Assembly: GCF_035987325.1 (NCBI RefSeq)
Contig: NZ_CP108488.1
Location: 8,618,001 to 8,682,000, forward strand
Length of the DNA stretch: 64,000 nt
Direction: 5' to 3'
Origin: Streptomyces sp. NBC_01244
GTDB lineage: Bacteria > Actinomycetota > Actinomycetes > Streptomycetales > Streptomycetaceae
Shown here one piece after another: positions 1 through 64,000 of this stretch. Made by a program: the position numbers and the translations under genes. The notes beneath the pieces were generated by a model. The model searched no databases and was not told the DNA's origin. It worked only from the letters and a program-made list of their open reading frames with translations. Every line of letters starts with the position of its first letter. The stretch's first letter is position 1.

Positions 1-1736
1 CAACGGGAACGGTGCGGGTCCCAGGTGGCGTAGACGCAGGTCGCCATGGTCCCGTCGAGTTCGGCGGTGATGTGGTCGAGGTGGCGCAGGACCCGGGCCG
101 GGGCGAGGCCGAGGTCGGCCAGGGTGCGGGTGGCCGTGCGCAGTTGTCCCATGGTGGCGGCGGCGTGGACACCGTGCCCCATGACGTCGCCGACCACGAG
201 AGCGGTCTTGTCCTTGGGCTGGGGGATCGCGTCGAACCAGTCGCCGCCGATGCCGCTGGCCGCTGCCGCCGGCTCGTAGCGGTAGGCGATCTGGAGGCCC
301 GCGGACCGGGGCGGAGGGTGGGGGAGGAGATGGCGCTGGAGGGTCAGGGCGGTGTCGGCGGCGTGCTGGTACCAGCGGGCGTTGTCGATGGCGATGGCGG
401 CGCGGGTGGCCAGCTCGCCGGCCAGGGTGACGTCGTCGTGGTCGAAGGGGAGCGGATTGCGGGTGCGCAGGAGTCCGAGGGCTCCGAGGACCTGTCCGCG
501 GGCCGTCAGCGGTACGGCCAGGTAGGAGTGCGCGCCCTCCTGGGCGAGGAGCTCGGCGGAGGCGTCGTCGCGCGCGATGCGCCCCAGGTCCCGGGCGGTG
601 GTGCGCGGCACCAGGACGGGGCGCCCGGTGCTCACGCAGTGGGTGACCAGGCGCTCCGCCGGATACGTGGTGCGCTCGCCCACCGGGTCGGCGGCACGGA
701 GCGCGTCCGTCTCGTACGCCGCCGCGACGGCCAGGGCCATGAAGAGGGGTTTCGTACCGGGGCCGGGCGCCGTGGCCGCACTGCCTTCCAGGGCGGAGTC
801 GAGTACGTCGACCGAGGCGAGGTCGGCCAGGTCGGTCACGACGAGGCCGGCGAGCTCGCGGGCCGTGCGTTCCAGGTCGAGGGTGGTGCCGACGGCCACC
901 GACGCCCGGGCGATGAGGTCCAGGCGCCTGCGGGCCTCGGCGGCCTCTTCGGCCGCGCGGTAGCTGTCGGTGACGTCCACCACCACGAGGGCAACACCGA
1001 TCACCCGCCCGCGGGGGTCCTCCAGCCTGTAGTACGAGCCCGACCAGGCGTGGTCCCGGCCCGGATCGGCGGGAGTACGGCCGACGCCGTACTGGTCCAG
1101 CAGCGGCGTGCCGGTGTCCAGGACCTGGCGCATGGAGGCCTCGATCACGTCGGTGTCCAGGAACGGCAATGCCTCCCGGGGCGTACGGCCCAGATGCTCC
1201 TCGGCCGGCAGGCCGTTGATCCGCACCAGCATCGGATTGATCAAGACGTAGCGCAGGTCGGTGTCCAGCACGGCCAGCCCGAGCGGTGACTGCGCCACCA
1301 GCGGCACCGAAAGCGCGAGGTCGCGCTCCACGCCCCGCAGGACGGTCTCGTCGCAGGCGATCCCCAGGGCGTAGACGCCGCCGTCCTCGTCCTGCAGCCG
1401 CATGTTGCGGAATTCCACCAGCCGCGTGGAGCCGTCCTTGTGCCGCACGGGGAAGACGCCCGCCCAGGTGCCGCCCCCGGCCATGACCTTGGCGAACAGT
1501 TCGAGGACCAGGCCGACGTACTCGTCGGCGACCAGCAGCTTCGCCGCGTGGCTGCCCAGCGCCTCCTCGGCCGACCAGCCGAACAGCTCCTGAGCCTGAG
1601 GGCTCCACAAGGTGATCCGGCCCCCGGTGTCCAGGACCACCGCGGCCACGCTCAGTATGTCCAGGAGACCTCCGGGCTCGGAGGGAACGACTCTCACCGG
1701 GCCGGGGCCGGCCCGGGACGCCTCGGTCGTGACCAT
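1..1736 (-). CDS. SpoIIE-family PP2C phosphatase with PAS and GAF domains (C-terminus off window)
   Basis: This is a serine/threonine phosphatase of the SpoIIE/RsbU class, which typically acts on anti-sigma-factor antagonists. 578 complete codons are visible and the C-terminus lies beyond the left edge. Two PAS-like segments come first (about residues 25-145 and 150-270), then a GAF-like segment (about 290-440). The start of the PP2C domain follows, with GGDWFDAIP near residue 500 and the metal-binding VVGDVMGHG near 515. The ATG at 1736 is preceded by a near-perfect Shine-Dalgarno GAAGGAGGT with 5 bases spacing. No transmembrane segment is seen, so it is probably cytosolic. A second protein of this class lies at 54245-56707. 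The substrate cannot be told from the sequence. Confidence 0.9.
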   Translation of the reverse strand, partial: MVTTEASRAGPGPVRVVPSEPGGLLDILSVAAVVLDTGGRITLWSPQAQELFGWSAEEALGSHAAKLLVADEYVGLVLELFAKVMAGGGTWAGVFPVRHKDGSTRLVEFRNMRLQDEDGGVYALGIACDETVLRGVERDLALSVPLVAQSPLGLAVLDTDLRYVLINPMLVRINGLPAEEHLGRTPREALPFLDTDVIEASMRQVLDTGTPLLDQYGVGRTPADPGRDHAWSGSYYRLEDPRGRVIGVALVVVDVTDSYRAAEEAAEARRRLDLIARASVAVGTTLDLERTARELAGLVVTDLADLASVDVLDSALEGSAATAPGPGTKPLFMALAVAAAYETDALRAADPVGERTTYPAERLVTHCVSTGRPVLVPRTTARDLGRIARDDASAELLAQEGAHSYLAVPLTARGQVLGALGLLRTRNPLPFDHDDVTLAGELATRAAIAIDNARWYQHAADTALTLQRHLLPHPPPRSAGLQIAYRYEPAAAASGIGGDWFDAIPQPKDKTALVVGDVMGHGVHAAATMGQLRTATRTLADLGLAPARVLRHLDHITAELDGTMATCVYATWDPHRSR

Positions 1737-1931
1737 GGCCGACCTCCTTCACCGGTGCGGCGGGCCCCGGAGCCGGAGATCCAGCCCCTCACAGGCCCGG
1801 AAGCGCTCCTCTCATCCTCCCCCCGCCCGATCCGGTCGGCAGTCCTGGCAAGCGGGACAGGCGTTCTCGTGGTGCGAGCGCGACTGTGCGTGTAGCGTCA
1901 GCTGCAGCTGTCATGGTTCCGAAGTACCGGT

Positions 1932-1963
1932 CGCCCGTGAGTGCACCTTTCACGGGCGATTTT
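1932..1963 (+). promoter_or_regulatory. Terminator-like hairpin in the cold-shock gene leader
   Basis: A perfect 9-bp inverted repeat (CGCCCGTGA at 1932-1940, TCACGGGCG at 1950-1958) with a 9-base loop is followed directly by ATTTT. It lies about 90 bases upstream of the cold-shock start codon. A possible -10 (TAGCGT, 1893-1898) upstream would place it inside a leader of roughly 140 bases. That arrangement fits a transcription attenuator. From memory, attenuator-like leaders of cold-shock genes have been reported in Streptomyces RNA surveys. The hairpin and T-run are seen; the regulatory role is inferred. Confidence 0.6.
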
Positions 1964-2031
1964 GCTGTTCACAGTCTCTGAGGACCAGGGCGATCACCTC
2001 CGGCTCCCGCATGGTGCGGGACCGGTTTCTA

Positions 2032-2045
2032 GTCCTTTGGAGGAC
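2032..2045 (+). promoter_or_regulatory. Small hairpin overlapping the cold-shock ribosome-binding site
   Basis: GTCCT (2032-2036) can pair with AGGAC (2041-2045) around a TTGG loop. This covers most of the Shine-Dalgarno GGAGG at 2039-2043. The start codon is at 2048. A weak 5-bp stem over the ribosome-binding site could make translation depend on temperature or on binding of the cold-shock protein. The pairing is visible; the function is inferred. Confidence 0.4.
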
Positions 2046-2047
2046 AC

Positions 2048-2251
2048 ATGGCCACCGGAACCGTGAAGTGGTTCAACTCGGAAAAGGGCTTCGGCTTCAT
2101 CGAGCAGGAGGGTGGCGGCCCGGACGTCTTCGCCCACTACTCGAACATCGCCGCTCAGGGCTTCCGTGAGCTCCAGGAGGGCCAGAAGGTGAACTTCGAC
2201 GTCACCCAGGGCCAGAAGGGCCCCCAGGCGGAGAACATCACCCCCGCCTGA
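2048..2251 (+). CDS. Cold-shock protein, CspA family
   Basis: This is a 67-residue single cold-shock domain, a nucleic-acid-binding five-stranded OB fold that acts as an RNA chaperone in the cytoplasm. The RNP1 motif KGFGFIEQ (residues 13-20) and the RNP2-like VFAHYSNI (about 27-34) are intact, and the protein starts with the typical [10 protein letters not shown]. The length is exactly that of actinobacterial CspA proteins. It is monocistronic: a long structured leader precedes it and a strong terminator follows. Streptomyces carries several such paralogues, so no specific gene symbol is assigned. Confidence 0.96.
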
Positions 2252-2306
2252 GGCTCACCTCCTCATAGCGGGCGCGCCGCGGTAACAGCGGGCGCCGCTG
2301 TATGAC

Positions 2307-2337
2307 AGCCCGGCCGGCACGGTGTGCCGGCCGGGCT
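2307..2337 (+). terminator. Rho-independent terminator of the cold-shock gene
   Basis: A perfect 14-bp stem (2307-2320 with 2324-2337) has a GGT loop and is followed by TTCGTTT. It lies 55 bases downstream of the cold-shock stop codon. Confidence 0.9.
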
Positions 2338-2567
2338 TTCGTTTGGCCCGAAGTCCGACGGATGGACCTTGCGTCGCCACCCGCGCCCGAAAACCAGTGG
2401 ACCCGTGCTCCCGTGGGCCGTTAGCGTGCTCCCGCCCGCAGTCGCCCCGGCAAGGACGTGCCGTTGTACACCAAGTGAGACACCCCGAGCGCTGAACCGT
2501 CGCGCGTCGCACCCGTGCGCCGCGCTCCTTTCCGCTGCGGTCTTCTCACTGGAACCGGTGTATCTCC

Positions 2568-3007
2568 ATGTCCCGAACCCGGGTGGTCGTTCCCACCTGC
2601 CTGCCGATCGTTCTCCGCCGTTGCCACAGGTGCCCTTCCGGGCGCTTCCGGGTGCACGGCGACCTCCTTGTCAACGCGCACCACAAGCTCCTCGACGCCT
2701 GGCTCCGCGACCCGGCCGCCTCGGGCCGAAGCGACCGGCCGGCCTGGCAGTCGCCGTACGGTCCGCCGTCGCACCGGGCGCACCGCGGCCGGTGGGCCCC
2801 CGTGCCGGGGGTGGCCCATCCCCGGTCCTCCTTGCCGCGCGAGTACCTGTGCGGCCGGTGCGACTGATCGTCGAAGGTCCTGGCTGTACTTCTCGCCCGA
2901 GGCGGTGGCGCCGAAGACCTGCGGGGTCCACCGCCTCGGGCCGGTTCCGGTGCACCGTATGGGAATCCGAGTGGCCGGGAACACCGGTCGTCGTGCTCCT
3001 CGAACGA
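2568..3007 (+). pseudogene. Decayed DUF1062-like gene
   Basis: Two fragments in different frames look like the ends of one actinobacterial DUF1062 protein, which is normally about 190-200 residues. The first runs from an ATG at 2568 and reads VVVPTCLPIVLRRCHRC, then VNAHHKLLDAWL, and then loses family character near 2705. The second, in another frame at about 2835-2880, reads ARVPVRPVRLIVEG, which resembles the family's C-terminal part. The middle, including the second cysteine pair, is missing. The match is from memory of the family. No intact protein can be made, and no clear ribosome-binding site precedes the ATG. Confidence 0.5.
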
Positions 3008-3020
3008 TAGGTTGCCCGCC

Positions 3021-3569
3021 ATGACTGATCTTGGACCCGTCACTTGGCCACCTGACCCGATACGGACCGAGCGGCTCGTGCTCCGCGTTTCCGAGGCCCG
3101 GGACCGTGCCGCGTTCATCGAGCTGTTCGCCTTGCCGGAGGTGCGCACCTACCTGGGCGGCCCTCGACCGCGTGATGAACTCGAACGCGCGGTGCCTGAG
3201 GTGCCCGGGCGGCGACCCGGCGTTTTCGTGATCGATCTCGACGGAGAGATGATCGGCACGGTATCGCTCGATCGGCGCGACGCAGACCGTCCGGGGCGCC
3301 TTCGCCCCGATGGCGGCGAGGCCGAACTCGGCTACATGCTGCTGCCCGGAGCATGGGGACGCGGGTACGCCGCCGAGGCGTGCGCGGCGGCACTCGACTG
3401 GCTCGCCGACGCGCTTCCCGGCGAGCGGGTGGTGCTCTGCACCCAAACGGCCAACGACCGCTCGATGCGTCTCGCGGCGAAGCTGGGGTTCACTGAGCTG
3501 GAGCGGTTCGAGGAGTACGGCGCCGAGCAGTGGTTCGGCGTGTGGTCCTCGGCCTTGCCGCCCGGTTGA
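3021..3569 (+). CDS. GNAT-family N-acetyltransferase
   Basis: This is a 182-residue acetyltransferase of the RimJ/RimL-like branch, which transfers an acetyl group from acetyl-CoA to an amine or a protein N-terminus. The opening IRTERLVLR is typical of this branch. The acetyl-CoA-binding motif A is AELGYMLLPGAWGRGYAAEA (about residues 100-119), and motif B includes TQTANDRSMRLAAKLGF. I chose the ATG at 3021 over a TTG three codons upstream because the family begins close to this point. It is flanked by decayed genes and looks monocistronic. The substrate is unknown. Confidence 0.85.
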   Translation: MTDLGPVTWPPDPIRTERLVLRVSEARDRAAFIELFALPEVRTYLGGPRPRDELERAVPEVPGRRPGVFVIDLDGEMIGTVSLDRRDADRPGRLRPDGGEAELGYMLLPGAWGRGYAAEACAAALDWLADALPGERVVLCTQTANDRSMRLAAKLGFTELERFEEYGAEQWFGVWSSALPPG

Positions 3570-3718
3570 GCTCGTGCTCGACGGCGCGGGTCCGCGAGAC
3601 CACCGATCGCCGGCCGGGAGGCCGTGTGCGCCACGGCCTCGCCGGAGGAGGGCCGCCGCGGTCCCTCGTACGGCGCGAGTAACATGTACAACTCATGCCG
3701 ATGTAGTGTCGGCCGGCC

Positions 3719-3765
3719 CCGGGTGACGCCCCCGGCGGCCGCCGGCGGGGCGGCCCGTCACCCGG
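3719..3765. repeat. Complex inverted repeat upstream of the ABC-transporter remnant
   Basis: CCGGGTGACG (3719-3728) is repeated inverted at 3756-3765. Between the arms lies a second palindrome, CCGGCGGCCGCCGG (3732-3745). It sits between an AT-richer, promoter-like stretch (about 3680-3710) and the decayed ABC gene. It may be an old leader or terminator left over from the lost operon. Confidence 0.4.
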
Positions 3766-3798
3766 TGTTCGCCGTGGATTTTCGCCCTCGCGGTTGCG

Positions 3799-4446
3799 GG
3801 CGGGGCGCCTCATCGTCGCCCCCCGCGAGTCCACCCTCGAGCTCGCCGACCACGTCGCGCTGATGGACGGCGGCCGGATCACCGACATCGGCACACCGGC
3901 CGAACTGCGCGCCCGCTCGGCCCTCTTCCGGTCCCCGCTGTCCACCTCGGACCGTCCGGAAGACACCGATGCCCACTCGCCCGCTTCTACGATCCGGCCT
4001 CCGGAACCGTCCGCGTCGACGGCCACGACCTGCGCGAACTCGACCTGACGGACTACCGGCGCCGACTGGGCATCGTCCCGCAGGAGCCGCACCTGTTCGG
4101 CGGCAGTGTCCGCGACGCCATCGCCTACGGACGCCCCGAGGCGAGCGACACGGAGGTGGAGGCGGCGGCCCGGGCCGTCGGAGCCCACGAGATGGTGGCC
4201 ACGCCCGCGCACGGGTACCTCACGCAGATCGGGGAACGCGGACGCGGCCTCTCCTCGGGCCAGCGCCAGCTGCTCGCCCTCGCCCGGGCCGAACTCGTCG
4301 ACCCCGACATCCTGTTGCTCGACGAGGCGACCGCAGCGCTCGACCTCGCCACCGAACGGCGATGGCGTACCGGTGACGGACGGAAGTCCACGTCACCTCG
4401 GGCAAGGAGAACCCGATCGGTCCCGCACGCGGCAGAAAGATCGTGA
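3799..4446 (+). pseudogene. Collapsed tandem ABC exporter genes (two NBD fragments fused by deletion)
   Basis: Two ABC-exporter fragments lie head to tail. The first (about 3799-3950) is the C-terminal end of a nucleotide-binding domain: LIVAPRESTLELADHVALMDGGRITDIGTP, with the H-loop histidine replaced by proline. The second, in a different frame (about 3980-4360), starts just after where Walker A should be (RFYDPASGTVRVDGHDL). It keeps the Q-loop (VPQEPHLFGG), the signature LSSGQRQ and Walker B ILLLDEAT. The membrane domain and Walker A of the second gene are gone, and its end runs into unrelated codons up to a stop at 4446. The simplest history is one deletion joining two neighbouring half-transporter genes, plus frameshifting and end loss. 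Confidence 0.85.
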
Positions 4447-4470
4447 ACGTTCACGTGATCGTCAAGAAGT

Positions 4471-4523
4471 GCCCGCCGGGGCCGGACCGGGACCACCGCA
4501 CGGGTGGTCCCGGCCGGGCGGGC
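4471..4523. terminator. Bidirectional terminator-like hairpin
   Basis: An 11-bp perfect stem (4487-4497 with 4503-4513) is extended by an outer pairing of GCCCGCC (4471-4477) with GGCGGGC (4517-4523). It lies between the end of the ABC remnant and the convergent end of the HAF-repeat gene at 4552. There is no long T-run, as is common in Streptomyces. Confidence 0.6.
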
Positions 4524-4551
4524 AGCGGCGGGAGGTCGGGCGCCGCGCCGG

Positions 4552-5670
4552 CTACCGCCAGACGACGGCGCGCCAGCGGACCGGCCAGCTCCTCGAACTG
4601 CCCACGTCAGCCGCGACGTTCCCGCTCGCGTTGATCGCGAGCGGCTGGGTCGTGTCGATGCCGGCGGGAAGGGGAAGGGCGGTGACCCGCCCCCGTGGGT
4701 CCCATGTCACGGCACGCTCGTCGGAGGTGCCGACGCCGGTCCCCGCGTCGTTGATCCCGTTGACGAAGACCCGGCCCGTGCCGGGCAGCACCTCGAGTTC
4801 GGTGGTGTCGTTTCCGTCCCACCTCACGGCATGGTCCTTGACGTTCCCGACGACGACGTCGGAGTTGTTGACGCTCACGGACCGCGCGCCGATCCCCTGC
4901 GACGGCAGGGCCTCGAACCTCTTCCCGCGCGGGGCGCGGACGGCCTTCCACTCCCCGGCCCCGTCGGTCGCCCGGCCGATCACCGTGCCGCGGTCGTTGA
5001 TCGCGGCCGGCTCGCTGTACGAGCCCCCGAGCGAGCCGAGATCGTGGACACGGCCCGCTGTGTCCCAGCGCACGGCCCGGGTCTTCTCGCCCGGCACGAA
5101 CACGTGGCCGGCGATCTCTCCCCGCTTGTTGATCCCGGTGGCCACGCCCCCCTCAGCCCTGGCGGGCAGGCGCAGTACGGTCGCCCGGCCGTCCGCGCCC
5201 CAGCGCACCGGGCGCGTGCGCCCGGCCGTCGACAGACGCCCCACGGCGACGTGGGCGTCGTTGATGTCCTGGGCTTCGCCGTCGACGTAGCCCGGCGGTT
5301 CCTGGAGCCGGGTGAGGGCGCCCGACGCGTCCCAACGGGCGGCATGGCGCACGCCGTCCGCCGTGGCGGTGAAGCCGGCCACGGTGCCGTCCTCGACGAT
5401 CTTGACCGCCTGCCCGCCCGAACCTCCGGAGACGGCCTGCAGGCGGGTGAGGGAGCCGTCGGCGCCCCACCGTACGAGGTAACCCTCCTCGTTCTCGTCC
5501 AGCGAGAGCCCCACGACGTCCCCGGCGTCGTTCATCGCCTGGGCCGAACTACTGGAATGGCCTGCCAGGAGCGGCAGTTCGTACATCGAGACGGCGACGC
5601 CGGAGGGCGCGGAGAGCGCGGAGGGCGCCACCATCACGGATAACATCGCGGAAACCACCACGGGTATCAA
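4552..5670 (-). CDS. Secreted HAF-repeat protein
   Basis: This is a protein of about 372 residues made of repeated units of roughly 45 residues. Each contains an AxRWD or VRW turn followed by an INxxGxVVG segment, for example AINDRGTVIG and GINKRGEIAG. This is the HAF-type extracellular repeat, predicted to fold as a beta-propeller-like array. I prefer the TTG at 5670 because AGGGGAG lies 6 bases upstream. It gives a short signal peptide (IPVVVSAMLSVMVAPSALSA) that fits secretion. A GTG at 5715 is the alternative and would add 15 polar residues before it. No catalytic residues are recognised, and the role outside the cell is unknown. Confidence 0.75.
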   Translation of the reverse strand: MIPVVVSAMLSVMVAPSALSAPSGVAVSMYELPLLAGHSSSSAQAMNDAGDVVGLSLDENEEGYLVRWGADGSLTRLQAVSGGSGGQAVKIVEDGTVAGFTATADGVRHAARWDASGALTRLQEPPGYVDGEAQDINDAHVAVGRLSTAGRTRPVRWGADGRATVLRLPARAEGGVATGINKRGEIAGHVFVPGEKTRAVRWDTAGRVHDLGSLGGSYSEPAAINDRGTVIGRATDGAGEWKAVRAPRGKRFEALPSQGIGARSVSVNNSDVVVGNVKDHAVRWDGNDTTELEVLPGTGRVFVNGINDAGTGVGTSDERAVTWDPRGRVTALPLPAGIDTTQPLAINASGNVAADVGSSRSWPVRWRAVVWR

Positions 5671-5806
5671 GAAGATCTCCCCTGTCTTCTCGGACTGACA
5701 CGGCGCCGGACGCACCCGCCCACCCCTGTTGATCCCCCGGGCGGCGGGAACGGCACGACGCCCGAGCCCTGCCCCGACCGCGACACGAAGAAACGTGCCC
5801 GGATTT

Positions 5807-7288
5807 TCAGGAGCACAGTACGTGCACCAGGCCCTCCAGAGCGGTGTTGTCGAGCGCGGTGCGGTGCGCGAGTTTGTTGCGGGACACCCGCAGGGTCCGC
5901 AGCCGGTTGGCCTCCGGCTGCGTGAGCCGTACGTGGCCCTGCAGGTGGGCGTGCCACATCACCCCGAGTTCCATTTCGGCCTGCTGGCCGTAGAGGGCGG
6001 CGAGTTCGGGCCGGGGGAGGCGCGAGCGGACGCCGATCACCTCGGTGAACTGCTCACGGGCCTCGTCGAGCAGGGGCAGCAAGGCGTGATTCTGGGCCAG
6101 CCAGATGCGGGTGCGCACGCTGTGCTCGTGCTCGGCCGCGCCGCCGGGGCGGTGGCGCAGCCGTCCGTCCCACCGGTCCAGCCTGCCCAGGTCCCATTCG
6201 GGGCGCAGCGAGGCGTTCGGATGGAGCAGGGCCGCGATGGGTTCCGACCTCCGCGGCTCGGGTACGGAGGTCGGCCCGGGTACGGAGCTCCGCTCGGGCC
6301 CGGCGGTCCGCTCGGGTACGCGGCCGCCTGTGAGCAGCCGCAATTGCGCGGGAAGACTATCCGGGAGTCCGTCCCACTCCACCGCCAGCCGCGCGGCGAG
6401 GTCGAGGAAGGGCCCGCACACCTCGACCACGGTGGCCTGCGCCACCGCTTCGAGGAGCTGGTGGCGGGCGGCCGGGCCGGACGGGAGGGGCCGGGCCATG
6501 GCGACCACGGTGGCGGTGTCCAGCCGGCCCAGGGCGCCCCACCACCAGTGCACGCCGATGTCCTCGCGCGCGATCTGCTCCGGCAGTTCCACGGGCAGCC
6601 CCGCCGACGTGGCCAGTACGAGCAGCCGGGGGCGCCGTTCGGGAGGCAGGCCGGCCGCCTTGACGGTGGCGGACAGCCGGCGCAGCAGTTCGGTCGCCGC
6701 CGTCGGAGCCGGTTCCTGCCAACCGCGCACCAGGATCACCCGGGTCGCACCGGGGCCGCCCGGGGCGGCGGTGAGGCGGTCGAGCAGTCCCTCGACCCCG
6801 GTGTGCCCCTGGTTCTGGTCCGAGGCCCTGTCGCCCAGCTCCTTGACGATCCTGTCGGCCAAGTCGTGGAAGGTGGCTCCCTCCGGCGGGCCGTCCGGTG
6901 CCGGGGCCCGCGCCCCCGGCACCGCCGCGCTCCTCGTCCGCACGGCCGAGAAGGCCGACAGGCCGTCGTCGTAGTCCAGGATCGGGTCCAGGCCGCCGCC
7001 CCACGGGCTCGAAGGCAGGGGAACCGGCGGGGCCGCGGCAAGGCTCCCGCGCGCCGCGTCGTCGCCGGGTGCGGGCACGAGGACGAAGTCGGCCAGTTCG
7101 TGGAGGAGCTCGTTCAGCACGTCCTCGACGGCGGCCGGTTCCCCGGTCAACTGGGTCTGCGGGAAAAGGCAGAGGCAGCTCCGCCCCGACCGCAGGTCGG
7201 CCAGCAGCCTTCGCATCCACAGCCGCACTCCGGGCAGTGCGGTCACGGAGGTTCCGGCGGTCACATCCGGTTCAGGGGCGGGAATCAC
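5807..7288 (-). CDS. Uncharacterised protein with C-terminal HEPN-like Rx4H motif, partner of the giant ATPase
   Basis: This is a 493-residue protein not recognised as a named family. Its GTG start (7288) overlaps the stop of the upstream 1935-residue ATPase in a GTGA, so the two are translationally coupled. The N-terminal two thirds looks like a degenerate NTPase or STAND-like module: hydrophobic strands RVILVRGW and PRLLVLATSAG, but no Walker A. The last 120 residues are helical, with an RIWLAQNHALLPLLDEAREQ segment and a final RNKLAH (about residues 470-475). RNKLAH matches the Rx4-6H signature of HEPN ribonucleases, as in Swt1-like HEPN domains. That makes an RNase effector possible, but the fold assignment is inference from short motifs. 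Confidence 0.75.
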   Translation of the reverse strand: MIPAPEPDVTAGTSVTALPGVRLWMRRLLADLRSGRSCLCLFPQTQLTGEPAAVEDVLNELLHELADFVLVPAPGDDAARGSLAAAPPVPLPSSPWGGGLDPILDYDDGLSAFSAVRTRSAAVPGARAPAPDGPPEGATFHDLADRIVKELGDRASDQNQGHTGVEGLLDRLTAAPGGPGATRVILVRGWQEPAPTAATELLRRLSATVKAAGLPPERRPRLLVLATSAGLPVELPEQIAREDIGVHWWWGALGRLDTATVVAMARPLPSGPAARHQLLEAVAQATVVEVCGPFLDLAARLAVEWDGLPDSLPAQLRLLTGGRVPERTAGPERSSVPGPTSVPEPRRSEPIAALLHPNASLRPEWDLGRLDRWDGRLRHRPGGAAEHEHSVRTRIWLAQNHALLPLLDEAREQFTEVIGVRSRLPRPELAALYGQQAEMELGVMWHAHLQGHVRLTQPEANRLRTLRVSRNKLAHRTALDNTALEGLVHVLCS

Positions 7289-10200
7289 GAAGGGTCCGCC
7301 AGGAGCTGGAGCGCCCGGAAGGTGATCCGGTCCAGTGAGCAGCCTTCCGGTCCGTCGTCCAGGACACCGTGGTCGAGCAGCCGCCCCACGAGGGCTCCGA
7401 CCTCCTCGATCCGCATTCCGGTGACGGACGAGATGTCGGCGTACGTGCATCCCTCGCCGGGATTCACGTACTGGCTCCACTCGGTCAGCACTTCCGTCAG
7501 GCAGGTGTCGAGTCCGACCCGCTTCAGGTGCGCCCGGGCGAATTCGGTCTGCCCGATGAAGTCCCGGGCATCCTCCAGAGCTGCCTCGAGCGTGGAGCCC
7601 TCCCGCGTGATGCGGTGCACGGTCCGCTCCAGCATGTGGGGCCATCCACCGGTGAGTTCGATGACCCGGCGCCGCTTGTCCGGGGTGTCGAACGGACACT
7701 CCGGCCAGGCGCGGAGACTGTCCGCGGTCCACCGCTCGGGATGCACCACACTGGTGATGAGCTCCTCCACTTGGCCGTGCTCGTCCGGATCCACGAGAAG
7801 GACGGCCGTCCGATGGGGTGCCCCGCCCTCCGGCAAGGAGGTGTGGGCGTGCAGGGCCTTTGCCCAGTCCGCCACCTCGACGGACCCGCGACCCCGGACG
7901 TCGGCCAGGATCAGGATCGGGCGACCGTCCACATCCTTCGTCAGGGCCTTGGGCAGGGCCCCGGGGGCCGTCTCCCGGAATTCCAAGCCGCGCGCGGTGG
8001 AGTACGAGCGCACCGCAGCCTTCACCAGGGCGGGACCGTGGGCCTGGGTCAGACAGACCGCGGCCACCCCGGGCGCCGTCACCAGGTGCAACTGGTGCTC
8101 CGTCAGCGGACTGTAGCGGGCGATGCCCTCGGGGTCCGACCCGACGAAACGCCGCGAGAAGCGCGGGTTGTAGTCGTAGGGGAGATCGAACTCCGTCTGG
8201 CGCAGCTCGAGTTCGAGATCCTCTCGGGTTCCCAGCATGCTGACGACATTCGGGCTGCGGACGGCGTACAGGCGCGCGTCGGCCAGTTGGATGAGCAGGC
8301 CCAGGCCGACCATCTCGTCCAGATAGATCCGTACGTCGGTCGCGGTGAGCGAGCTGAACCCCTCCCGCCAGCGGTCCTTGGCCGCTCTCAGCAGCTCGTC
8401 GGCGTCGTAGCCGTACCGGTAGCGGTCCTCCTGGCTGCGCAACGCGATCACCAGGGCGAGGACCCGGTAGCGGTCCTCGAGGTTGATGGTGATCCGCAGC
8501 CGCTCGGCGATGTGCCGGTGGACCTGGGCGGATCCCGTCACGGACCGGACGTCCTCGTCCGTGACCGTGATCGGCCACTGCGCCGAGGCCAGCGGCTTCC
8601 CGCGGAGGGCCGCGACGAGCCGCTCGCAGAAGATCTGGACCAGGCACGCCTGGTAGTTGGTCGCGGCGAGCACGCGCCACACCAGCTCGGGCCGCTCGAA
8701 GCGGTACCCGAAGGCCGCCATCGGCTCGACGACGAGGCGCTGGGCCTCGGCCGGCTTCAGGGTGCTGATCAGTACATCCGGACCACCGTGCGTCAGGGGC
8801 ACGTTGGAGAGGTGGCTGAAGCGCTGGACCTGGTGCAGACCCGCGAACACGATCTTGAATCGGCGGTCGGTGCGGTCCATCAGCCCCTTCAGCCGCAGCA
8901 CGTTGGAGAAGGTGGCCTCCCCGCCCCGCCCGCGGACGGCCTTGGAGTCCGCGGTCAGGAAGGCGTCGGCCTCGTCGGCGAGGACCAGCACCCGCCGGTC
9001 GTGACTCTCCTCCAGCCACTTCTCCACCCTGGCGAGCAGCGCGTCCGGGGTGCGGCCGGAATCCGGGGCCTCGCCCAGCACGCCCACGCGCTTCAGCTCG
9101 TCCTCGAGCACCGCCCAGATGCGTTCGGCCGGCTCGGCCTCGCCGACCCCGCGCGCCTTGAGGTCGACGTAGATGGCCTTGCGACCGGGGGTGCCCGGGA
9201 AGGACGCCTGCACCTTGCGCAGCAGAGCGGACTTGCCCAACTGGCGCCCGCCGTAGAGGAACAGAGCGCCGAGCGGATCGGTGACGGCGGCGATTTCCTC
9301 CTGCCGGCCGTAGAAGACCTCCGGCGGTACGAGCCCGGCCACGAACGGCGTGTACGGGTTGTAGGCGGTCCAGGGCAGGGTCACCCGCTGAGTGGCCCGG
9401 AAGGATCGCGGGGAGCGTGCCGCCACCCAGCCGAACACGGCCGGGTCCACCACCAGCGCCTGCTGGGAGGAGGCGGTGCGTGCGCGGGCCGCCATCTCCC
9501 GGCGCCCGTTCAGACCGAGCGGGTACAGATAGAGGATCAGACACGCCCCGGAGTCACTGCTGTCCAGCAGTTCCAGCGGGCTGCGGCCGCGTTGCTCGTC
9601 GGAGACCACGAGGATCGTGTACGAGGACGCGGCCGACCCGAGAGCGGCCACGTAACCGGGAGCCGTCTCGCTCGCCCGCGCCCGGGCGCTGAGCCGCAGA
9701 ACACCGCGCACCTCGTGCTGCTGGTCCCGGACGGGCGTTTGTGAGCATTCCAGCCCGAGTACGCGCAGGACCGACGGGATGTGCCGCTGCCACTCCGAAC
9801 CCCGGGTGGCCGGGCGGCACAGGGAGTCCCACGACTCCAGCCCGCTCCGCGCGCCCTCGGTGAGGGGCTCCCCGTCCAGGTAGAAGTCGGCCCAGAAGCG
9901 GGCGGAGTAGCCCTGGGCGCCGGCGGCCTTGCGCACCCCGGAGAGCTCGATGCCGGCGGTGAAGCGGTCCAGCTCCGCCCCCGAGTCCGTACCGCTCCAG
10001 TCGGGGAGGGGCTTGCCCTCGCGCAGCAGCGCCAGGCACTCCTCGGCGGTGACCGTGTCCCCCGCGTCGAGCAGCGAGGTCAGGCGTTGCTGCTCCTCGG
10101 TCGTGGGCTTCAGCGCGGCCAGGCTCTCGTGGAGGTGTTCCACGTACTCCCGGACCTTCGCCCGCATCTCGCCCTCGAGGGCGGTGATGCCGGTGCAGGC

Positions 10201-13092
10201 GTGGCCGAACGCGCCTTCCGGTTCGGGCCGGCGCAGCTCCTCGAGGCGGCCGACGAGTTTGCGCTCCGTCTGCATGTCGAGCTGCTGGGTCCGCAGTTCG
10301 GCGAGGAGGGTGAACGCTTCGGCGTGAGCCTTGCGGTGAACGGCCGTCCAGCGCGCCCACTCGGGGTCGCGCAGCTGGCGCCAGTCGCGCGGCACGGCGT
10401 CGAGGCCCGCCGGGAGGGCGGGGACGCGGTCCTGTTCCAGCGCCGAGACCAGTGCGTCGGCGAGATGCAGGTCGCCCCGGTCGAAGTACCTCCGGAGCAC
10501 CGCGCGGGCATCGACGGGCTCCAGCAGCGTGAGCACCGCCCCGCCGAAGCCCTCCTCCTCCGGCCGGGGCACGCCCTCGGCCGACCGCGGGAGCTCCGGC
10601 GCCGCGAGCAGGGCCTCCGTACCGGGCTGGTCCGTCACGCGCACGGCGTCCGGGTCGCGCGCCGGGACGGCGGTGCCGGGCGACCGGTCTCCCCCCAGCA
10701 GCCAGGTGCGCAGCCGCAGCAGCGCGGCCCCTTCGACGCCGGGCGGGGGCGATTCGTCGCGTACCTGGTCCAGGGCGTGCCGCAGGGCGGTGGTGGTGTC
10801 CGCTCGTTCGTCGACGGCGGGGGCGGCCAGGGCCCGGGCGCGGGACAACAGGTCGGACACCTGCTCGATGCTGCGCAGCAGAGCGCGTTTGGCGGCGGCC
10901 TCGATCGGTTCCTTCGCCTGCTTCGGCGTGCGGATCTCGGCGTCGGCCTCCTCGATCATGCGTTCCGCTGAGCCGCGCTTGCGGAAGAGCTCCCAGATCC
11001 GGTCGAGGTCGGCCGCCCCGGCGGTGCCGGACGCCCAGGCGCTGACTCCGTCCAGGGCCTTGCCCAGGGGCTGGTCCGAGCCGATCAGCCGGGTTCTGAC
11101 GTGGGTCGCGCGGGTGTAGCCGATGCGCTGGCGGCGCAGTGCGTCCCGCAGTTCGGCGGCCTCGGAGGAGAGCTGGTCGGGGGTGAGTCCCGGGATGCCG
11201 TCGGTGGTCAGGCGGGTCGCACCGAGGTCGAGCCGGTGGTAGCGGCGCAGCGCGTCGACGGCCCGTTCCAGGAGCTTGCCCCAGTTCCCGGGCACGGCGG
11301 AGGAGAGGTCCGTCTGGATCAGGAGGTCGTTGGGCCAGCCGGCCAGCAGACCGGCCCGCAGGGAGGCCACGGCGGCGAGCACCAGGGCCGGCCGGTCCGC
11401 CTGGAGCAGCTGGATCTCCGGGTCGAAGCCGGTCATCACGGCGACGGCCTCCTCCTCGTCGCCGCAGGCGAAGGCCGCCTCGGCGAAGGCGAGGCAGGCG
11501 CCGCGGTGCGGGGGTTCCGCCGAGCCGGCCGTCGTCCAGTACGCCTCCTGGAAGCGGCCCTGGGCGATCAGCCGGGCCACCGGGGCCTCGCCGCCGCCGG
11601 TCGTCGTCGGCGGCTCCCAGGGCAGGAAGTACGGCTTCGCCGTCGCGGCCGCGACGAGGTCCGGGGCCGCCGTGTCCAGCACGGTGTCCGAGGCATCCGG
11701 GGCATCCGTGACGGGCTGGTCCGGCCGCGGGGCCGGCACCTCCGCCGCGCGTGGCCCGGCTCCGGCCTTCAGGACCGTCTCGGGGGCTGCCTCCGGCTCG
11801 GGCGCCGGGGCGGATTCCGCGGTCGGTGCTGCGGCAGGTCCGGGCTCGGCCTTCAGAGCCCGGGACTGCTCCGCATCGGGGGCGGCCTCGACGTCCGGAT
11901 CGGGAAGCAGGTCGGGTGCGGGATTCCGCTCCGCCTCGAGAGCCGGCTTCGGCTCCTCAGCCGGGCCGGCTTCCGCGACCGGTTCGGCTTCCGCGACCGG
12001 TTCGGGGGCCCGATCCGGTGCGGACACGGGGGCGGGCGGGGCGACGTCCGGCGGCGCCGCGACGGGCCGGGACGCCTGCGCCCCCGCCGCCACGAGTTCG
12101 CCCATGCGCGTCTCCACCATGGTCAGTGACTGCTGCAGCGGAATGCGGTGCGGCGCGTCGGGTGCGGCCTTGGCCAGCAGGGCGCGGAGCCCCTCGAGGT
12201 CCTCTTCCAACCTGAGCAGTTCCTCGGCGTGCTCTGCCGCCGCGTCCCTCAGCTCCTGCACGATCTCGTCGAGTTCGGCGAACCCGGCATCCGCGGACCA
12301 CTCCCGGCCGCTGACGGCGAGCCCGCCGGCGATCACGGACCGCGCCTGCTGCCATGCGTCCAACTGCTCGGCCAGCAGGTCCGGAACGGCCCTTCCCGCC
12401 CGGACCTGTCCGCCCGCCGCCTCCAGTGCCCGGCCCAGTTCCGCCGACCGCTCGCTCAGCACGCGTCGTGACGCGAGCAACTGTTCCTCGGTGATCCCCC
12501 CGGTCAACGGGTCGCCCCCTTCCCCTCGCACGGCATCCGTCTCGACTGCTTCCCCGTACACGTCGGATCCGGTATCGGATCCGGTATCGGATCCGGTATC
12601 GGTGCCGTCCGCCGGACGGCACGGCCCCTCGCCCCGCTCGCACCTGCACGGCGCCTTGGGAGCCGAGGCCGCGGCCCACAGGTCGTCCCAGCGGTCCCCG
12701 ACCAGCCCGCCGTCGGCGACGGGCCTGTCGGAGAGGTCGTACAAGGTGATCTGCGCGAGCACCGGATCGATCTCACCCAGCATCTGCCGAAGGTCTTCCG
12801 CGGCGGGCGCCGAGAGCTGCTCTGCCGGATGCCCGTAACACCGGTCCCACCGGTGCCTCGTCCAGTCCGACGCGTAGTGCGCGATCGCCGCGAGGTTGCC
12901 CGGAGTCGTGCGGCTCAGCCACGTACGCGCCGCCAGGACCTCCCGGCGCCGCAGACGCGGCGTCGGACCCTTCACTGTGGCGCCGATCCCCGGTATGTGA
13001 GCCAACATGCCCGGAATCATGAGCAGTTCTCGGAGCGCGCGGTCGTCCAGCCCGGTCACCCAGGCGTGGAGTCCGTCCCCCTTGGTGTACAT
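7285..13092 (-). CDS. Giant multidomain P-loop ATPase (1935 residues), putative conflict-system core
   Basis: This is the largest protein in the window and not a named family to me. Regions in order: an N-terminal alpha-helical part with a CRCERGEGPC cluster and TGSD repeats (about residues 150-180); a coiled-coil-like stretch (about 200-330); a Pro/Ala/Glu-rich linker (about 345-485); a long helical, TPR-like middle; then an AAA/STAND-type ATPase. The ATPase has Walker A GGRQLGKS (about residue 1280) and Walker B VLVLADEADAF (about 1367), preceded by the FYGRQEEI entry typical of STAND-like ATPases. After it come winged-helix-like segments, including a C-terminal one (TYADISSVTGMRIEEV). No transmembrane segment is seen. 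It is coupled by GTGA to the HEPN-like gene. A -10-like CAAGAT lies only 6 bases before the ATG, so the mRNA could be leaderless. Confidence 0.85.
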   Translation of the reverse strand: MYTKGDGLHAWVTGLDDRALRELLMIPGMLAHIPGIGATVKGPTPRLRRREVLAARTWLSRTTPGNLAAIAHYASDWTRHRWDRCYGHPAEQLSAPAAEDLRQMLGEIDPVLAQITLYDLSDRPVADGGLVGDRWDDLWAAASAPKAPCRCERGEGPCRPADGTDTGSDTGSDTGSDVYGEAVETDAVRGEGGDPLTGGITEEQLLASRRVLSERSAELGRALEAAGGQVRAGRAVPDLLAEQLDAWQQARSVIAGGLAVSGREWSADAGFAELDEIVQELRDAAAEHAEELLRLEEDLEGLRALLAKAAPDAPHRIPLQQSLTMVETRMGELVAAGAQASRPVAAPPDVAPPAPVSAPDRAPEPVAEAEPVAEAGPAEEPKPALEAERNPAPDLLPDPDVEAAPDAEQSRALKAEPGPAAAPTAESAPAPEPEAAPETVLKAGAGPRAAEVPAPRPDQPVTDAPDASDTVLDTAAPDLVAAATAKPYFLPWEPPTTTGGGEAPVARLIAQGRFQEAYWTTAGSAEPPHRGACLAFAEAAFACGDEEEAVAVMTGFDPEIQLLQADRPALVLAAVASLRAGLLAGWPNDLLIQTDLSSAVPGNWGKLLERAVDALRRYHRLDLGATRLTTDGIPGLTPDQLSSEAAELRDALRRQRIGYTRATHVRTRLIGSDQPLGKALDGVSAWASGTAGAADLDRIWELFRKRGSAERMIEEADAEIRTPKQAKEPIEAAAKRALLRSIEQVSDLLSRARALAAPAVDERADTTTALRHALDQVRDESPPPGVEGAALLRLRTWLLGGDRSPGTAVPARDPDAVRVTDQPGTEALLAAPELPRSAEGVPRPEEEGFGGAVLTLLEPVDARAVLRRYFDRGDLHLADALVSALEQDRVPALPAGLDAVPRDWRQLRDPEWARWTAVHRKAHAEAFTLLAELRTQQLDMQTERKLVGRLEELRRPEPEGAFGHACTGITALEGEMRAKVREYVEHLHESLAALKPTTEEQQRLTSLLDAGDTVTAEECLALLREGKPLPDWSGTDSGAELDRFTAGIELSGVRKAAGAQGYSARFWADFYLDGEPLTEGARSGLESWDSLCRPATRGSEWQRHIPSVLRVLGLECSQTPVRDQQHEVRGVLRLSARARASETAPGYVAALGSAASSYTILVVSDEQRGRSPLELLDSSDSGACLILYLYPLGLNGRREMAARARTASSQQALVVDPAVFGWVAARSPRSFRATQRVTLPWTAYNPYTPFVAGLVPPEVFYGRQEEIAAVTDPLGALFLYGGRQLGKSALLRKVQASFPGTPGRKAIYVDLKARGVGEAEPAERIWAVLEDELKRVGVLGEAPDSGRTPDALLARVEKWLEESHDRRVLVLADEADAFLTADSKAVRGRGGEATFSNVLRLKGLMDRTDRRFKIVFAGLHQVQRFSHLSNVPLTHGGPDVLISTLKPAEAQRLVVEPMAAFGYRFERPELVWRVLAATNYQACLVQIFCERLVAALRGKPLASAQWPITVTDEDVRSVTGSAQVHRHIAERLRITINLEDRYRVLALVIALRSQEDRYRYGYDADELLRAAKDRWREGFSSLTATDVRIYLDEMVGLGLLIQLADARLYAVRSPNVVSMLGTREDLELELRQTEFDLPYDYNPRFSRRFVGSDPEGIARYSPLTEHQLHLVTAPGVAAVCLTQAHGPALVKAAVRSYSTARGLEFRETAPGALPKALTKDVDGRPILILADVRGRGSVEVADWAKALHAHTSLPEGGAPHRTAVLLVDPDEHGQVEELITSVVHPERWTADSLRAWPECPFDTPDKRRRVIELTGGWPHMLERTVHRITREGSTLEAALEDARDFIGQTEFARAHLKRVGLDTCLTEVLTEWSQYVNPGEGCTYADISSVTGMRIEEVGALVGRLLDHGVLDDGPEGCSLDRITFRALQLLADPS
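12564..12599 (-). repeat. Three perfect 12-bp tandem repeats coding for TGSD units
   Basis: The unit cggatccggtat occurs three times in a row on the + strand, with a partial fourth. It lies within the giant ATPase gene and encodes a TGSD-type acidic linker near residues 163-176. As an in-frame repeat it could vary in copy number without breaking the protein. Confidence 0.85.
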
Positions 13093-13166
13093 GGAGGGAT
13101 CTTGCCAGAGGCACGGGCGGCCGCACGGGGTTTCCGGCGGATTCGGCAGCTTCGGTGCAAACCGAG

Positions 13167-13213
13167 GGGAGGCCGCCGTTCCTGTGGGGATCCCTCCCGT
13201 GGAGCGGCCTCCC
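13167..13213 (-). terminator. Terminator at the end of the uronate operon
   Basis: A 10-bp perfect stem (GGGAGGCCGC at 13167-13176 with GCGGCCTCCC at 13204-13213) begins directly after the uronate dehydrogenase stop codon. The 27-base loop contains a second small GGGATCCC palindrome. It separates the operon from the giant ATPase gene downstream. Confidence 0.65.
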
Positions 13214-14026
13214 TCATCGCGGCCGCTGTTGCGGTTCGGACAGGGTGAAGGAGCCGCCGACGTAGCGTGCGTCCACGTGGTCCGGAGGGAGGTCGCCGTG
13301 CGTGGCGAGCAGTGCCCGGGCGTGTACCTCCGCGTCGTCGCGGGGCTCGTAGCCCAGGGCGCGGGCCGCCGTGAGGTCCCACCAGGCGCGGGTGTTGGCG
13401 CTGATCCCGTTCACCACGGTGTGGCCGACCCCGGGCGCGGTCAGCGCGGCGTGGATCAGGCGGGCGCAGTCGGCGGGGCTGAGCCAGGTGGCCAGCATCC
13501 GCACCGTGCGGGGCTCGGCGAAGCAGGACCCGATCCGGATCGAGACGGTCTCCACCCCGTACTTGTCGGCGTACAGGGAGGCGAGGTTCTCCCCGAAGGC
13601 CTTCGACAGCCCGTAGTACGTGTCCGGCCGGGTGGGGATCGCGCTCCCTATCGGGGTCTCCCCGCCGAGCGGCACGTACCCGACGGCGTGGTTGCTGCTG
13701 GCGAACACGACCCGGCGCACGCCTTCCGCGCGCACCGCCTCGTAGAGGTGGTACGTCCCGCGGACATTGGCTTCGAGGACGGCCTCGAAGCGGTCCTCCA
13801 GGGAGATTCCGCCGAGGTGCACGACCGCGTCGACCCCCCGGACCGCGGCGCGCACCGCGTCCGCGTCGGCCAGGTCGAAGACCAGGGACCCGGCGCCGTC
13901 GGATCCCTCGACCGGCCTCAGGTCCGCGAGGCGCAGCGTGTAGCCGTAGCCGGGCAGGCTCGTGCGCAGGAAGGCGCCGATGCCACCCGCGGCGCCGGTG
14001 AGGAGGAGGGTGCGGGGCTGGTTCAC
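13214..14026 (-). CDS. udh: Uronate dehydrogenase (NAD-dependent SDR)
   Basis: This 270-residue enzyme oxidises D-galacturonate or D-glucuronate to the aldarolactone with NAD+, the first step of the oxidative uronate pathway. The extended-SDR features are present: the NAD-binding TGAAGGIG near residue 10, the VVHLGG and ASSNHAVG strands, and the catalytic YxxxK as YYGLSKAFGE (about residue 136). The length matches known uronate dehydrogenases of about 265 residues. The GTG start at 14026 overlaps the stop of the preceding gene (GTGA). The operon context, with glucarate dehydratase and KDG dehydratase upstream, supports the assignment over a generic epimerase. It is the last gene of the operon. 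Confidence 0.88.
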   Translation of the reverse strand: MNQPRTLLLTGAAGGIGAFLRTSLPGYGYTLRLADLRPVEGSDGAGSLVFDLADADAVRAAVRGVDAVVHLGGISLEDRFEAVLEANVRGTYHLYEAVRAEGVRRVVFASSNHAVGYVPLGGETPIGSAIPTRPDTYYGLSKAFGENLASLYADKYGVETVSIRIGSCFAEPRTVRMLATWLSPADCARLIHAALTAPGVGHTVVNGISANTRAWWDLTAARALGYEPRDDAEVHARALLATHGDLPPDHVDARYVGGSFTLSEPQQRPR

Positions 14027-15171
14027 GAGCGGAACTCCTTTGCCAGATCGGCCAGTAGCGGCAGCCGCCCCTCGGGCAGCAGGCCGAGGTGGTACAGGCT
14101 CAGCCGGCTCGCCCCGGCGGCGCGCAGCCGCCGTACGTGGCCGGGCAGCAGGGCGGGGTCGGCCGGCGGCTGGGCGGTGACGTACGCGTCCACCGGCAGC
14201 CCGTGCCCGGCGGCCCGGCGGACCAGTTCCGCGGTCGCGGGCCCGGTCGGCCAGCAGGGCACCAGCAGGGAGTCCACCTCCGCCGCGGCCCGGTCCGTGA
14301 GGCCCGGCGAGGGGCCGGTGGCCCACGGGTCGGGATGCGCGTGCAAGGTGACGGACGCCTCGGGGAGGGTCTCGCGCACGGCGGCCAGCACCGCCCCGCG
14401 CAGCGCGTCCGCCGCCGCGTGCCGGATCCGCAGCAGTACGTCCGCCACCTCCCGCGGGAGGCCGGGTCCATCGGTGTGCGCCGTCCGCCGCAGCAGGACG
14501 AGCACCTCGTCCGCGTCCAGGCCGGCCTGCCGCCATCCGTCCCGGCACGCGCCGCAGCAGCACACGGACAGGGCCCGCAGCACCGCCGCCGGGTAGGCGC
14601 CGTCGGTCTTCTCGTGGCACCCCGCGTGCACCGCCCCGAGCTGACCGGCGGACTCCAGCGACACCGCGTGCACGGCGCCCGGAGGCAGCCCGTGCAGCGC
14701 CTCGGCCGCGAGGGTCGCGCAGAACTCCCGTACCTCCCGGTTCCCCGGGCAGAGCGCGTAGGGGTAGGGCTCACCGAAGCAGTTGGTGACGGCGAGGGCG
14801 GGGTGCAGGATGCCGAGCCGGCTGTTGTGGGCGAGCACCAGCCACGCGCTGACCGGGATGCCCTCGGCGGCCAGGGCGGCCAGGGCGGCCCCGGCCGGAT
14901 CGGGTCCGTCCACCCAGTCGGCGCCCGCCGGCACGAGCCGCCGTCCGCGCCACGGTCCGGGCCGGACCGGCCGGTAGAGGGCCGCGTGGCGGGCGTGCAC
15001 GAAGCGGCGCTCGGGGTGGAGGGGGGTGGCGGCCCGGGTGGAGTGGTAGGTCACCGCCAGCGTGACGGAGTCGATCCCGGCGGCCCTCACCCGGTCCGCG
15101 AAGGCGGGGTCGCCCAGAACGTCCCAGGGGTAGGCGTGAGCCGAAACCGTCGGGTCGACGGTGTTCACCAT
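14023..15171 (-). CDS. Unknown TIM-barrel-like protein of the uronate operon
   Basis: This 382-residue protein is not assigned to a named family. The start (VSAHAYPWDVLGDPAFADRVRAAGIDSVTLAVTYHS-type opening, beta-alpha alternation) and the segments AVHAVSLESAG, ASVTLHAHPDP and ASRLSLYHLGLL suggest a TIM barrel like those of glycoside hydrolases or sugar-acid enzymes. A cysteine cluster CCCGAC near residue 200 is unusual and could bind metal. No signal peptide is seen, so it is probably cytosolic. The ATG at 15171 (or GTG at 15168) overlaps the stop of the glucarate dehydratase gene, so it is firmly in the operon. A role on a uronate or aldarate derivative is inferred from context only. Confidence 0.75.
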   Translation of the reverse strand: MVNTVDPTVSAHAYPWDVLGDPAFADRVRAAGIDSVTLAVTYHSTRAATPLHPERRFVHARHAALYRPVRPGPWRGRRLVPAGADWVDGPDPAGAALAALAAEGIPVSAWLVLAHNSRLGILHPALAVTNCFGEPYPYALCPGNREVREFCATLAAEALHGLPPGAVHAVSLESAGQLGAVHAGCHEKTDGAYPAAVLRALSVCCCGACRDGWRQAGLDADEVLVLLRRTAHTDGPGLPREVADVLLRIRHAAADALRGAVLAAVRETLPEASVTLHAHPDPWATGPSPGLTDRAAAEVDSLLVPCWPTGPATAELVRRAAGHGLPVDAYVTAQPPADPALLPGHVRRLRAAGASRLSLYHLGLLPEGRLPLLADLAKEFRS

Positions 15172-16433
15172 CGGGGGCGCCTCTTCTCGTAGGAGGGGTC
15201 GAAGGTCCGCATGTACGCGGTGTCGTCGCGCTCCCGGACGCCGCAGCGCAGGTAGTTCTCGTGCAGCCGGGCCAGGGCGTCGGGATCCAGCCGCACCCCG
15301 AGGCCCGGCCGGTCGGGGACCGCCACCGAGCCGTCCGTGATCTCCAGCGGTTCGGTGAGCACGTCCACCCCGCACTGCCAGGGGGTGTGGGTGTCCGCCG
15401 CGTAGGCCAACTCCGGGAGCGAGGCGCCGAGGTGGGTCATCGCGGCCAGGCTGATGCCGAGGTGGCTGTTGGAGTGCATGGACACCCCTACGCCGAACAT
15501 CCCGCAGACGGCGGCCAGTTCGGCCGACTTGCGGAGTCCGCCCCAGTAGTGGTGGTCGGCCAGCACCACGCCGGCCGCGCGCCGCCCGAAGCCCTCCGGG
15601 ATGTCTCCCGGCCCCACCACGACCATGTTGGTGGCCAGCGGCATGGAAGCCGAGCGGGCCACCTCCGCCATGCCGGGGATCCCGGGCGTCGGATCCTCCA
15701 GGTACTCCAGAAGGCCGGCGGTCCGCGCGGCCACCTTCACGGAAGTCTCCACACTCCAGGCCTGGTTGGGATCCAGTCGCAGGGGGTGCTCCGGGAAGGC
15801 GTCCCGCAGGGCCCGGACCGCCTCGATCTCCTCGCCCGGCGGCCGGACCCCGCCCTTGAGTTTGATCGAGCGGAACCCGTACGTCTCCACCATGGCCCGG
15901 GCCTGCGCGACGAGGCCGTCGGGGTCGAGTGCCTCCCCGTACGGATCGGAGCCGGCCCACTTGTAGAAGAGGTACGCCGCGTACGGCACCCGGTCCCGCA
16001 CCCGGCCGCCCAGCAGATCGACGACCGGCCGCCCGGCGAGCTGTCCCTGGAGGTCCAGGCAGGCCACCTCGAAGGGGCTGAGCACCCGCAGGGTGGTCTT
16101 CTGCGGGCTGGACCCACCGGTCAGCCCGTGCCGGTCCGGGGTGTCGGCATCGCCCAGGACGGCCCGGATCCGGCGCAACAGCCCGTGGGTGTCGTACGGG
16201 TCCAGCCCCACCAGGGCCGGGCCCGCCGCCCGGAGCAGGGCGAGGTGCGGCGCGTCCCCGTACGTCTCGCCGAGCCCGACCAAGCCGTCCCCGCAGCGCA
16301 GTTCCACGATCGTCCGCAGCGCCCACGGCTGGTGCACCCCGGCGGAGTTGAGCAGTGGCGGGTCGGGGAACGCCACCGGGGTGACCGTGACCTCAGTGAT
16401 CTCGGCGATCGCGGCGATCTCGGCGGTCCGCAT
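15165..16433 (-). CDS. gudD: Glucarate dehydratase-like enolase-superfamily enzyme
   Basis: This enzyme of about 422 residues is in the mandelate racemase/enolase superfamily. It dehydrates D-glucarate to 5-dehydro-4-deoxyglucarate in the cytosol. The catalytic KxK lysine pair is in IKLKGG (about residue 190). The metal-ligand region includes LDPNQAW and LEDPTPG, and the general-base histidine is in MHSNSHLGIS (about residue 320). The HSN and LATNM motifs are the ones that distinguish the glucarate dehydratase subgroup. The start is the ATG at 16433 in a TGATG overlap with the preceding gene; a GTG at 16436 would add one residue. Its neighbours supply the preceding and following pathway steps. 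Confidence 0.9.
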   Translation of the reverse strand: MRTAEIAAIAEITEVTVTPVAFPDPPLLNSAGVHQPWALRTIVELRCGDGLVGLGETYGDAPHLALLRAAGPALVGLDPYDTHGLLRRIRAVLGDADTPDRHGLTGGSSPQKTTLRVLSPFEVACLDLQGQLAGRPVVDLLGGRVRDRVPYAAYLFYKWAGSDPYGEALDPDGLVAQARAMVETYGFRSIKLKGGVRPPGEEIEAVRALRDAFPEHPLRLDPNQAWSVETSVKVAARTAGLLEYLEDPTPGIPGMAEVARSASMPLATNMVVVGPGDIPEGFGRRAAGVVLADHHYWGGLRKSAELAAVCGMFGVGVSMHSNSHLGISLAAMTHLGASLPELAYAADTHTPWQCGVDVLTEPLEITDGSVAVPDRPGLGVRLDPDALARLHENYLRCGVRERDDTAYMRTFDPSYEKRRPRW

Positions 16434-17449
16434 CACACCGCCAGCCCGGCGAGCGCGGCCCGGCCCCGGGCGATGATGCCGGCCAGCTCCCGCTCGTGTT
16501 CGGGGGAGGCGTCCACGAGTGGCGGCCGGACGGGGCCCATGGCCAGCCCGGCCAGCCGGGCACCCGCTTTGACCAGGGAGACGGCGTAGCCCGGGGCGGC
16601 GTCGCGCAGAGCGACGAAGGGCAGGTAGAACTCGGCGAGCAGCACCCGCACCGCCTCGGAGTCACCGGCGCGCACCGCGCGGTGGAAGGCGGTGGCGATG
16701 TCGGGGGCGAAGCAGAGGACGGCCGAGGAGTAGCACTCCACGCCGATGGCCGCGTACGCCTGGACGGACAGCTCCGCCGTGGGCAGGCCGTTGAGGAAGC
16801 CGAACTCGGCGGCGCGCGGGTGGCCGCTGGTGCGGATGGCGGTGACCAGCCGGAGCATGGCGTCCACATCGCCCCGGCCGTCCTTGATCCCGGTGACGGT
16901 GGGGATGTCGAGCAGCGCCAGGGCGGCGGCCTCGTCGAGGACGGCGTTGGCCCGCTGGTAGACGGTGATGGGCAGTTCGGTGCCGGAGGCGACGTAGCGG
17001 ATGTGGCCGACGAGCCCGGCGGGCGTGGAGGCGATGAGGTACGGCGGCAGCAACAGCAGCCCGTCGGCCCCGCATTCGGCGGCGGTCACGGCGAACTCGC
17101 GGGCCATCCGCGGCCCGCCGCCGCAGCCGGCCACGACCGGCAGCCGGCCGGCGGCCACCCGTACGGCGGTGGCGACCACCTCGCGGTACTCGTCGGGCGA
17201 CAGCGCGGTGAACTCACCGGTGCCGCAGGCCACGAAGAGGCCGGCGGGACCGGCGGCGATCTGCTGCTCCAGGTGTGCGGCGAAGACGGCCAGGTCGACC
17301 TTGTCGTCGTGGGCGTCGTGAGCGGCCTGAGCGGCGAGGCCGTCGTGGCCGCCTCGGTCGTCTTCGCCGGCGTGCTCGTGGTGCCGGTCGTGCTCGTCGG
17401 TGCCGGTGAACGGGGTCAGCGGAAAGGACAGCAGCCCGTGCAGGCGCAT
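16433..17449 (-). CDS. kdgD: 5-dehydro-4-deoxyglucarate dehydratase with His/Asp-rich insertion
   Basis: This 338-residue class I aldolase-family enzyme converts 5-dehydro-4-deoxyglucarate to 2-oxoglutarate semialdehyde, CO2 and water. The Schiff-base lysine is in GIKDGRGD (about residue 188), the tyrosine is in ITVYQRANAV and the GTGEF loop is present. The ATG at 17449 has AAGGGGAACTC before it. Unusually, residues about 16-45 form a low-complexity, His- and Asp-rich insert (EHDRHHEHAGEDD) between the first strand PLTPF and the helix KVDLAVFAAHLEQ. Related enzymes have only a few residues there and are usually about 300-315 long. The following step, a semialdehyde dehydrogenase, is not encoded in this operon. 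Confidence 0.9.
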   Translation of the reverse strand: MRLHGLLSFPLTPFTGTDEHDRHHEHAGEDDRGGHDGLAAQAAHDAHDDKVDLAVFAAHLEQQIAAGPAGLFVACGTGEFTALSPDEYREVVATAVRVAAGRLPVVAGCGGGPRMAREFAVTAAECGADGLLLLPPYLIASTPAGLVGHIRYVASGTELPITVYQRANAVLDEAAALALLDIPTVTGIKDGRGDVDAMLRLVTAIRTSGHPRAAEFGFLNGLPTAELSVQAYAAIGVECYSSAVLCFAPDIATAFHRAVRAGDSEAVRVLLAEFYLPFVALRDAAPGYAVSLVKAGARLAGLAMGPVRPPLVDASPEHERELAGIIARGRAALAGLAV

Positions 17450-17481
17450 GAGTTCCCCTTGGGAGTGGGTGGGAGGGCGGG

Positions 17482-18330
17482 TCAGCCCTTGACGGCGCCG
17501 GAGGTCAGGCCGCGCATGAACTGCCGTTGCATGACGAGGAAGGCGATGACGCTGGGCAGCAGGGCGAGCAGTGCGGAGGCGAGCAGGACCCCCACGCCGA
17601 CCTGTTCGTCGGCGCGCAGGGTGCGCAGTGCGAGCGGCAGGGTGAACTGCCCGGCGTCGGTGGCGACGAGCAGCGGGAGCATGTACTGGTCCCAGATCAT
17701 GGTGAAGCCGAAGATGCCGATGACCCCGAGCGCCGGGCGGCACAGCGGCAGGATCACCGACCAGAAGATCCGGAGGTCGCCCGCCCCGTCGAGGCGGGCG
17801 GCTTCCTCCAGCTCGACCGGGATCTCCTTCATGAACTCCGCGGTGACCAGGATCGAGAAGGCCCAGGCCCCGACCGGGACGATCATTCCCCAGAGGCTTC
17901 CGGTCAGGGACAGGTCCGAGAGGACCAGGGACAGCGGGATGGCGAGGATCTCCTCGGGCAGCATCATCGTGGAGAGGATCAGCAGCAGGACCAGCCGTAG
18001 CCCGGGGAAGCGCTTGCGGGCCAGGGCGTACGCGGCCGAGATGCTGACCCCGATCTGGAGCAGCAGTCCGCCGCCCACCACGAGGAGGGAGTTGAGCAGG
18101 TACAGCAGTACGTCGCGTTCGAAGGCCGCCCGGAAGTTCTCCAGTGTCGGCCGGGTCGGCAGCAGGGTCAGCGAGGTGGGGTCGGTGGTGTGGTTGAAGG
18201 CGCTGGCCAGCAGGGCGAGCAGCGGACCGGCGAAGACCGTCACGAGCGACGCGTACAGCACCACCTTGCCGATGACCGCGGCCGGTCCGCGCCGCTCCTC
18301 CAGGCCGAGCGCGGTGTCGAGGCGGCTCAC
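17482..18330 (-). CDS. Carbohydrate ABC transporter permease, MalG type
   Basis: This 282-residue inner-membrane permease has six predicted transmembrane segments. The cytoplasmic EAA loop, EEAARLDGAGDLRIFWSVILPLCRP (about residues 185-210), docks the ATPase. Its GTG start (18330) overlaps the stop of the MalF-type permease (GTGA). It is the second permease of the uptake system in the uronate operon. As in many Streptomyces sugar importers, no ATPase gene is present, so a shared MsiK-like ATPase elsewhere probably drives it. The substrate is inferred to be a uronate, an aldarate or an oligouronide. Confidence 0.92.
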   Translation of the reverse strand: MSRLDTALGLEERRGPAAVIGKVVLYASLVTVFAGPLLALLASAFNHTTDPTSLTLLPTRPTLENFRAAFERDVLLYLLNSLLVVGGGLLLQIGVSISAAYALARKRFPGLRLVLLLILSTMMLPEEILAIPLSLVLSDLSLTGSLWGMIVPVGAWAFSILVTAEFMKEIPVELEEAARLDGAGDLRIFWSVILPLCRPALGVIGIFGFTMIWDQYMLPLLVATDAGQFTLPLALRTLRADEQVGVGVLLASALLALLPSVIAFLVMQRQFMRGLTSGAVKG

Positions 18331-19211
18331 CGGGTCGCCCCCTTCCCGGTTCCGGTCCGGGCCAGCCGGACGGCGAGCGTCAGGGTGACCGAGGCCGCGA
18401 GCAGAACCATCGACCCGGCGGCGGCGACGCCCAGCTCGTTCCGCTCCAGGCCGAGCTTGTAGATCAGCGTCATGAGTACCTCGGTGGAGCCGTCGGGTCC
18501 GCCGTTGGTGAGCAGGAAGATCTCGGTGAAGACCCGCAGGGAGCGGATCGCCGCGAGGGTGAACAGGATGGTGAAGGCCGGGCGCAGGGCGGGCAGGGTG
18601 ACGTGCCACAGCCTGCGCGGCACCCCGGCGCCGTCGGCGGCCGCGGCCTCGTAGAGGGTCCGGTCGACTCCGGCGAGCGCCGCGAGGAAGATCATCATGT
18701 CGTAGGGGGCTCCGCGCCACACGCCGACCGCCATGACCGACCACAGGGCGCTGTCCGGATCGTTGAGGAACTGTGAGGGCCCCACCCCCAGCCACCCGAG
18801 CAGGGTGTTGACCGCGCCGTCGGCTGCCGGGTGGTAGAGGATCCGCCACACCTCGGCGACCACCGCCATCGCGGTCACCGTCGGCAGGAACACGGCCGTC
18901 CGGATGATCCACAGCCGGCGGGCCGTGCCCTCCAGGAGCAGTGCGAGCACCAGCCCGAGCAGTACGGAGCCACCGGTCTGCCCGATCGCCAGCACGACCG
19001 TGTGCCCGATGGCGGCGAGGAAGGCCTCGTCCGTGACCACCTGCGTGTAGTTGGCCCCGCCCACCCACCGGTCGCCCAGGTAGGGGCGGACCTCGTGGAA
19101 GCTCATCTCGACCGCCCGCCACATCGGCAGGAACTTGAAGAGCGCGAACAGCAGCAGCGCCGGGGCGAGGAACAGCCAGGGAGTCGCCCGTCCCCGCCCC
19201 GGCAGCCGCAT
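18327..19211 (-). CDS. Carbohydrate ABC transporter permease, MalF type
   Basis: This 294-residue permease has an N-terminal membrane anchor (WLFLAPALLLFALFKFLP), further hydrophobic segments and the EAA motif YEAAAADGAGVPRRLWHVTLPALRP (about residues 190-215). The ATG at 19211 shares one base with the stop of the solute-binding gene (TGATG), so translation is coupled. It pairs with the MalG-type permease downstream in the inner membrane. Confidence 0.92.
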   Translation of the reverse strand: MRLPGRGRATPWLFLAPALLLFALFKFLPMWRAVEMSFHEVRPYLGDRWVGGANYTQVVTDEAFLAAIGHTVVLAIGQTGGSVLLGLVLALLLEGTARRLWIIRTAVFLPTVTAMAVVAEVWRILYHPAADGAVNTLLGWLGVGPSQFLNDPDSALWSVMAVGVWRGAPYDMMIFLAALAGVDRTLYEAAAADGAGVPRRLWHVTLPALRPAFTILFTLAAIRSLRVFTEIFLLTNGGPDGSTEVLMTLIYKLGLERNELGVAAAGSMVLLAASVTLTLAVRLARTGTGKGATR

Positions 19212-20557
19212 CAGGACCCCGCTCCCTGCTTCTCGAGCTCCGTGGAGAAGGCGCCGGCGAGCTTGCCGAGAACGGCCTCGGGGTGTGAACCGCAGTCGGC
19301 CACCATGCCGTTGAGGGCCTCGGCGGACGCCTGGCGGAAGGGCGTCCAGTCCTTCACGACGGGGGAGTAGCGGCCGGACTCGCGGTACACCTTGTCGAAG
19401 ACCTGCCAGCGGGTGTCCTGGCGTACCGCGGACAGCTTGACGGAAGGATTGACGGGCAGCCGGACCACATTGCCCGCGGTGTCCCCGGCCATGCCGGCGG
19501 TCTGCCCCTCGGCGCCGATGAGGAACTCGGCGTACTTCACCTGCCCCTTGGGGTTCCCGGAGCCGGCCATCAGGTACGTGTTCTCGCCCTCGGCGAGTAC
19601 GGAGCTCTTGCCGCCCGGTCCGGCCGGCAGCGGCAGGATCTCGTACGCGTCCTTGCCGAGCGCCTTGTCGAAGCGGGCCATGTTGTAGGGGCCGGTGAGG
19701 TAGATGCCGCCCTTGCCGGACTCGAACAGCGGGTGGGCCTGGGTGGTTTCGGTGGTCACCGCGCCCGGGACGACGCTCTTGGCGGCGCAGAACTGGTCCT
19801 TGAGCCGCCGGGCCGCCAGCAGGGCGCCCGGACCGTCGACGGCCGGCTTCAGGTCCTTGCCCGTGCCGGTGAAGTAGTCGCCGCCCGCCGACCACAGGAA
19901 GCTGGAGAAGTACCAGTCCAGGTAGCCGCGCTTGGTGGTGCCGGGGATGACGTAACCGTAGGTGTCGGCCTTGCCGTTGGCGTCCGGATCCCCGGTGGTG
20001 AAGGCGGCGGCCAGCGCGTCGAGCTGGTCCCAGTCGGCGGGGGGCGCGATGCCGAGCTTCTCCCGCCAGTCCTTGCGGACGAAGAGCGCGAAGGTCTGGG
20101 CGGAGAACGGCACGCCGTAGTACTTGCCGTCGGCGGCCTCGGCCGCCTCCCAGGAGCTGGGTATCAGCTGCTCGCCGCCCTGGATCTCCGACTTCCGCAC
20201 CTCGCGGACCAGGCCCTGCTTGACCAGGGTGCCGAGCTGAGCGGTGTCGTTGACGATCAGATCCGGGAGCTTCTTCTGCGCGGCGGCCTGCTGGAGCTTG
20301 GTCTCGAAGTCGTCGAACAGGGCGGTGACCTTGGCCTCGATGCCGGTGGCCTTGGTGAAGGCCGCGGCCAGGTCCTTGTGGGTCTTCTCGGTCGGTGAGC
20401 CGGGCGGCTTGCGGACCCAGATCTCCAGCGGCGCCTTGTCGTCACCACCGCCGGAGGCGTCGGCGCCGGAGTCCCCGCCGCAGGCGGTGAGGGTGGTCAG
20501 GGCGAGGAGGGCGGCCAGAGAGGCGGCCAGGGTGGTGGATGCGGCTCTGCGATGCAT
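19211..20557 (-). CDS. Solute-binding lipoprotein of the uronate/oligouronide ABC transporter
   Basis: This 448-residue cluster-B type sugar-binding lipoprotein is anchored outside the membrane. The N-terminus is a signal peptide ending in the lipobox LTAC (cysteine at about residue 26), followed by a Gly/Ser/Asp-rich linker. The mature part has typical features such as LEIWVRKPPGS and DGKYYGVPFSAQTFALFVRKDW. It is the first gene of the seven-gene leftward operon, which ends with uronate dehydrogenase. The ATG at 20557 is 119 bases from the divergent IclR gene. The substrate is inferred from the catabolic genes downstream. Confidence 0.92.
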   Translation of the reverse strand: MHRRAASTTLAASLAALLALTTLTACGGDSGADASGGGDDKAPLEIWVRKPPGSPTEKTHKDLAAAFTKATGIEAKVTALFDDFETKLQQAAAQKKLPDLIVNDTAQLGTLVKQGLVREVRKSEIQGGEQLIPSSWEAAEAADGKYYGVPFSAQTFALFVRKDWREKLGIAPPADWDQLDALAAAFTTGDPDANGKADTYGYVIPGTTKRGYLDWYFSSFLWSAGGDYFTGTGKDLKPAVDGPGALLAARRLKDQFCAAKSVVPGAVTTETTQAHPLFESGKGGIYLTGPYNMARFDKALGKDAYEILPLPAGPGGKSSVLAEGENTYLMAGSGNPKGQVKYAEFLIGAEGQTAGMAGDTAGNVVRLPVNPSVKLSAVRQDTRWQVFDKVYRESGRYSPVVKDWTPFRQASAEALNGMVADCGSHPEAVLGKLAGAFSTELEKQGAGS

Positions 20558-20676
20558 CGGATGATGATTCCCGTCTAGATATGTGGACAGGATCTGAGGA
20601 TCTGGTTGCTCTGCAAGGGGAAGTTAGCGTCCGCTACCATGCCGGTCAACAGCCGCGCAGAATTTGGAGGGTTCAC
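20558..20676. promoter_or_regulatory. Divergent promoter region between the uronate operon and its IclR regulator
   Basis: These 119 bases separate two divergent start codons and are clearly less GC-rich than the coding sequence around them (tctagatatgtggacag, gatctgaggatctggttg). IclR proteins normally bind such shared regions. A direct GATCTGAGGATCTG pattern at about 20590-20605 is the most operator-like element. No convincing -35/-10 pair could be fixed. Confidence 0.4.
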
Positions 20677-21456
20677 ATGCCCGGACCCGCGACGGATGTC
20701 GCCACCGTCAAATCCGCCGAGCGAACGGTGCGCATTCTGGAGGCACTTGCCTCCTCCGAGGACAAGCTCACGGTCACCGAGCTGCAGGAACGCCTGGGTT
20801 ACCCGCGCAGCAGCCTGCACGCCCTCGTCCGCACCCTGCGCGAGCTCAAGTGGGTCGAGGCGGACGAGACCGGCTCCGCCTTCGGCGTCGGCCCGCACGC
20901 GCTGCTCTCCGGCACCGCCTACCTCGACCGCGACCCGGCCCTGCCGTACGCGCACGCCGTGATGGAGGACCTCCGCGAAGAGACCGGCTACACCGTGCAC
21001 TTCGCCCGCCTCGACGACGCGTACGTGCTCTACCTCGCCAGTCGCGAGGCCCGCGGCAGCGCCCGCGCCGTCTCCCGCGTCGGACGCAGGCTGCCCGCCC
21101 ACCTGACCGCGCTCGGGCAGGCGCTCCTCGCCGACCTCACCACCGAGGAGGTGGACGGCGTACTGCCCACGAGGCTGGAGGCGTTCACCCCGAACACGGT
21201 CACCGAGCGCGCCGCGCTGCACGAGGAGCTGGCGCGCGTACGGGACCGCGGCTGGGCGCTGGAGCGGGAGCAGGGCACCTCCGGGGTCGCCTGTCTGTCG
21301 GCGCCCGTGCACTACCGGATCCCGGCCTCGGACGCGATCAGCTGCTCGATGCCGGTGGACGCCGCCACCGAGGAGGAGACGGAGCGCGTGGCACGGGCCG
21401 TGGTGGCGCACGCCACCGCCCTCGCCGCGACGCTCCGGCGCCACGGCATCAGATAG
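20677..21456 (+). CDS. IclR-family regulator of the uronate operon
   Basis: This 259-residue regulator has an N-terminal winged helix-turn-helix (AERTVRILEALASSEDKLTVTELQERLGYPRSSLHALV, shown by the helices at residues 10-50) and a C-terminal IclR effector domain. The effector domain has the HLTALGQALLA segment and the conserved CLSAPV and AISCSMPV strands. The ATG at 20677 is chosen because TTGGAGG lies 6 bases upstream. It is divergent from the uronate operon and very probably controls it with an aldarate or ketoacid as ligand. It ends in front of a strong terminator. Confidence 0.9.
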   Translation: MPGPATDVATVKSAERTVRILEALASSEDKLTVTELQERLGYPRSSLHALVRTLRELKWVEADETGSAFGVGPHALLSGTAYLDRDPALPYAHAVMEDLREETGYTVHFARLDDAYVLYLASREARGSARAVSRVGRRLPAHLTALGQALLADLTTEEVDGVLPTRLEAFTPNTVTERAALHEELARVRDRGWALEREQGTSGVACLSAPVHYRIPASDAISCSMPVDAATEEETERVARAVVAHATALAATLRRHGIR

Positions 21457-21469
21457 CGCCCGCGCAAGC

Positions 21470-21509
21470 CCCACCCGGCCCGGCCCCCACGGGGGCCGGG
21501 CCGGGTGGG
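21470..21509. terminator. Strong bidirectional terminator
   Basis: A perfect 19-bp inverted repeat (21470-21488 with 21491-21509) has a minimal loop. It lies between the convergent ends of the IclR gene (21456) and the beta-helix gene (21542). Confidence 0.85.
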
Positions 21510-21541
21510 TCGGCGGGTCAAAGGGGTAGTGGGTAAGCGGG

Positions 21542-23002
21542 TCAGGGGGTGACGGGAACGTTCGTCAGGCCCGTGCCCGCGTGGGTGACGGTATTGCCGG
21601 AGTGCACGACGTTCGGGTCGGTGGTGCACTTCGAGACCGAGGTGATCTTGATGGCGTAGGCGCCTGCGCCTCCGAGGTCCGAGGTGTTGCCGCGCCAGAC
21701 GTTGCCGCAGCCGTTGGCGAACGAAGGGGTCGTCGACGGGTTGTGCGTCTCGTAGCCGTTGGCGAAGGTGCCGGGCGGGGCGAAGGTCCCCGTGTTGTTC
21801 TCGATGAGGTACCCGACACCCTTGGCGTCGACCCAGGAGTCCGCCGAGTTCTGACCCGAGATCCCGGTCCCGTCGAACCTGTTGCCGCGGATCACCCCGC
21901 CCGTGGTGCCCTCCTTGATGTCGATGTGCTCCGCGGCCACGTTCGGGCCGATCCGGTTGTTCAGCACCTGGACCCGGTCCGAGCGGTCCACCCCGCCCTG
22001 GTTGCCGTGGCAGCCCCAGTTGGAGCCGGCCGAACCGATGTAGACGGCCTCCCCGTAGCCGGGCTGGACCAGACCGGTGTGCGTGATCGTGGAGTTCCGG
22101 ATCACGCCGTCGGAGGACGAGCGCCGGAAGTGCACCGCCTCGTCCTCGACGTGGTGGACCGAGAGCCCGTCGAGGGTGACGTGGTGGGAGTTGTCGAGGA
22201 CGACCCCCTTCTTGGAGTCCTTGACGGTGAAACCGGTCAGGTTCCAGTACGGGGCGTCGTACAGCCACAGTCCGTAGCCCGGGTCCCAGCCACCACCGGG
22301 CGCCGGACAGGCCGGCGCGGTGCCGGAGGGGCCGTCGTTCACCAGCACCGCGGCCGCCGGCCCGGTGAGCGTGACCGGCGCGGCGGCCGTACCCGCCCGG
22401 CGGGTCACGAAGGCACCCCGGTACTCCCCGGCCGCGAGCCGGATCGTCTGCCCGGGCTGCGCCGCCGCCAGGGCGCCCTGCAACTGGGCCGCGGTCGACA
22501 CGTCCACGACCGGCCCGCCCGCACCGGCGGGGGCGCCGTAGACCTCGAACTCCCAGAGGGAGTAGCCGTAGGCGGTGCCGCGTGCGGTGCCGTGCATGCG
22601 GATGTGGCGTCCGGTTCCGGTGAGGGTGAGGTCGTCGGTGGCGCCGTTGCCGGTGCTGGTGGAGTGGATGTCGGTCCAGTTGGTCCCGTCGTTCGAGGTC
22701 TGGATCTTGTAGGTCTTGGCGTACGCGGCCTCCCAGTTGAGCTTCACGCGGCTGATGGTGTGGGTCGTTCCGAGGTCGATGCGGATCCACTGCGGGTCCA
22801 CGCCTTCCGCACTGGCCCACCTGGTGCCGGTGTCTGCGTCCACCGCGAGCGAGGCCGGGAAGGCGCCCGTCTCCTGGGACGAGGCCGTCGTGGGCTTGCC
22901 GGTCGAGACCAGGCCGTCGGCGGCCCGCGCCTGGGGGAGGGTGATCAGGGAGGCGGACAGGAGGCCGGACAGGAGCAGCAGGACCGTTCCTCTTCTTCGC
23001 AT
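21542..23002 (-). CDS. Secreted right-handed beta-helix protein with discoidin (F5/8 C, CBM32-like) module
   Basis: This is a 486-residue secreted protein. A signal peptide (residues 1-27, ending ARA) is followed by a discoidin/CBM32-like carbohydrate-binding module (about 30-160). A parallel beta-helix domain (about 165-480) contains GLSVHHVEDEAVHFR, STITHTGLVQPGYGEAVYIG and AAEHIDIKEGTTGGVIRGN. The latter are typical of pectate-lyase-like and chondroitinase-B-like repeats. The likely role is lyase or hydrolase action on a polysaccharide outside the cell; the substrate is not clear. The ATG at 23002 has GAAGGAG 5 bases upstream. It lies 17 bases behind the GH8 gene, so the two form an operon. 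Its discoidin module is almost identical in DNA to that of GH8. Confidence 0.88.
   Translation of the reverse strand: MRRRGTVLLLLSGLLSASLITLPQARAADGLVSTGKPTTASSQETGAFPASLAVDADTGTRWASAEGVDPQWIRIDLGTTHTISRVKLNWEAAYAKTYKIQTSNDGTNWTDIHSTSTGNGATDDLTLTGTGRHIRMHGTARGTAYGYSLWEFEVYGAPAGAGGPVVDVSTAAQLQGALAAAQPGQTIRLAAGEYRGAFVTRRAGTAAAPVTLTGPAAAVLVNDGPSGTAPACPAPGGGWDPGYGLWLYDAPYWNLTGFTVKDSKKGVVLDNSHHVTLDGLSVHHVEDEAVHFRRSSSDGVIRNSTITHTGLVQPGYGEAVYIGSAGSNWGCHGNQGGVDRSDRVQVLNNRIGPNVAAEHIDIKEGTTGGVIRGNRFDGTGISGQNSADSWVDAKGVGYLIENNTGTFAPPGTFANGYETHNPSTTPSFANGCGNVWRGNTSDLGGAGAYAIKITSVSKCTTDPNVVHSGNTVTHAGTGLTNVPVTP
22526..22819 (-). repeat. 294-bp near-identical direct repeat, copy 1 (discoidin module)
   Basis: This stretch matches 24469-24762 with a single base difference (22594 G, 24537 A; His versus Tyr). 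It codes for most of the discoidin module of the beta-helix protein. The flanks diverge at once on both sides. Such identity points to very recent duplication or ongoing gene conversion. Confidence 0.95.
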
Positions 23003-23019
23003 GGCAACTCCTTCTCGGG

Positions 23020-25119
23020 TTACGGGACCCAGTGGTTGCCGGAGGCGGTGATCATGACCTGGAGCTGGATGCTCGCCGAGAAGTAGCTGCTGGTGTCGAT
23101 CGGGGCGGCCAGCATCTTGTTCCACAGCGCGTCCAGCCAGGCCTGGCTGCCCGGGTCGGTCATGGCCGCCAGTGCGAACGGGGCGAAGTACGCCGCCTCG
23201 CTCCCGGAGGAGAGCTGCGTGCCGTCGAGCTTGTAGCCGATGGCGATCTTGTTCGGGTCGCCGCCCGTCTTGGTCTTGATCCAGCTGTTGAGCTTGCGGG
23301 CCGACGCGAGGGACTTGGCGTCTCCGCTGGTCACCGCGTCGTCCGCGATGCGCCACGGGGTCCGGCAGGCGTTCCACCAGTAGGCGCCGTCGTTCGGGTC
23401 CTCGAGGACCTGGCCGGGGGCGGGCTTGGGGGTGGTGTTGGTGTTGACGACGAAGTCGGGCAGTAGTCCGGTGTTCGGCGCGTAGGAGGCCTGCAGGTTG
23501 GTGATCTGGTTCTGGTGCGCGGTGCGGACGGTGTCCCAGGCCGCGTCGCCGGTCGCGCTCCGGAAGGCCCGGAAGTGGTCGACCATCCAGTCCGAGGTGC
23601 GGGAGATGTAGTAGTACTGGTCGCCGGAACTGCTCCAGTCGCCCAGCTTCAGCAGGTTGGTGGACGGGTTGAGCTCGTCCTTCTTGATCGCGTTGATGTG
23701 CTTGACCGCGAGCGCCTTGTAGTCGTACGTGCCCGAGCTGCCCCATTGCTTGTCGGCGAGCAGCAGTCCGTAGGCGACGTCCATGTCGCCGTCGGTGGCC
23801 CCGTCACCGCCGTTGACGCTCCGGCAGGCGGTGTCCTGCTCCGCGGCGAGCAGGTTCGGATTGACCGACGAAGGGTGGTCGATCATCCACTTGGTCAGAC
23901 CGTCGAAGATCTTCTTCGCGTCCGGGTCGGCGCCGGCCATCGTCGCGGCGATCACCATGCCGTACCCCTGCGCCTCGGCCACGTACGGGTGGTCGGCGTC
24001 GGGGGAGATGACCTGGTACCAGCCGTTGCCGCAGTTCTGGCGGACGAAGGCGGACTTCCAGTTGGTGTAGTAGTCGACGGTCTTCTGGTCGAGGGTGCCC
24101 TGGGCGCCGGTCGGCTTCAGCGTGCCGGGGGCGTAGGGCCGGGCGTGGCTGCCGAACGGGACCGCGGGACCCGAGCCGCTCGCGGGCAGGGTGGTGACGC
24201 TGAGCGCGTTGCTCGCCGCGGAGGCGTTGCCCGCCGCGTCCCGTGCCCTGACGGTGTAGCCGTAGCTGGTGGAGGCCGTGAGACCGGTGTCCGTGTACGA
24301 GGTCCCGGTGGCCGATCCGACGCGCGCGGCGCCCCGGTAGACGTCGTACCCCGTCACGCCCACGTTGTCGGTGGCGGCGTTCCAGGCGAGCGAGACGCTG
24401 TTCGCGGTGGTGGCCGTCGAGCGCAGGCTGCCGGGGGTGCTGGGCGGGGTGGTGTCGGTGCCGCCGGAGGCGGGGGCGCCGTAGACCTCGAACTCCCAGA
24501 GGGAGTAGCCGTAGGCGGTGCCGCGTGCGGTGCCGTACATGCGGATGTGGCGTCCGGTTCCGGTGAGGGTGAGGTCGTCGGTGGCGCCGTTGCCGGTGCT
24601 GGTGGAGTGGATGTCGGTCCAGTTGGTCCCGTCGTTCGAGGTCTGGATCTTGTAGGTCTTGGCGTACGCGGCCTCCCAGTTGAGCTTCACGCGGCTGATG
24701 GTGTGGGTCGTTCCGAGGTCGATGCGGATCCACTGCGGGTCCACGCCTTCCGCACTGGCCCAGCGGGTCGCGGCGTTGGCGTCCACGGCCTTGCCGGCTT
24801 CGAAGCCGCTCGCTTCGGCCGAGGAGGCGGTCGCGGGCTTTCCGGTCGACACCAGCACCGGGGTGGCCTCGGCGGGGCCGGGGACCGTGCCCGCCGACTT
24901 CAGGAAGAGCGAGCCGGAGGTGTTGACACCGGCGGTGGCGCCGACGGCGGCCGGGGCCGCGGCCCCGGTTCCGGCGGCCGCGGCGGCCGGGGCGCTGAGC
25001 CCGGCGAGACCGAGGCCCGCTATGGCCGAGGCGGCGGCGACGAAGCCCGCCAGTGGGCGGTGCCAGTGGGGGCGGCGGCGGTCTCTGTGGGTGGAACGTT
25101 GCTGATGTGCTCGTGACAT
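23020..25119 (-). CDS. Secreted glycoside hydrolase family 8 enzyme with discoidin and fibronectin III modules
   Basis: This is a 699-residue secreted, modular hydrolase. It has a long signal peptide (about 1-50), a discoidin/CBM32-like module (about 88-220), a fibronectin type III domain (about 225-315; TPGSLRSTATTANSVSLAW) and a GH8 catalytic domain (about 325-699). The general acid is in EAQGYGM (about residue 386) and the conserved aspartates are in DGDMDVAYGLLLA (about 445). GH8 enzymes cleave beta-1,4 glucans, chitosan or xylan by inversion; the subfamily is not clear from motifs alone. The ATG at 25119 is the first gene of a two-gene operon, behind a 35-bp palindrome. Confidence 0.92.
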   Translation of the reverse strand: MSRAHQQRSTHRDRRRPHWHRPLAGFVAAASAIAGLGLAGLSAPAAAAAGTGAAAPAAVGATAGVNTSGSLFLKSAGTVPGPAEATPVLVSTGKPATASSAEASGFEAGKAVDANAATRWASAEGVDPQWIRIDLGTTHTISRVKLNWEAAYAKTYKIQTSNDGTNWTDIHSTSTGNGATDDLTLTGTGRHIRMYGTARGTAYGYSLWEFEVYGAPASGGTDTTPPSTPGSLRSTATTANSVSLAWNAATDNVGVTGYDVYRGAARVGSATGTSYTDTGLTASTSYGYTVRARDAAGNASAASNALSVTTLPASGSGPAVPFGSHARPYAPGTLKPTGAQGTLDQKTVDYYTNWKSAFVRQNCGNGWYQVISPDADHPYVAEAQGYGMVIAATMAGADPDAKKIFDGLTKWMIDHPSSVNPNLLAAEQDTACRSVNGGDGATDGDMDVAYGLLLADKQWGSSGTYDYKALAVKHINAIKKDELNPSTNLLKLGDWSSSGDQYYYISRTSDWMVDHFRAFRSATGDAAWDTVRTAHQNQITNLQASYAPNTGLLPDFVVNTNTTPKPAPGQVLEDPNDGAYWWNACRTPWRIADDAVTSGDAKSLASARKLNSWIKTKTGGDPNKIAIGYKLDGTQLSSGSEAAYFAPFALAAMTDPGSQAWLDALWNKMLAAPIDTSSYFSASIQLQVMITASGNHWVP
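24469..24762 (-). repeat. 294-bp near-identical direct repeat, copy 2 (discoidin module)
   Basis: This is the partner of 22526-22819, offset by 1943 bp, in the GH8 gene, with one mismatch. Recombination between the copies would fuse the GH8 N-terminus to the beta-helix domain and delete 1.9 kb. Confidence 0.95.
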
Positions 25120-25175
25120 CGGGCGTCCTCGGGTGAGTGCTGCGCGAGTGGGGGGAGTGCTCGGTTCGAAGCATC

Positions 25176-25210
25176 GGCCAATGGTTAGGAACTATTCCTA
25201 ACCATTGGCC
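25176..25210. promoter_or_regulatory. Perfect 35-bp operator-like palindrome upstream of the GH8 operon
   Basis: The arms are 16 bp each (25176-25191 and 25195-25210) with a CTA spacer. The core is GGTTAGGAA-CTA-TTCCTAACC. It lies 57 bases upstream of the GH8 start codon in a low-GC island, so it overlaps or flanks the promoter. TTAGGAA-type half-sites recall operators of secreted chitosanase/hydrolase genes bound by ROK-type repressors, but this is from memory. No regulator gene is adjacent. Confidence 0.7.
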
Positions 25211-25436
25211 GGGAGAGTAGAAACGGAACGGGGTATCGCGCAAGACCCTGGGCTCAATCCATCAGCGCGATGTGCATCCACATATGTGGCTGAAGGCCTT
25301 TGTGGGGGTGGGTGGTTCGAGGTGGGGCGTGCGCTACCCGGTCCCGATCGGCAGGACTCCGGGCCCGGGCCGTGGGGAATCCGCCCGCCCGGACCGCTGA
25401 GGTCCATCGCCGTTCCTGTGCCGAGTCTGCGGGCTT

Positions 25437-25454
25437 CCTTAAGGGACCTTGAAG
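25437..25454 (+). promoter_or_regulatory. OmpR-type direct repeat before the CAP-domain gene
   Basis: CCTTAAG (25437) and CCTTGAAG (25447) are direct repeats spaced one helical turn apart. A -10-like TACGCT lies at 25492, 38 bases after the repeat end. The same layout occurs at 27310-27327. Such sites are typical of OmpR-family regulators, and one is encoded at 30400. Confidence 0.5.
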
Positions 25455-25538
25455 AACGCCTCCGGGCGGCCGTTTTCGCTGGTCATCCGCCTACGCTCGG
25501 GGACTCGTCCTCCCTTCTCGCCGAGAGGTGCCACAGGC

Positions 25539-26417
25539 ATGAGCCGCAGCCGAACCCCCGGAGCCCCGTCCCGCGTCGAGACGCGACGGAAGAAGACAGT
25601 GCGCACGCGCATCGTGCTGTCCCTCACCACGGCGGCCGCGGCGGTGGCGGTCGGGGTCGCGGTGGCCGACTCCGACGACGGCTCACGTGCCACCGAGCCC
25701 AACTCCGCGGCGGCGGGCTCCGGTCGTCAGGAGGCGACGGCAAGTCCCTCTCCGGCCGCCCCCACCCTCTCCGCCGACGCCGCGTCCGCGACGGGCGCGA
25801 TGCCGTCCGCGTCGCCCACCGCCGGAGCCACGGGATCCGCCGCCCCCACGAAGCCGGCGGCCGCGAGCCGCCCGGCCCCCGCGGCATCGACCGGGGCCGC
25901 CAAGCCCAAGCCCCCGGCCCGTACGCCCGCCGCGACCACAGGAGGCGGCTCGGGCGGCTCGGGCGGTTCCGGTAGTTCGGGAGGCTCGGGCGGTTCAGGT
26001 GGTTCAGGTGGCTCCTCCGGATCCTCCGGTGCGTCCGGCACGGAGTCCGCGGTCCTGTCCCTGGTCAACAAGGAGCGCGCCGCGGCCGGGTGCGGAGCGC
26101 TGAAAGTGAACGCCAAGCTGAGCGCCGCGGCGCGGGCGTACAGCGACACCATGGCCCGCAGCGGGGTCATGTCGCACACCGGACCCGACGGTTCCACCAT
26201 GACCACCCGCGTGGAAGCCGCCGGATACGGCTGGTCGCGCCTGGGCGAGAACATAGCCCGCGGCCAGGCGGACGCCGCCGCGGTCATGAAGGCGTGGATG
26301 AACAGCCCCGGCCACAAGGCCAACATCCTCAACTGCGGGTTCCGGGAGATCGGCATAGGTTTCCACAAGGGCGACGGCGGCCCCTGGTGGACGCAGAACT
26401 TCGGAACGCCGAGGTAG
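25539..26417 (+). CDS. Secreted CAP (SCP/PR-1) domain protein with Gly/Ser linker
   Basis: This is a 292-residue envelope protein. A short basic N-terminus is followed by a membrane/signal segment (TRIVLSLTTAAAAVAVGVAVA, about 22-42). A long Ala/Pro/Ser linker ends in a Gly/Ser run (GGSGGSGGS type, about 130-165). A CAP domain of about 115 residues follows, starting ESAVLSLVNKERAAAGCGAL. The CAP signature residues are present: SHTGPDGSTMTTRVEAAGY, LGENIARG and WMNSPGHKANILNC. The ATG at 25539 has GAGAGG upstream. Bacterial CAP proteins are common in Streptomyces cell walls but mostly have unknown roles. Confidence 0.9.
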   Translation: MSRSRTPGAPSRVETRRKKTVRTRIVLSLTTAAAAVAVGVAVADSDDGSRATEPNSAAAGSGRQEATASPSPAAPTLSADAASATGAMPSASPTAGATGSAAPTKPAAASRPAPAASTGAAKPKPPARTPAATTGGGSGGSGGSGSSGGSGGSGGSGGSSGSSGASGTESAVLSLVNKERAAAGCGALKVNAKLSAAARAYSDTMARSGVMSHTGPDGSTMTTRVEAAGYGWSRLGENIARGQADAAAVMKAWMNSPGHKANILNCGFREIGIGFHKGDGGPWWTQNFGTPR

Positions 26418-26648
26418 CAACTACCGCCCGCCCGCCACTCCCACACGCCACTCCCGTGCACCCGCACGCCATGCACCACGCGCCCCCCACCCACGGGGCT
26501 CGGCACACGTCCTCCGGCCCGCACGCGGGCCAGGAGGGCGTCGGCGTTTCCGGCGGATCGGGGTCCGGACCGGGCCCGGCCGGCCTTTCCATGGTCCTAC
26601 GGGGGGAGCCGGTGACGGGCGGGCCGCAGGGTCGGCCACTATGGGGCC

Positions 26649-27212
26649 GTGCCCCGAATTCCGCGCTACCTGCTCATATGGCTGTCGTGCACGGCCGCCA
26701 GCGTGACCGCCGTGCTCGCCACGGTCCAGTTCGTGGTCGGTTCGACCAGGCATACGCCTCCGGTCGCGCGGTCCGCCCCCATGGTCGTCGACACGCCGCC
26801 GGCCTGGCAGGCGTCACAGGGGCAGTCGCCGAGCCCGCAGTCCCCGAGCGCCACCCCGTCCGGTTCCCCCTCCGCGACCGAGCGGCCTTCGCCCCCGGCC
26901 TCGACGCCCCCTTCCGCGAAGGCCCCGACGGGAACGCCCCGGACGAAAGCACCCACACCCCGCGTCGACTGCGAGGAGGGCGGGCCGGGCCTGCACACCG
27001 TCCCCTCGGAGGGCGGCAAAGTCACCGTGCGCTACGGCAGTCGCGGCGTGTGCCTGATCTCGGCCGTACCCAGCCGGGGGTACAAGGCCGGCACGTCGCA
27101 GACCGCGGACGACACCCTGACCGTCACGTTCACCAGCTCGGACCACCGCTCGGTCATCACGGCGACGATCAACCCGTCGGCGAGGGCCAGCGTGCGCGAG
27201 ACCTCCTTCTGA
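26649..27212 (+). CDS. Secreted or membrane-anchored protein of unknown function
   Basis: This 187-residue protein begins at a GTG with a single N-terminal membrane segment (YLLIWLSCTAASVTAVLATVQFVVG, about 7-31). A Pro/Ser/Thr-rich linker (about 50-105) leads to a compact C-terminal domain with two cysteines (DCEEGG and GVCLIS) that could form a disulfide outside the cell. The C-terminal part alternates strands (KVTVRYG, DTLTVTFTSSDHRSVITATI), suggesting a small beta-sandwich. No family is recognised. Its place beside CAP and thioredoxin-like proteins suggests an envelope role. Confidence 0.65.
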   Translation: MPRIPRYLLIWLSCTAASVTAVLATVQFVVGSTRHTPPVARSAPMVVDTPPAWQASQGQSPSPQSPSATPSGSPSATERPSPPASTPPSAKAPTGTPRTKAPTPRVDCEEGGPGLHTVPSEGGKVTVRYGSRGVCLISAVPSRGYKAGTSQTADDTLTVTFTSSDHRSVITATINPSARASVRETSF

Positions 27213-27309
27213 CCGGTCCGCGCCGCTCGGCCCCCTGATCCCTTTTACGGGTTTCACCCCTTCTGCGCGCTCATCGCCCGAGCCCTGGTGAAGCGGAAGG
27301 TGAGCGGTT

Positions 27310-27327
27310 CCTTAGGGGAACCTCAAG
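27310..27327 (+). promoter_or_regulatory. OmpR-type direct repeat before the thioredoxin-like operon
   Basis: CCTTAGG (27310) and CCTCAAG (27321) are 11 bases apart. A -10-like TATGCT lies at 27365, exactly 38 bases after the repeat end, as at the CAP-domain promoter. The shared flanks (TTCCTTA before, ACGCC after) strengthen the match. Confidence 0.5.
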
Positions 27328-27508
27328 ATCACGCCGATCCGGTTCCGGCGGCCCCCGGCGGTCCTATGCTCGCGTCAGCCGAGCGGCCTCCGGCGCCCGG
27401 GCACGACTGCCCCGGCGCCCCATCGATCCGTCGCGCCATCGGCTCCACCGATCCGGAAGGCGTCTCGCGCCTCCCGTAGTCCGAACCGTGCCTTGGGGTG
27501 TCTTCGTC

Positions 27509-28240
27509 ATGACTTCTCGCATACTCCGACCCGTCCTGGTGACCGCGGCCGTGCTCGCCGCCGGGCTGACCGCCGCGTGCGGTCCGTCCACCCAGGCCAC
27601 CGGTGCCGCGGTGCCGACGACGGCCGGACAGCCGTCGCAGGCCCTCCCGGCCGGGACGGAGCCCGCCTCCGCCGAGGCGTCCCCGTCCCCGTCCGCGTCC
27701 GCCACGCCGCCGCCGTCCAAGGCGGCGTCCGCGTCCGCCTCGGCCGGTACCCCGGCCGGCGCCTCGCCCACCCCCTCGCGCGCCCAGCCCGCCAAGCCCG
27801 CGCCCAAGCCGTCCCGCACCTCCGCCGCGCCCGCCCCCGCGGCCCGGATACCCGGCCCCGGCTACGACAGTTCGGCCGACGCGCGGAAGCTGATCGATGC
27901 GGCGCTGCGCACGGCCAAGGCCGACGGGCGGATGGTGCTGATCGACTTCGGCGCCAACTGGTGTGGCAACTGCAAGGCGGCCGACAAGGTGTTCGCGCAG
28001 CCGCAGACGGCATCGCTCCTCGGAGCCTCGTACCACCTGGTCAAGGTGGACATCGGTGGCAACAGCTCCGCCAACTCCGCCCTCCTGCGCAAGTACAGCC
28101 CCTCGGGCGGGACGTACAAGATGCCCGTCCTGGTCGTGGTCTCGCCGTCCGGCACCGTGCGCACCGACACTCACGTCACCGGCAATCCCGCCCTGACCCC
28201 GGACGGCATCGGCTCCTTCCTCCGCAAGTGGGCGTCATGA
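27509..28240 (+). CDS. Thioredoxin-like lipoprotein
   Basis: This 243-residue lipoprotein has its lipobox LTAAC at about residue 24. A very long Pro/Ala/Ser linker (about 35-112) is followed by a thioredoxin fold with the redox pair WCGNCK (about residues 150-155) and cis-proline segment KMPVLVVVSPSG. It would act on the outer face of the membrane in thiol-disulfide exchange. The ATG at 27509 is preferred over an in-frame GTG at 27488 because it gives a normal signal peptide. It is first in a coupled operon with the TlpA-like and CcdA genes; its stop overlaps the next start (ATGA). Confidence 0.9.
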   Translation: MTSRILRPVLVTAAVLAAGLTAACGPSTQATGAAVPTTAGQPSQALPAGTEPASAEASPSPSASATPPPSKAASASASAGTPAGASPTPSRAQPAKPAPKPSRTSAAPAPAARIPGPGYDSSADARKLIDAALRTAKADGRMVLIDFGANWCGNCKAADKVFAQPQTASLLGASYHLVKVDIGGNSSANSALLRKYSPSGGTYKMPVLVVVSPSGTVRTDTHVTGNPALTPDGIGSFLRKWAS

Positions 28241-28884
28241 GACGGGCGGTCCCGCGCCCCGCCGCCCTGGCCGGTGCCGGCCTCGCGGTGGCGCTCGCAG
28301 GGTGCCTCTACGCCGCTGCGGGCGCCGCCTCCGACGGCGGTGACGGCGGGGGCGGCAGGGACGGCAGGGACGGCGGTCAAGCGCCCGGCCGGGGGAGCGC
28401 CGCAGTCAGCCCCATGTCCGCGGCCGCGGTCGTGGATGTCGACGTCCGGCCGCCCGCGCCCGCGCTGGCGGGCGCCGACCTGGACGGAAAGCCGGTCGGC
28501 CTGGCCGAGTTCCGCGGCCAGGTCGTGGTCCTCAACGTCTGGGGATCGTGGTGCGGGCCCTGCCGCGCGGAGGCCGACGACCTGGAGCGGCTCAGCGGGC
28601 AGACCCGGGCGCAGGGCGTCCGGTTCCTCGGGATCAACACCCGCGACCGGGACCGCGCGGCGGCGCGGTCCTTCGTACGCGCGCACGGCCTGGGATTCCC
28701 CAGCCTCCACGACCCCGCCGGCGAACTCCTGCTCCGCTTCCCGCCCGCGCTCCTCAACCCGCAGACCATCCCCTCGACGCTGGTGATCGACCGCCGCGGC
28801 CGCATCGCCGTCAGCATCGGGGGAGCGGTCACCGACGAGGAACTGGGGCCGCTGCTCACCCGGGTCGCGCAGGAGACGTCATGA
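28237..28884 (+). CDS. TlpA/ResA-like thioredoxin lipoprotein
   Basis: This 215-residue lipoprotein (lipobox LAGC near residue 22) has a Gly/Asp-rich spacer and an AhpC/TSA-type thioredoxin domain. The active site is WCGPC (about residue 104), with the ResA/TlpA-style opening PAPALAGADLDGKPVGLAEFRG and cis-proline TIPSTLVIDRRG. It probably reduces extracytoplasmic disulfides, as in cytochrome c maturation, with electrons from the adjacent CcdA. Both start and stop overlap the neighbours by ATGA, so expression is tightly coupled. Confidence 0.92.
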   Translation: MRRAVPRPAALAGAGLAVALAGCLYAAAGAASDGGDGGGGRDGRDGGQAPGRGSAAVSPMSAAAVVDVDVRPPAPALAGADLDGKPVGLAEFRGQVVVLNVWGSWCGPCRAEADDLERLSGQTRAQGVRFLGINTRDRDRAAARSFVRAHGLGFPSLHDPAGELLLRFPPALLNPQTIPSTLVIDRRGRIAVSIGGAVTDEELGPLLTRVAQETS

Positions 28885-29741
28885 CGGTGCTGACCGGCAT
28901 GACGGCCCTCGCCGACATGGCCGCGGTCGTCGACATGTCGGCGGTCACCGACATCGCGAGGGCCACCGACGTGGTGGCGCTCGCCCCCGCGGAGGCGGAC
29001 CCCTCCCTCCTCCGCGGGACGCCGGCCGTCGCCGCCCCCGTGGCGTTCTTCGCGGGACTCGTCTCCTTCCTCTCGCCGTGCGTACTGCCGCTCGTGCCGG
29101 GTTACCTGAGCTACGTGACCAGCCTGTCGGTATCCGACCTGGCCGCTGCCCGCGGCGGGCAGCGCGGCCGCATGGCGGCAGGAGCGCTGCTGTTCGTCCT
29201 GGGCTTCACGGCCGTCCTGGTCTCCGGAGGCGCCCTGTTCGGGTACGCCGGCCGCACCCTGCTGGCCCACCAGGAGACGGTCACCCAGGTGCTCGGCGTC
29301 TTCACCGTGCTGATGGGGCTGTCCTTCATGGGGTTCCTGCCGGGTTTCACCCAGCGGGAGTTCCGCAGCCACCGGCGGCCCGTGCTCGGCCTGGCGGGCG
29401 CGCCGCTGCTGGGGGCGGTGTTCGCGGTCGGGTGGACCCCGTGCATCGGCCCGACGCTGGCCGCCGTGCAGGCGCTCGCCTGGAGCGAGGCGAGCGCGGC
29501 CCGCGGGGCCCTGCTGATGGCGGCCTACTGCCTCGGGCTGGGCCTTCCGTTCATCCTCGCCGCCCTGGCCTTCCGCCGGGCCCTGGGCGCCTTCGGCCTG
29601 GTCAAACGGCATTACCAGTGGGTCCTGCGGACCGGCGGCGGCATGCTCGTCCTCGTCGGCGTCCTGCTGGCCACGGGCGTGTGGAACGACCTGGTGTACC
29701 GGCTCCAGTTGTGGAGCGCGGCGTACACCACAGCCGTCTAG
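28881..29741 (+). CDS. ccdA: CcdA/DsbD-type membrane electron carrier
   Basis: This 286-residue inner-membrane protein has six or so transmembrane helices. It carries electrons from cytoplasmic thioredoxin to extracytoplasmic thiol proteins. The two conserved cysteine motifs are FLSPCVLPLVPGYLSYV (about residues 61-77) and GWTPCIGPTLA (about 188-198). The N-terminus has an extra 45 residues of Met/Asp/Ala repeats before the first helix, so a later start is possible, although the ATG at 28881 overlaps the previous stop (ATGA). It is the membrane hub for the two thioredoxin lipoproteins upstream and the DsbD-N-like lipoprotein downstream. Confidence 0.92.
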   Translation: MTVLTGMTALADMAAVVDMSAVTDIARATDVVALAPAEADPSLLRGTPAVAAPVAFFAGLVSFLSPCVLPLVPGYLSYVTSLSVSDLAAARGGQRGRMAAGALLFVLGFTAVLVSGGALFGYAGRTLLAHQETVTQVLGVFTVLMGLSFMGFLPGFTQREFRSHRRPVLGLAGAPLLGAVFAVGWTPCIGPTLAAVQALAWSEASAARGALLMAAYCLGLGLPFILAALAFRRALGAFGLVKRHYQWVLRTGGGMLVLVGVLLATGVWNDLVYRLQLWSAAYTTAV

Positions 29742-29811
29742 GCCGTCTCTTTCGGATCTTGCCCGGCCCTCCCTCCCCGCATCCCTCCCTCCCCTGACGA
29801 AAGCACAGCCG

Positions 29812-30372
29812 ATGAACGTGTCCCCGTACGCTCACCACTCCCGCAAGGCCCGCCTCGCCGCCGCCCTGCTCTCCCTGGCCGCGCTCACGGCCTGCGGCGG
29901 GGAGCCCGCCGAGGCCGGCCCGGCGCCCACGACGAGCTTCACCGAGAACGGGGTCACCGTCACGCTCTCGGTCTCGGACTGGCATCCGCCGCGGGCCACC
30001 CTGACCGCGGTCTTCACCCCCGAGGAGAAGGGGTTCCACCTCTACAGCACCGAGCTGCCGGCCACCGGGATCGAGGGCGTGGGCCGGCCGACTTCGATGG
30101 CCGTCACCGGCGTCCTGCGCGCGGACGGGAAGCTGACGGCCGCAGCGGACGTACGGACGATCAGCGTGCCCGGCGTCGACGCCCCGGTCCCCGTCTACCC
30201 GGACGGGCCCGTCACCACCACCCTGCCCGTCCGCCTGGACGGCAGCGGGGAGGCGACCGTACTGCTCGGGTACGCGAGCTGCAGCACGGAGGAGGGCTGC
30301 ACCATTCCGGTCTCCGACCGCCCCGTCCACCTGCGCGTCGGCGACGGGGGCCCGGCCTTCGGCGACCGATAG
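29812..30372 (+). CDS. Lipoprotein resembling the N-terminal domain of DsbD
   Basis: This 186-residue lipoprotein (lipobox LTAC, cysteine at about residue 28) has an immunoglobulin-like beta domain. The segment GYASCSTEEGCTIPV (about residues 155-169) resembles the redox cysteine motif of the DsbD alpha domain, with two cysteines in a loop before the last strands. It would accept electrons from CcdA at the membrane surface. It follows ccdA by 70 bases. In the classical DsbD protein these parts are fused; here they appear as separate genes. The family assignment rests on the motif and the context. Confidence 0.75.
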   Translation: MNVSPYAHHSRKARLAAALLSLAALTACGGEPAEAGPAPTTSFTENGVTVTLSVSDWHPPRATLTAVFTPEEKGFHLYSTELPATGIEGVGRPTSMAVTGVLRADGKLTAAADVRTISVPGVDAPVPVYPDGPVTTTLPVRLDGSGEATVLLGYASCSTEEGCTIPVSDRPVHLRVGDGGPAFGDR

Positions 30373-30399
30373 GAACGAGCGTTCACCTAAGGTGTGCCC

Positions 30400-31131
30400 A
30401 TGCCGAGCGTCCTGGTCGTCGAAGACGACCCCAGCATCCGCCAGTCACTGATCGAAGTCCTGGCGGAGCACGGGTATGCCGTGCGCAGCGCGGGCGACGG
30501 GTTCGGCGCCCTGCGCGAGGTCACCCAGTCGCCCGTCGACGCGGTGGTCCTCGACCTGGGGCTGCCCGATCTGGACGGAGGAGACGCACTGCGCATGATC
30601 CGGGGCATCTCCTCCGTTCCCGTGCTGGTGGCCACCGCCCGCGACGACGAAGCGGAAATCATCCGGCTCCTCAACGCGGGCGCCGACGACTACCTGGTCA
30701 AACCCTTCTCCGGGGGACAGCTCGTCGCACGGCTCTCCGCCGTCCTGCGCCGCACCAGCCACCTGCCGCCCGCCCATCCCGCGCACGGCGCCCGGGGGCC
30801 GCGTCCCGCGGCGGCGGACGAGCCGCTGCGCCCCACCACCGTGGGCGAGCTGGCGGTGGACCCCGGGGCGCGCACCGCGTACCTGTCCGGCCGCGAGCTC
30901 CGGCTCACCCGCCGCGAGTTCGACCTCTTGGCCTTCCTCGCCCACCACACCGGCCAGGTCGTCTCCAAACGCCGGCTGCTGACCGAGGTCTGGCGCGAGC
31001 CCTACGTGGACGACCAGACCGTCGACGTGCACCTGTCCTCGCTGCGCCGCAAGCTCGGCGAACGCGCGGCCGCCCCGCGCTACCTGCTGACCGTCCGCGG
31101 CGTCGGCATCAAGCTGGTGGCGCCGCGGTGA
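30400..31131 (+). CDS. OmpR-family response regulator
   Basis: This 243-residue regulator has an N-terminal receiver with acidic pocket VEDD (residues 7-10), phospho-acceptor aspartate in VVLDLGLPD (about residue 50) and lysine in LVKPF (about 102). A variable linker leads to a C-terminal winged helix (LTRREFDLLAFLAHHTGQVVSKRRLL and VDVHLSSLRRKLGE). The ATG at 30400 is used; an in-frame GTG two codons upstream is possible. Its stop overlaps the sensor kinase start (GTGA). The direct repeats before the CAP-domain gene and the thioredoxin operon are candidate targets. Confidence 0.95.
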   Translation: MPSVLVVEDDPSIRQSLIEVLAEHGYAVRSAGDGFGALREVTQSPVDAVVLDLGLPDLDGGDALRMIRGISSVPVLVATARDDEAEIIRLLNAGADDYLVKPFSGGQLVARLSAVLRRTSHLPPAHPAHGARGPRPAAADEPLRPTTVGELAVDPGARTAYLSGRELRLTRREFDLLAFLAHHTGQVVSKRRLLTEVWREPYVDDQTVDVHLSSLRRKLGERAAAPRYLLTVRGVGIKLVAPR

Positions 31132-32537
31132 GACGCTCCCTGGCCGGAGTGGCGCTCGCCGTCACGTCGATGGTGGCCCTCTCCTTCCTCATACCGCTGG
31201 CCGCCCTGGTGATGTCGCTCGTCAAGGAGCAGAGCGTCACCGCCGCCGAACAACGGGCCGCCGCCCTGGCCCCCGTACTGACACTGACCACGGATCCGTC
31301 CGCGCTGCGGGAATCCGCCGCCAGCCTGGACGCGGCCGAGTACGTGGTCGTCCACCTGCCCGAGGCCCCCGCCCTCGGTACCTCCCGGGCCCCCGCGGAG
31401 CTGCTCCAACGGGCCCAGCAGGGCCGCGAGTCCATATCCGAGCGGATTCCCGGCGGCTGGATCTGCCTGCAGCCGGTGGTACTGCCCGGCGACCAGGTCG
31501 CGGTCATCGAGAACTTCGTCCCCGAACAGGAGCTGACCCGCGGGGTCACGGCCTCCTGGGCGGTCATGCTCCTCCTCGCCGTCGGGCTGGTCGGCGGTTC
31601 CGTACTGGTCGCGGACCGCCTCGGCGCCAAGGTCGTCAGGTCCTCCAAGAGGCTCGCCCATGCCTCCCAGGACCTGGGCCAAGGCAATCTGGACGCCCGC
31701 GTGGACCCCATGGGCCCCAGGGAACTGCGCGAGGCCGGCATCGCCTTCAACACCATGGCCCACCGGATGACCGAGCTGCTCGCCGTCGAACGCGAACTGG
31801 TCGCCGACCTGTCCCACCGGCTGCGCACCCCGCTGACGGCCCTGCACCTGGCGACGGAACGCATGGCCGGCTCACCGGAGTCGGCCAGGGTCGAGGCCGC
31901 CGTCTGCGCACTGGAAACGGAACTCCGGGCCATCATCACCGCGGCCCGCACCCCGCTCGCCGTGGGCCCGATGGGGCAGGGCATGCTCGGCCCGGAAACC
32001 GGTACGGTGCCGGCACACCAGGCCGCCCGAGCGGTACCGGCCGGACCCCGCTGCGAGGCGGCGGACGTCGTACGCCGCCGGACCGCCTTCTGGGCCGTCC
32101 TGGCGGAGCAGCAGAACCGCCCCTGCTCCCTCGACCTCACCCAGGAGTCCGCGGCGGTGGGCCTCTCCGAAGACGACGTCGCCGCCGTGGTGGACGCCCT
32201 CATCGGCAACGTCTTCCGGCACACCCCGCCCGGTACCCCGTTCGCCGTACGCGTCGCCCGTACCGCCCAGGCCGTGGAACTGGTCGTGGAGGACGCCGGT
32301 CCGGGCATCCCCGAACCGGACCAGGCCCTCTCCCGCGGAAGCAGCACCGGCTCCTCGGGGCTCGGCCTCGACATCGCCCGCAGGGCCGGCTCCGTCACCG
32401 GCGGCTCGGTGCGCATCGCCCGGGGGCCCCGCGGCGGAGCCCGGATCACCGTGGTCTTCGGACTGGCAGCACCCCAGCCGTCCCGGCGCGGGCCGCGCGC
32501 GTCCCGGCGGCGTACGGGGTGGCCGCGCGGCCGGTGA
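31128..32537 (+). CDS. Two-component sensor histidine kinase
   Basis: This 469-residue membrane kinase begins at a GTG overlapping the regulator stop. Two transmembrane segments (about 6-28 and 142-165) flank an extracytoplasmic sensor of about 110 residues. A HAMP domain (about 165-215) is followed by the H-box LSHRLRTPLTALHLA (phospho-histidine about residue 229) and an HATPase domain with N-box GNVFRHTP, G1 EDAGPGIPE and G2 SSGLGLDIARR. It phosphorylates the upstream regulator. The signal is unknown; the neighbouring envelope and thiol-redox genes suggest an envelope stress or redox cue. Confidence 0.94.
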   Translation: MRRSLAGVALAVTSMVALSFLIPLAALVMSLVKEQSVTAAEQRAAALAPVLTLTTDPSALRESAASLDAAEYVVVHLPEAPALGTSRAPAELLQRAQQGRESISERIPGGWICLQPVVLPGDQVAVIENFVPEQELTRGVTASWAVMLLLAVGLVGGSVLVADRLGAKVVRSSKRLAHASQDLGQGNLDARVDPMGPRELREAGIAFNTMAHRMTELLAVERELVADLSHRLRTPLTALHLATERMAGSPESARVEAAVCALETELRAIITAARTPLAVGPMGQGMLGPETGTVPAHQAARAVPAGPRCEAADVVRRRTAFWAVLAEQQNRPCSLDLTQESAAVGLSEDDVAAVVDALIGNVFRHTPPGTPFAVRVARTAQAVELVVEDAGPGIPEPDQALSRGSSTGSSGLGLDIARRAGSVTGGSVRIARGPRGGARITVVFGLAAPQPSRRGPRASRRRTGWPRGR

Positions 32538-32555
32538 AGCCCCCGGACGCCCCGT

Positions 32556-32572
32556 GGCGGCCCGCGGCCGCC
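32556..32572. terminator. Small GC hairpin between convergent genes
   Basis: GGCGGCC (32556-32562) pairs with GGCCGCC (32566-32572) around CGC, between the kinase stop (32537) and the TetR gene end (32590). It is a plausible but short bidirectional terminator. Confidence 0.3.
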
Positions 32573-32589
32573 CGGCGCGGCCCGCGCCG

Positions 32590-33222
32590 TCAGACGGCCG
32601 GGGCCACCGGAGCGACCTCGGGGAAGACGGGGGCGATTCCGAGGGCCGGCGCGATCGCCCGCCAGATCGTCGACTGCGCCGTGTCGAGGTCGATCCGGGG
32701 GTCCTCCAGCATCAGACGGTTGCCGAGGCCGTCGCACAGGGCCAGCACCAGCGTGCCGACCTCGGCGACGTCACAGTCGGTGAACTCTCCGGAGGCGATG
32801 CCCCGTTCCACGACTCCGGCGACCCATGCGTGCAGCTGGTCGTACAGGTCCACGGCGAGGTGCCGGGCCGTGCCGTCGCGCAGGGCGCGCACCCACAGCT
32901 CCTGCCAGAGCTTCCAGTCCTGGCGGAGCTCGGCGTCCGTGGGCAGCATGCTCCGTACGATCCGGGCCAGGACGGCGGCGGCCGGGAGCGAATCGTCCTC
33001 GCTGCCGGTGTCCGTGCCGGTCTTGGCGAAGGAGTGCGTCATCGCCTCGGCGAAGAGCTTCTCGCGGGTGTCGAAGTGGTAGTGGAGCAGGGCCTTCGAG
33101 ACACCGGCGGCCTCGGCGACCTTGCGCATGCTGACGTGCTCGAAACCGATGTCGGCGATCACTTCGCACGCGGCCGTGAGGATCCGCTCACGCGTTTCGA
33201 GTGCCCGCTCGGCTTTGGTCAC
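32590..33222 (-). CDS. TetR-family regulator
   Basis: This 210-residue repressor has an N-terminal helix-turn-helix (AACEVIADIGFEHVSMRKVAEAAGVSKALLHYHFDTREKL, helices at residues 12-50) and a C-terminal ligand domain. The helix-turn-helix is of the BetI-like group that ends in YHF and a conserved K. The GTG at 33222 has GGGGAG 8 bases upstream. It lies 132 bases downstream of the 3-hydroxyacyl-CoA dehydrogenase gene in the same direction. It is the nearest TetR gene to the palindrome at 41126-41143 between the acyl-CoA operon and the Rieske/amine operon, so it is the likely binder. An acyl-CoA or a quaternary amine could be the ligand. Confidence 0.9.
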   Translation of the reverse strand: MTKAERALETRERILTAACEVIADIGFEHVSMRKVAEAAGVSKALLHYHFDTREKLFAEAMTHSFAKTGTDTGSEDDSLPAAAVLARIVRSMLPTDAELRQDWKLWQELWVRALRDGTARHLAVDLYDQLHAWVAGVVERGIASGEFTDCDVAEVGTLVLALCDGLGNRLMLEDPRIDLDTAQSTIWRAIAPALGIAPVFPEVAPVAPAV

Positions 33223-33354
33223 GTGGGCTGCTCCCCGTGTCGGCACCCGTCGGTCGGGGTGCGTGGGTGGGTGGAAGGGCCCCGGCGGCCCCGCCCGCCG
33301 GACCCCCATCCTCGCGCATGGCGCCTGCGGGCTCCGGCCGCCGGGGCACCGCGG

Positions 33355-34215
33355 TCAGGAATAGGTGTGGAAGCCCCGGCCGGTCTTGCGGCCGAGCAGG
33401 CCCGCGTCCACCATCCGGGCCAGCAAGGGAGGCGGTGCGTACAGAGGTTCCCGGTACTCCGCGTACATCGACCGGGCGATCGCCTGGACGGTGTCCAGCC
33501 CGATGAGGTCGGCGAGGGCCAGCGGCCCGAGGGGGTGCGCGCAGCCCAGGGTCATGCCCCGGTCGATGTCCTCGGCCGACGCGGTCCGCGATGCGGCCAT
33601 CCGTACGGCGGCCAGCAGGTAGGGGACGAGGAGCGCGTTCACCACGAACCCGGCCCGGTCCTCGGCCTGGACGACCTGTTTGCCCAGCACGCCGGAGGCG
33701 AACTCCCGCGCGCGCCGGACGGTCTGCGCGGAGGTGAGCAGGGAGGGCACCAGCTCGACCAGGGGAAGTACCGGGACGGGATTGAAGAAGTGGAGGCCGA
33801 CGACCTGTTCCGGCCGGGACGTGGCCGCCGCCAGCCGGATGACCGGGATGGAGGAGGTGTTCGTCGCGAGGACCGCGTCCCTGTGCCCGACGGCCCGGTC
33901 GAGCCGGGCGAAGACCTCCAGCTTCGCCCGCTCGTCCTCGGCCACCGCTTCGACGACGAGGTCCCGGTCGGCCATCCCGTCCATGTCCGTGGTCATCGTG
34001 ATCCGGCCCGCGGCGGCGTCGCGTTCGGCGTCGGTGAGCTTTCCGGCGGCCGTGGCGCGGGCCAGGGAGCGCGCGATCCGCTCCAGGCCGGCGTCCGCGG
34101 CCCGCCGGCTCGTCTCCACCACCACGACGTCCCGCCCGGCGCGGGCGCAGACCTCGGCGATCCCGGAGCCCATCAGGCCGCACCCCACGATCCCGACGCG
34201 TTCGACATCGGTCAT
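33355..34215 (-). CDS. 3-hydroxyacyl-CoA dehydrogenase family protein
   Basis: This 286-residue NAD-dependent enzyme oxidises 3-hydroxyacyl-CoA (for example 3-hydroxybutyryl-CoA) to the 3-keto form. The Rossmann motif GCGLMGSGIAEVCARAG is at about residues 11-27. The catalytic histidine is in GLHFFNPVPVLPLVELV (about 140) and the conserved TSSI and the GFVVNALLVPYL hinge are present. The C-terminal domain ends GRKTGRGFHTYS, as in FadB2/Hbd-type proteins. The ATG at 34215 has GGGAG upstream. It is the last enzyme gene of the leftward acyl-CoA operon. Confidence 0.92.
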   Translation of the reverse strand: MTDVERVGIVGCGLMGSGIAEVCARAGRDVVVVETSRRAADAGLERIARSLARATAAGKLTDAERDAAAGRITMTTDMDGMADRDLVVEAVAEDERAKLEVFARLDRAVGHRDAVLATNTSSIPVIRLAAATSRPEQVVGLHFFNPVPVLPLVELVPSLLTSAQTVRRAREFASGVLGKQVVQAEDRAGFVVNALLVPYLLAAVRMAASRTASAEDIDRGMTLGCAHPLGPLALADLIGLDTVQAIARSMYAEYREPLYAPPPLLARMVDAGLLGRKTGRGFHTYS

Positions 34216-34287
34216 CGGCTCTCCCTCTTCGGACTCGGACGTTTCTCGTGCGGTTCCCGTACGGTTCGTTCCCGTACGGGTCCCTCC

Positions 34288-34323
34288 CGGACGGACGGAC
34301 GGACGGACTGACGGACTGACGGG
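34288..34323. repeat. Short ACGG/ACTG tetranucleotide repeat
   Basis: The stretch between the acyl-CoA dehydrogenase and hydroxyacyl-CoA dehydrogenase genes holds about eight near-perfect 4-bp units (acgg with two actg variants). It lies in the intergenic 34216-34382, which otherwise shows no gene or clear promoter. Slippage here would alter the spacing but no protein. Confidence 0.7.
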
Positions 34324-34382
34324 CGGATCCGGCGGCCGTCCGGGCCGCGGACCGCGGGTGCGGCCCGGACCGCCGCCCGGGG

Positions 34383-35558
34383 TCACACGGAGGACGGCAT
34401 CCGCAGGACTCCGGTGCCGCGCTTGACGAGTTCGCCCGCGATGATCAGGCGCTGGATCTCGGAGGTGCCCTCCCAGATGCGGTCGACGCGCAGTTCGCGG
34501 TAGAGCCGCTCGACGGGGTACGAGCGGTCGTAGCCGCGGCCCCCGAAGATCTGCAGGCAGCGGTCGATGACCCGGCCGGACGCCTCGCTCGCCGACAGCT
34601 TGGCGATGGCGGCCTTCGCGTGCAGCGTCTTGCGGTCGAGGACGCCCTCGTCGACCTCCCAGGCGACCTGGTGGGTGTAGGCGCGGTTGACGGCGATGTC
34701 GACGGCGCAGTCGGCGAGCATGCCCTGGATCAGCTGGAAGTCGGCGATGGGGGAGCCGAACTGGCGGCGCTCGACCGCCCAGTCGCGGGCGAGTTCCAGG
34801 GCGCGCTCCGCCGCTCCGATCGTGCGCGCGGCGATCATCAGCCGTTCCTCGGTGAACCAGGAGCGGGTGATGTCGTAGCCGGTGCCCACCTCCCCGAGCA
34901 CGGCGTCCGCGGGCAGGCGGACCTCGGAGAAGGTGAACTCGGGGTGCTCGTAGACGAAGGTGTGCATCCAGCGGGGCACCCGGGTCATCTCGATGCCCGG
35001 GGTGTCCTTGTCGACGAGGAACAGGGTCGGTGCCCGCTCCTCGCCGGCGGCCGCGAGGACGATCATGAAGTCCGCGTGGTCGCCGACGGTGACGAACCAC
35101 TTCTCGCCGTTCAGTACCCAACCGCCGTCCCCGGTCCGCGTCGCCGTGGTCCGCAGGCTCTGCGGGTCGGAGCCGGCCTCGGGCTCGCTCACCGCGTAGC
35201 AGTCGCGGCGCTGTCCCCGGATCACCGGGACGAGGTACCGCTCGCGCTGGTCCGGCGTGCAGAAGGACAGTGCGTTGGCCGGACGCCACACCATGTCCCA
35301 CAAGGCGCCGGTGAGCCGTCCGAGTTCGGCCTGGACGGTGACCTGCTCCAGGATGCTCAGCCCGGCCCCGCCCCACTCCGCGGGCATGTTGACGGCCTGG
35401 AGGCCGCTGTCGAGGACGGCGTCGCGGATCTCGGTGTGGGCGTGCGCGGGGAGGCCGTTGTTCTCCTCGCAGTCGAGTTCGTACTTCATGATGAACCCGG
35501 TGAGGGCGCGCGCCGAGTCGCGGAGCTCTTCCTGACGGGCGGTGAGGCGGAAGTCCAT
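34383..35558 (-). CDS. Acyl-CoA dehydrogenase (second copy of a tandem pair)
   Basis: This 391-residue FAD enzyme introduces an alpha-beta double bond into an acyl-CoA. The FAD-binding motifs CYAVSEPEAGSD and NGEKWFVTVGD are at about residues 120-160. The C-terminal four-helix bundle carries the substrate loop FGGRGYDRSYPVERLYRE, and the catalytic glutamate lies in RIWEGTSEIQ (about 370). Its paralogue just upstream on the same strand has exactly the same length and closely similar C-terminal half. Electrons would normally pass to an electron-transfer flavoprotein, but here a ferredoxin/NuoF-like pair is in the same operon. Confidence 0.93.
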   Translation of the reverse strand: MDFRLTARQEELRDSARALTGFIMKYELDCEENNGLPAHAHTEIRDAVLDSGLQAVNMPAEWGGAGLSILEQVTVQAELGRLTGALWDMVWRPANALSFCTPDQRERYLVPVIRGQRRDCYAVSEPEAGSDPQSLRTTATRTGDGGWVLNGEKWFVTVGDHADFMIVLAAAGEERAPTLFLVDKDTPGIEMTRVPRWMHTFVYEHPEFTFSEVRLPADAVLGEVGTGYDITRSWFTEERLMIAARTIGAAERALELARDWAVERRQFGSPIADFQLIQGMLADCAVDIAVNRAYTHQVAWEVDEGVLDRKTLHAKAAIAKLSASEASGRVIDRCLQIFGGRGYDRSYPVERLYRELRVDRIWEGTSEIQRLIIAGELVKRGTGVLRMPSSV

Positions 35559-35640
35559 GTCGTGTTCGTCCTCGTCCTCGTGATGATGATGGTGATGGCG
35601 GTCGTGGTTGCGGGGTGGCAGGCGGTGGCGCAGGGGCCCG

Positions 35641-36816
35641 TCAGGAGCGGCCGGGCAGGGCGAGCGCCCGCGTACCCCGCTTGACGAGCTCGTTGGCGAT
35701 GATCAGCCGCTGGATCTCGGAGGTGCCCTCCCAGATCCGGTCGACGCGCAGTTCGCGGTACATCCGCTCGACGGGGTACGAGCGGTCGTAGCCGCGTCCT
35801 CCGAAGATCTGCACGCACCGGTCGACGACCCGTCCCGCCGCCTCGCTCGCGGCGAGCTTCGCCGTCGACGCCTTGGCGTGCAGGGTCTTGGGGTCGGTGT
35901 GCGGCTGGTCGGCTTCCCAGGCGACCTGGTGGGTGTAGGCGCGGTTGACGGCGATGTCGACGGCGCAGTCGGCGAGCATGCCCTGGATCAGCTGGAAGTT
36001 GGCGATGGGGGAGCCGAACTGGCGGCGGCCGACCGCCCAGTCGCGGGCGAGTTCCAGGGCGCGCTCCGCCGCTCCGACGGTCCGGGCGGCGATCATCAGC
36101 CGCTCGTCCGTGAACCACTCCTTCGTCAGCTCGTAGCCGTTGCCGACCCCGCCGAGCACGTCCTCGTCGGCGACGAAGACATCGGTGAAGGTGAACTCGG
36201 GGTGCCCGTTCACGGCGGAGTGCATGAACCGGGGGACCCGCGTCATCTCGACGCCCGCCGCCCCCTTGTCCACGAAGAACAGGGTCGCGGCCCGCTCCGG
36301 GCCCGCATCGGCCTGCACCAGCAGGAAGTCGGCGATGTCACCGCAGGTCACGAACCACTTCTCGCCGTTGAGCAGCCAGCCGCCCCCGGTGCGGGTCGCC
36401 GTGCTCGTGCACGAGCCGGGGTCCGAGCCCGCACCGGGTTCGGTGACCGCGAACGCGTCGAACCGCTCGCCCCGGATGACGGGCAGGAGGTACTTCTCGC
36501 GCTGCGCCTCGGTGCCGTGGGCGAGGACGTTCGCGGGCCGCCAGGGGATGTCCCAGAGGCAGTTGGTGACCTTGCCGAACTCCTCCTCGACGATGACCTG
36601 GTCCAGCAGGGACAGGCCGGCTCCACCCCAGGCGGCGGGCATGTTGATCGCGTAGACCCCGGCGTCCATGGCGGCGCGGGTCAGCTCGCGGACCGTCTCG
36701 GCGGGCAACGGGCCGCCCGCCTCCTCGGACCGGTCCTCGTACCCCATCAGGAGTCGTGCGTAGCCGGCGGCGCGGGCCTTGAGGTCGGCCTGCTCGGGCG
36801 TGTAGCGGAAGTCCAT
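35641..36816 (-). CDS. Acyl-CoA dehydrogenase (first copy of a tandem pair)
   Basis: This 391-residue acyl-CoA dehydrogenase is a paralogue of the product at 34383-35558. FAD motifs are AFAVTEPGAGSDPGS and NGEKWFVTCGD; the catalytic glutamate is again in RIWEGTSEIQ. The ATG at 36816 is preceded by GGAG. Both copies keep all key residues, so neither looks like an inactive partner. Between the copies (35559-35640) are only short GTC/GAT repeats and no promoter. The pair may form a heteromer or split chain lengths; this is not decidable from sequence. Confidence 0.93.
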   Translation of the reverse strand: MDFRYTPEQADLKARAAGYARLLMGYEDRSEEAGGPLPAETVRELTRAAMDAGVYAINMPAAWGGAGLSLLDQVIVEEEFGKVTNCLWDIPWRPANVLAHGTEAQREKYLLPVIRGERFDAFAVTEPGAGSDPGSCTSTATRTGGGWLLNGEKWFVTCGDIADFLLVQADAGPERAATLFFVDKGAAGVEMTRVPRFMHSAVNGHPEFTFTDVFVADEDVLGGVGNGYELTKEWFTDERLMIAARTVGAAERALELARDWAVGRRQFGSPIANFQLIQGMLADCAVDIAVNRAYTHQVAWEADQPHTDPKTLHAKASTAKLAASEAAGRVVDRCVQIFGGRGYDRSYPVERMYRELRVDRIWEGTSEIQRLIIANELVKRGTRALALPGRS

Positions 36817-36849
36817 GGCGTTCTCCAGGGCCTGGGAAGCAGATGAGGC

Positions 36850-36887
36850 AGGGGATGTGAGGTGCGGGAGGGGATGTGAGGTGCGGG
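36850..36887. repeat. Two perfect 19-bp tandem repeats
   Basis: The unit aggggatgtgaggtgcggg occurs twice in the short gap (36817-36901) between the acyl-CoA synthetase and dehydrogenase genes. It contains GGGAG-like ribosome-binding elements but lies too far from the start codon at 36816 for direct use. No other feature is seen in the gap. Confidence 0.8.
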
Positions 36888-36901
36888 AGGGCGGCGCGGG
36901 G

Positions 36902-38986
36902 TCAGCCCAGGACGGCCCGTGCGTCCAGCGCCAGGGCGCCGTCCGGGCGGACCAGCAGCGGGTTGACCTCCAGCTCGGCGATCTCCGGATGCGCGGCGGC
37001 CACCGTCGTGATGCGTTCGATCGCGGCGGCCGCAGCGGCCACGTCCACGGCGGGCCGGCCGCGGACACCCGCGAGCAGGGCGGCGCTCCGCAGCCCCCGC
37101 AGCAGCTCCTCGGCCCGCCGCGCCGGTACGGGCGCCAGCGCGAAGGCCACGTCGCGCAGGGTCTCGGTGAGGACCCCGCCGAGCCCGACCATGGCCACCG
37201 GTCCGAAGCGGGGGTCACGATTCACGCCCACGATCAGTTCGATGCCGTCCGAGAGGTCCGCCATGGCCTCGACCGAGTACGAGCCGGCGCCGAACCGGGC
37301 GCGCATGTCCCGGTAGGCGGCGAGGAGCGCGTCCCGGTCGGTCAGGCGCAGCGCCACCCCACCCGCGTCGGACTTGTGCAGCAGGTGCAGGGCCTTCAGC
37401 ACGTACGGGCCCTCGAACTCCCCTGCCGCGTCCCGTACTCCGGCCTCGTCGGTGACCTCGCGGGCGGACGGGAACGGCACACCGGCGGCGCCGAGCAGTC
37501 CGCGCACCACGTGGTACCCCGGGTCCCGCAGCGGCGCGGCGGCGGGGGGCAGCGCGGGGAGCGCGGGCAGCTCCGGTGCGGAGGCCGCCGTCCGGCGTGT
37601 CATCGCCGACAGTGCGCGGGCCGCGTCCTCGGTGGCGGCGAACACCGGTATCCCGGCCCCGGCCAGCACCCGGCAGCTCGGCGACCGCGGATACATCGAC
37701 TGCACCACCAGGGGCTTCGGCGACTCCGCGAGGTGGGTGACGATCTTCTCGGCGGCCCGCGTCTCACCCTCCGCGAGCACGGAGCCGCCCGCCTGGCCGC
37801 CGCCCAGGCCGCCCCCGGACGCGGCGTACCCGCCGAAGTAGCCCGTCATCAGGACCGCGTCGACCTCCTCGGCGGCGAGGAGTTCCGCGATCGTGTCGGC
37901 GTAGGAGAGGGGCTGTTGCTCGCCCATGCCCGCCAGGTCGACCGGATTGCCGACCGCGGACTGCCGCCACAGCACGGTCCGCAGCCGGTCCTGGGTCGCC
38001 GCGGCGAGCTCCGGCACCTGGAGGCCGGCGTCCTCGGCGGCGTCGGCCGCGATCGCCCCGTGGCCGCCGCCGTCGGTGAAGACCGCGGTCCGGCGCCCTC
38101 CCCCGCGAGGTCCGGGCCGGCTGCTCACCGCGGCCAGTACCACGGTCATCTCCCGTGGTGTGCGTACGAGTTCCACCCCCGCGTCGCGGCAGGCGGCGGC
38201 CACGACGTCGGCCGAGGTGGTGAGCGCCCCGGTGTGCGACCGGGCGCTGCGGGCGGACGCGGAGCCGCGCCCGGCGGTGAGCAGGACCACCGGTTTGCCC
38301 GCGGCGGCGGCGGCCCGGGCGAAGGCCCTGCCGTCGCCGAAGTCCTCGGCGTACACGGCGATCGCCGTGGTGGCCTCGTGCCGGGCGCAGTCCTCGACGA
38401 GGTCGACGAGGGTGACGTCGGCCTGGTTGCCGAGGGAGACGAACCGGGAGAAGCCCAGGCCGTGCGGAGCGCCCCGGAGCTGGAGTTCGAGGGCGAGGTT
38501 GCCGCTCTGGCTGAGCAGGGCGGTGCCGCCGGGCGTGAAACCGTCCGAGGCGAGGTACAGCTCGGTCGTGTTGTCGGCGATCCCCAGGCAGTTGGGTCCG
38601 ACGAGCACGGCTCCGGCCTCCCGGACCCGGGCGACGACCGCGCGCTGGCGGGCCGCTCCCTCCGGGCCGGCTTCGGCGAAGCCGGCGGTGATGCCGACGA
38701 TCGCCTTCGCCCCGCAGGCCAGGGCGTCTTCCACGGCGGCTTCGAAGCCGCTGCCGGGGACTGAGATCACCACCAGCTCGACGGGTTCGCCGATGGCGGC
38801 GAGGGACGGGGCAGCCCGTCTGCCGAGGACGGTGCCGCCGCGCCGGTTCACCAGGTGTACCGGGCGCCGGCCATCGGCGCGCAGGGCCTGGGAGGCCACC
38901 GCGTGGCCGTACTTCGCCGGATCGTCGCTGGCGCCGACCACGGCGACCGAGCGCGGGTCGAAGAGAGCGGTCAGATCGCGTCCCAT
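36902..38986 (-). CDS. ADP-forming acyl-CoA synthetase (acetate-CoA ligase family)
   Basis: This 694-residue enzyme is of the NDP-forming acyl-CoA synthetase superfamily, with alpha and beta parts fused. The N-terminal CoA-binding Rossmann domain starts VAVVGASDDPAKYG. The succinyl-CoA-synthetase-like ligase domain has the phospho-histidine loop SHTGALT (about residue 250). A C-terminal ATP-grasp domain has GPYVLKALHLLHKSDAGGVALRL and AELEVNPLLVRPDG. It would activate a carboxylic acid to its CoA thioester for the dehydrogenases downstream. The ATG at 38986 lies one base after the ferredoxin stop. Confidence 0.9.
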   Translation of the reverse strand: MGRDLTALFDPRSVAVVGASDDPAKYGHAVASQALRADGRRPVHLVNRRGGTVLGRRAAPSLAAIGEPVELVVISVPGSGFEAAVEDALACGAKAIVGITAGFAEAGPEGAARQRAVVARVREAGAVLVGPNCLGIADNTTELYLASDGFTPGGTALLSQSGNLALELQLRGAPHGLGFSRFVSLGNQADVTLVDLVEDCARHEATTAIAVYAEDFGDGRAFARAAAAAGKPVVLLTAGRGSASARSARSHTGALTTSADVVAAACRDAGVELVRTPREMTVVLAAVSSRPGPRGGGRRTAVFTDGGGHGAIAADAAEDAGLQVPELAAATQDRLRTVLWRQSAVGNPVDLAGMGEQQPLSYADTIAELLAAEEVDAVLMTGYFGGYAASGGGLGGGQAGGSVLAEGETRAAEKIVTHLAESPKPLVVQSMYPRSPSCRVLAGAGIPVFAATEDAARALSAMTRRTAASAPELPALPALPPAAAPLRDPGYHVVRGLLGAAGVPFPSAREVTDEAGVRDAAGEFEGPYVLKALHLLHKSDAGGVALRLTDRDALLAAYRDMRARFGAGSYSVEAMADLSDGIELIVGVNRDPRFGPVAMVGLGGVLTETLRDVAFALAPVPARRAEELLRGLRSAALLAGVRGRPAVDVAAAAAAIERITTVAAAHPEIAELEVNPLLVRPDGALALDARAVLG

Positions 38987-38987
38987 G

Positions 38988-39179
38988 TCACTTCTCCACT
39001 CGGAGCGCGGAGTTGGGGCAGCTCGCGGCGCAGGCACGCGCCGCTTCCTCGGTGCCGGGCGGGACGGCGACGGCGATGACCTTCGCGTAGCCCCACTCGT
39101 CGAGTTCGACCAGGTGGGGTGCGTGTTCCTGGCACAGTCCGTAGCCCTGGCAGCGGGTGGAGTCCAGCAGGAGTTTCAC
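38988..39179 (-). CDS. Small [3Fe-4S]-type ferredoxin
   Basis: This 63-residue ferredoxin belongs to the Streptomyces P450-type single-cluster group. Cysteines are arranged as CQGYGLC (about residues 9-15) and CAASCP near 49-54, the C-x5-C...CP pattern of [3Fe-4S] proteins. The GTG at 39179 overlaps the stop of the NuoF-like gene (GTGA), so the two proteins are coupled. No P450 gene is nearby. Its likely partners are the NuoF-like flavoprotein as reductant and either the Rieske oxygenase across the promoter or the acyl-CoA dehydrogenases. Confidence 0.92.
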   Translation of the reverse strand: MKLLLDSTRCQGYGLCQEHAPHLVELDEWGYAKVIAVAVPPGTEEAARACAASCPNSALRVEK

Positions 39180-40498
39180 GGTGTTCCTTTCAGCACGGGC
39201 ATGCGGGGTACGGCCTTGTCGTCCAGGGCCGTGTCGTCCACGGCCGCTTCGGCGACCTCGGGTACGGCCACGGCGAGGCGGCCCCTGTGACCGCCCGTGG
39301 GCAGGGCGGCGGCGCAGCTTGGACAGGGCCCCCGCAGGTGGGACCGGACGGTTTCGGGGAAAGCGCGCGGCAGGCTGCCGGCGACGCTCGCGGCGGCGTC
39401 CAGCAGGCCGCACGCGCCCCGCCCGGGCAGCCCCAGCGACCACCGTTCCAACCGGGCGGGAGTATCGGGTGCGGCGGTGCCCGAGGCGAGGGCGTACACG
39501 GCGTCGCGGACCGCGGCGGTGCCCGAGACGCAGACCCCGCACTGCCGTGCGCTCTCCGCCGCGAGGTGGCCGACGGCGTCGGCGGCGGTGCTCACCGGGC
39601 AGGCTCCGGCGGCGAGGAACCGGATCGCTCCGCAGCCCAGTGCGGTGCCCGCCGAGGCGAGCGCGCCCGGTTCGAGGGGGAGATCCAGGGCGCGGGCGTC
39701 GACGAGCCCGCCGAACAGTCCGCCCATCAGGGCCCCGGCCGCGTCCGGGACGCCGAGCGCGGCGGCCAGCGTGCGCAGGGGGACTCCGTAGGGGACTTCG
39801 GTGAGGAGGGGGGTCGCGCTCCCACCGGACAGGGTCACCAGGGTGGAGCGGGCGATCGCCTGCCGCAGGCCGGGGCGGGCGGCGGTGAGGGCGATGCGGG
39901 CCAGCGTCTCGACGTTGGACACCAGGGTCGGCGCGCCGCCGACCCCGCGCTCGAAGGGGCGGGGCGGTTTGGCGGTGGGCAGGGCGGGCCCGCCGTCGAT
40001 CCGGCGGACGACCGCGCTCTCCTCCCCGGCGACATAGGTGTGGGCGGTCTCGACGATCTCGACGGGCAGGCACGGCTCCCGTTCGGCGAGGGCCCGGCGG
40101 ACGCGGTCGGCGGCCACCGGGTCCGAGAGGTAGACGTAGCCGCGTACGGCGCCGGTGACCGCGGCGGCGCGGGCGAGGCCGTCGAGGACCAGATGGGGCC
40201 TGGCCCGCAGCAGCCAGCGGTCCTTGACCGAACCGGGCTCGCCCTCCTCGCCGTTCGCCACCACCACCGGGACGCCGCCGCGCTCGCGGACGGCACGCAG
40301 CTTGACGGCGGCCGGGAAACCGGCCCCGCCGCGCCCGCGCAGACCGGATGCGGCGAGGTGGCGCAGCAGCTCGTCCGGTCCGGTGGCGTCGGCGTAGCCA
40401 CCGGTGGCGAGGTACGCCTCGGCGTTCTCCACCGTGTCCGGCGCGGCTCCGAGCACGGAGCCCGGTGGCCGTCCCGCCGGGATTCGGATCGTGGTCAT
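39176..40498 (-). CDS. NuoF-like FMN/NADH flavoprotein
   Basis: This 440-residue protein is related to the 51-kDa subunit of complex I and to NAD-dependent formate dehydrogenase/hydrogenase diaphorases. FMN and NADH motifs are GRGGAGFPAAVK (about residues 53-64) and NGEEGEPGSVKDR (about 78-90), with SNVETLA for the SLBB part. The C-terminal iron-sulfur motif is altered. Where NuoF has ESCGxCxPC, this protein has ESARQCGVC, so one cysteine is lost; a separate GPCPSC lies near the C-terminus. It is not in a complex I operon. It probably passes electrons from NADH to the coupled ferredoxin. Start is ATG at 40498. Confidence 0.9.
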   Translation of the reverse strand: MTTIRIPAGRPPGSVLGAAPDTVENAEAYLATGGYADATGPDELLRHLAASGLRGRGGAGFPAAVKLRAVRERGGVPVVVANGEEGEPGSVKDRWLLRARPHLVLDGLARAAAVTGAVRGYVYLSDPVAADRVRRALAEREPCLPVEIVETAHTYVAGEESAVVRRIDGGPALPTAKPPRPFERGVGGAPTLVSNVETLARIALTAARPGLRQAIARSTLVTLSGGSATPLLTEVPYGVPLRTLAAALGVPDAAGALMGGLFGGLVDARALDLPLEPGALASAGTALGCGAIRFLAAGACPVSTAADAVGHLAAESARQCGVCVSGTAAVRDAVYALASGTAAPDTPARLERWSLGLPGRGACGLLDAAASVAGSLPRAFPETVRSHLRGPCPSCAAALPTGGHRGRLAVAVPEVAEAAVDDTALDDKAVPRMPVLKGTP

Positions 40499-40896
40499 CG
40501 GCTTTTTCCTGTCGGGGAGTTGGCACGCAGGGCGCGTACGGCGCTCTCGAGTGCGGCGCGGTCCGCGGTGGTTCGGGCGTATCCCGTTCCCGGGAGGCCG
40601 ATGAGCATGCGGTGGTGCTCGAGGACCACCTCGCCGGCGAGCAGGGCGGCCGGGTGGTCGCCGTGCCCGGCGCCGTCGGCGACGGCGGTCACCAGAGCGG
40701 CGACCTCGGCCAGGTAGCGCAGCCAGTCGCGCCGGCCGCCCCGCAGGATCAGCCGCTCCAGGCGACGCCGCTCGCAGGCCACCAGCTCCGCCGGGGGATG
40801 GTGCGAGGAGGCGCGCAGGGCGGCGACCGCAGCGGGCAGTTCCCGCTCCGGTTCGGGGGTGAGCCCGAGCCAGTCCAGACGCCGACGACCGCTCAT
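40495..40896 (-). CDS. Small helical protein of unknown function coupled to the NuoF-like gene
   Basis: This 133-residue soluble protein is rich in Arg, Leu, Ala and Glu. It seems almost wholly helical (ELVACERRRLERLILRG, RDWLRYLAEVAALVTAV, RAALESAVRALRA). No family is recognised. The ATG at 40896 has GGAGG 5 bases upstream and is the first gene of the leftward acyl-CoA/redox operon. Its stop overlaps the NuoF-like start (ATGA). The coupling suggests an accessory or assembly subunit for the flavoprotein. Confidence 0.75.
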   Translation of the reverse strand: MSGRRRLDWLGLTPEPERELPAAVAALRASSHHPPAELVACERRRLERLILRGGRRDWLRYLAEVAALVTAVADGAGHGDHPAALLAGEVVLEHHRMLIGLPGTGYARTTADRAALESAVRALRANSPTGKSR

Positions 40897-41125
40897 GCGT
40901 GCCTCCGGTAGGGGTGGGGGTGCCGTGAGCGACCGGGCCGGTGACGGGGAGCCGGGGGCGGGGTGGGGATGCCCGGGGTTCACCGCGGGGGGCGCGGGTG
41001 GCGTGCGGCAGGGAGGGATGGAGGGGGTGCGGGCCCGGGCGGGTGCCAGGGCGGCGCGGCTGCGTCCGGCCCGACAAAAGGCCCAGAAGAGGAGGAACGT
41101 CGGTGCAGCGACGAGAATTACGCTA

Positions 41126-41143
41126 GCTGACCGATCGGTCAGC
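41126..41143. promoter_or_regulatory. TetR-type operator inside a divergent promoter
   Basis: GCTGACCGATCGGTCAGC is a perfect 18-bp palindrome. On the minus strand it exactly fills the spacer between TTGTAC (41144-41149) and TAGCGT (41120-41125), a good -35/-10 pair with 18-bp spacing for the leftward operon. On the plus strand TTGACC (about 41153) with CAATCT 17 bases later could drive the Rieske operon, and a degenerate copy (GACTGTCCAATCGGTC, 41182-41197) overlaps that -10. One repressor could therefore close both promoters. The rest of the 405-bp gap (40897-41301) shows no gene. Confidence 0.7.
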
Positions 41144-41301
41144 GTACAAGTCTTGACCCGGCGGAATTCAGCCAGCAATCTGACTGTCCAATCGGTCAGC
41201 AAGGCCTCGGCGTCCGCCCCGGCCCGCTGCCCGCCGCCGGGTCGTCTCGCTGCCCCATGCCGAGACCGATCACCGCACCGCCGGTACGGAGGAGTCACCC
41301 G

Positions 41302-42603
41302 ATGCACTCCACAGCCCCTGAAAAGCCCCCGGCCGACCAGCCGGTCCAGGCCGGCCAATCGGTCGAGGCCGATCAGTCGGTCGAGGCCGACCGGCCGGTC
41401 CCGGACGTCCCCGGGCCCGCCCTGTCGGCCCGCTACTACACCGATCCCGACGTGGCCGCCGAGGAGGTCGGGCAGGTCTTCGCCAAGGCCTGGCAACTCG
41501 TCTGCCACGAGTCCGACCTGCCGAACCCGGGCGCCCGGCTCGCAGCCACCGTCGCGGGCCGCGAGGTGCTCGTCGTCCGCACCGAGGACGGCGCCCTCGC
41601 CGCCCACCTCAACGTGTGCCGCCACCGCGGAACCCGCCTGGTCGCCGCCCCCGAACCGGCCGGAAAAGCGATCCGCTGCCCCTACCACGGCTGGACCTAC
41701 CGCCTCGACGGAACCCTGGTCGGAGCCCCGGAGGCACGGCAGATCCCCTGCCTAGACAAGCCCAAGCTCGGCCTGTTCCCGGCCCGCGTCGAATCCTTCC
41801 TCGGCTTCGTGTTCGTCAACCTCGACCTCGAGGCCGTACCCCTGGCGCAGCAGTGCGCCGGGCTCGCCGAGGCCGTCGGCCACTACGCCGGGGCCGGCCT
41901 CGTACCGGTCGGCCGCGCCCGGATCCACGACCTGGCCGGAGCCGAGGTGCAGGAGGCCAACTGGAAGGTGACGGTCGACAATTACCTGGAGGGCTACCAC
42001 GTACCGGTGGCCCACCCCGGCCTGATGCGACTGCTCGACTACCAGAGCTACACCTGTGAGATCGAGGAGTCCTACGCGCTGTTCGCCTCGCCCCTGCGGG
42101 ACAAGCCGTCCTCGAACTGGGCCGAACGCCTCTACCAGCGCATCGCCGCCCCCATGCCCGGCCTCGCCGAAGCCGACCGGCGGGTCTGGCGGTACGCGGT
42201 CATCTACCCGAACACCCTGATCGACTTCTACCCCGACCACGTCCTGGCCTGGACGGCGATCCCGACGGCGGTGGACCGGGTGGCCGTCCCCGGCGCCTTC
42301 TACACCCGGCGCGGTACGGGCCTGCGCACCCGCCTCGCCCGCCGCCTGAACGTCCACATCGGCTGGATCACCAACGACGAGGACGTCGAGCTGGTCGCCC
42401 GCGTGCAGCAGGGGCTCTCCACCCCCGGCTTCGAGCCCGGCCCGCTGTCCCGCCGAGAGTCGGCGGTCGGCTGGTTCGCCGGCCGCATCCGGGCGGACCT
42501 GGACGCCGGTGCCGAGCCCGGCACGGCCGACCCCGGCACGGCCGACCCCGGCACGGCCGACCCCGGCACGGCCGACCCCGGCACGGCCGACCCCGGGCGC
42601 TGA
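41302..42603 (+). CDS. Rieske-type aromatic/amine ring-hydroxylating or demethylating oxygenase, large subunit
   Basis: This 433-residue Rieske non-haem iron oxygenase has its [2Fe-2S] ligands in CRHRG (about residue 106) and CPYHGW (about 125). The mononuclear-iron site is in DNYLEGYHVPVAHPG (about 226-240). The close spacing and the NYLEGYHV wording resemble oxygenases acting on quaternary amines such as GbcA or CntA. No oxygenase reductase of the usual FNR type is adjacent. The ATG at 41302 has GGAGGAG upstream. The N-terminus (QSVEADQSVEADRPV) and the C-terminus (five GTADP units) are low-complexity additions. A polyamine-type importer and amine oxidase follow. Confidence 0.88.
   Translation: MHSTAPEKPPADQPVQAGQSVEADQSVEADRPVPDVPGPALSARYYTDPDVAAEEVGQVFAKAWQLVCHESDLPNPGARLAATVAGREVLVVRTEDGALAAHLNVCRHRGTRLVAAPEPAGKAIRCPYHGWTYRLDGTLVGAPEARQIPCLDKPKLGLFPARVESFLGFVFVNLDLEAVPLAQQCAGLAEAVGHYAGAGLVPVGRARIHDLAGAEVQEANWKVTVDNYLEGYHVPVAHPGLMRLLDYQSYTCEIEESYALFASPLRDKPSSNWAERLYQRIAAPMPGLAEADRRVWRYAVIYPNTLIDFYPDHVLAWTAIPTAVDRVAVPGAFYTRRGTGLRTRLARRLNVHIGWITNDEDVELVARVQQGLSTPGFEPGPLSRRESAVGWFAGRIRADLDAGAEPGTADPGTADPGTADPGTADPGTADPGR
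42520..42594 (+). repeat. Five perfect 15-bp tandem repeats at the end of the Rieske gene
   Basis: The unit ggcacggccgacccc is repeated five times without error and encodes a GTADP tail just before the stop codon. In-frame copy-number change would only lengthen or shorten the disordered tail. Confidence 0.95.
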
Positions 42604-42704
42604 ACCGCCCGCGGCCGACCCCGGCCGCCGAACCGCCCCCGAGGCACCCTTCGGTCGCCTTCCCCTTCGCCCTCCACAGCCACACCCCTACGGAGAGGAC
42701 CCGC

Positions 42705-43835
42705 ATGTCCCCCGAGGCACACCCCCTGTCCAGACGTTCCCTCCTGCGAGCCTCCGCCGCCGGCGCCCTGGGCCTCGCGGCAACCGGCTGCGGATTCGCG
42801 TCCGGTGACGACCCGGCCGGCCGAGCCGCCGGGCAGACGCCGATCGACGTCAAGGTCGACGGCGACCTCGTCTACTTCAACTGGGCCGACTTCGTCGACC
42901 CGGCCGTCTTCGAGGGCTTCGAGAAGGAGTACGGCGTCAAGGTCGTCCAGTCGAACTTCGACTCGATGGAAGGCATGGCCGCCAAGCTCAACTCCGGGAA
43001 CCAGTACGACATCATCTTCCCCACGGCGAAATGGTCCCAGCGCCTCGCCGCCGGGGGCAGGCTGCGCACGATCGACCACACCCGGCTGAAGAACGCCGAG
43101 GCCGTGTTCGGCGGCTACGACTACTTCGCCGACCCCTGGTACGACCCCGGCTCCCGGCACACCGTGCCCTTCACCATGTACAAGACCGGCATCGGCTGGC
43201 GCCGCGACCGGCTCGGTGATCTGACCGGTTCCTGGGACGACCTGTGGAACGAGCAGGCCAAGGGCAAGGTCTTCGTACTGGACGACCGCGACGAGGTGCT
43301 CGGCCTGGGCGCGCTCAAGCTCGGCCTCGACCTCACCACCGACGACCAGGACGACCTCGCGCGCGTCACCGGCACCCTGCGCTCGCTCCGCCCCCGTCTG
43401 CGCGGTTTCTCCAGCGACAGCTACAACAACCTGCTCAACGGCAACGCCGACATGACCCAGGCGTGGAGCGGGGACATGGCCGCCATGCTCGCCCAGGCGG
43501 AGGACCCCGCCGTCTTCGGCTTCGAAGTCGCCCGCGAGGGCGCCCCCCTCAACTCCGACTGCTACGCGATCCCCGCCAACGCGCAGCACCCGGGCACCGC
43601 GATGCTCTTCATCGACTACATGCTCCGCCCTTCGAGCGTGAAGAAGAACATCGAGTACATCGGCTACCCGATGCCGGTCCGCGGCACCGAGGACACGTAC
43701 ACCGCGCTGGTGGAGCCCTTCCCCCAGTGCCAGGTGACGGCGGCCGACCTCAAGGACGACCTCTACTTCCGCAACGGCACGGCCAAGGGCGAGCAGCACC
43801 GCGACGCCGCCTGGACCGATGTGAAGGCCGGCTGA
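42705..43835 (+). CDS. Spermidine/putrescine-type solute-binding lipoprotein
   Basis: This 376-residue PotD/PotF-like binding protein has a twin-arginine leader (SRRSLLRASAAGALGL) ending in a lipobox-like ATGC (about residue 29). So it is probably exported folded by Tat and then lipidated. The mature part starts VDGDLVYFNWADFVDPAVFEGFEKEYGV, the typical polyamine-binding opening. Acidic and aromatic pocket residues are likely (SMEGMAAKL, WSGDMAAMLAQAED). GGAGAGGACC precedes the ATG. It heads the four-gene importer. Confidence 0.9.
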   Translation: MSPEAHPLSRRSLLRASAAGALGLAATGCGFASGDDPAGRAAGQTPIDVKVDGDLVYFNWADFVDPAVFEGFEKEYGVKVVQSNFDSMEGMAAKLNSGNQYDIIFPTAKWSQRLAAGGRLRTIDHTRLKNAEAVFGGYDYFADPWYDPGSRHTVPFTMYKTGIGWRRDRLGDLTGSWDDLWNEQAKGKVFVLDDRDEVLGLGALKLGLDLTTDDQDDLARVTGTLRSLRPRLRGFSSDSYNNLLNGNADMTQAWSGDMAAMLAQAEDPAVFGFEVAREGAPLNSDCYAIPANAQHPGTAMLFIDYMLRPSSVKKNIEYIGYPMPVRGTEDTYTALVEPFPQCQVTAADLKDDLYFRNGTAKGEQHRDAAWTDVKAG

Positions 43836-43836
43836 C

Positions 43837-44760
43837 ATGGCAGAACACGATCTCCGGAATCCCCGGCGCCGATCCGGCCCGGCGCGGCCGCCGCGCGGGG
43901 GGAGGGCCGAGCCGGAGGCGAGGCTGTGGACCTGGTTCATGCTCCCCGGCACCCTGTGGATGACCGGCTTCCTCCTCGCCTCCCTGCTGCTGGTGGCCAC
44001 GCTGGCCTTCGGCACCACCGACCCGCTCGGAAACCCGCGCTTCGGGCTCAACTTCGAGAACTTCGCCGCGCTCGCCGATCCGGCCTACCGCACCGTCCTG
44101 CTGCGCTCGCTCGGGTACGCGCTGATCACCTGCCTCGTCTGCCTGGCCGTGGGCTACCCCGTCGCCTACGCCATAGCCCTGCGCGGCGGCCGCTTCAAGA
44201 ACCTGCTGATCGCCGCGATCGTCGTGCCGTTCTTCGCCAACTACCTGGTCCGGATGTACGGCTGGTCCGTCGTGCTCTCCGACGACGGGCCGGTGCTGAA
44301 GGCCCTGCGCGCGATCGGCCTCGCCGACGGCGACAGCAAGATCCTCCAGACCGCCCCGGGGGTCATCGCAGGACTCGTCTACGGATTCGTCGTCTTCATG
44401 ATCATCCCGCTGTACGCGGCCATGGAGCGCATGGACACCTCGCTCATCGAGGCCGGACGCGACCTCTACGGCGGCCCCCTGCGGACCTTCCTCTTCGTCA
44501 CCGTGCCCGCCACCCGCCAGGGCGCGGCCGCCGGCTGCGTCCTCGTCTTCCTGCCCGCGATGGGCGACTTCGTCAGCGCACAGCTCATGGGAGGCCCCGA
44601 CCAGATCATGATCGGCAACCTGATCCAGGACAAGTTCTTCCAGGGCCAGAACTGGCCGCTCGGCTCGGCCCTGACCATCCTGCTGATGGCGGTCCTGCTG
44701 CTCGGGATGCTCGGCTACCTGAGGCGCACCCGCAAGGACGAGGCGGAGGCGGCCCGATGA
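43837..44760 (+). CDS. Polyamine-type ABC transporter permease (PotB-like)
   Basis: This 307-residue permease has a basic N-terminal extension and six predicted membrane helices. The EAA loop is SLIEAGRDLYGGPLRTFLFVTVPATRQG (about residues 205-232). The central NYLVRMYGW and LMGGPDQIMIGNLI segments are typical of PotB. It starts one base after the binding-protein stop and ends in an ATGA overlap with the PotC-like gene. Confidence 0.93.
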   Translation: MAEHDLRNPRRRSGPARPPRGGRAEPEARLWTWFMLPGTLWMTGFLLASLLLVATLAFGTTDPLGNPRFGLNFENFAALADPAYRTVLLRSLGYALITCLVCLAVGYPVAYAIALRGGRFKNLLIAAIVVPFFANYLVRMYGWSVVLSDDGPVLKALRAIGLADGDSKILQTAPGVIAGLVYGFVVFMIIPLYAAMERMDTSLIEAGRDLYGGPLRTFLFVTVPATRQGAAAGCVLVFLPAMGDFVSAQLMGGPDQIMIGNLIQDKFFQGQNWPLGSALTILLMAVLLLGMLGYLRRTRKDEAEAAR

Positions 44761-45614
44761 TCCCGCGCCCCGTTCCCCGTACGGCACCTCGAAGGCGGCG
44801 CCGCGGCGCCGACCGCCGGCCCCGGTTCGCCATCGCCGTCACCGCCGTCTTCTTCGCGCTGCTCTACCTCCCCGTCGGCGTCGTCGTCCTGTTCTCCTTC
44901 AACGCGCAGAAGTCCCTCACCGTCTTCGACGGCGTGAGCCTGCGCTGGTACCGCGCGTTCCTCCGCGACGACGCACTCATCGGCTCGCTCGGCATGAGCC
45001 TGCGGGTGTCCCTGGTCGCGATGGCCGTCTCGCTCGTCCTCGGCGTGTTCCTCGCCCTCGGACTGGTCCGAGGCCGCGGCCGCCTCGGCTCCTTCGCCGG
45101 CCTGGTCATGCTCGTACCGCTGATCACCCCGGAGATCGTCACCGGTGTCGCATCGATGATGCTCTTCAAGGGCCTCGGCATCACCCTGTCCACCACCACC
45201 GTGATGCTCGCCGAGATCACCTTCTCCATCTCCTACGTCACGGTCATCCTGCGCTCCCGCATCGCGGCCCTCAACCCGGAGGTCGAGGAGGCGGCGATGG
45301 ACCTCGGAGCCACCCGCCGCCAGGCCCTGCGCCTGGTGACCCTGCCCGCGCTGCTCCCCGGCATCCTCGCCTCCGGGGTACTGATCTTCGCCCTGGTCTT
45401 CGACGACTTCGTCCTCGCCTACTTCACCACCGGCGTCGAGCCGCAACCACTCTCCGTCCGCATCTACTCGGCGATCAGGTTCGGCGTCCAGCCCACCATC
45501 AACGCCGTCGGCACCCTGATGCTCGTCGGCTCCATCGCCCTCATCGCGTTCGCACTCGCCATCCCGCGCCTCTTCGGCCGCCGGGGCGGCCTCGATCTGC
45601 TCCCCGGGAAGTGA
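44757..45614 (+). CDS. Polyamine-type ABC transporter permease (PotC-like)
   Basis: This 285-residue permease has six predicted helices, the PotC-typical LPVGVVVLFSFNAQKSLTVFDG opening and the EAA loop EEAAMDLGATRRQALRLVTLPAL (about residues 178-200). The start overlaps the PotB-like stop (ATGA). It forms the membrane channel with the PotB-like protein. Confidence 0.93.
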   Translation: MIPRPVPRTAPRRRRRGADRRPRFAIAVTAVFFALLYLPVGVVVLFSFNAQKSLTVFDGVSLRWYRAFLRDDALIGSLGMSLRVSLVAMAVSLVLGVFLALGLVRGRGRLGSFAGLVMLVPLITPEIVTGVASMMLFKGLGITLSTTTVMLAEITFSISYVTVILRSRIAALNPEVEEAAMDLGATRRQALRLVTLPALLPGILASGVLIFALVFDDFVLAYFTTGVEPQPLSVRIYSAIRFGVQPTINAVGTLMLVGSIALIAFALAIPRLFGRRGGLDLLPGK

Positions 45615-45619
45615 CACCG

Positions 45620-46705
45620 ATGCACCACCCGAACCCCCACCCCGCCGTCCGGCTCGACCGGGTCGCCAAGCGGTACCGCACCACGGACACCTACGCCGTC
45701 CACGACGTCACCCTCGACGTCGCCCCGGGCGAGTTCTTCTCCCTCCTCGGCCCCTCCGGCTGCGGGAAGACCACCCTCCTGCGCATGACCGGAGGCTTCA
45801 CCGACCCAACGGAGGGCAGCGTCCTGCTCGGCGGCGAGGACGTCACGGGTCTGCCGCCCAACAAGCGCGACGTCAACACCGTCTTCCAGAGCTACGCCCT
45901 CTTCGACCACCTCTCGCTCGCCGACAACGTGGCCTTCGGGCTCAAGCGCAGCGGCGTGCCCCGCGCCGAAATCCGCCAACGGGTCGGCGACATGCTGGAC
46001 CTCGTCCAGCTCGGCGAACTGGCCGGCCGCAAACCGCCCACCCTCTCCGGCGGCCAGCGCCAGCGCGTCGCCCTCGCCCGCGCCCTGGTCAACCGGCCCC
46101 AAGTGCTGCTCCTGGACGAGCCGCTGGCCGCCCTCGACCTGAAACTGCGCCGCCGGATGCAGGTCGAGCTCAAGCAGATCCAGCGGGAGGTCGGCATCAC
46201 CTTCGTCTTCGTCACCCACGACCAGGACGAGGCCCTGACGATGTCGGACCGCCTCGCCGTCATGAACGAGGGCCGCATCGAGCAGTGCGGCACGCCGGAG
46301 GACGTGTACGAGCGCCCCACGAGCAGCTTCACGGCCACCTTCATGGGCACCTCCAACCTGGTCCCGGGGACCTACCGCTCCGGCCGCGTCGTCCTCGACC
46401 AGGGACCGGCCCTGCCCGTCGGTCCCCGGTCCGGCGTCCCCGACGGCAGCCGGGTCAGCCTCTCGATCCGCCCCGAGAAGATCTGGCTCTCGGGGTTCGA
46501 ACCGGGCATGGCCCAGGTCAGCGGAGTCGTCCGGGAGACCGTCTACTCCGGCCCGACCACCACCTACCTCATCGAACTGGCCCCCGGCGTCACGGTGTCC
46601 GTACTGGAGCAGAACACCGTCCGCTCCCGCATGGAGGACCGCTGGAGCGGCGGCGAGCGGGTCGAGATCGGCTGGAACCCCGAACACTGCCTGGTCCTCG
46701 ACTGA
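45620..46705 (+). CDS. Polyamine-type ABC transporter ATPase (PotA-like)
   Basis: This 361-residue ATPase has Walker A GPSGCGKTT (about residues 43-51), Q-loop FQSYALFDHLS, signature LSGGQRQR, Walker B VLLLDEPLAALD, H-loop VTHDQDEAL and a C-terminal TOBE-like regulatory domain. The ATG at 45620 is chosen because GGGAAG lies 8 bases upstream. A GTG at 45611 overlaps the permease stop and is the alternative. It completes the importer. Confidence 0.95.
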   Translation: MHHPNPHPAVRLDRVAKRYRTTDTYAVHDVTLDVAPGEFFSLLGPSGCGKTTLLRMTGGFTDPTEGSVLLGGEDVTGLPPNKRDVNTVFQSYALFDHLSLADNVAFGLKRSGVPRAEIRQRVGDMLDLVQLGELAGRKPPTLSGGQRQRVALARALVNRPQVLLLDEPLAALDLKLRRRMQVELKQIQREVGITFVFVTHDQDEALTMSDRLAVMNEGRIEQCGTPEDVYERPTSSFTATFMGTSNLVPGTYRSGRVVLDQGPALPVGPRSGVPDGSRVSLSIRPEKIWLSGFEPGMAQVSGVVRETVYSGPTTTYLIELAPGVTVSVLEQNTVRSRMEDRWSGGERVEIGWNPEHCLVLD

Positions 46706-46796
46706 CCGGCCCCCAGCGGTCCCCCTCACCCCTTTCCCTTTCCCCCAGCGCTCCCGCCCCGCTGCCATCCGGCACCGACCGAAGGAAGCACACCCC

Positions 46797-48113
46797 ATGA
46801 ACCACGACGTCATCGTGCTCGGCGCCGGACTGGCAGGTCTCGCCGCCGCGCGCGACCTGGCCGCGGGCGGGGCCGACGTCCTCGTCGTCGAGGCCCGCGA
46901 CCGGGTCGGCGGCCGCGTCGAGCAGACCACCCTCCCCGACGGCCGGCTGGTCCAGCTCGGCGGGGAGGTGGTGGGCCGGGCCCACACCGCCTACACCACC
47001 CTCGCCGCGGAACTGGGCCTCACCCTGGTCCCCAGCTACGTCGCCGAGCCCGGCGCCCTCGCCCGCGCCACCCCCGAAGGAGTCTCCGCCGCGGACCCGC
47101 CCCACTGGTTCGGCCCCGGCGACGACGACTGCCGCGCCTTGGTCACCACCGCATTCACCGCGCTCGCCGCCACCGTCGACCCGGCCGACCCCTGGTCCCA
47201 CCCGGAGGCCGCGCGCCTCGACCGGCTGTCCGTCGGCGACTGGCTCCGCGCCCAGGGCGCCACCCAGGCCGTCGTACGCCTCTGGGAGATCGGCCAACTC
47301 GCCCTCGCCGACGGCTCCTGCGAACGGACCTCGCTGCTCGCGGCCCTCCGCAAACACGCCGCCGTACCCGGCACCGGCCACTACGAGTACGAGGCGTGGG
47401 AAGGCCTGCGCGTCGCCGAGGGCTCGGCGACCGTGGCCCTGCGCATGGCCGAGGCCCTCGGCGGCCGGATCCGTACGGGCTCACCCGTCGAGCAGGTCGC
47501 GGTACGGCGGCCCGGCCGCAGCTCCGTACGCCTGGCCGGCGGCGAAACCCTCACCGCCGCAGCCGTGGTCAGCGCCCTCCCGGCCGGCCCGCTCCGCTCG
47601 GTCGCCGTCACCGGAGTCTCCGACGAGCGTCTCTCCTCCCTGCACCGCCAACGCCACGCCCTCGCAGCCAAGTTCACCGCCGCGTACGCCCGGCCCTTCT
47701 GGCGCGACCGGGGCCTCAGCGGCCTCTCCGAAAGCGAAGGGATCCTCGGCAGCACCTGGCCGCAGAGCGAAGGCATCCTCTCCGCCCTCGTCCCGCCCGA
47801 ACGCTACGGCGTCCTCCTCGGTATGCCCGCCCCCCTGCGCACCGCCGAGCTGCTGGCCGACATCGCGCGCCTGTACGGCGACGAGGCCGAGCGGCCGCTC
47901 GCCACGTTCATCCGCATGTGGGGCACCGACCCGTGGACCCAGGGGTACGTCACCCAGTGGATCCCCGGTGACGTCATGGCCGTCGGCCCCCGGCACGGCA
48001 CCCACGAACCCCCCTTCTACGTCTGCGGATCCGACCAGTGGGTGGCCGGCTACATGGAAGGCGCCGTACGCACCGGACGCGCCGCCGCCGAGGAGGCCCT
48101 GCGCCGTGGCTGA
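46797..48113 (+). CDS. Flavin amine oxidase
   Basis: This 438-residue FAD-dependent amine oxidase has the dinucleotide motif VLGAGLAGLAAARDLAAGG (residues 7-25) and the GG-doublet VEARDRVGGRVEQT. The C-terminal FAD-binding end is YVCGSDQWVAGYMEGAVRTGRAAAEEAL. It would convert an amine such as putrescine or N-methylated product to the aldehyde, ammonia and hydrogen peroxide. GGAAG precedes the ATG. The importer genes upstream and the aldehyde dehydrogenase downstream support an amine-catabolic role. The substrate is not fixed by sequence. Confidence 0.9.
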   Translation: MNHDVIVLGAGLAGLAAARDLAAGGADVLVVEARDRVGGRVEQTTLPDGRLVQLGGEVVGRAHTAYTTLAAELGLTLVPSYVAEPGALARATPEGVSAADPPHWFGPGDDDCRALVTTAFTALAATVDPADPWSHPEAARLDRLSVGDWLRAQGATQAVVRLWEIGQLALADGSCERTSLLAALRKHAAVPGTGHYEYEAWEGLRVAEGSATVALRMAEALGGRIRTGSPVEQVAVRRPGRSSVRLAGGETLTAAAVVSALPAGPLRSVAVTGVSDERLSSLHRQRHALAAKFTAAYARPFWRDRGLSGLSESEGILGSTWPQSEGILSALVPPERYGVLLGMPAPLRTAELLADIARLYGDEAERPLATFIRMWGTDPWTQGYVTQWIPGDVMAVGPRHGTHEPPFYVCGSDQWVAGYMEGAVRTGRAAAEEALRRG

Positions 48114-49572
48114 CACCCCGCACGACCGCACCGGGCCCCCGCACCACCACATCGGGCCCCCGCACAACCACCACATCGGGCCCCTCCACAACCACATCGG
48201 GGGAGTGGACCGGCCCGCCGCCTCGGGTGCGACCATGGCCCTCACCGACCCCGCCACCGGCCGCGTGCACCGCCACGCCCCGCGCTCGGGTCCCGCCGAC
48301 ACGGACGCGGCCTGCCTCGCGGCGGCGGCCGCGTACGGGCACTGGTCCACCACCACCCCGGCGGAGCGGCAGCGCGCCCTCCTCGGCATCGCCGACGCCA
48401 TCGAGGCGCACGCGGAGGCCTTCACCGCCGCCGAGACCGGGGACACCGGCAAGCCCGCCGAGCAGTTCAGGGACGATGAGCTCCCCGGGATCGCCGACAG
48501 CTTCCGCTACTTCGCCGGAGCCGCGCGGAACCTCCCGGGCGCCGCCGCGGCCGAGTACACCGAGGGCCGCACCTCCCTGCTGCGCCGCGAACCGGTCGGG
48601 GTCTGCGCCCAGATCACCCCCTGGAACTACCCGCTGATGATGGCCGCGTGGAAGATCGCTCCGGCCGTCGCCGCAGGCAACACCACCGTGCTCAAGCCCG
48701 CCGACACCACCCCCTCCTCGTCCGTGCTGCTGGCCCGGATCGCCGCGGAACACCTGCCGCCGGGCGTGCTCAACGTCGTCTGCGGTGACCGCGACACCGG
48801 ACGCGCCCTCACCGCCCATCCGGCGGTCGCCCTGATCGCCGTCACCGGCAGCGTCCGGGCCGGACAGGAGATCGCGGCGGCTGCCGCGGCCGGCCTCAAG
48901 CGGGTCCACCTGGAACTCGGAGGCAACGCCCCCGTCATCGTGCACGAGGACGTGGACGTGAAGGCGACCGCCGCCGCCCTCGCCGCGGTGGCCTACTACA
49001 ACGCAGGCCAGGACTGCACCGCGCCCACCCGGCTCCTGGTCCACCGCCGGATCCACGACGCGTTCCTCGCGGCCTTCGCCGCCGAGGCGGCCGGGCTCCG
49101 CGCCGGCGCCGACTTCGGCCCCCTCAACAACACCTCCCAACTCGCCTCCGTACAGGGACTGCTGGACCGCCTGCCGCCCCACGCCCGGATCGTCACCGGC
49201 GGCGGCCGGATCGCGCGCCCCGGCTTCTTCCACGAGCCGACCGTGGTCGCGGGCGTCCGCCAGGACGACGAGATCGTGCAGGAGGAGATCTTCGGACCCG
49301 TCGTGAGCGTCCAGCCCTTCGCGGACGAGGCCGAGGCCCTGCACCTCGCCAACGGCGTGCGCTTCGGCCTGGCCGCGAGCGTGTGGACCACCGACCACGA
49401 TCGCGCGATGCGCGCCACCCGCGCCCTGCACACCGGCATCGTCTGGGTGAACACCCACGGCACCACGGTTTCCGAGATGCCCCACGGCGGAGTCAAACAC
49501 TCCGGCTACGGCAGCGACCTCTCCCTGTCCGGGCTCCTGGACTACACCCAGGTCAAGCACGTCATGCTGTGA
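48106..49572 (+). CDS. Aldehyde dehydrogenase with His-rich N-terminal repeats
   Basis: This 488-residue NAD(P)-dependent aldehyde dehydrogenase probably oxidises the aminoaldehyde made by the upstream amine oxidase (for example 4-aminobutanal to GABA). The catalytic glutamate is in LELGGNAP and the nucleophile cysteine in NAGQDCTAP. The cofactor motif is PWNYPLMMAAWKIAPAVAAGN. The GTG at 48106 overlaps the amine oxidase stop by 8 bases and has AGGAGG upstream. Residues about 10-33 hold repeated HHHIGPPHNHHIGPLHNHIGG, encoded by near-repeats of about 27 bp. This His-rich arm is absent from the family. Confidence 0.92.
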   Translation: MADTPHDRTGPPHHHIGPPHNHHIGPLHNHIGGVDRPAASGATMALTDPATGRVHRHAPRSGPADTDAACLAAAAAYGHWSTTTPAERQRALLGIADAIEAHAEAFTAAETGDTGKPAEQFRDDELPGIADSFRYFAGAARNLPGAAAAEYTEGRTSLLRREPVGVCAQITPWNYPLMMAAWKIAPAVAAGNTTVLKPADTTPSSSVLLARIAAEHLPPGVLNVVCGDRDTGRALTAHPAVALIAVTGSVRAGQEIAAAAAAGLKRVHLELGGNAPVIVHEDVDVKATAAALAAVAYYNAGQDCTAPTRLLVHRRIHDAFLAAFAAEAAGLRAGADFGPLNNTSQLASVQGLLDRLPPHARIVTGGGRIARPGFFHEPTVVAGVRQDDEIVQEEIFGPVVSVQPFADEAEALHLANGVRFGLAASVWTTDHDRAMRATRALHTGIVWVNTHGTTVSEMPHGGVKHSGYGSDLSLSGLLDYTQVKHVML

Positions 49573-50137
49573 GCGGGGCCGCCAGGGACGGGTAGTCCAG
49601 GACCAGACCGTCGTCGTCGAAGCCGATGTCCGCACGGAAGCCGCCGGACTCGTAGCGGACGCGCGCGCCGTGGTCCCCGCGCGCGAGGGGCGTGTACGTC
49701 TGCCGGTTCGCGCTGACGGCGAGGTCCGGGACCGAAACCCAGGCCATGAGGAAGTGGTGCGGTCCGGTTCCGGGCCGCCGGTGCAGGCCGTGGCGGAGCA
49801 CGGGCATGGTGTTGGTCAGCGGGCAGAGGCCCAGGTCGCAGTCGACGGCGCCGTCGAGATCGGGGCGGTGCGCGCCGTCCACGGTCCAGCGTCCGCGGTC
49901 GCCCCGAAGGTCCAGCTCCCGGGTCGACGCCGCCGTCTCGACCGTCACGTGGAGGCGCGAGGTCACGTAGCCGTCGGAGGTTTCGAGGGCGTACGTCAGC
50001 CAGTACGGCTCGGGGTCCAGCCCGACGGAGCGACCGCGCGCGGTCAAGGCGCCCTGGGTGAGGTCGACCCACGCGGTCGAGTAGCCCGAGCCGGGGAAGA
50101 CCTCCCAGGTGCGCACGAGGCGCCGGGATCCGCTCAT
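49562..50137 (-). CDS. Putative glycolipid-binding protein (DUF1089-like)
   Basis: This 191-residue protein resembles the putative glycolipid-binding family: a beta-rich fold with TWEVFPGSGYSTAWVDL, PYWLTYALETSDGYVTSRLHVTVET and a DCDLGLCPLTNTMPVLRHGLH stretch. The family is common in Actinobacteria and little studied. The ATG at 50137 is used. Its 3' end overlaps the 3' end of the aldehyde dehydrogenase gene by 11 bases on the opposite strand, so the two are convergent with no terminator between them. Confidence 0.82.
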   Translation of the reverse strand: MSGSRRLVRTWEVFPGSGYSTAWVDLTQGALTARGRSVGLDPEPYWLTYALETSDGYVTSRLHVTVETAASTRELDLRGDRGRWTVDGAHRPDLDGAVDCDLGLCPLTNTMPVLRHGLHRRPGTGPHHFLMAWVSVPDLAVSANRQTYTPLARGDHGARVRYESGGFRADIGFDDDGLVLDYPSLAAPLTA

Positions 50138-50157
50138 GCCGTCACCGTACCGGCTGC

Positions 50158-50610
50158 TCAGGCCCCGTCGGCGGAAGCCGGGTCGTCCAGGGCCAGCAGC
50201 GTCAGCGGTACGTTGCCGCGTACGGCCTGCGAGTAGGGGCAGACCGCGTCCGCCCGGTGCAGCAGCGGCTGGAGGTCCGCCGCCCGCCATCCGGGCAGGC
50301 TGACGGTGAGGGACACCGCGAGGCCGTAGCCCGCGGGCGTGTCCGTGGTGCCGAGCTGCACTTCGCACGCCACGCGCGCGGCGGAGGCGTCCGCTCCGAA
50401 CTCGGCGGCGACCTCCGCGAGCGCGGAGGTGAAGCAGGCGGCGAAACCGGCAGCGAACAGCTGCTCGGGGTTGGTGGTGCCCGGGACCTTCTTGCGCGGC
50501 GGGGCGAGGCGGACGTCCAGGCGCCCGTCGTCGGTGCGGACGGTTCCGGTGCGGCCCCCGGAAGCGTGCGCGGTCGTCCGGTACAGGCTGCGGGTGAGTG
50601 GCACGGTCAT
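50158..50610 (-). CDS. ohr: Organic hydroperoxide resistance protein (OsmC/Ohr family)
   Basis: This 150-residue thiol peroxidase reduces organic hydroperoxides. The two redox cysteines of Ohr are present in AACFTSAL (about residue 59) and VCPYSQA (about 124). The conserved arginine and TNPEQLFAAG motif are intact, and length and order match Ohr. The ATG at 50610 gives the normal N-terminus (MTVPLTRSLYRT). It lies 20 bases upstream of the glycolipid-binding-like gene in the same direction, so they may be co-transcribed. No OhrR gene is adjacent. Confidence 0.93.
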   Translation of the reverse strand: MTVPLTRSLYRTTAHASGGRTGTVRTDDGRLDVRLAPPRKKVPGTTNPEQLFAAGFAACFTSALAEVAAEFGADASAARVACEVQLGTTDTPAGYGLAVSLTVSLPGWRAADLQPLLHRADAVCPYSQAVRGNVPLTLLALDDPASADGA

Positions 50611-50800
50611 GGCGTTCGGCCCATCTTGCTCGACGAGGAAGCTGCCCGGGTGCGGACAGCGGAAGGCGCCGCTCGTGCGGCACCTCGCGCGTCGTCGTGC
50701 GTAACCGGGTACGGCGCGTCTCGTCCGGGGCCATGGGTCGGCCGCCGGACAATCTAGCAACGGAGCCGGCCGGGCGGGGCGCCGCCGGCGGTGACCCTCC

Positions 50801-51820
50801 TCACCCGCGGCCGGCCCCGTCGCGCTCCGCGGACGCGGGCCGGTGCCGGCTCCTGTAGGCCCCCGGAGGCATGCCCTCCCACCGGTTGAAGGCGCGGACC
50901 AGGGCCGTCGCGCCGCTGAGGCCGACGAGGGGGGCGACCCGGTCCAGCGGCAGGTCCGTGGTCTCCAGCAGCCGCCCGGCCCGGCCGTGGCGGGCGCTGT
51001 CGAGGAGCGCGCGCCACGAGGTGCCCTCCGCGTGCAGGGCCCTGCGCAGCGTCCGGACGCTGAGGCTGAGCTCCTTGGCGGGGCCCTCGGGGCCCGCGTC
51101 CTCGAGCGCGGCGTCCTCCAGCCACTGCCGTACGCGCTCCGCGACGGTAACGGGCGCGGACAGCCGGTGCAGGAGCCGGTCGGCGTAGGCCCGGTGCAGG
51201 GCGTCGAGGGCCGGGTCGTAGAGGGGCCGGCGCCGGTCGAGGTCCTCGTCGGCGACCGTGATCGCGGTCTCCGGGGCGTCGAAGGAGACGGGGCAGCCGA
51301 GGACGCGGGCATAAGGCTCCGCGGAGCCCCTGCGGGGGTGGGTGAAGGACACGGCCAGGGGCGCCCAGCCGTCGCCGGCGATCCAGCGGCCCGCCCGCAC
51401 CATGCTGCTGACGATCGCCTCCACCTGCTGGGGGTGCATGGCCGCGGGGTCGACGGTCGGCCGGTAGCGGACCCGGCCGACGCCGTCCCGGCGGTGCAGG
51501 GTCACCGTGCCCGACCGGCTCACCAGGCAGTGGTAGCGCTCGGCCGCCCGCGCCGCGTCCGCGAGGCTGGCGCAGGTGAGGACGAGGTGGCCCAGGATGT
51601 GCAGGCCCTCGGGCCTGATGCGGTCGCCCACGAGGAGCCCGGTGTGCGGGCCGGCGCCCACGGCGCCGAGCACTTCGTCCCACAGGGCGCGCATCTCGCC
51701 GACGGCGAGCCGGTCCGTGGGCGAGGTCCAGGGACCCGGCCTGCCGGTGCCCTCCGCCGTGGCGCTCAGGACGGCGAGGGCGTAGCACGCGCTGACGGAG
51801 GGCGGCTCGATGGCTGACAC
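50801..51820 (-). CDS. AraC-family transcriptional regulator
   Basis: This 339-residue regulator has an N-terminal arabinose-binding-like effector domain of the OruR type (about 10-210). A C-terminal AraC helix-turn-helix pair (about 235-330) includes LSVRTLRRALHAEGTSWRALLDSARHGRAGRLLETTDLPLDRVAPLVGLSG-type helices. The start is the GTG at 51820. No good ribosome-binding site precedes it, so the mRNA may be leaderless. The target is unknown; it diverges from the M19-like peptidase gene 199 bases away, which is a possible target. Confidence 0.9.
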   Translation of the reverse strand: MSAIEPPSVSACYALAVLSATAEGTGRPGPWTSPTDRLAVGEMRALWDEVLGAVGAGPHTGLLVGDRIRPEGLHILGHLVLTCASLADAARAAERYHCLVSRSGTVTLHRRDGVGRVRYRPTVDPAAMHPQQVEAIVSSMVRAGRWIAGDGWAPLAVSFTHPRRGSAEPYARVLGCPVSFDAPETAITVADEDLDRRRPLYDPALDALHRAYADRLLHRLSAPVTVAERVRQWLEDAALEDAGPEGPAKELSLSVRTLRRALHAEGTSWRALLDSARHGRAGRLLETTDLPLDRVAPLVGLSGATALVRAFNRWEGMPPGAYRSRHRPASAERDGAGRG

Positions 51821-52019
51821 GTCGGTCAGTCAATGCGGGCGCGCGGCCCCCGTCAACACCGCCCGCGGGACGGCGCCGGGGGTCGGTCCGGAGAGTCAAC
51901 GGGTTGGCCGCCGAAGTGAATGACGGCGCCGCGGGCTGCTCCTAGGGTCGGCCTCGGCCTTCGGCCTTGGTCCGCACCCAAGCCATGTCATGAACGCGTC
52001 ATGAAAGGAAGGGATGGGG

Positions 52020-54146
52020 ATGAACCGACGAAGAGCCCCCGGGCGAAGCCGGTACCTGCTGACCGGCCTGGTCCTCGCACTGATCACCCTGCTGCTCGGC
52101 CCCTCGACCGCCGGGGCGGCGGCCGGACCGCAGTGGTGGGAGCCCGTGGCGCGCCCGGCCCCGGACTCGCAGGTCAACGTCACGGGGGAGCCGTTCACCG
52201 GGACCGACGCCCAGGGCCGGGTCCGCGGATACGTCGACGGGCACGTGCACCTGATGTCCGACGAAGGGTTCGGAGGACGGCTGGTCTGCGGAAAGGTCTT
52301 CTCCAGGGCGGGGGCGGCGGACGCCCTCAAGGACTGCCCCGAGCACTACCCGAACGGCGTCCTCGCCCTCTTCGACATGATCACCAAGGGCGGTGACGGC
52401 CGGCACGACCCGACCGGCTGGCCGACGTTCCGCGACTGGCCGGCCCACGACTCCGCCACCCACCAGCAGACGTACTACGCCTGGGTGGAGCGGGCCTGGC
52501 GGGGCGGCCAGCGGATCCTGGTGAACGACATGGTCACCAACGGCGTGATCTGCTCGCTCTACTTCTTCAAGGACCGCGGCTGCGACGAGATGTCCGCGAT
52601 CAGGCTCCAGATCCAGAAGACCTACGAGCTCCAGGACTTCGTCGACGCCATGTACGGCGGCGCGGGCAAGGGCTGGTTCCGGGTCGTCACCGAGCCCGGC
52701 CAGGCCCGCAAGGTCATCCAGGAGGGCAAGCTCGCCGTCGTCCTCGGTGTGGAGACCTCCGAACCGTTCGGCTGCAAGCAGGTGCTGGACGGCGCCCGCT
52801 GCACCATGGCCGACATCGACCGCGGCCTCGACGAACTGCACCGGCTGGGCGTGCGCAGCATGTTCCTGTGCCACAAGTTCGACAACGCCCTGTGCGGCGT
52901 CCGGTTCGACTCGGGCACCCAGGGGATGGCCATCAACGTCGGCCAGTTCCTGTCGACGGGCACCTTCTGGAGCACGGAGCCCTGCCCCGGCGCCGAGCAC
53001 GACAACCCGATCGGCTTCGGGCTGGCCGCAGCGACGGCCGAGCACACCGGCGCCTCGGAGCCGGAGCCGGAGCGGGAGCCGGAGTCGGAGCCGGAGGCCG
53101 CGACGGAGGCCCGGATCCGGGGCGCCCTGCCGGAGGGTGTCGAACCGCCGGATTACGGCGCCGCCTTGCAGGCCGCCCAGTGCAACCGCCGGGGCCTGAC
53201 CGCCCTGGGCGAGTACGCGGTGCTGGGCATGACCAGACGCAACATGATGCTGGAGATCGACCACATGAGCGTCAAGGCGGCCGACCAGGCGCTGCGCGTG
53301 CTCGAAGCCGAACGCTACTCCGGCGTGCTGTCCACCCACGGCTGGATGGACGACAACTGGACCGAGCGGGTCTACCGCCTGGGCGGCTTCATCACGGGCC
53401 ACATGTACGAGGCGCCCGCGTTCACCGCAGAGGCGCGCAGGCACGCCGCCCTGCGCACCAAGTACGGGGCCGGCTACGGCATCGGCACCGACATGAACGG
53501 CTTCGCCTGGCTCCCCGGCCCCCGGGCCCCGGCCGGAAACCCCGTCCGCTACCCCTTCCGCAGCCCCGACGGCGGATCGGTCCTCGACCGGCAGGTCACC
53601 GGCTCGCGCGTCTGGGACGTCAACGCCGACGGCGGCGGCACCCACTACGGCCTCGTACCCGACTGGATCGAGGACATCCGGGTCACCGGCGGCCAGGACG
53701 TGGTGGACGAGCTCATGCGGGGAGCCGAGGGCTACCTGCGCACCTGGGAGGGAGCCGACGGCCACACCACCCCGTACGTTCCCCTGGTCCGAGGCCACCG
53801 GCCCCACGCCGGGCACCTGGCCTCCTCGCGCTCCCTGCCCGCCGGGTTCACCCACGAGGGGGTCTGGAAGGTGCTGCGGGACCCCGCGCCCGGCACGGTC
53901 CGGCTCTACGAGTGCAAGGCGGCGAACCACTCGCTGCTGACCGCCGACCCGGGGTGCGAGGGCCAACAGCCCCTCGGCGCGGTCGGGTACGTGTACACCA
54001 AGGCGGTGCCGGGCTCGGTTCCCCTGTACCGGTGCTACGCACCTTCCGTGTTCGACCACTTCGTCTCCAACAGGGCCGACTGCGAAGGGCCTTACGTGAG
54101 GGAGGGCCTGCTGGGCCACGTCATGCCGGTGGCCGCGTCTCCGTAG
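52020..54146 (+). CDS. Secreted M19-like dipeptidase/amidohydrolase with C-terminal DUF5648-like repeat domain
   Basis: This is a protein of about 708 residues with a signal peptide ([19 protein letters not shown], ending about residue 34). The catalytic part is related to membrane dipeptidases, with DGHVHLMS (about residue 74), GVETSEPFG (about 242), [10 protein letters not shown] (about 437) and GTDMNGF as likely metal and substrate residues. A Glu/Pro/Ser-rich insert ([14 protein letters not shown], about 347-360) interrupts it. The last 75 residues resemble DUF5648: [21 protein letters not shown] and [22 protein letters not shown]. The ATG at 52020 has GGAAGG about 7 bases upstream; an ATG at 52014 is the alternative. 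Confidence 0.82.
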
Positions 54147-54153
54147 CGCCGGA

Positions 54154-54195
54154 CGCAGGGGTGCCCCCGGCGTGCGACCCGGGGGCACCCCTGCG
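54154..54195. terminator. Strong bidirectional terminator
   Basis: A perfect 17-bp stem (54154-54170 with 54179-54195) has an 8-base loop. It lies between the convergent ends of the peptidase gene (54146) and the SpoIIE-like gene (54245). Confidence 0.85.
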
Positions 54196-54244
54196 GCGGT
54201 CCGGGCCCGGCGCAACGGCCCGATGCTCCGCCGGGACCGGCCCG

Positions 54245-56707
54245 TCAGGCCGGGGGCAGGTTCTGCTCGGACCAGACGGTCTTGCCGCCCACGGTGTAGC
54301 GGCTGCCCCAGCGGTGCGAGAGCTGGGCGACGATGTACAGGCCGCGGCCGCCCTCCTCGTGGCTCCTCGCGCGCCGCATCCGCGGCTGCGTGTTGCTGGA
54401 GTCCGAGACTTCGCACGTCAGGGTGTCCGCCCGGATCAGCCGGAGCCGGACCTGGCCACCGGCGTGGCGAATGGAGTTGGTGACCAGCTCGCTGACGATG
54501 AGCTCCGTGCTGAAGGCGAGCTCGTCGAGGTCCCAGGCGGTCAGCTGGCCCAGGACGAGATGGCGCGCGTCGGCGACGACCGCCGGGTCGGCGTCGAGCA
54601 GCCATGTCGCGACGGAGCCGTCGTCCACCACCCGGGTACGGGCCAGCAGGAGGGTGACGTCGTCCCTCAGCCGGCCCGGCGGCAACCCTTCCACGATGTC
54701 GTGCCGGGCCTGGCGCAGGGGCCGGCCGAGTACGTCCGCGCGCAGCAGCCGGTCCGCCAGGTCGCGCATCCCCTCGTCGATGTCCCCCGCTCCGCGTTCG
54801 ATGAGGCCGTCGGTGTACAGGGCGAGGACGCTCCCCGGAGGCAGATCGCGTTCGACCGGCTCGAAGGGCCAGCCGCCGACCCCCAGGGGCGGGCCGGGGC
54901 TCAGCTCGACGTACTCCACGGTTCCATCCGGGCCGACCACGGCCGGAGGCGGATGTCCGGCGCTTGCCATGACGCACCTTCGGGTGATCGGGTCGTAGAC
55001 GGCGTACAGGCAGGTGGCACCGGCCGGTCCGCCGCGCAGCAGCGTGCCCGCGTCGCCGTCCTCCGCGTCGTCGCTCTCCGCCTCGGCGGCGACCTGCAGG
55101 ACCATGTCATCGACGTGCGCCAGCAGTTCCTCGGGTTCCAGTTCCAGGTCCGCCATCGCGCGTACGGCGCTGCGCAGGCGTCCCATCATGGCCGTGGCGT
55201 GCAGCCCGTGACCGGCGACGTCCCCGACCACCAGGGCGACACGGGCGGACGACAGCGGGATGACGTCGAACCAGTCGCCGCCCACTCCGCTGTCCGCGTC
55301 GGCGGGCAGGTAGAGGCCGGCGGCTTCCAGCGCGGGGGTTTCCGAGGTGGCCGGCGGCAGGAGGCTGCGCTGCAAGCCCACGGCGGTGCGGCGTTCCTTG
55401 GTGTACCGCCGGGCGTTGTCCACGGCGACGGCCGCACGGGCGGCGATCTCCTCCAGAAGTGCCAGGTCGTCCTCGTCCAGCGGGGGAGCGTCCCCCGTGC
55501 GCCAGAGCGTGATCCTTCCGAAGCCGATGCCCCGCGCGGACAGCGGCGCCGTCATCGCCGAATGCGCACCCCGTACGGCCGTGGCCCACTCCGGGGCGGC
55601 GTCGCTCCCGGGCGCCGCGGACCGGGTTCCGAGGCCGGTGACCAGCTCGCCCCGGCACTCCCGCACCGCGGGTCCGGCCGGACCGGGCGTGCCCGCCGCG
55701 AGGGGCGCGGTGAAGCGGGTCGTCCCCGTACGCAGCACGTCCGCTTCCGCCCCCGCTCCGGCGATGGCCATCCGGATGAGGGGCGGCGTGGGATGGCCGT
55801 CGGCGGCGGGCTCACCGCCGGTCAGTACGGTCTCCGCGAGATCGATCGCGACACAATCGCCGAACGCGGGCGCCAGGATCTTGACCAGGTCCTCCACGGT
55901 GCGCAGGACGGACAGCGAACCGCCCAGCGCCCCCGTCGCGCGGTACAGCAGGTCCAGGCGCCCGCGCGACCGCTCGTGGTCGGTGACGTCCGTGAACACC
56001 GCCGCCACACCCATCGGACGTCCGTCGGGTTCCTGCAGACGGAACGCCTGGATGGTCACGACCCGGCCGCCCCTCGAGTCGTCCAAGGTGCGAGCGGTCG
56101 CGTTGAAACCGATCAGGGGGCTCCCGCTGCGCAGCACCTCCCGCAGCCGGTCGTCGATGATCCGCGCGTCCTCGGCCCACAGGAAGTCGGCGAGGCGCCG
56201 GCCGTTCAGGTCGACGGGCACCCCGGTGTACGGCAACAGGTGCGTGTTCGTCCGGAGCAGGCGCAGGTCCGCATCGAAGACGGCCAGGCCCACGCGGCCC
56301 TGCAGGAACAGTTCGTGGGTGAAGGCGTGGTCCTGCCGCCACCGGGCGACGAGATCCAGGGGTGCGCCGAGTACCAGACAGCGGGCCGGGTTCCCCCGCG
56401 CACCGTCGTTCAGCGGAACGACGCGGAAGCCGATCTCCAGCTCGCCTCCCGACCCGTGCCGCAGCACGGCCCGGCCTTCCCACCCCGCCCCTCCGCCCTG
56501 CCCGCCCTGAGCCAGAACCGCTGCCCAGCTGCTCGCGTCGGCCAGGAGCTCCCGCGCAGGCCGTCCGCACACGTCCTCGGACCGGCGCTCCAGCAGGGCT
56601 TCGGCGGCCGGTGTCCAGGCGACGACGGTCCCGGCACCGTCCAACAGCGCCGCGGCCGTGTTGGTGACAGCGAAGGGATAATCCTGGTTGCCCTCAGTGG
56701 CGCGCAT
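54245..56707 (-). CDS. SpoIIE-family phosphatase with PAS, GAF, PP2C and HATPase domains
   Basis: This 820-residue signalling protein has two PAS-like segments (about 10-120 and 125-240), a GAF domain (about 255-420) and a PP2C/SpoIIE phosphatase (about 450-680). The phosphatase has GGDWFDVIPL (about 478), VVGDVAGHG and YTDGLIERG. A C-terminal HATPase domain of the RsbW anti-sigma kinase type (about 695-820) has SELVTNSIRHAGG and GGRGLYIVAQL. Phosphatase and kinase opposing activities are thus in one chain, a common Streptomyces arrangement for sigma-factor partner switching. No membrane helices are seen. ATG at 56707. Confidence 0.93.
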   Translation of the reverse strand: MRATEGNQDYPFAVTNTAAALLDGAGTVVAWTPAAEALLERRSEDVCGRPARELLADASSWAAVLAQGGQGGGAGWEGRAVLRHGSGGELEIGFRVVPLNDGARGNPARCLVLGAPLDLVARWRQDHAFTHELFLQGRVGLAVFDADLRLLRTNTHLLPYTGVPVDLNGRRLADFLWAEDARIIDDRLREVLRSGSPLIGFNATARTLDDSRGGRVVTIQAFRLQEPDGRPMGVAAVFTDVTDHERSRGRLDLLYRATGALGGSLSVLRTVEDLVKILAPAFGDCVAIDLAETVLTGGEPAADGHPTPPLIRMAIAGAGAEADVLRTGTTRFTAPLAAGTPGPAGPAVRECRGELVTGLGTRSAAPGSDAAPEWATAVRGAHSAMTAPLSARGIGFGRITLWRTGDAPPLDEDDLALLEEIAARAAVAVDNARRYTKERRTAVGLQRSLLPPATSETPALEAAGLYLPADADSGVGGDWFDVIPLSSARVALVVGDVAGHGLHATAMMGRLRSAVRAMADLELEPEELLAHVDDMVLQVAAEAESDDAEDGDAGTLLRGGPAGATCLYAVYDPITRRCVMASAGHPPPAVVGPDGTVEYVELSPGPPLGVGGWPFEPVERDLPPGSVLALYTDGLIERGAGDIDEGMRDLADRLLRADVLGRPLRQARHDIVEGLPPGRLRDDVTLLLARTRVVDDGSVATWLLDADPAVVADARHLVLGQLTAWDLDELAFSTELIVSELVTNSIRHAGGQVRLRLIRADTLTCEVSDSSNTQPRMRRARSHEEGGRGLYIVAQLSHRWGSRYTVGGKTVWSEQNLPPA

Positions 56708-56817
56708 GCGTGCCCATCTCGTCCGCCGGTCCCGCTGTGCCCATGCTGGTCGATGTCCGCAACGAGGGCCAGAGGCGCTACGCCATCCGGTACCGGCTCA
56801 CGGGCGTCAGCGGGGGC

Positions 56818-57036
56818 TCAGGCGTCCGGGGTCTCCCCGGCTCCGACGCGGCTGGGCCGCTTCAGCCACTCGTGGACGCCGGTGCCGAGCACCCCGCAGG
56901 CCGAGGGGACGGCCAGCGCGTAGAACCACCAGAGCTCGAGGATGACCCCGAAGTACACGCACACACCGCCGAGCGCGGAGAGCATGGCCATGGAGAACAG
57001 ACTGGAGTAGTAGGTGGCGGAGTGATCATTGGACAT
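56818..57036 (-). CDS. Small membrane protein, unknown
   Basis: This 72-residue protein has two predicted membrane helices (SLFSMAMLSALGGVCVYFGVIL and WWFYALAVPSACGVLGTGV) and a basic C-terminal tail (HEWLKRPSRVG). No family is recognised. The ATG at 57036 has GGGGG upstream. It lies between the SpoIIE-like gene and the divergent NTF2-like gene. Codon use is typical of the neighbourhood, so it is probably a real gene. Confidence 0.6.
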   Translation of the reverse strand: MSNDHSATYYSSLFSMAMLSALGGVCVYFGVILELWWFYALAVPSACGVLGTGVHEWLKRPSRVGAGETPDA

Positions 57037-57108
57037 GGGGACCCCCGGGCATCGGCGAAGGCGGACAGCATAGACGCCCCTCCCGGCCGGGCCTGCTAAG
57101 AATTGATC

Positions 57109-57597
57109 ATGAATGTTGACACCACTCCGGACCCCATGGAACGCCTGCTGGCCGAGCGGGCCTGTGAGCGACTGATCATCGAGTTCGTCCGCCGGCTCGA
57201 CCTCGGGGACCCGAGCTCGGTGGCGGACCTGTTCACGCCGGACGGGACCTGGCGATGGCCCGCCGGGGATCGCCTCATAACGGGCCGCGAGGCTCTTCGC
57301 GACTACTTCGGCGCCCGGCCCGAGGACCGGCTGTCGCGCCGCATGTGCACCAACATCCTGGTCACCGTGACCACCCCGGACACGGCCACCGCCACCGCCT
57401 ACTTCTCCACGTATCGCGTCGACGGCTACTCCGGGGGCCTGGTGCCACCCCGCCCCCCGACGCAAGTGGGGCACTACGAAGACGCGTTCCGCAAGGTGGA
57501 CGGAAGCTGGCTGCTCGCCACCCGGACCCTGTTCCTGTCCTTCGCCGGTCCTACGGAACGCCTCGATCCCCCCGGCCCGGGTACCGTGAGCCGATGA
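57109..57597 (+). CDS. SnoaL-like/NTF2-like protein
   Basis: This 162-residue cone-shaped alpha+beta barrel protein is of the SnoaL-like type. The N-terminal helix AERACERLIIEFVRRLDLGDPSSVADLFTPDGTW is followed by strands such as RRMCTNILVTVTTPDTATATAYFSTYRV and VGHYEDAFRKVDGSWLLATRT, in the usual order. Such proteins bind small molecules or have isomerase, dehydratase or lyase activity. The ATG at 57109 is preferred over a TTG two codons earlier. Its stop overlaps the start of the next gene (ATGA). Confidence 0.85.
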   Translation: MNVDTTPDPMERLLAERACERLIIEFVRRLDLGDPSSVADLFTPDGTWRWPAGDRLITGREALRDYFGARPEDRLSRRMCTNILVTVTTPDTATATAYFSTYRVDGYSGGLVPPRPPTQVGHYEDAFRKVDGSWLLATRTLFLSFAGPTERLDPPGPGTVSR

Positions 57598-57857
57598 GCG
57601 ACGTGCGGCCGGACCTGGACGAGATCGAGGCGTGCTTCGCCGCCTTGGTCGAGGGGCGCATGAGCCGTGATGCGGCTGACCGATGGGCCGGGCGCTGGGT
57701 CGCCGGTGACACGGTCGAGTGCGACGAACTGTCCTGGTGGGCGCTGACGCTTCTGTACGGCATCGATCTGCGGCACGGGCCCGGGGAGCCCTACCTGCAC
57801 GACGACGAGCAGGTACGGGATTGGCTCGAGGAGTTCCGGCGGCGCCGCGCCGGGTGA
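57594..57857 (+). CDS. Small acidic helical protein, unknown
   Basis: This 87-residue protein is rich in Asp, Glu, Arg and Trp (DEIEACFAALVEGRMSRDAADRWAGRW and DDEQVRDWLEEFRRRR), with a mostly helical pattern. No family is recognised. It is translationally coupled (ATGA) to the SnoaL-like gene. In size and acidity it resembles small regulator or immunity-type proteins, but nothing specific supports that role. Confidence 0.65.
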   Translation: MSDVRPDLDEIEACFAALVEGRMSRDAADRWAGRWVAGDTVECDELSWWALTLLYGIDLRHGPGEPYLHDDEQVRDWLEEFRRRRAG

Positions 57858-57929
57858 ACCGCTGGTTCGGGCCGCCCGCGATCGCGGGAAGCGCCGGCAC
57901 CTCGCCCTACACCTGTGGGGGCCCGCTGC

Positions 57930-58110
57930 GGGGCTGATGTTCGCCCCGCGACCCGGGGGCCAGGACGGTCTCGCCCCGGGACGCGGAGTGGATGGCGTCG
58001 ACGAGCTGCTCCCGGGTAGCGGCGGGGCCGGCGACGATCTCGGCCGTGGCGCTCGCCCCGTCCAGCACGGGCATCCGCAGGTCGATCAGTGCGACGTCCG
58101 GCAACTCTGA
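57930..58110 (-). pseudogene. Remnant of a NarL/LuxR-type response regulator
   Basis: The minus strand reads LPDVALIDLRMPVLDGASATAEI, the receiver phospho-acceptor region. It is joined directly to AATREQLVDAIHSASRGETVLAP, the last receiver helix and linker of NarL-type regulators. About 45 residues between them are missing, the N-terminus is gone and no LuxR helix-turn-helix follows. This is clearly a deletion relic. The rest of the gap 57858-58228 holds only this remnant and the palindrome at 58184. Confidence 0.75.
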
Positions 58111-58183
58111 CAGGTAGTCGGTTCATGCTTGGATCATGCGCGGCGGGGTGTGGCGGGCATGACGTCTGGCCGACTGAACTTCT

Positions 58184-58203
58184 TGTCCACCGATCGGTGG
58201 ACA
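58184..58203. promoter_or_regulatory. 20-bp perfect palindrome upstream of the two-domain acetyltransferase
   Basis: TGTCCACCGATCGGTGGACA is perfectly symmetric and lies 25 bases before the ATG at 58229, just before the AGGAG ribosome-binding site. It is a strong operator candidate for a TetR-type repressor. Its CCGATCGG centre is shared with the operator at 41126-41143. Confidence 0.65.
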
Positions 58204-58228
58204 CCAGCCGTCAGTACAGGAGCCAGGG

Positions 58229-59143
58229 ATGGAATCAGTACAGGTCAGGCCGGCACGAGAGGAAGACCTCCCGTCGGCGGAACGAGCCTCGGCGGCGCTG
58301 TTCTTCGAGGCGGACCAGAGCAGCAGAAGAGTCAGCGAACCGGAGATCCGTCCCCGTTCGGAAGCCGCGTCGAAGCAGTGGATCGAACGCATGCGGTTCT
58401 ACCTGGAGGTCGATCCCGCCGGGTGCTGGGTCGCGGTCGACGCGGACGCTGCCGGCGTCGGCCCCGACGGGGGCGTCGGAGGCGTCGTCGGATTCGCCAT
58501 GTCACAGAACCGCGGTCGCGTCTGGTACCTCGCCACCTACGGCGTACTGACCCGGTATCAGGGCCGGGGCATCGGCAGGCGGCTGATCGACGCCGCGCTG
58601 GCGCACGCCGACGGCCGCCCGGGGCTGTTCTCCTCCTCGGTGCACCCCGGAGCGACCCGCCGCTACCGGCAGGCGGGCTTCCTGCTCTACCCGCAGATGC
58701 GCATGGTCGGAACCGTCGACCGGTCCGCGCTTCCCGCGATCAGCGGCCTCCGGGAGGGCCGGCCGGAGGACCTCGCCTGGATGGACCGGCTGGACGAGCG
58801 GATCCGCGGGGCCGGCCACGGACCCGACCACGCCCACATGCTCGACCGCCTCAGGCTCGTCGTGTCGCAGGACCTGCGCCGCCCGGGCTACGCGTACATC
58901 GACGACGAGGAGAACCGGGCCGTCCTCCTCGCCGCGTCCGAGCCGCGGACCGCCCAGAACCTGCTGTGGGAAGCCCTGGCCGCCTCCCGGGGCGAGACGC
59001 TCGTCAACTGCATCACCACCGCCAACCACTGGGCGGTCGACGTCGGTCTGGCCGCGCGGCTCGACATCGGCCAGGAGGGCTATCTCGCGCTCAGGGGCAT
59101 GGCCGAACCGGCCCCGTACCTGGCCAGCGGCCACTTCCTCTGA
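58229..59143 (+). CDS. Two-domain GNAT acetyltransferase
   Basis: This 304-residue protein has a complete N-terminal GNAT domain (about 1-160). Motif A is YGVLTRYQGRGIGRRLIDAAL (about 102-122). A second, GNAT-like C-terminal half (about 180-300) lacks a clear acetyl-CoA motif but keeps QNLLWEALAASRGETLVNCI. Such tandem GNATs occur widely in Actinobacteria, with the C-terminal domain often non-catalytic. AGGAG precedes the ATG at 58229, and an operator-like palindrome lies at 58184. The acceptor is unknown. Confidence 0.88.
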   Translation: MESVQVRPAREEDLPSAERASAALFFEADQSSRRVSEPEIRPRSEAASKQWIERMRFYLEVDPAGCWVAVDADAAGVGPDGGVGGVVGFAMSQNRGRVWYLATYGVLTRYQGRGIGRRLIDAALAHADGRPGLFSSSVHPGATRRYRQAGFLLYPQMRMVGTVDRSALPAISGLREGRPEDLAWMDRLDERIRGAGHGPDHAHMLDRLRLVVSQDLRRPGYAYIDDEENRAVLLAASEPRTAQNLLWEALAASRGETLVNCITTANHWAVDVGLAARLDIGQEGYLALRGMAEPAPYLASGHFL

Positions 59144-59261
59144 CGTGCGCGGGCGCGCGTCGCCAACCCCGCCCGCCGGGTCCGGGCGAATGAGTACCCG
59201 TACTCATGGCGTGAGCACGGCAGCGGCACCACGATGGTCTCCTGGGTCGATCTTCATCTAG

Positions 59262-59418
59262 TGCTGTGGGCGGAAAGGTTTGCCGGGTCGCGGCGTTCGG
59301 TGTGGTGCATCGCAAGGCGGAGGACCGCGCCTCGTACTGGACGTACCGGCGTGGTCCGACAACGCGGCGAGGTGCCGTACCGGGCGTCGCGACCCGGCAA
59401 ACCTTTCCGGTCACAGCA
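59262..59418. mobile_element. MITE-like element with 34-bp terminal inverted repeats
   Basis: The ends are inverted repeats of 34 bp with three mismatches (59262-59295 and 59385-59418, starting TGCTGTG and containing GGAAAGGTTTGCCGGGTC). They flank 89 bp without a coding region. CTAG lies at both edges (59258-59261 and 59419-59422), which looks like a 4-bp target duplication. It has no transposase, so it would need one in trans, probably of a CTAG-targeting family such as IS701. Confidence 0.8.
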
Positions 59419-59422
59419 CTAG

Positions 59423-60865
59423 TAGTGCTTGGTCAGGTTGGTGTGAGGGTGGGTATGTCGCGGTGACAGGTGGGGCAGGCGCCGGCCCAGGTGGCGAGGA
59501 GGGTCTGCAGTTCGCGGACGATTCGGTAGAGGCTCAGGCCGGCGCCGTTTCTTTTGGGGCTCTGGCCAGTCGCTGGAGGGTGCAGAAGGCGTGGGCTGCG
59601 GAGACGAGGGTGACGTGGTGGTGCCAGCCGTTCCAGGTGCGGCCCTCGAAGTGGGCAAGTCCCAGGGCCTGTTTCATCTCGCGGTAGTCGTGCTCGATGC
59701 GCCAGCGGAGCTTCGCCAGCCGCACGAGTGTGGTTAGCGGTGTCTCCGCGGGCAGGTTCGAGAACCAGAACTGGACCGGCTCTGCCTGATCGGCAGGCCA
59801 TTCGGCCAGCAGCCAGCACGCGGGCAGTTCCGGCCCGTCGATGGCTTTGCGGACCTCGCGGCCGGCGGGCCGGACCCGAAGGGCAACGAATCGCGAGTAC
59901 ATCCGCTTGAAGCCGCTGCGGCCCGTGCCGGGACGAGATCCCTCGCGCCATTGCACTGGTCTGGCCGCCTGTTTCCCGGCCTCGATGACGAGGTTCTTCA
60001 CGCTCCGGGCCGGTTCGGGATACCTTGCCACCGGCTTGCGTCCGGTGCCGCGGTAGGGCGGAGTGCAGGGCAGCGCGTCGCCGGGCTGGGCGGTCACGGT
60101 GGTGGAGATGCCCACCACGTAGTGCAGCCCGCGTTCCTCCAGGCCGAGACGGAAAGCGGCGGTGTCCCCGTATCCGCCGTCGGCGATCGCGAGGGGGACG
60201 TCCAGGCCCCACGACCGTGTCTCGTCGACCATGTCCAGGGCCAGCTGCCACTTCTCGACGTGGCCCAGGCCTTCGGGGATGCCGCACTTCGCCCGGCGGG
60301 CCGCCTTGACGGGATCGGCCTTCGGCGAGGCGGGGTCCCAGGTCTCCGGGAGGAACAGCCGCCAGTCGACCGCCGCCGAGGCATGGTCGCCGGCCAGGTG
60401 GAGCGAGACCCCTGCCTGGCAGTTGGTGACCTTGCCCGCGGTGCCGGTGTATTGCCGCGTCACACAAGCCGAGGCATCGCCGTCTTTGAGGAACCCGGTG
60501 TCGTCGATGATCAGTGCGGTCGGTTTGATCGCCGTCTGCATCATCCACGCGAGTCGGGCCCGCACGTGGGCCGGGTTCCATGGGCTGGAGGTGATGAAGT
60601 GTGCCAGGGCCTGCCGGTTCCCGTCCTCCCCGAGCCGGGCGGCCATGGGCTCGACGGACTTGCGTCCGCCATCTGTCAGCAGCCCGCGCAGGTAGACCGA
60701 CCCCCACCGACGCTGATCCGCCCTCGCGAACGGTTCGAACACCTCCGCCGCGAAATCCTCCAGATCACACCGGACCGCAGCCAACTCCTCGGGCATCACA
60801 CCCGATCAACGGAACAACCGATCATCCGGACACGCCACCAACGACTGAACCTGACCAAGCCCTAC
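59423..60865 (-). mobile_element. IS701-family insertion sequence
   Basis: A 1443-bp element is bounded by CTAG target duplications at 59419-59422 and 60866-60869. The ends are imperfect inverted repeats: TAGTGCTTGGTCAGGTT on the left and TAGGGCTTGGTCAGGTT read inward on the right, with one mismatch. The transposase fills most of it. It sits exactly at the CTAG that ends the neighbouring MITE-like element. It ends 11 bases before the start codon of the membrane protein at 60881, so it separates that gene from its original promoter. Confidence 0.9.
59534..60796 (-). CDS. IS701-family DDE transposase
   Basis: This 420-residue transposase catalyses cut-and-paste of the surrounding element. The acidic triad fits DDE_5-type enzymes: IIDDTGF (about residue 98), AIADGGYGD (about 204) and the glutamate in WRIEHDYREMKQALGL (about 377). 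It appears intact, with no frameshift, so the element may be active. The ATG at 60796 is preferred; a GTG one codon upstream is possible. Confidence 0.94.
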   Translation of the reverse strand: MPEELAAVRCDLEDFAAEVFEPFARADQRRWGSVYLRGLLTDGGRKSVEPMAARLGEDGNRQALAHFITSSPWNPAHVRARLAWMMQTAIKPTALIIDDTGFLKDGDASACVTRQYTGTAGKVTNCQAGVSLHLAGDHASAAVDWRLFLPETWDPASPKADPVKAARRAKCGIPEGLGHVEKWQLALDMVDETRSWGLDVPLAIADGGYGDTAAFRLGLEERGLHYVVGISTTVTAQPGDALPCTPPYRGTGRKPVARYPEPARSVKNLVIEAGKQAARPVQWREGSRPGTGRSGFKRMYSRFVALRVRPAGREVRKAIDGPELPACWLLAEWPADQAEPVQFWFSNLPAETPLTTLVRLAKLRWRIEHDYREMKQALGLAHFEGRTWNGWHHHVTLVSAAHAFCTLQRLARAPKETAPA

Positions 60866-60880
60866 TAGGGGGCGGCGGGC

Positions 60881-61834
60881 ATGGGCGTGACGGCGGAGGG
60901 CCATGGCGGCGGGACGGACGGGATCGACGGTCGCGCACTGCTCCGGCCGCTGATCCGGCCCGCCGGCGTGGGCGCGCTGCTGGGAGGCCTGTGGCTCCTG
61001 GTGGCCGTACTGCCCTGGGACCTCGGGGACTTCTGCGAGAGCGAGGGCTGGGGGTGCCTGGGGTTCGGGCTCCTGCTGATGGTGGCCATACCCGTCGTCG
61101 CGGCTCTGCTCGGGTGGGTGCTGCTGCGGTTGGCGGGGGTTCGCCCTGCCTGGCGGGTTGCCGGAGTGGGCGGGCTGTTGGGCGTGCTGGCCGACGTCCT
61201 CTCCTACCGGGCGGGCGGTTCGGGCCTGTGGGGTTCGCTCGCCGCTCCGCCCCTGCTGGCCGCGGTGTACGCGGCCGCGGCCGCCGTAGCGCTTCCCGGT
61301 ATCGGCTCCCTGCGGCGCTGGGGGGCGCTCGCCGGAGTCCTCGTACTGCTGTGGCCGTTGACGGGTGTGCTCGGGGACCAGCAGTTGTCCGGGTACAGGG
61401 AGCGGCAACTTGCGTCTGTTCAGGTCCCGTTGCTGGCCCCCGAGCTCGACGGTTACCGGTTGTACTTCGCGCAGGCCAACCAGTTCAGCGGAACCTTCGA
61501 CTACCTGATCCTCCCGTCGTCGGTCCCCACCAGTGCCGACGACCGGGAGCGCCTCGGCATCCGGGTGACCGTCGGACCGCAACTGCCGGGTTTTGCGCCG
61601 CCGGACGCGTGCGAGGCCATGAGCGGAGGCGCGGGGGACGGCGCGGGGCCCTGTGAACAAGTCGCCCCTGACACCTGGCGCTCGAACACCTACGACTCCG
61701 TCCGGTACGTCGCGCGACGCCAGGGCGCCATCGTGGTCCTCATCGGCGGCGGACCCACCGTGTCGGACGGTGACCTGCGGGCGATGGCCCAGTCCCTCGC
61801 GGTGCGCAAGACCGGATTCTTCCTCGACGAATGA
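60881..61834 (+). CDS. Membrane protein of unknown function
   Basis: This 317-residue protein has about five N-terminal membrane helices (residues 25-190). They are followed by an exposed domain of about 120 residues (YRLYFAQANQFSGTFDYLILPS, GIRVTVGPQLPGF, SVRYVARRQGAIVVLIGGG) with two cysteines (PPDACEAM, GPCEQV). No family is recognised. The ATG at 60881 has a GGGGG-containing stretch upstream. The IS701 element ends 11 bases before it, so expression now depends on a promoter within or beyond the IS. Confidence 0.7.
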   Translation: MGVTAEGHGGGTDGIDGRALLRPLIRPAGVGALLGGLWLLVAVLPWDLGDFCESEGWGCLGFGLLLMVAIPVVAALLGWVLLRLAGVRPAWRVAGVGGLLGVLADVLSYRAGGSGLWGSLAAPPLLAAVYAAAAAVALPGIGSLRRWGALAGVLVLLWPLTGVLGDQQLSGYRERQLASVQVPLLAPELDGYRLYFAQANQFSGTFDYLILPSSVPTSADDRERLGIRVTVGPQLPGFAPPDACEAMSGGAGDGAGPCEQVAPDTWRSNTYDSVRYVARRQGAIVVLIGGGPTVSDGDLRAMAQSLAVRKTGFFLDE

Positions 61835-61918
61835 GGCTCGGGGCGTGCGCGATGGGGCCGACGAACGCGCCATCGCCCAGCAGGTCATACTCCACTCCGC
61901 CGATATCTTCGTCCGGGC

Positions 61919-62626
61919 CTAGTCGACGTCGTCGCGCGTGGTGCCCATCTTCAGTCCGTCGACCCAGTTGACCGACTCGACGCCGGTGATGGTCGAGCCG
62001 TACGTGCCCCAGCGGGGCACGTTGCCCTTGAGGTCCCAGGTCCGCGCGTTGTGTCGGTCGACCACCAGTTGGCCGTTGACGTAGAGGGCGAAGGAACCGT
62101 TGGTGGACGACCGGGCGTTGATGCCCAGCTCGATCTTGTTCCAGGTGCCCGGGGTCCAGGGGACGCTTCCTGCGGCGATCCATTCCTCGCCCGGCGCGAC
62201 GTACCAGATCTTCAGCCGGCTGTCCTCCACCTTCATCAGCACGGGGTAGTTCTGGTCCTGCTCCGCATCGGTGCCCCACGACTTCCACTGGAAGACGGTC
62301 TGAGCGTTCCCCGTCTTGGTCATGGACTCCCAGCCGAACCAGTACGTCCTGCCCTCGGTGAGGGTCCGGCCGGCGATGCCGAGGCCTTCGCAGCGTTCGG
62401 AGCCCGCCGGTTTGGTGAACGCGAAGATCTTGCCGCGGCCGTCGTTCCAGTCGGGCTGGTAGACGTACGAGGGGTCGTCGCACACGACCGTGGCGAAGAC
62501 GGCGGTCCCTCCGTTGTCCGCGTCGCCGTCCCACTCGACCGCGGCGTGCGCGGGCGATGTCGTGGCGAAGGTGAGTGCGGCGGCCAGGGCGGTGGGGGCG
62601 AGGAGTCGGACGTTGCTTCGTTGCAT
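61919..62626 (-). CDS. Secreted heparin-lyase-I-like polysaccharide lyase
   Basis: This 235-residue secreted protein has a signal peptide (LLAPTALAAALTFATTSPAHA, ending about residue 28) and a jelly-roll fold of the heparin lyase I/PL20 type. Typical strands are RTYWFGWESM, VFQWKSWG, YPVLMKVEDSRLKIWYV and WNKIELGI, plus FALYVNGQLVVDR. These enzymes cleave uronic-acid polysaccharides by beta-elimination. GGAGG lies 5 bases before the ATG at 62626. A LacI-type palindrome lies about 80 bases upstream. The next gene upstream is a PL8-like lyase, so the pair probably act on related substrates. Confidence 0.8.
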   Translation of the reverse strand: MQRSNVRLLAPTALAAALTFATTSPAHAAVEWDGDADNGGTAVFATVVCDDPSYVYQPDWNDGRGKIFAFTKPAGSERCEGLGIAGRTLTEGRTYWFGWESMTKTGNAQTVFQWKSWGTDAEQDQNYPVLMKVEDSRLKIWYVAPGEEWIAAGSVPWTPGTWNKIELGINARSSTNGSFALYVNGQLVVDRHNARTWDLKGNVPRWGTYGSTITGVESVNWVDGLKMGTTRDDVD

Positions 62627-62704
62627 GGTGTCCTCCTGGGAGTGGGGAAAGGGGAGTGGGGAGTCGGGAGTGGGGAAAGGGGCGAACGGGGGAGCGGAAG
62701 AGCC

Positions 62705-62726
62705 GGGTTGGCAACGTTGTCAACCC
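62705..62726. promoter_or_regulatory. LacI-type operator-like palindrome
   Basis: GGGTTGGCAACGTTGTCAACCC is a near-perfect palindrome (one mismatched pair) with a central CG, the hallmark of LacI/GalR operators. It lies 79 bases upstream of the heparin-lyase-like start codon. No LacI-family gene lies in the window. Confidence 0.6.
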
Positions 62727-62729
62727 GTC

Positions 62730-62765
62730 GGCGAGGGGTCCGCCGCCACCGGCGGGCCCCTCGCC
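62730..62765 (-). terminator. Terminator of the PL8-like lyase gene
   Basis: GGCGAGGGG (62730-62738) pairs with CCCCTCGCC (62757-62765), extended inward by CCGCC/GGCGG. It lies just after the PL8-like stop codon (62773) on its strand. Confidence 0.7.
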
Positions 62766-62772
62766 GGGCGGT

Positions 62773-64000
62773 TCAGCCGAGTCGGACCGTGATGGTCTGC
62801 GGCCCCCCGGCCCGGGCCGTGAGGTCGCCGAACGTGAGGGTCAGCGCATCGCCGGTGGTGGCCCCGGTGACGGTGGACGGCTTGGAGAGGACCTTGGAGA
62901 CGCGGCGGTTCCACCGGACCTCCAGCGAGGTCGCCTGCCGGGCGGGGTCCGATACGACGACGGTCGCGGTTCCGTTCCGGTTCTCCCGGATCAGGACGGA
63001 GGCGGGGGCGCTTGCGGTGATCTTGTCCACGGTGCCCGGCATCCAGAAGTTGACGGCGGTGAAGCCGAGCCTGGCGACGCGCACGCCCTGCTGGGCGGCG
63101 GTGTTCGCCAGGACCTTCAGCCGGCCCCGGTCGCAGGAACGCTGCTGGGTGGACCGGGCACTGGCGCCCGGCAGGAGGACGTAGGCGTAGCCGGCGTCCA
63201 CGGGATCGGTGCCGTGGTCGGTGAACAGGGTGAGGTAGCGGCGGGTGATCGGGTCGGCGGAGCCGCCGGTGTTGATGTCCTTCCAGGCGCCGGTGCGTTC
63301 CTCGCGTACGGCGCCGAGCCTGGTCCCGGCGGGGAAGACGTAGCCGGCCTGGCCCTCGATGTGCGCCCACTCGGCGCCCTCGAAGGTGGCCGTCCAGCCC
63401 TGCGTGACCGGCTGCCGCCTGCCGTCGACGGTCAGGGCGGGGGCGCCGGTGGTTCCGAGGTGGCGGTTGTCGATGGTGGTCTCGACGGGGAACCCGTCGG
63501 TGGAGCCGATGCCGGCGCCGAGGCAGACGATGGAGTCGTCCAGCCAGAACCAGGACTTCCTGGCGCTCATCGTGCCGCCCAGGCCCTTGAGGTGCTGGCC
63601 CGTGGCGCCGAACTCGCCGTCGGTGGTGCCGCCGACCCAGGCCGCGTCCGGTCGGGGGCCGCCCCAGTTGCCGCCCTGCCCGTCGGCGAGGGGCTTGCGG
63701 GAGGCGGTGATGCCGGGCAGCCGGTACGGGTCGACCGTGGGCCAGTACGCGTCGGAGTACTGCTCGAGACCGAAATCGCTGCCCCACCACGACAGCCAGC
63801 CGGCGCCCGTGTGGTATCCGCGGGCGTGCTCGCCGTTGCCGAACTCGTAGTGCGCGATGCGCTGGGACGCCATGCTCACCGAAGCCGCCCAGCCGCGGCG
63901 CCGGTGGGTGACCCGGTCCATGTTGTGGAACAGCCGGTGCCCGACGGGCTCGGGAGCCGCGGTCACCGAGGCGTCGTCCTGCAGAGCCTGCAGCAAGGAG
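62773..64000 (-). CDS. Polysaccharide lyase family 8 enzyme, C-terminal part (start off window)
   Basis: At least 409 residues of a PL8-type lyase (hyaluronate, chondroitin or xanthan lyase group) are present; the reading frame is open to the right edge. The core fits the central and C-terminal beta-sandwich domains of PL8. HNMDRVTHRRRGWAASVSMAS and HYEFGNGEHARGYHTGAGWL are characteristic, and the catalytic Tyr/Arg region is probably here. The segments GTTDGEFGATGQHLKGLGGT and SWFWLDDSIVCLGAGIGSTDG also match. The product would be unsaturated uronate-containing disaccharides. The signal peptide and the alpha/alpha barrel are outside the window. Confidence 0.88.
   Translation of the reverse strand, partial: SLLQALQDDASVTAAPEPVGHRLFHNMDRVTHRRRGWAASVSMASQRIAHYEFGNGEHARGYHTGAGWLSWWGSDFGLEQYSDAYWPTVDPYRLPGITASRKPLADGQGGNWGGPRPDAAWVGGTTDGEFGATGQHLKGLGGTMSARKSWFWLDDSIVCLGAGIGSTDGFPVETTIDNRHLGTTGAPALTVDGRRQPVTQGWTATFEGAEWAHIEGQAGYVFPAGTRLGAVREERTGAWKDINTGGSADPITRRYLTLFTDHGTDPVDAGYAYVLLPGASARSTQQRSCDRGRLKVLANTAAQQGVRVARLGFTAVNFWMPGTVDKITASAPASVLIRENRNGTATVVVSDPARQATSLEVRWNRRVSKVLSKPSTVTGATTGDALTLTFGDLTARAGGPQTITVRLG

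Follow-up and report, generated by a model that had tools for sequence, protein, structure and literature searches.

Two coupled genes on the minus strand span exactly positions 5807-13092 of the window, the whole 64,000-nucleotide stretch of Streptomyces sp. NBC_01244 DNA that was analyzed. The first gene (7285..13092, minus strand, ATG start) encodes a giant ATPase of 1935 aa (P0001), the second (5807..7288, minus strand, GTG start) encodes a partner protein of 493 aa (P0002), and a GTGA sequence (7285..7288, minus strand) provides the overlapping stop and start codons. The initial annotation of this DNA, which omitted the strand, had described two proteins of these lengths coupled by GTGA, and the open reading frames, their translations and the overlap were all found. 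The same partner protein has 479 aa in the source record (P0003), so the annotated start is placed 14 codons later. The host genome (10.0 Mb, 3 contigs) contains a single match to the partner, and the closest named homologues of both proteins are from Streptomyces.

A Pfam scan of the flanking genes identified an NAD-dependent epimerase, a member of the MR/MLE enolase family, a member of the DHDPS family and an ABC permease upstream of the pair, with one gene lacking a Pfam match and a PAS-GAF-SpoIIE protein downstream. These genes are unrelated to the pair, which sits among metabolic genes and outside any defense island; the earlier description of a pair standing alone between metabolic genes is therefore true within the window. 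The downstream gene at 4552-5715 (compare L164) is rare among relatives, and a 40%-identical paralogue of it is encoded in the same genome (C1:9261700-9262854). The window's own genome also encodes two strong GT4-conflict proteins (L228 9730-13848 and L229 8506-10689), one of which lies near genes with P-loops.

P0001 contains a STAND NTPase module at residues 1232-1634 (8191..9399, minus strand), with a Walker A motif, YGGRQLGKS, at residues 1280-1288 (9229..9255, minus strand; GGRQLGKS starts at residue 1281) and a Walker B motif, VLVLADEADAF, at residues 1368-1378 (8959..8991, minus strand). GGRQLGK, D1373 and E1374 are invariant across 39 aligned cores. The predicted model of the core matches the STAND/Apaf fold, with its NBD, helical and winged-helix domains, and this match implies the winged-helix segments noted earlier. 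The Foldseek list for the core includes Avs3 (E 8.7e-6) and ranks general AAA+ proteins (Yta7, RuvB) level with STAND proteins, and, up to E=1, Pfam assigns to P0001 only AAA_22, AAA_16, ATPase_2 and AAA_14. The fold match and the intact, invariant motifs bear out the STAND-like P-loop ATPase of the initial annotation, and it is almost certain that P0001 is a STAND ATPase, with its activity predicted. The long Pro/Glu linker reported previously was also found, as a Pro/Glu/Ala-rich low-complexity region in the translation at about residues 338-485 (11638..12081, minus strand). It aligns with many gaps among relatives, and its dN of 0.54 against L002 is the highest of five stretches measured. 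The C-terminal residues 1647-1935 (7288..8154, minus strand) lie outside the range of the fold matches, and the model's secondary structure assigns them to an alpha/beta region followed by a helical one.

The partner protein appears to combine two modules. Residues 14-320 (6329..7249, minus strand) form an AAA+/STAND-like module without Walker A, and a modest fold match supports its assignment as an inactive module that lacks a P-loop. An origin of the partner as a degenerate P0001 duplicate was considered and rejected, since a profile-profile comparison of partner and ATPase found no relation, which leaves this origin without sequence support. Residues 386-493 (5810..6133, minus strand) make up a putative HEPN-like helical domain, assigned from predicted helices (386-421, 426-433, 441-449, 457-474 and 481-492) and from HEPN_Swt1 matches in relatives. 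The C-terminus is predicted to be all-helical, with pLDDT >90 from residue 391 on, and the fold (VIA) matches end at about residue 390. Near its end lies RNKLAH, at residues 470-475 (5864..5881, minus strand), a predicted RNase active site with conserved R, N and H.

Several observations bear on this C-terminal domain. There are 90 partner homologues, and RN..[AS]H occurs at the C-terminal end of 88 of the 91 homologous proteins (P0002-P0092); P0059, P0083 and P0092 have unrelated-looking C-termini without it. The 'invariant' R and H of partner alignment A1 count P0092, whose C-terminus has no real motif. R470, N471 and H475 are also invariant across 24 aligned, more divergent partners and, given both sets of counts, the RNKLAH ending, as judged from sequence comparison, is more than chance. 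Of the 24 divergent partners, 11 gave weak HEPN_Swt1 matches, the best of them at E 8.8e-5; where coordinates are given these matches fall on the motif region, and wherever a Pfam cut-off is given they lie below it. P0002 itself had no Pfam HEPN match, a PDB sequence search with the HEPN region returned only Cas13a rows (E 1.7-1.9), and one with the full partner profile returned rows at chance level only. Thus, the HEPN-type C-terminus of the initial annotation stands as to the motif and its conserved residues, and the relatives point to a HEPN domain that is very probably present at the level of remote homology.

The pair, whose neighborhood in other Actinobacteria had been proposed as a check, recurs well beyond the window. 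A genome scan with 27 ATPases yielded 512 stretches encoding relatives, and the best 80 of these gave 78 loci. A partner-profile match lies no more than 3.5 kb downstream of the ATPase in 72 of the 78, a count that favors HEPN, since similarity to the window ATPase decided the ranking of the loci and the alignment (A3) used to build the profile already included 23 of them. The RN..H pattern is present at 71 of the 72 paired loci, the remaining one (L056) reaching the contig end, and 47 of 77 related ATPase stops overlap by 4 nt with a start codon lying in the frame of an RN..H ORF. The six loci without a partner match are L058, whose contig ends within the ATPase, L070, where none was seen, and L072, L074, L077 and L078. 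One further protein, at L167, has an RNNVSH motif and no partner-profile match, and was left out of the partner counts. HEPN partners also occur outside Actinobacteria, in a deltaproteobacterium (L071), in Nitrospirae (L073) and in Acidobacteria (L075).

Mobile elements carry the pair as well. Among 27 plasmid records with an ATPase relative, 19 were examined, and a six-frame search with the partner profile gave matches at eight of these loci (L113, L114, L115, L116, L117, L120, L153 and L160). They include plasmids of Salinibacter (L113, RNRIAH) and Thiodictyon (L114, RNALAH), whose partners match the profile at E near 1e-48; in the same search no partner was recognized at L152, L154, L155, L158, L161 and L162. 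In two of five viral-contig loci (L147 12949-13944 and L148 12193-13536) the ATPase match is followed by a partner-profile match, and prophages or comparable elements may therefore carry the pair. A search of 50,697 phage records found no relative of the ATPase core at E<=1e-5. We are as good as certain that ATPase and partner form a functional pair.

The distribution of the pair within the genus is patchy, and it behaves as a cassette. Among 150 genomes of the genus, the partner profile matches 9, including one weak match (10 candidates scored per genome), the C-terminal half of the ATPase matches 22 of the 150, 14 of which have only a 30-35%-identical copy, and a search with the core profile across the phylum matched 6 of 296 genomes (2 candidates scored per genome). 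In 21 loci, two of which (L026 and L139) come from a single contig, the pair adjoins fabG/fabI-like genes, with a TldD-like gene on the other side in 19 (these gene names were read from sequences). A TldD-like gene is present in 28 of 31 genomes of the genus searched, and in 25 of the 28, including the window's genome (L191), a fabG-like gene lies within about 0.7 kb of it and leaves no room for the pair. The ATPase occupies this site in 2 of the 28 genomes and several small genes, which by eye are toxin-antitoxin-like pairs, do so in 1. As a separate observation, the fabG-like/TldD-like interval looks like an insertion hotspot (L191, L139, L140, L227). The window copy lies elsewhere, and its flanking proteins match other loci at E<=1e-40 only in L004, which shares with the window flank a 41%-identical PAS-GAF protein. 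An empty site for the window copy was not found; one flank gene is rare, and its G012 homologue lies without shared surroundings.

Comparison of relatives revealed that both the N-terminal 'fronts' of the ATPase and its partners vary. A search with residues 480-1935 of P0001 gave 342 homologues at E<=0.001 (7992 candidates scored, 120 homologues listed). Relatives of the ATPase core number at least 3431 at E<=1e-5, and among the 120 listed of these, 24 carry sigma-70 domains (for example, P0221 and P0226), several being named cyanobacterial sigma factors. The sigma-70-bearing cyanobacterial relatives have ~2400 aa. On alphaproteobacterial plasmids, three proteins of 3100-3400 aa (L115 1618-11388, L117 2107-11409 and L160 2201-12385) combine the ATPase core with an RNaseH domain and are each followed by a partner-profile gene; pPIWI-RE is identified by Pfam in L115 (RNaseH_pPIWI_RE 4.2e-30; PADLOC PprPIWI 1.2e-54), and L117 and L160 are called RNaseH-domain proteins in their records. 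The gene after the L115 ATPase matches the partner profile at 9.3e-35 and has no RN..[ASV]H string, and the L117 partner has RNKVAH. At L116 the ATPase is followed by a 197-aa partner with RNALAH and then by DruH (Druantia), and the L153 partner has RNNLAH and a profile match of 5.3e-30. On this last element, an Agrobacterium Ti plasmid (12583-18859), ThiF-family and patatin genes lie one gene beyond the HEPN partner, an arrangement that resembles a CBASS locus.

In other relatives a different gene takes the partner position, and the fetched stretches yielded no HEPN partner. These include beta-CASP nucleases (L074, L077, L078), PLD-SNF2 proteins (L072 and L119, the Pfam call being for L072 only), and DrmE_C (DISARM) proteins of ~930 aa whose genes share a 4-nt overlap with the ATPase in Cupriavidus and Burkholderia (L156 12373-15174 and L157 12316-15084). 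The ATPases of L072 and L119, both from Brasilonema, have ~2400 aa and precede the PLD-SNF2 helicase gene. Nor was a HEPN partner found in the fetched stretches of L118 and of 15 loci with ~33%-identical ATPases (L121-L135); these 15 loci, from 15 of the 150 sampled genomes of the genus, hold a second ATPase type that is 30-35% identical. The ATPase lies directly behind an unassigned 700-850-aa gene in 12 of these 15, and some also lie behind a 1700-2000-aa helicase gene (L121, with RNase_T, L128 and L131), which at L128 has DinG- and DpdF-like PADLOC matches; L166 likewise has a helicase gene and yielded no HEPN partner in its fetched stretch. A tree built from 60 cores, rooted only at its midpoint and uncertain as to the long branches L166, L116 and L118, requires 3 changes of the HEPN label, each imposed by well-supported branches; its PLD-SNF2 rows cluster with three HEPN rows (100/99). 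The tree label 'u730hel' derives from gene size and start sequence, with helicase genes checked by Pfam at L121, L128, L131 and L166 only. From the partner searches and this tree, HEPN is the usual partner, other genes have taken its place in some branches, and the fronts are variable too.

These features invite comparison with known systems. In Avs and other bacterial NLR-like STAND sensors the effector is in the same chain as the STAND module. The pair resembles them in having a giant STAND switch with a predicted nuclease effector, but its effector sits on a second protein, which has an inactive STAND-like module of its own. For pPIWI-RE, the third gene of the published three-gene set is a helicase. 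Published pPIWI-RE genes stand alone or belong to a set of three genes that includes a restriction-type nuclease (PMC3702460). The distant relative L115 is like these systems in its fusion to a pPIWI-RE module and differs from them in the gene that follows, which matches the partner profile; the words ATPase and HEPN are absent from the part of the published account compared here (PMC3702460). In the portions of PMC12839542 that deal with BREX, BrxB is an inactive STAND protein beside BrxC, an active ORC/STAND ATPase, so BREX, a defense system, shares with the pair an active ATPase and an inactive STAND partner. Unlike BREX, the pair has HEPN on the inactive STAND-like module, and a scan of seven flanking genes, two of them without any match, detected no methylase, PglZ or BrxL. 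The same source outlines a DUF499-HEPN ATPase (Hma, or BREX-related type 1) with HEPN fused N-terminally and a methylase and helicase nearby (PMC12839542; see also PMC3710099 and PMC7159879). It too links a large AAA+/STAND-type ATPase to a Swt1-family HEPN, but in the pair HEPN is on a separate protein, and P0001 was rejected as a DUF499 ATPase because DUF499 is not among its Pfam matches up to E=1.

The closest published outline is that of nSTAND2, a mobile two-gene operon with STAND cores in both proteins, one of which has eroded NTP-binding motifs and most often carries a GT4 or HEPN fusion (Kaur et al., 2021; PMC8195603). The pair resembles nSTAND2 in each of these respects, as a mobile two-gene operon with an active STAND and an inactive STAND-HEPN protein, so its initial description as undescribed is only partly right. 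The giant N-terminus, the sigma-70 and pPIWI-RE fronts and the beta-CASP partners of the pair and its relatives set it apart from the portion of that text compared, which mentions no giant proteins and gives neither sequences nor sizes (PMC8195603). That the pair simply is the published nSTAND2 system, with only giant size and details new, is a substantial possibility that falls short of even odds. Against it, no GT4-bearing partner was met, and four strong GT4-conflict loci had no called gene matching the ATPase or partner profile at E<=10, a sample too small to exclude a GT4 link.

We assign a probability of roughly 0.65 to the main reading, in which the pair is a two-gene intracellular defense (conflict) system with a predicted role against phages or plasmids. 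Such a role had been proposed from the layout of a large sensor ATPase feeding an RNase-like effector; this layout is supported, and is extended by the inactive STAND-like module that the partner also carries. A conflict role is supported by the swapping of fronts and partners for nuclease and defense modules and by the cassette-like presence and absence of the pair; its metabolic neighbors and the lack of any PADLOC match to P0001 or P0002 up to E=1 speak against it (NCBIfam gave nothing useful for either protein).

The likeliest function would be to switch on a HEPN RNase, under the control of ATP, when invaders arrive. A detailed mechanism can be sketched, tentatively and at slightly less than even odds, by analogy with STAND switches such as Apaf-1, CED-4 and NLRs. 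The giant protein would act as a STAND-type ATP switch that rests with ADP, its long N-terminal part serving to sense or scaffold, and the partner would dock via its inactive STAND-like module, with its HEPN RNase held off at rest. Binding of a foreign ligand by the N-terminal half would release the ATPase for nucleotide exchange and for assembly with the partner's inactive NTPase-like module, which would bring HEPN domains together in pairs as an active RNase. Cleavage of RNA by this enzyme would then halt either the invader or the infected cell itself. In this scheme the trigger, the RNA target and the anti-invader function are all inferred, as are complex formation, the pairing of HEPN domains and RNase activity.

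Other explanations differ from the defense reading in the role they give to the pair or to its effector. It could be a resident actinobacterial RNA-processing or stress-response complex, as would be suggested by its metabolic neighbors in the window, its low dN/dS (0.088 for STAND and 0.144 for HEPN, in one sequence pair) and the constant site that it keeps next to fabG/fabI-like genes in 21 loci, 19 of which have a TldD-like gene opposite. This is unlikely, however, for a pair whose partner is detected in so few genomes of the genus, that has no room at the fabG/TldD site in most of the genomes with a TldD-like gene, that occurs in several phyla, on plasmids and on viral contigs, and whose partner is swapped for other nucleases or helicases in some branches. 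A role as a toxin-antitoxin-like stabilization module, with the HEPN protein as toxin and the ATPase as antidote or regulator, would be in keeping with the HEPN motif, the tight coupling by 4-nt overlaps, the occurrence on plasmids and the small toxin-antitoxin-like genes seen by eye at the fabG/TldD site of one genome. A 1900-residue STAND switch is improbable as an antidote, though, and the same core also occurs with pPIWI-RE and sigma-70 fronts or beside helicases, which makes this reading quite unlikely.

It is also conceivable that the HEPN-like domain has no catalytic role and serves for RNA binding or dimerization. Some HEPN families are described in the literature as inactive, the Pfam HEPN similarity is remote, and the L115 partner lacks the usual motif string. 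The R and H of Rx4H are nevertheless kept in 88 of the 91 homologues and in all 24 divergent partners, as expected of active HEPN RNases, so a non-catalytic domain seems improbable.

An ATPase core with exchangeable fronts and effectors is of more interest than the pair alone. With close to an even chance, we propose tentatively that the YGGRQLGK STAND core represents one broad, unnamed defense chassis. Its usual effector would be a separate RNase composed of an inactive STAND module and HEPN (iSTAND-HEPN), with beta-CASP, PLD-SNF2, DrmE-like proteins and large helicases as replacements; its fronts would be long helical arms, sigma-70, or pPIWI-RE, the last representing a PIWI-type sensor wired via a STAND switch to a HEPN protein. 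A literature search, outside of which most subscription journals lie, turned up no publication that links this ATPase core to beta-CASP, pPIWI-RE, PLD-SNF2 or sigma-70 parts.

If this proposal is true, a single ATPase family puts HEPN RNases and beta-CASP nucleases, along with a prokaryotic PIWI module and parts of the DISARM and Druantia types, under one shared switch, and the role of the shared core would explain several orphan defense modules together. The cyanobacterial sigma-70 version would, in that case, monitor transcription or phage capture of RNA polymerase. In addition, the pair would provide a testable two-protein model for how an inactive NTPase module holds an RNase effector.
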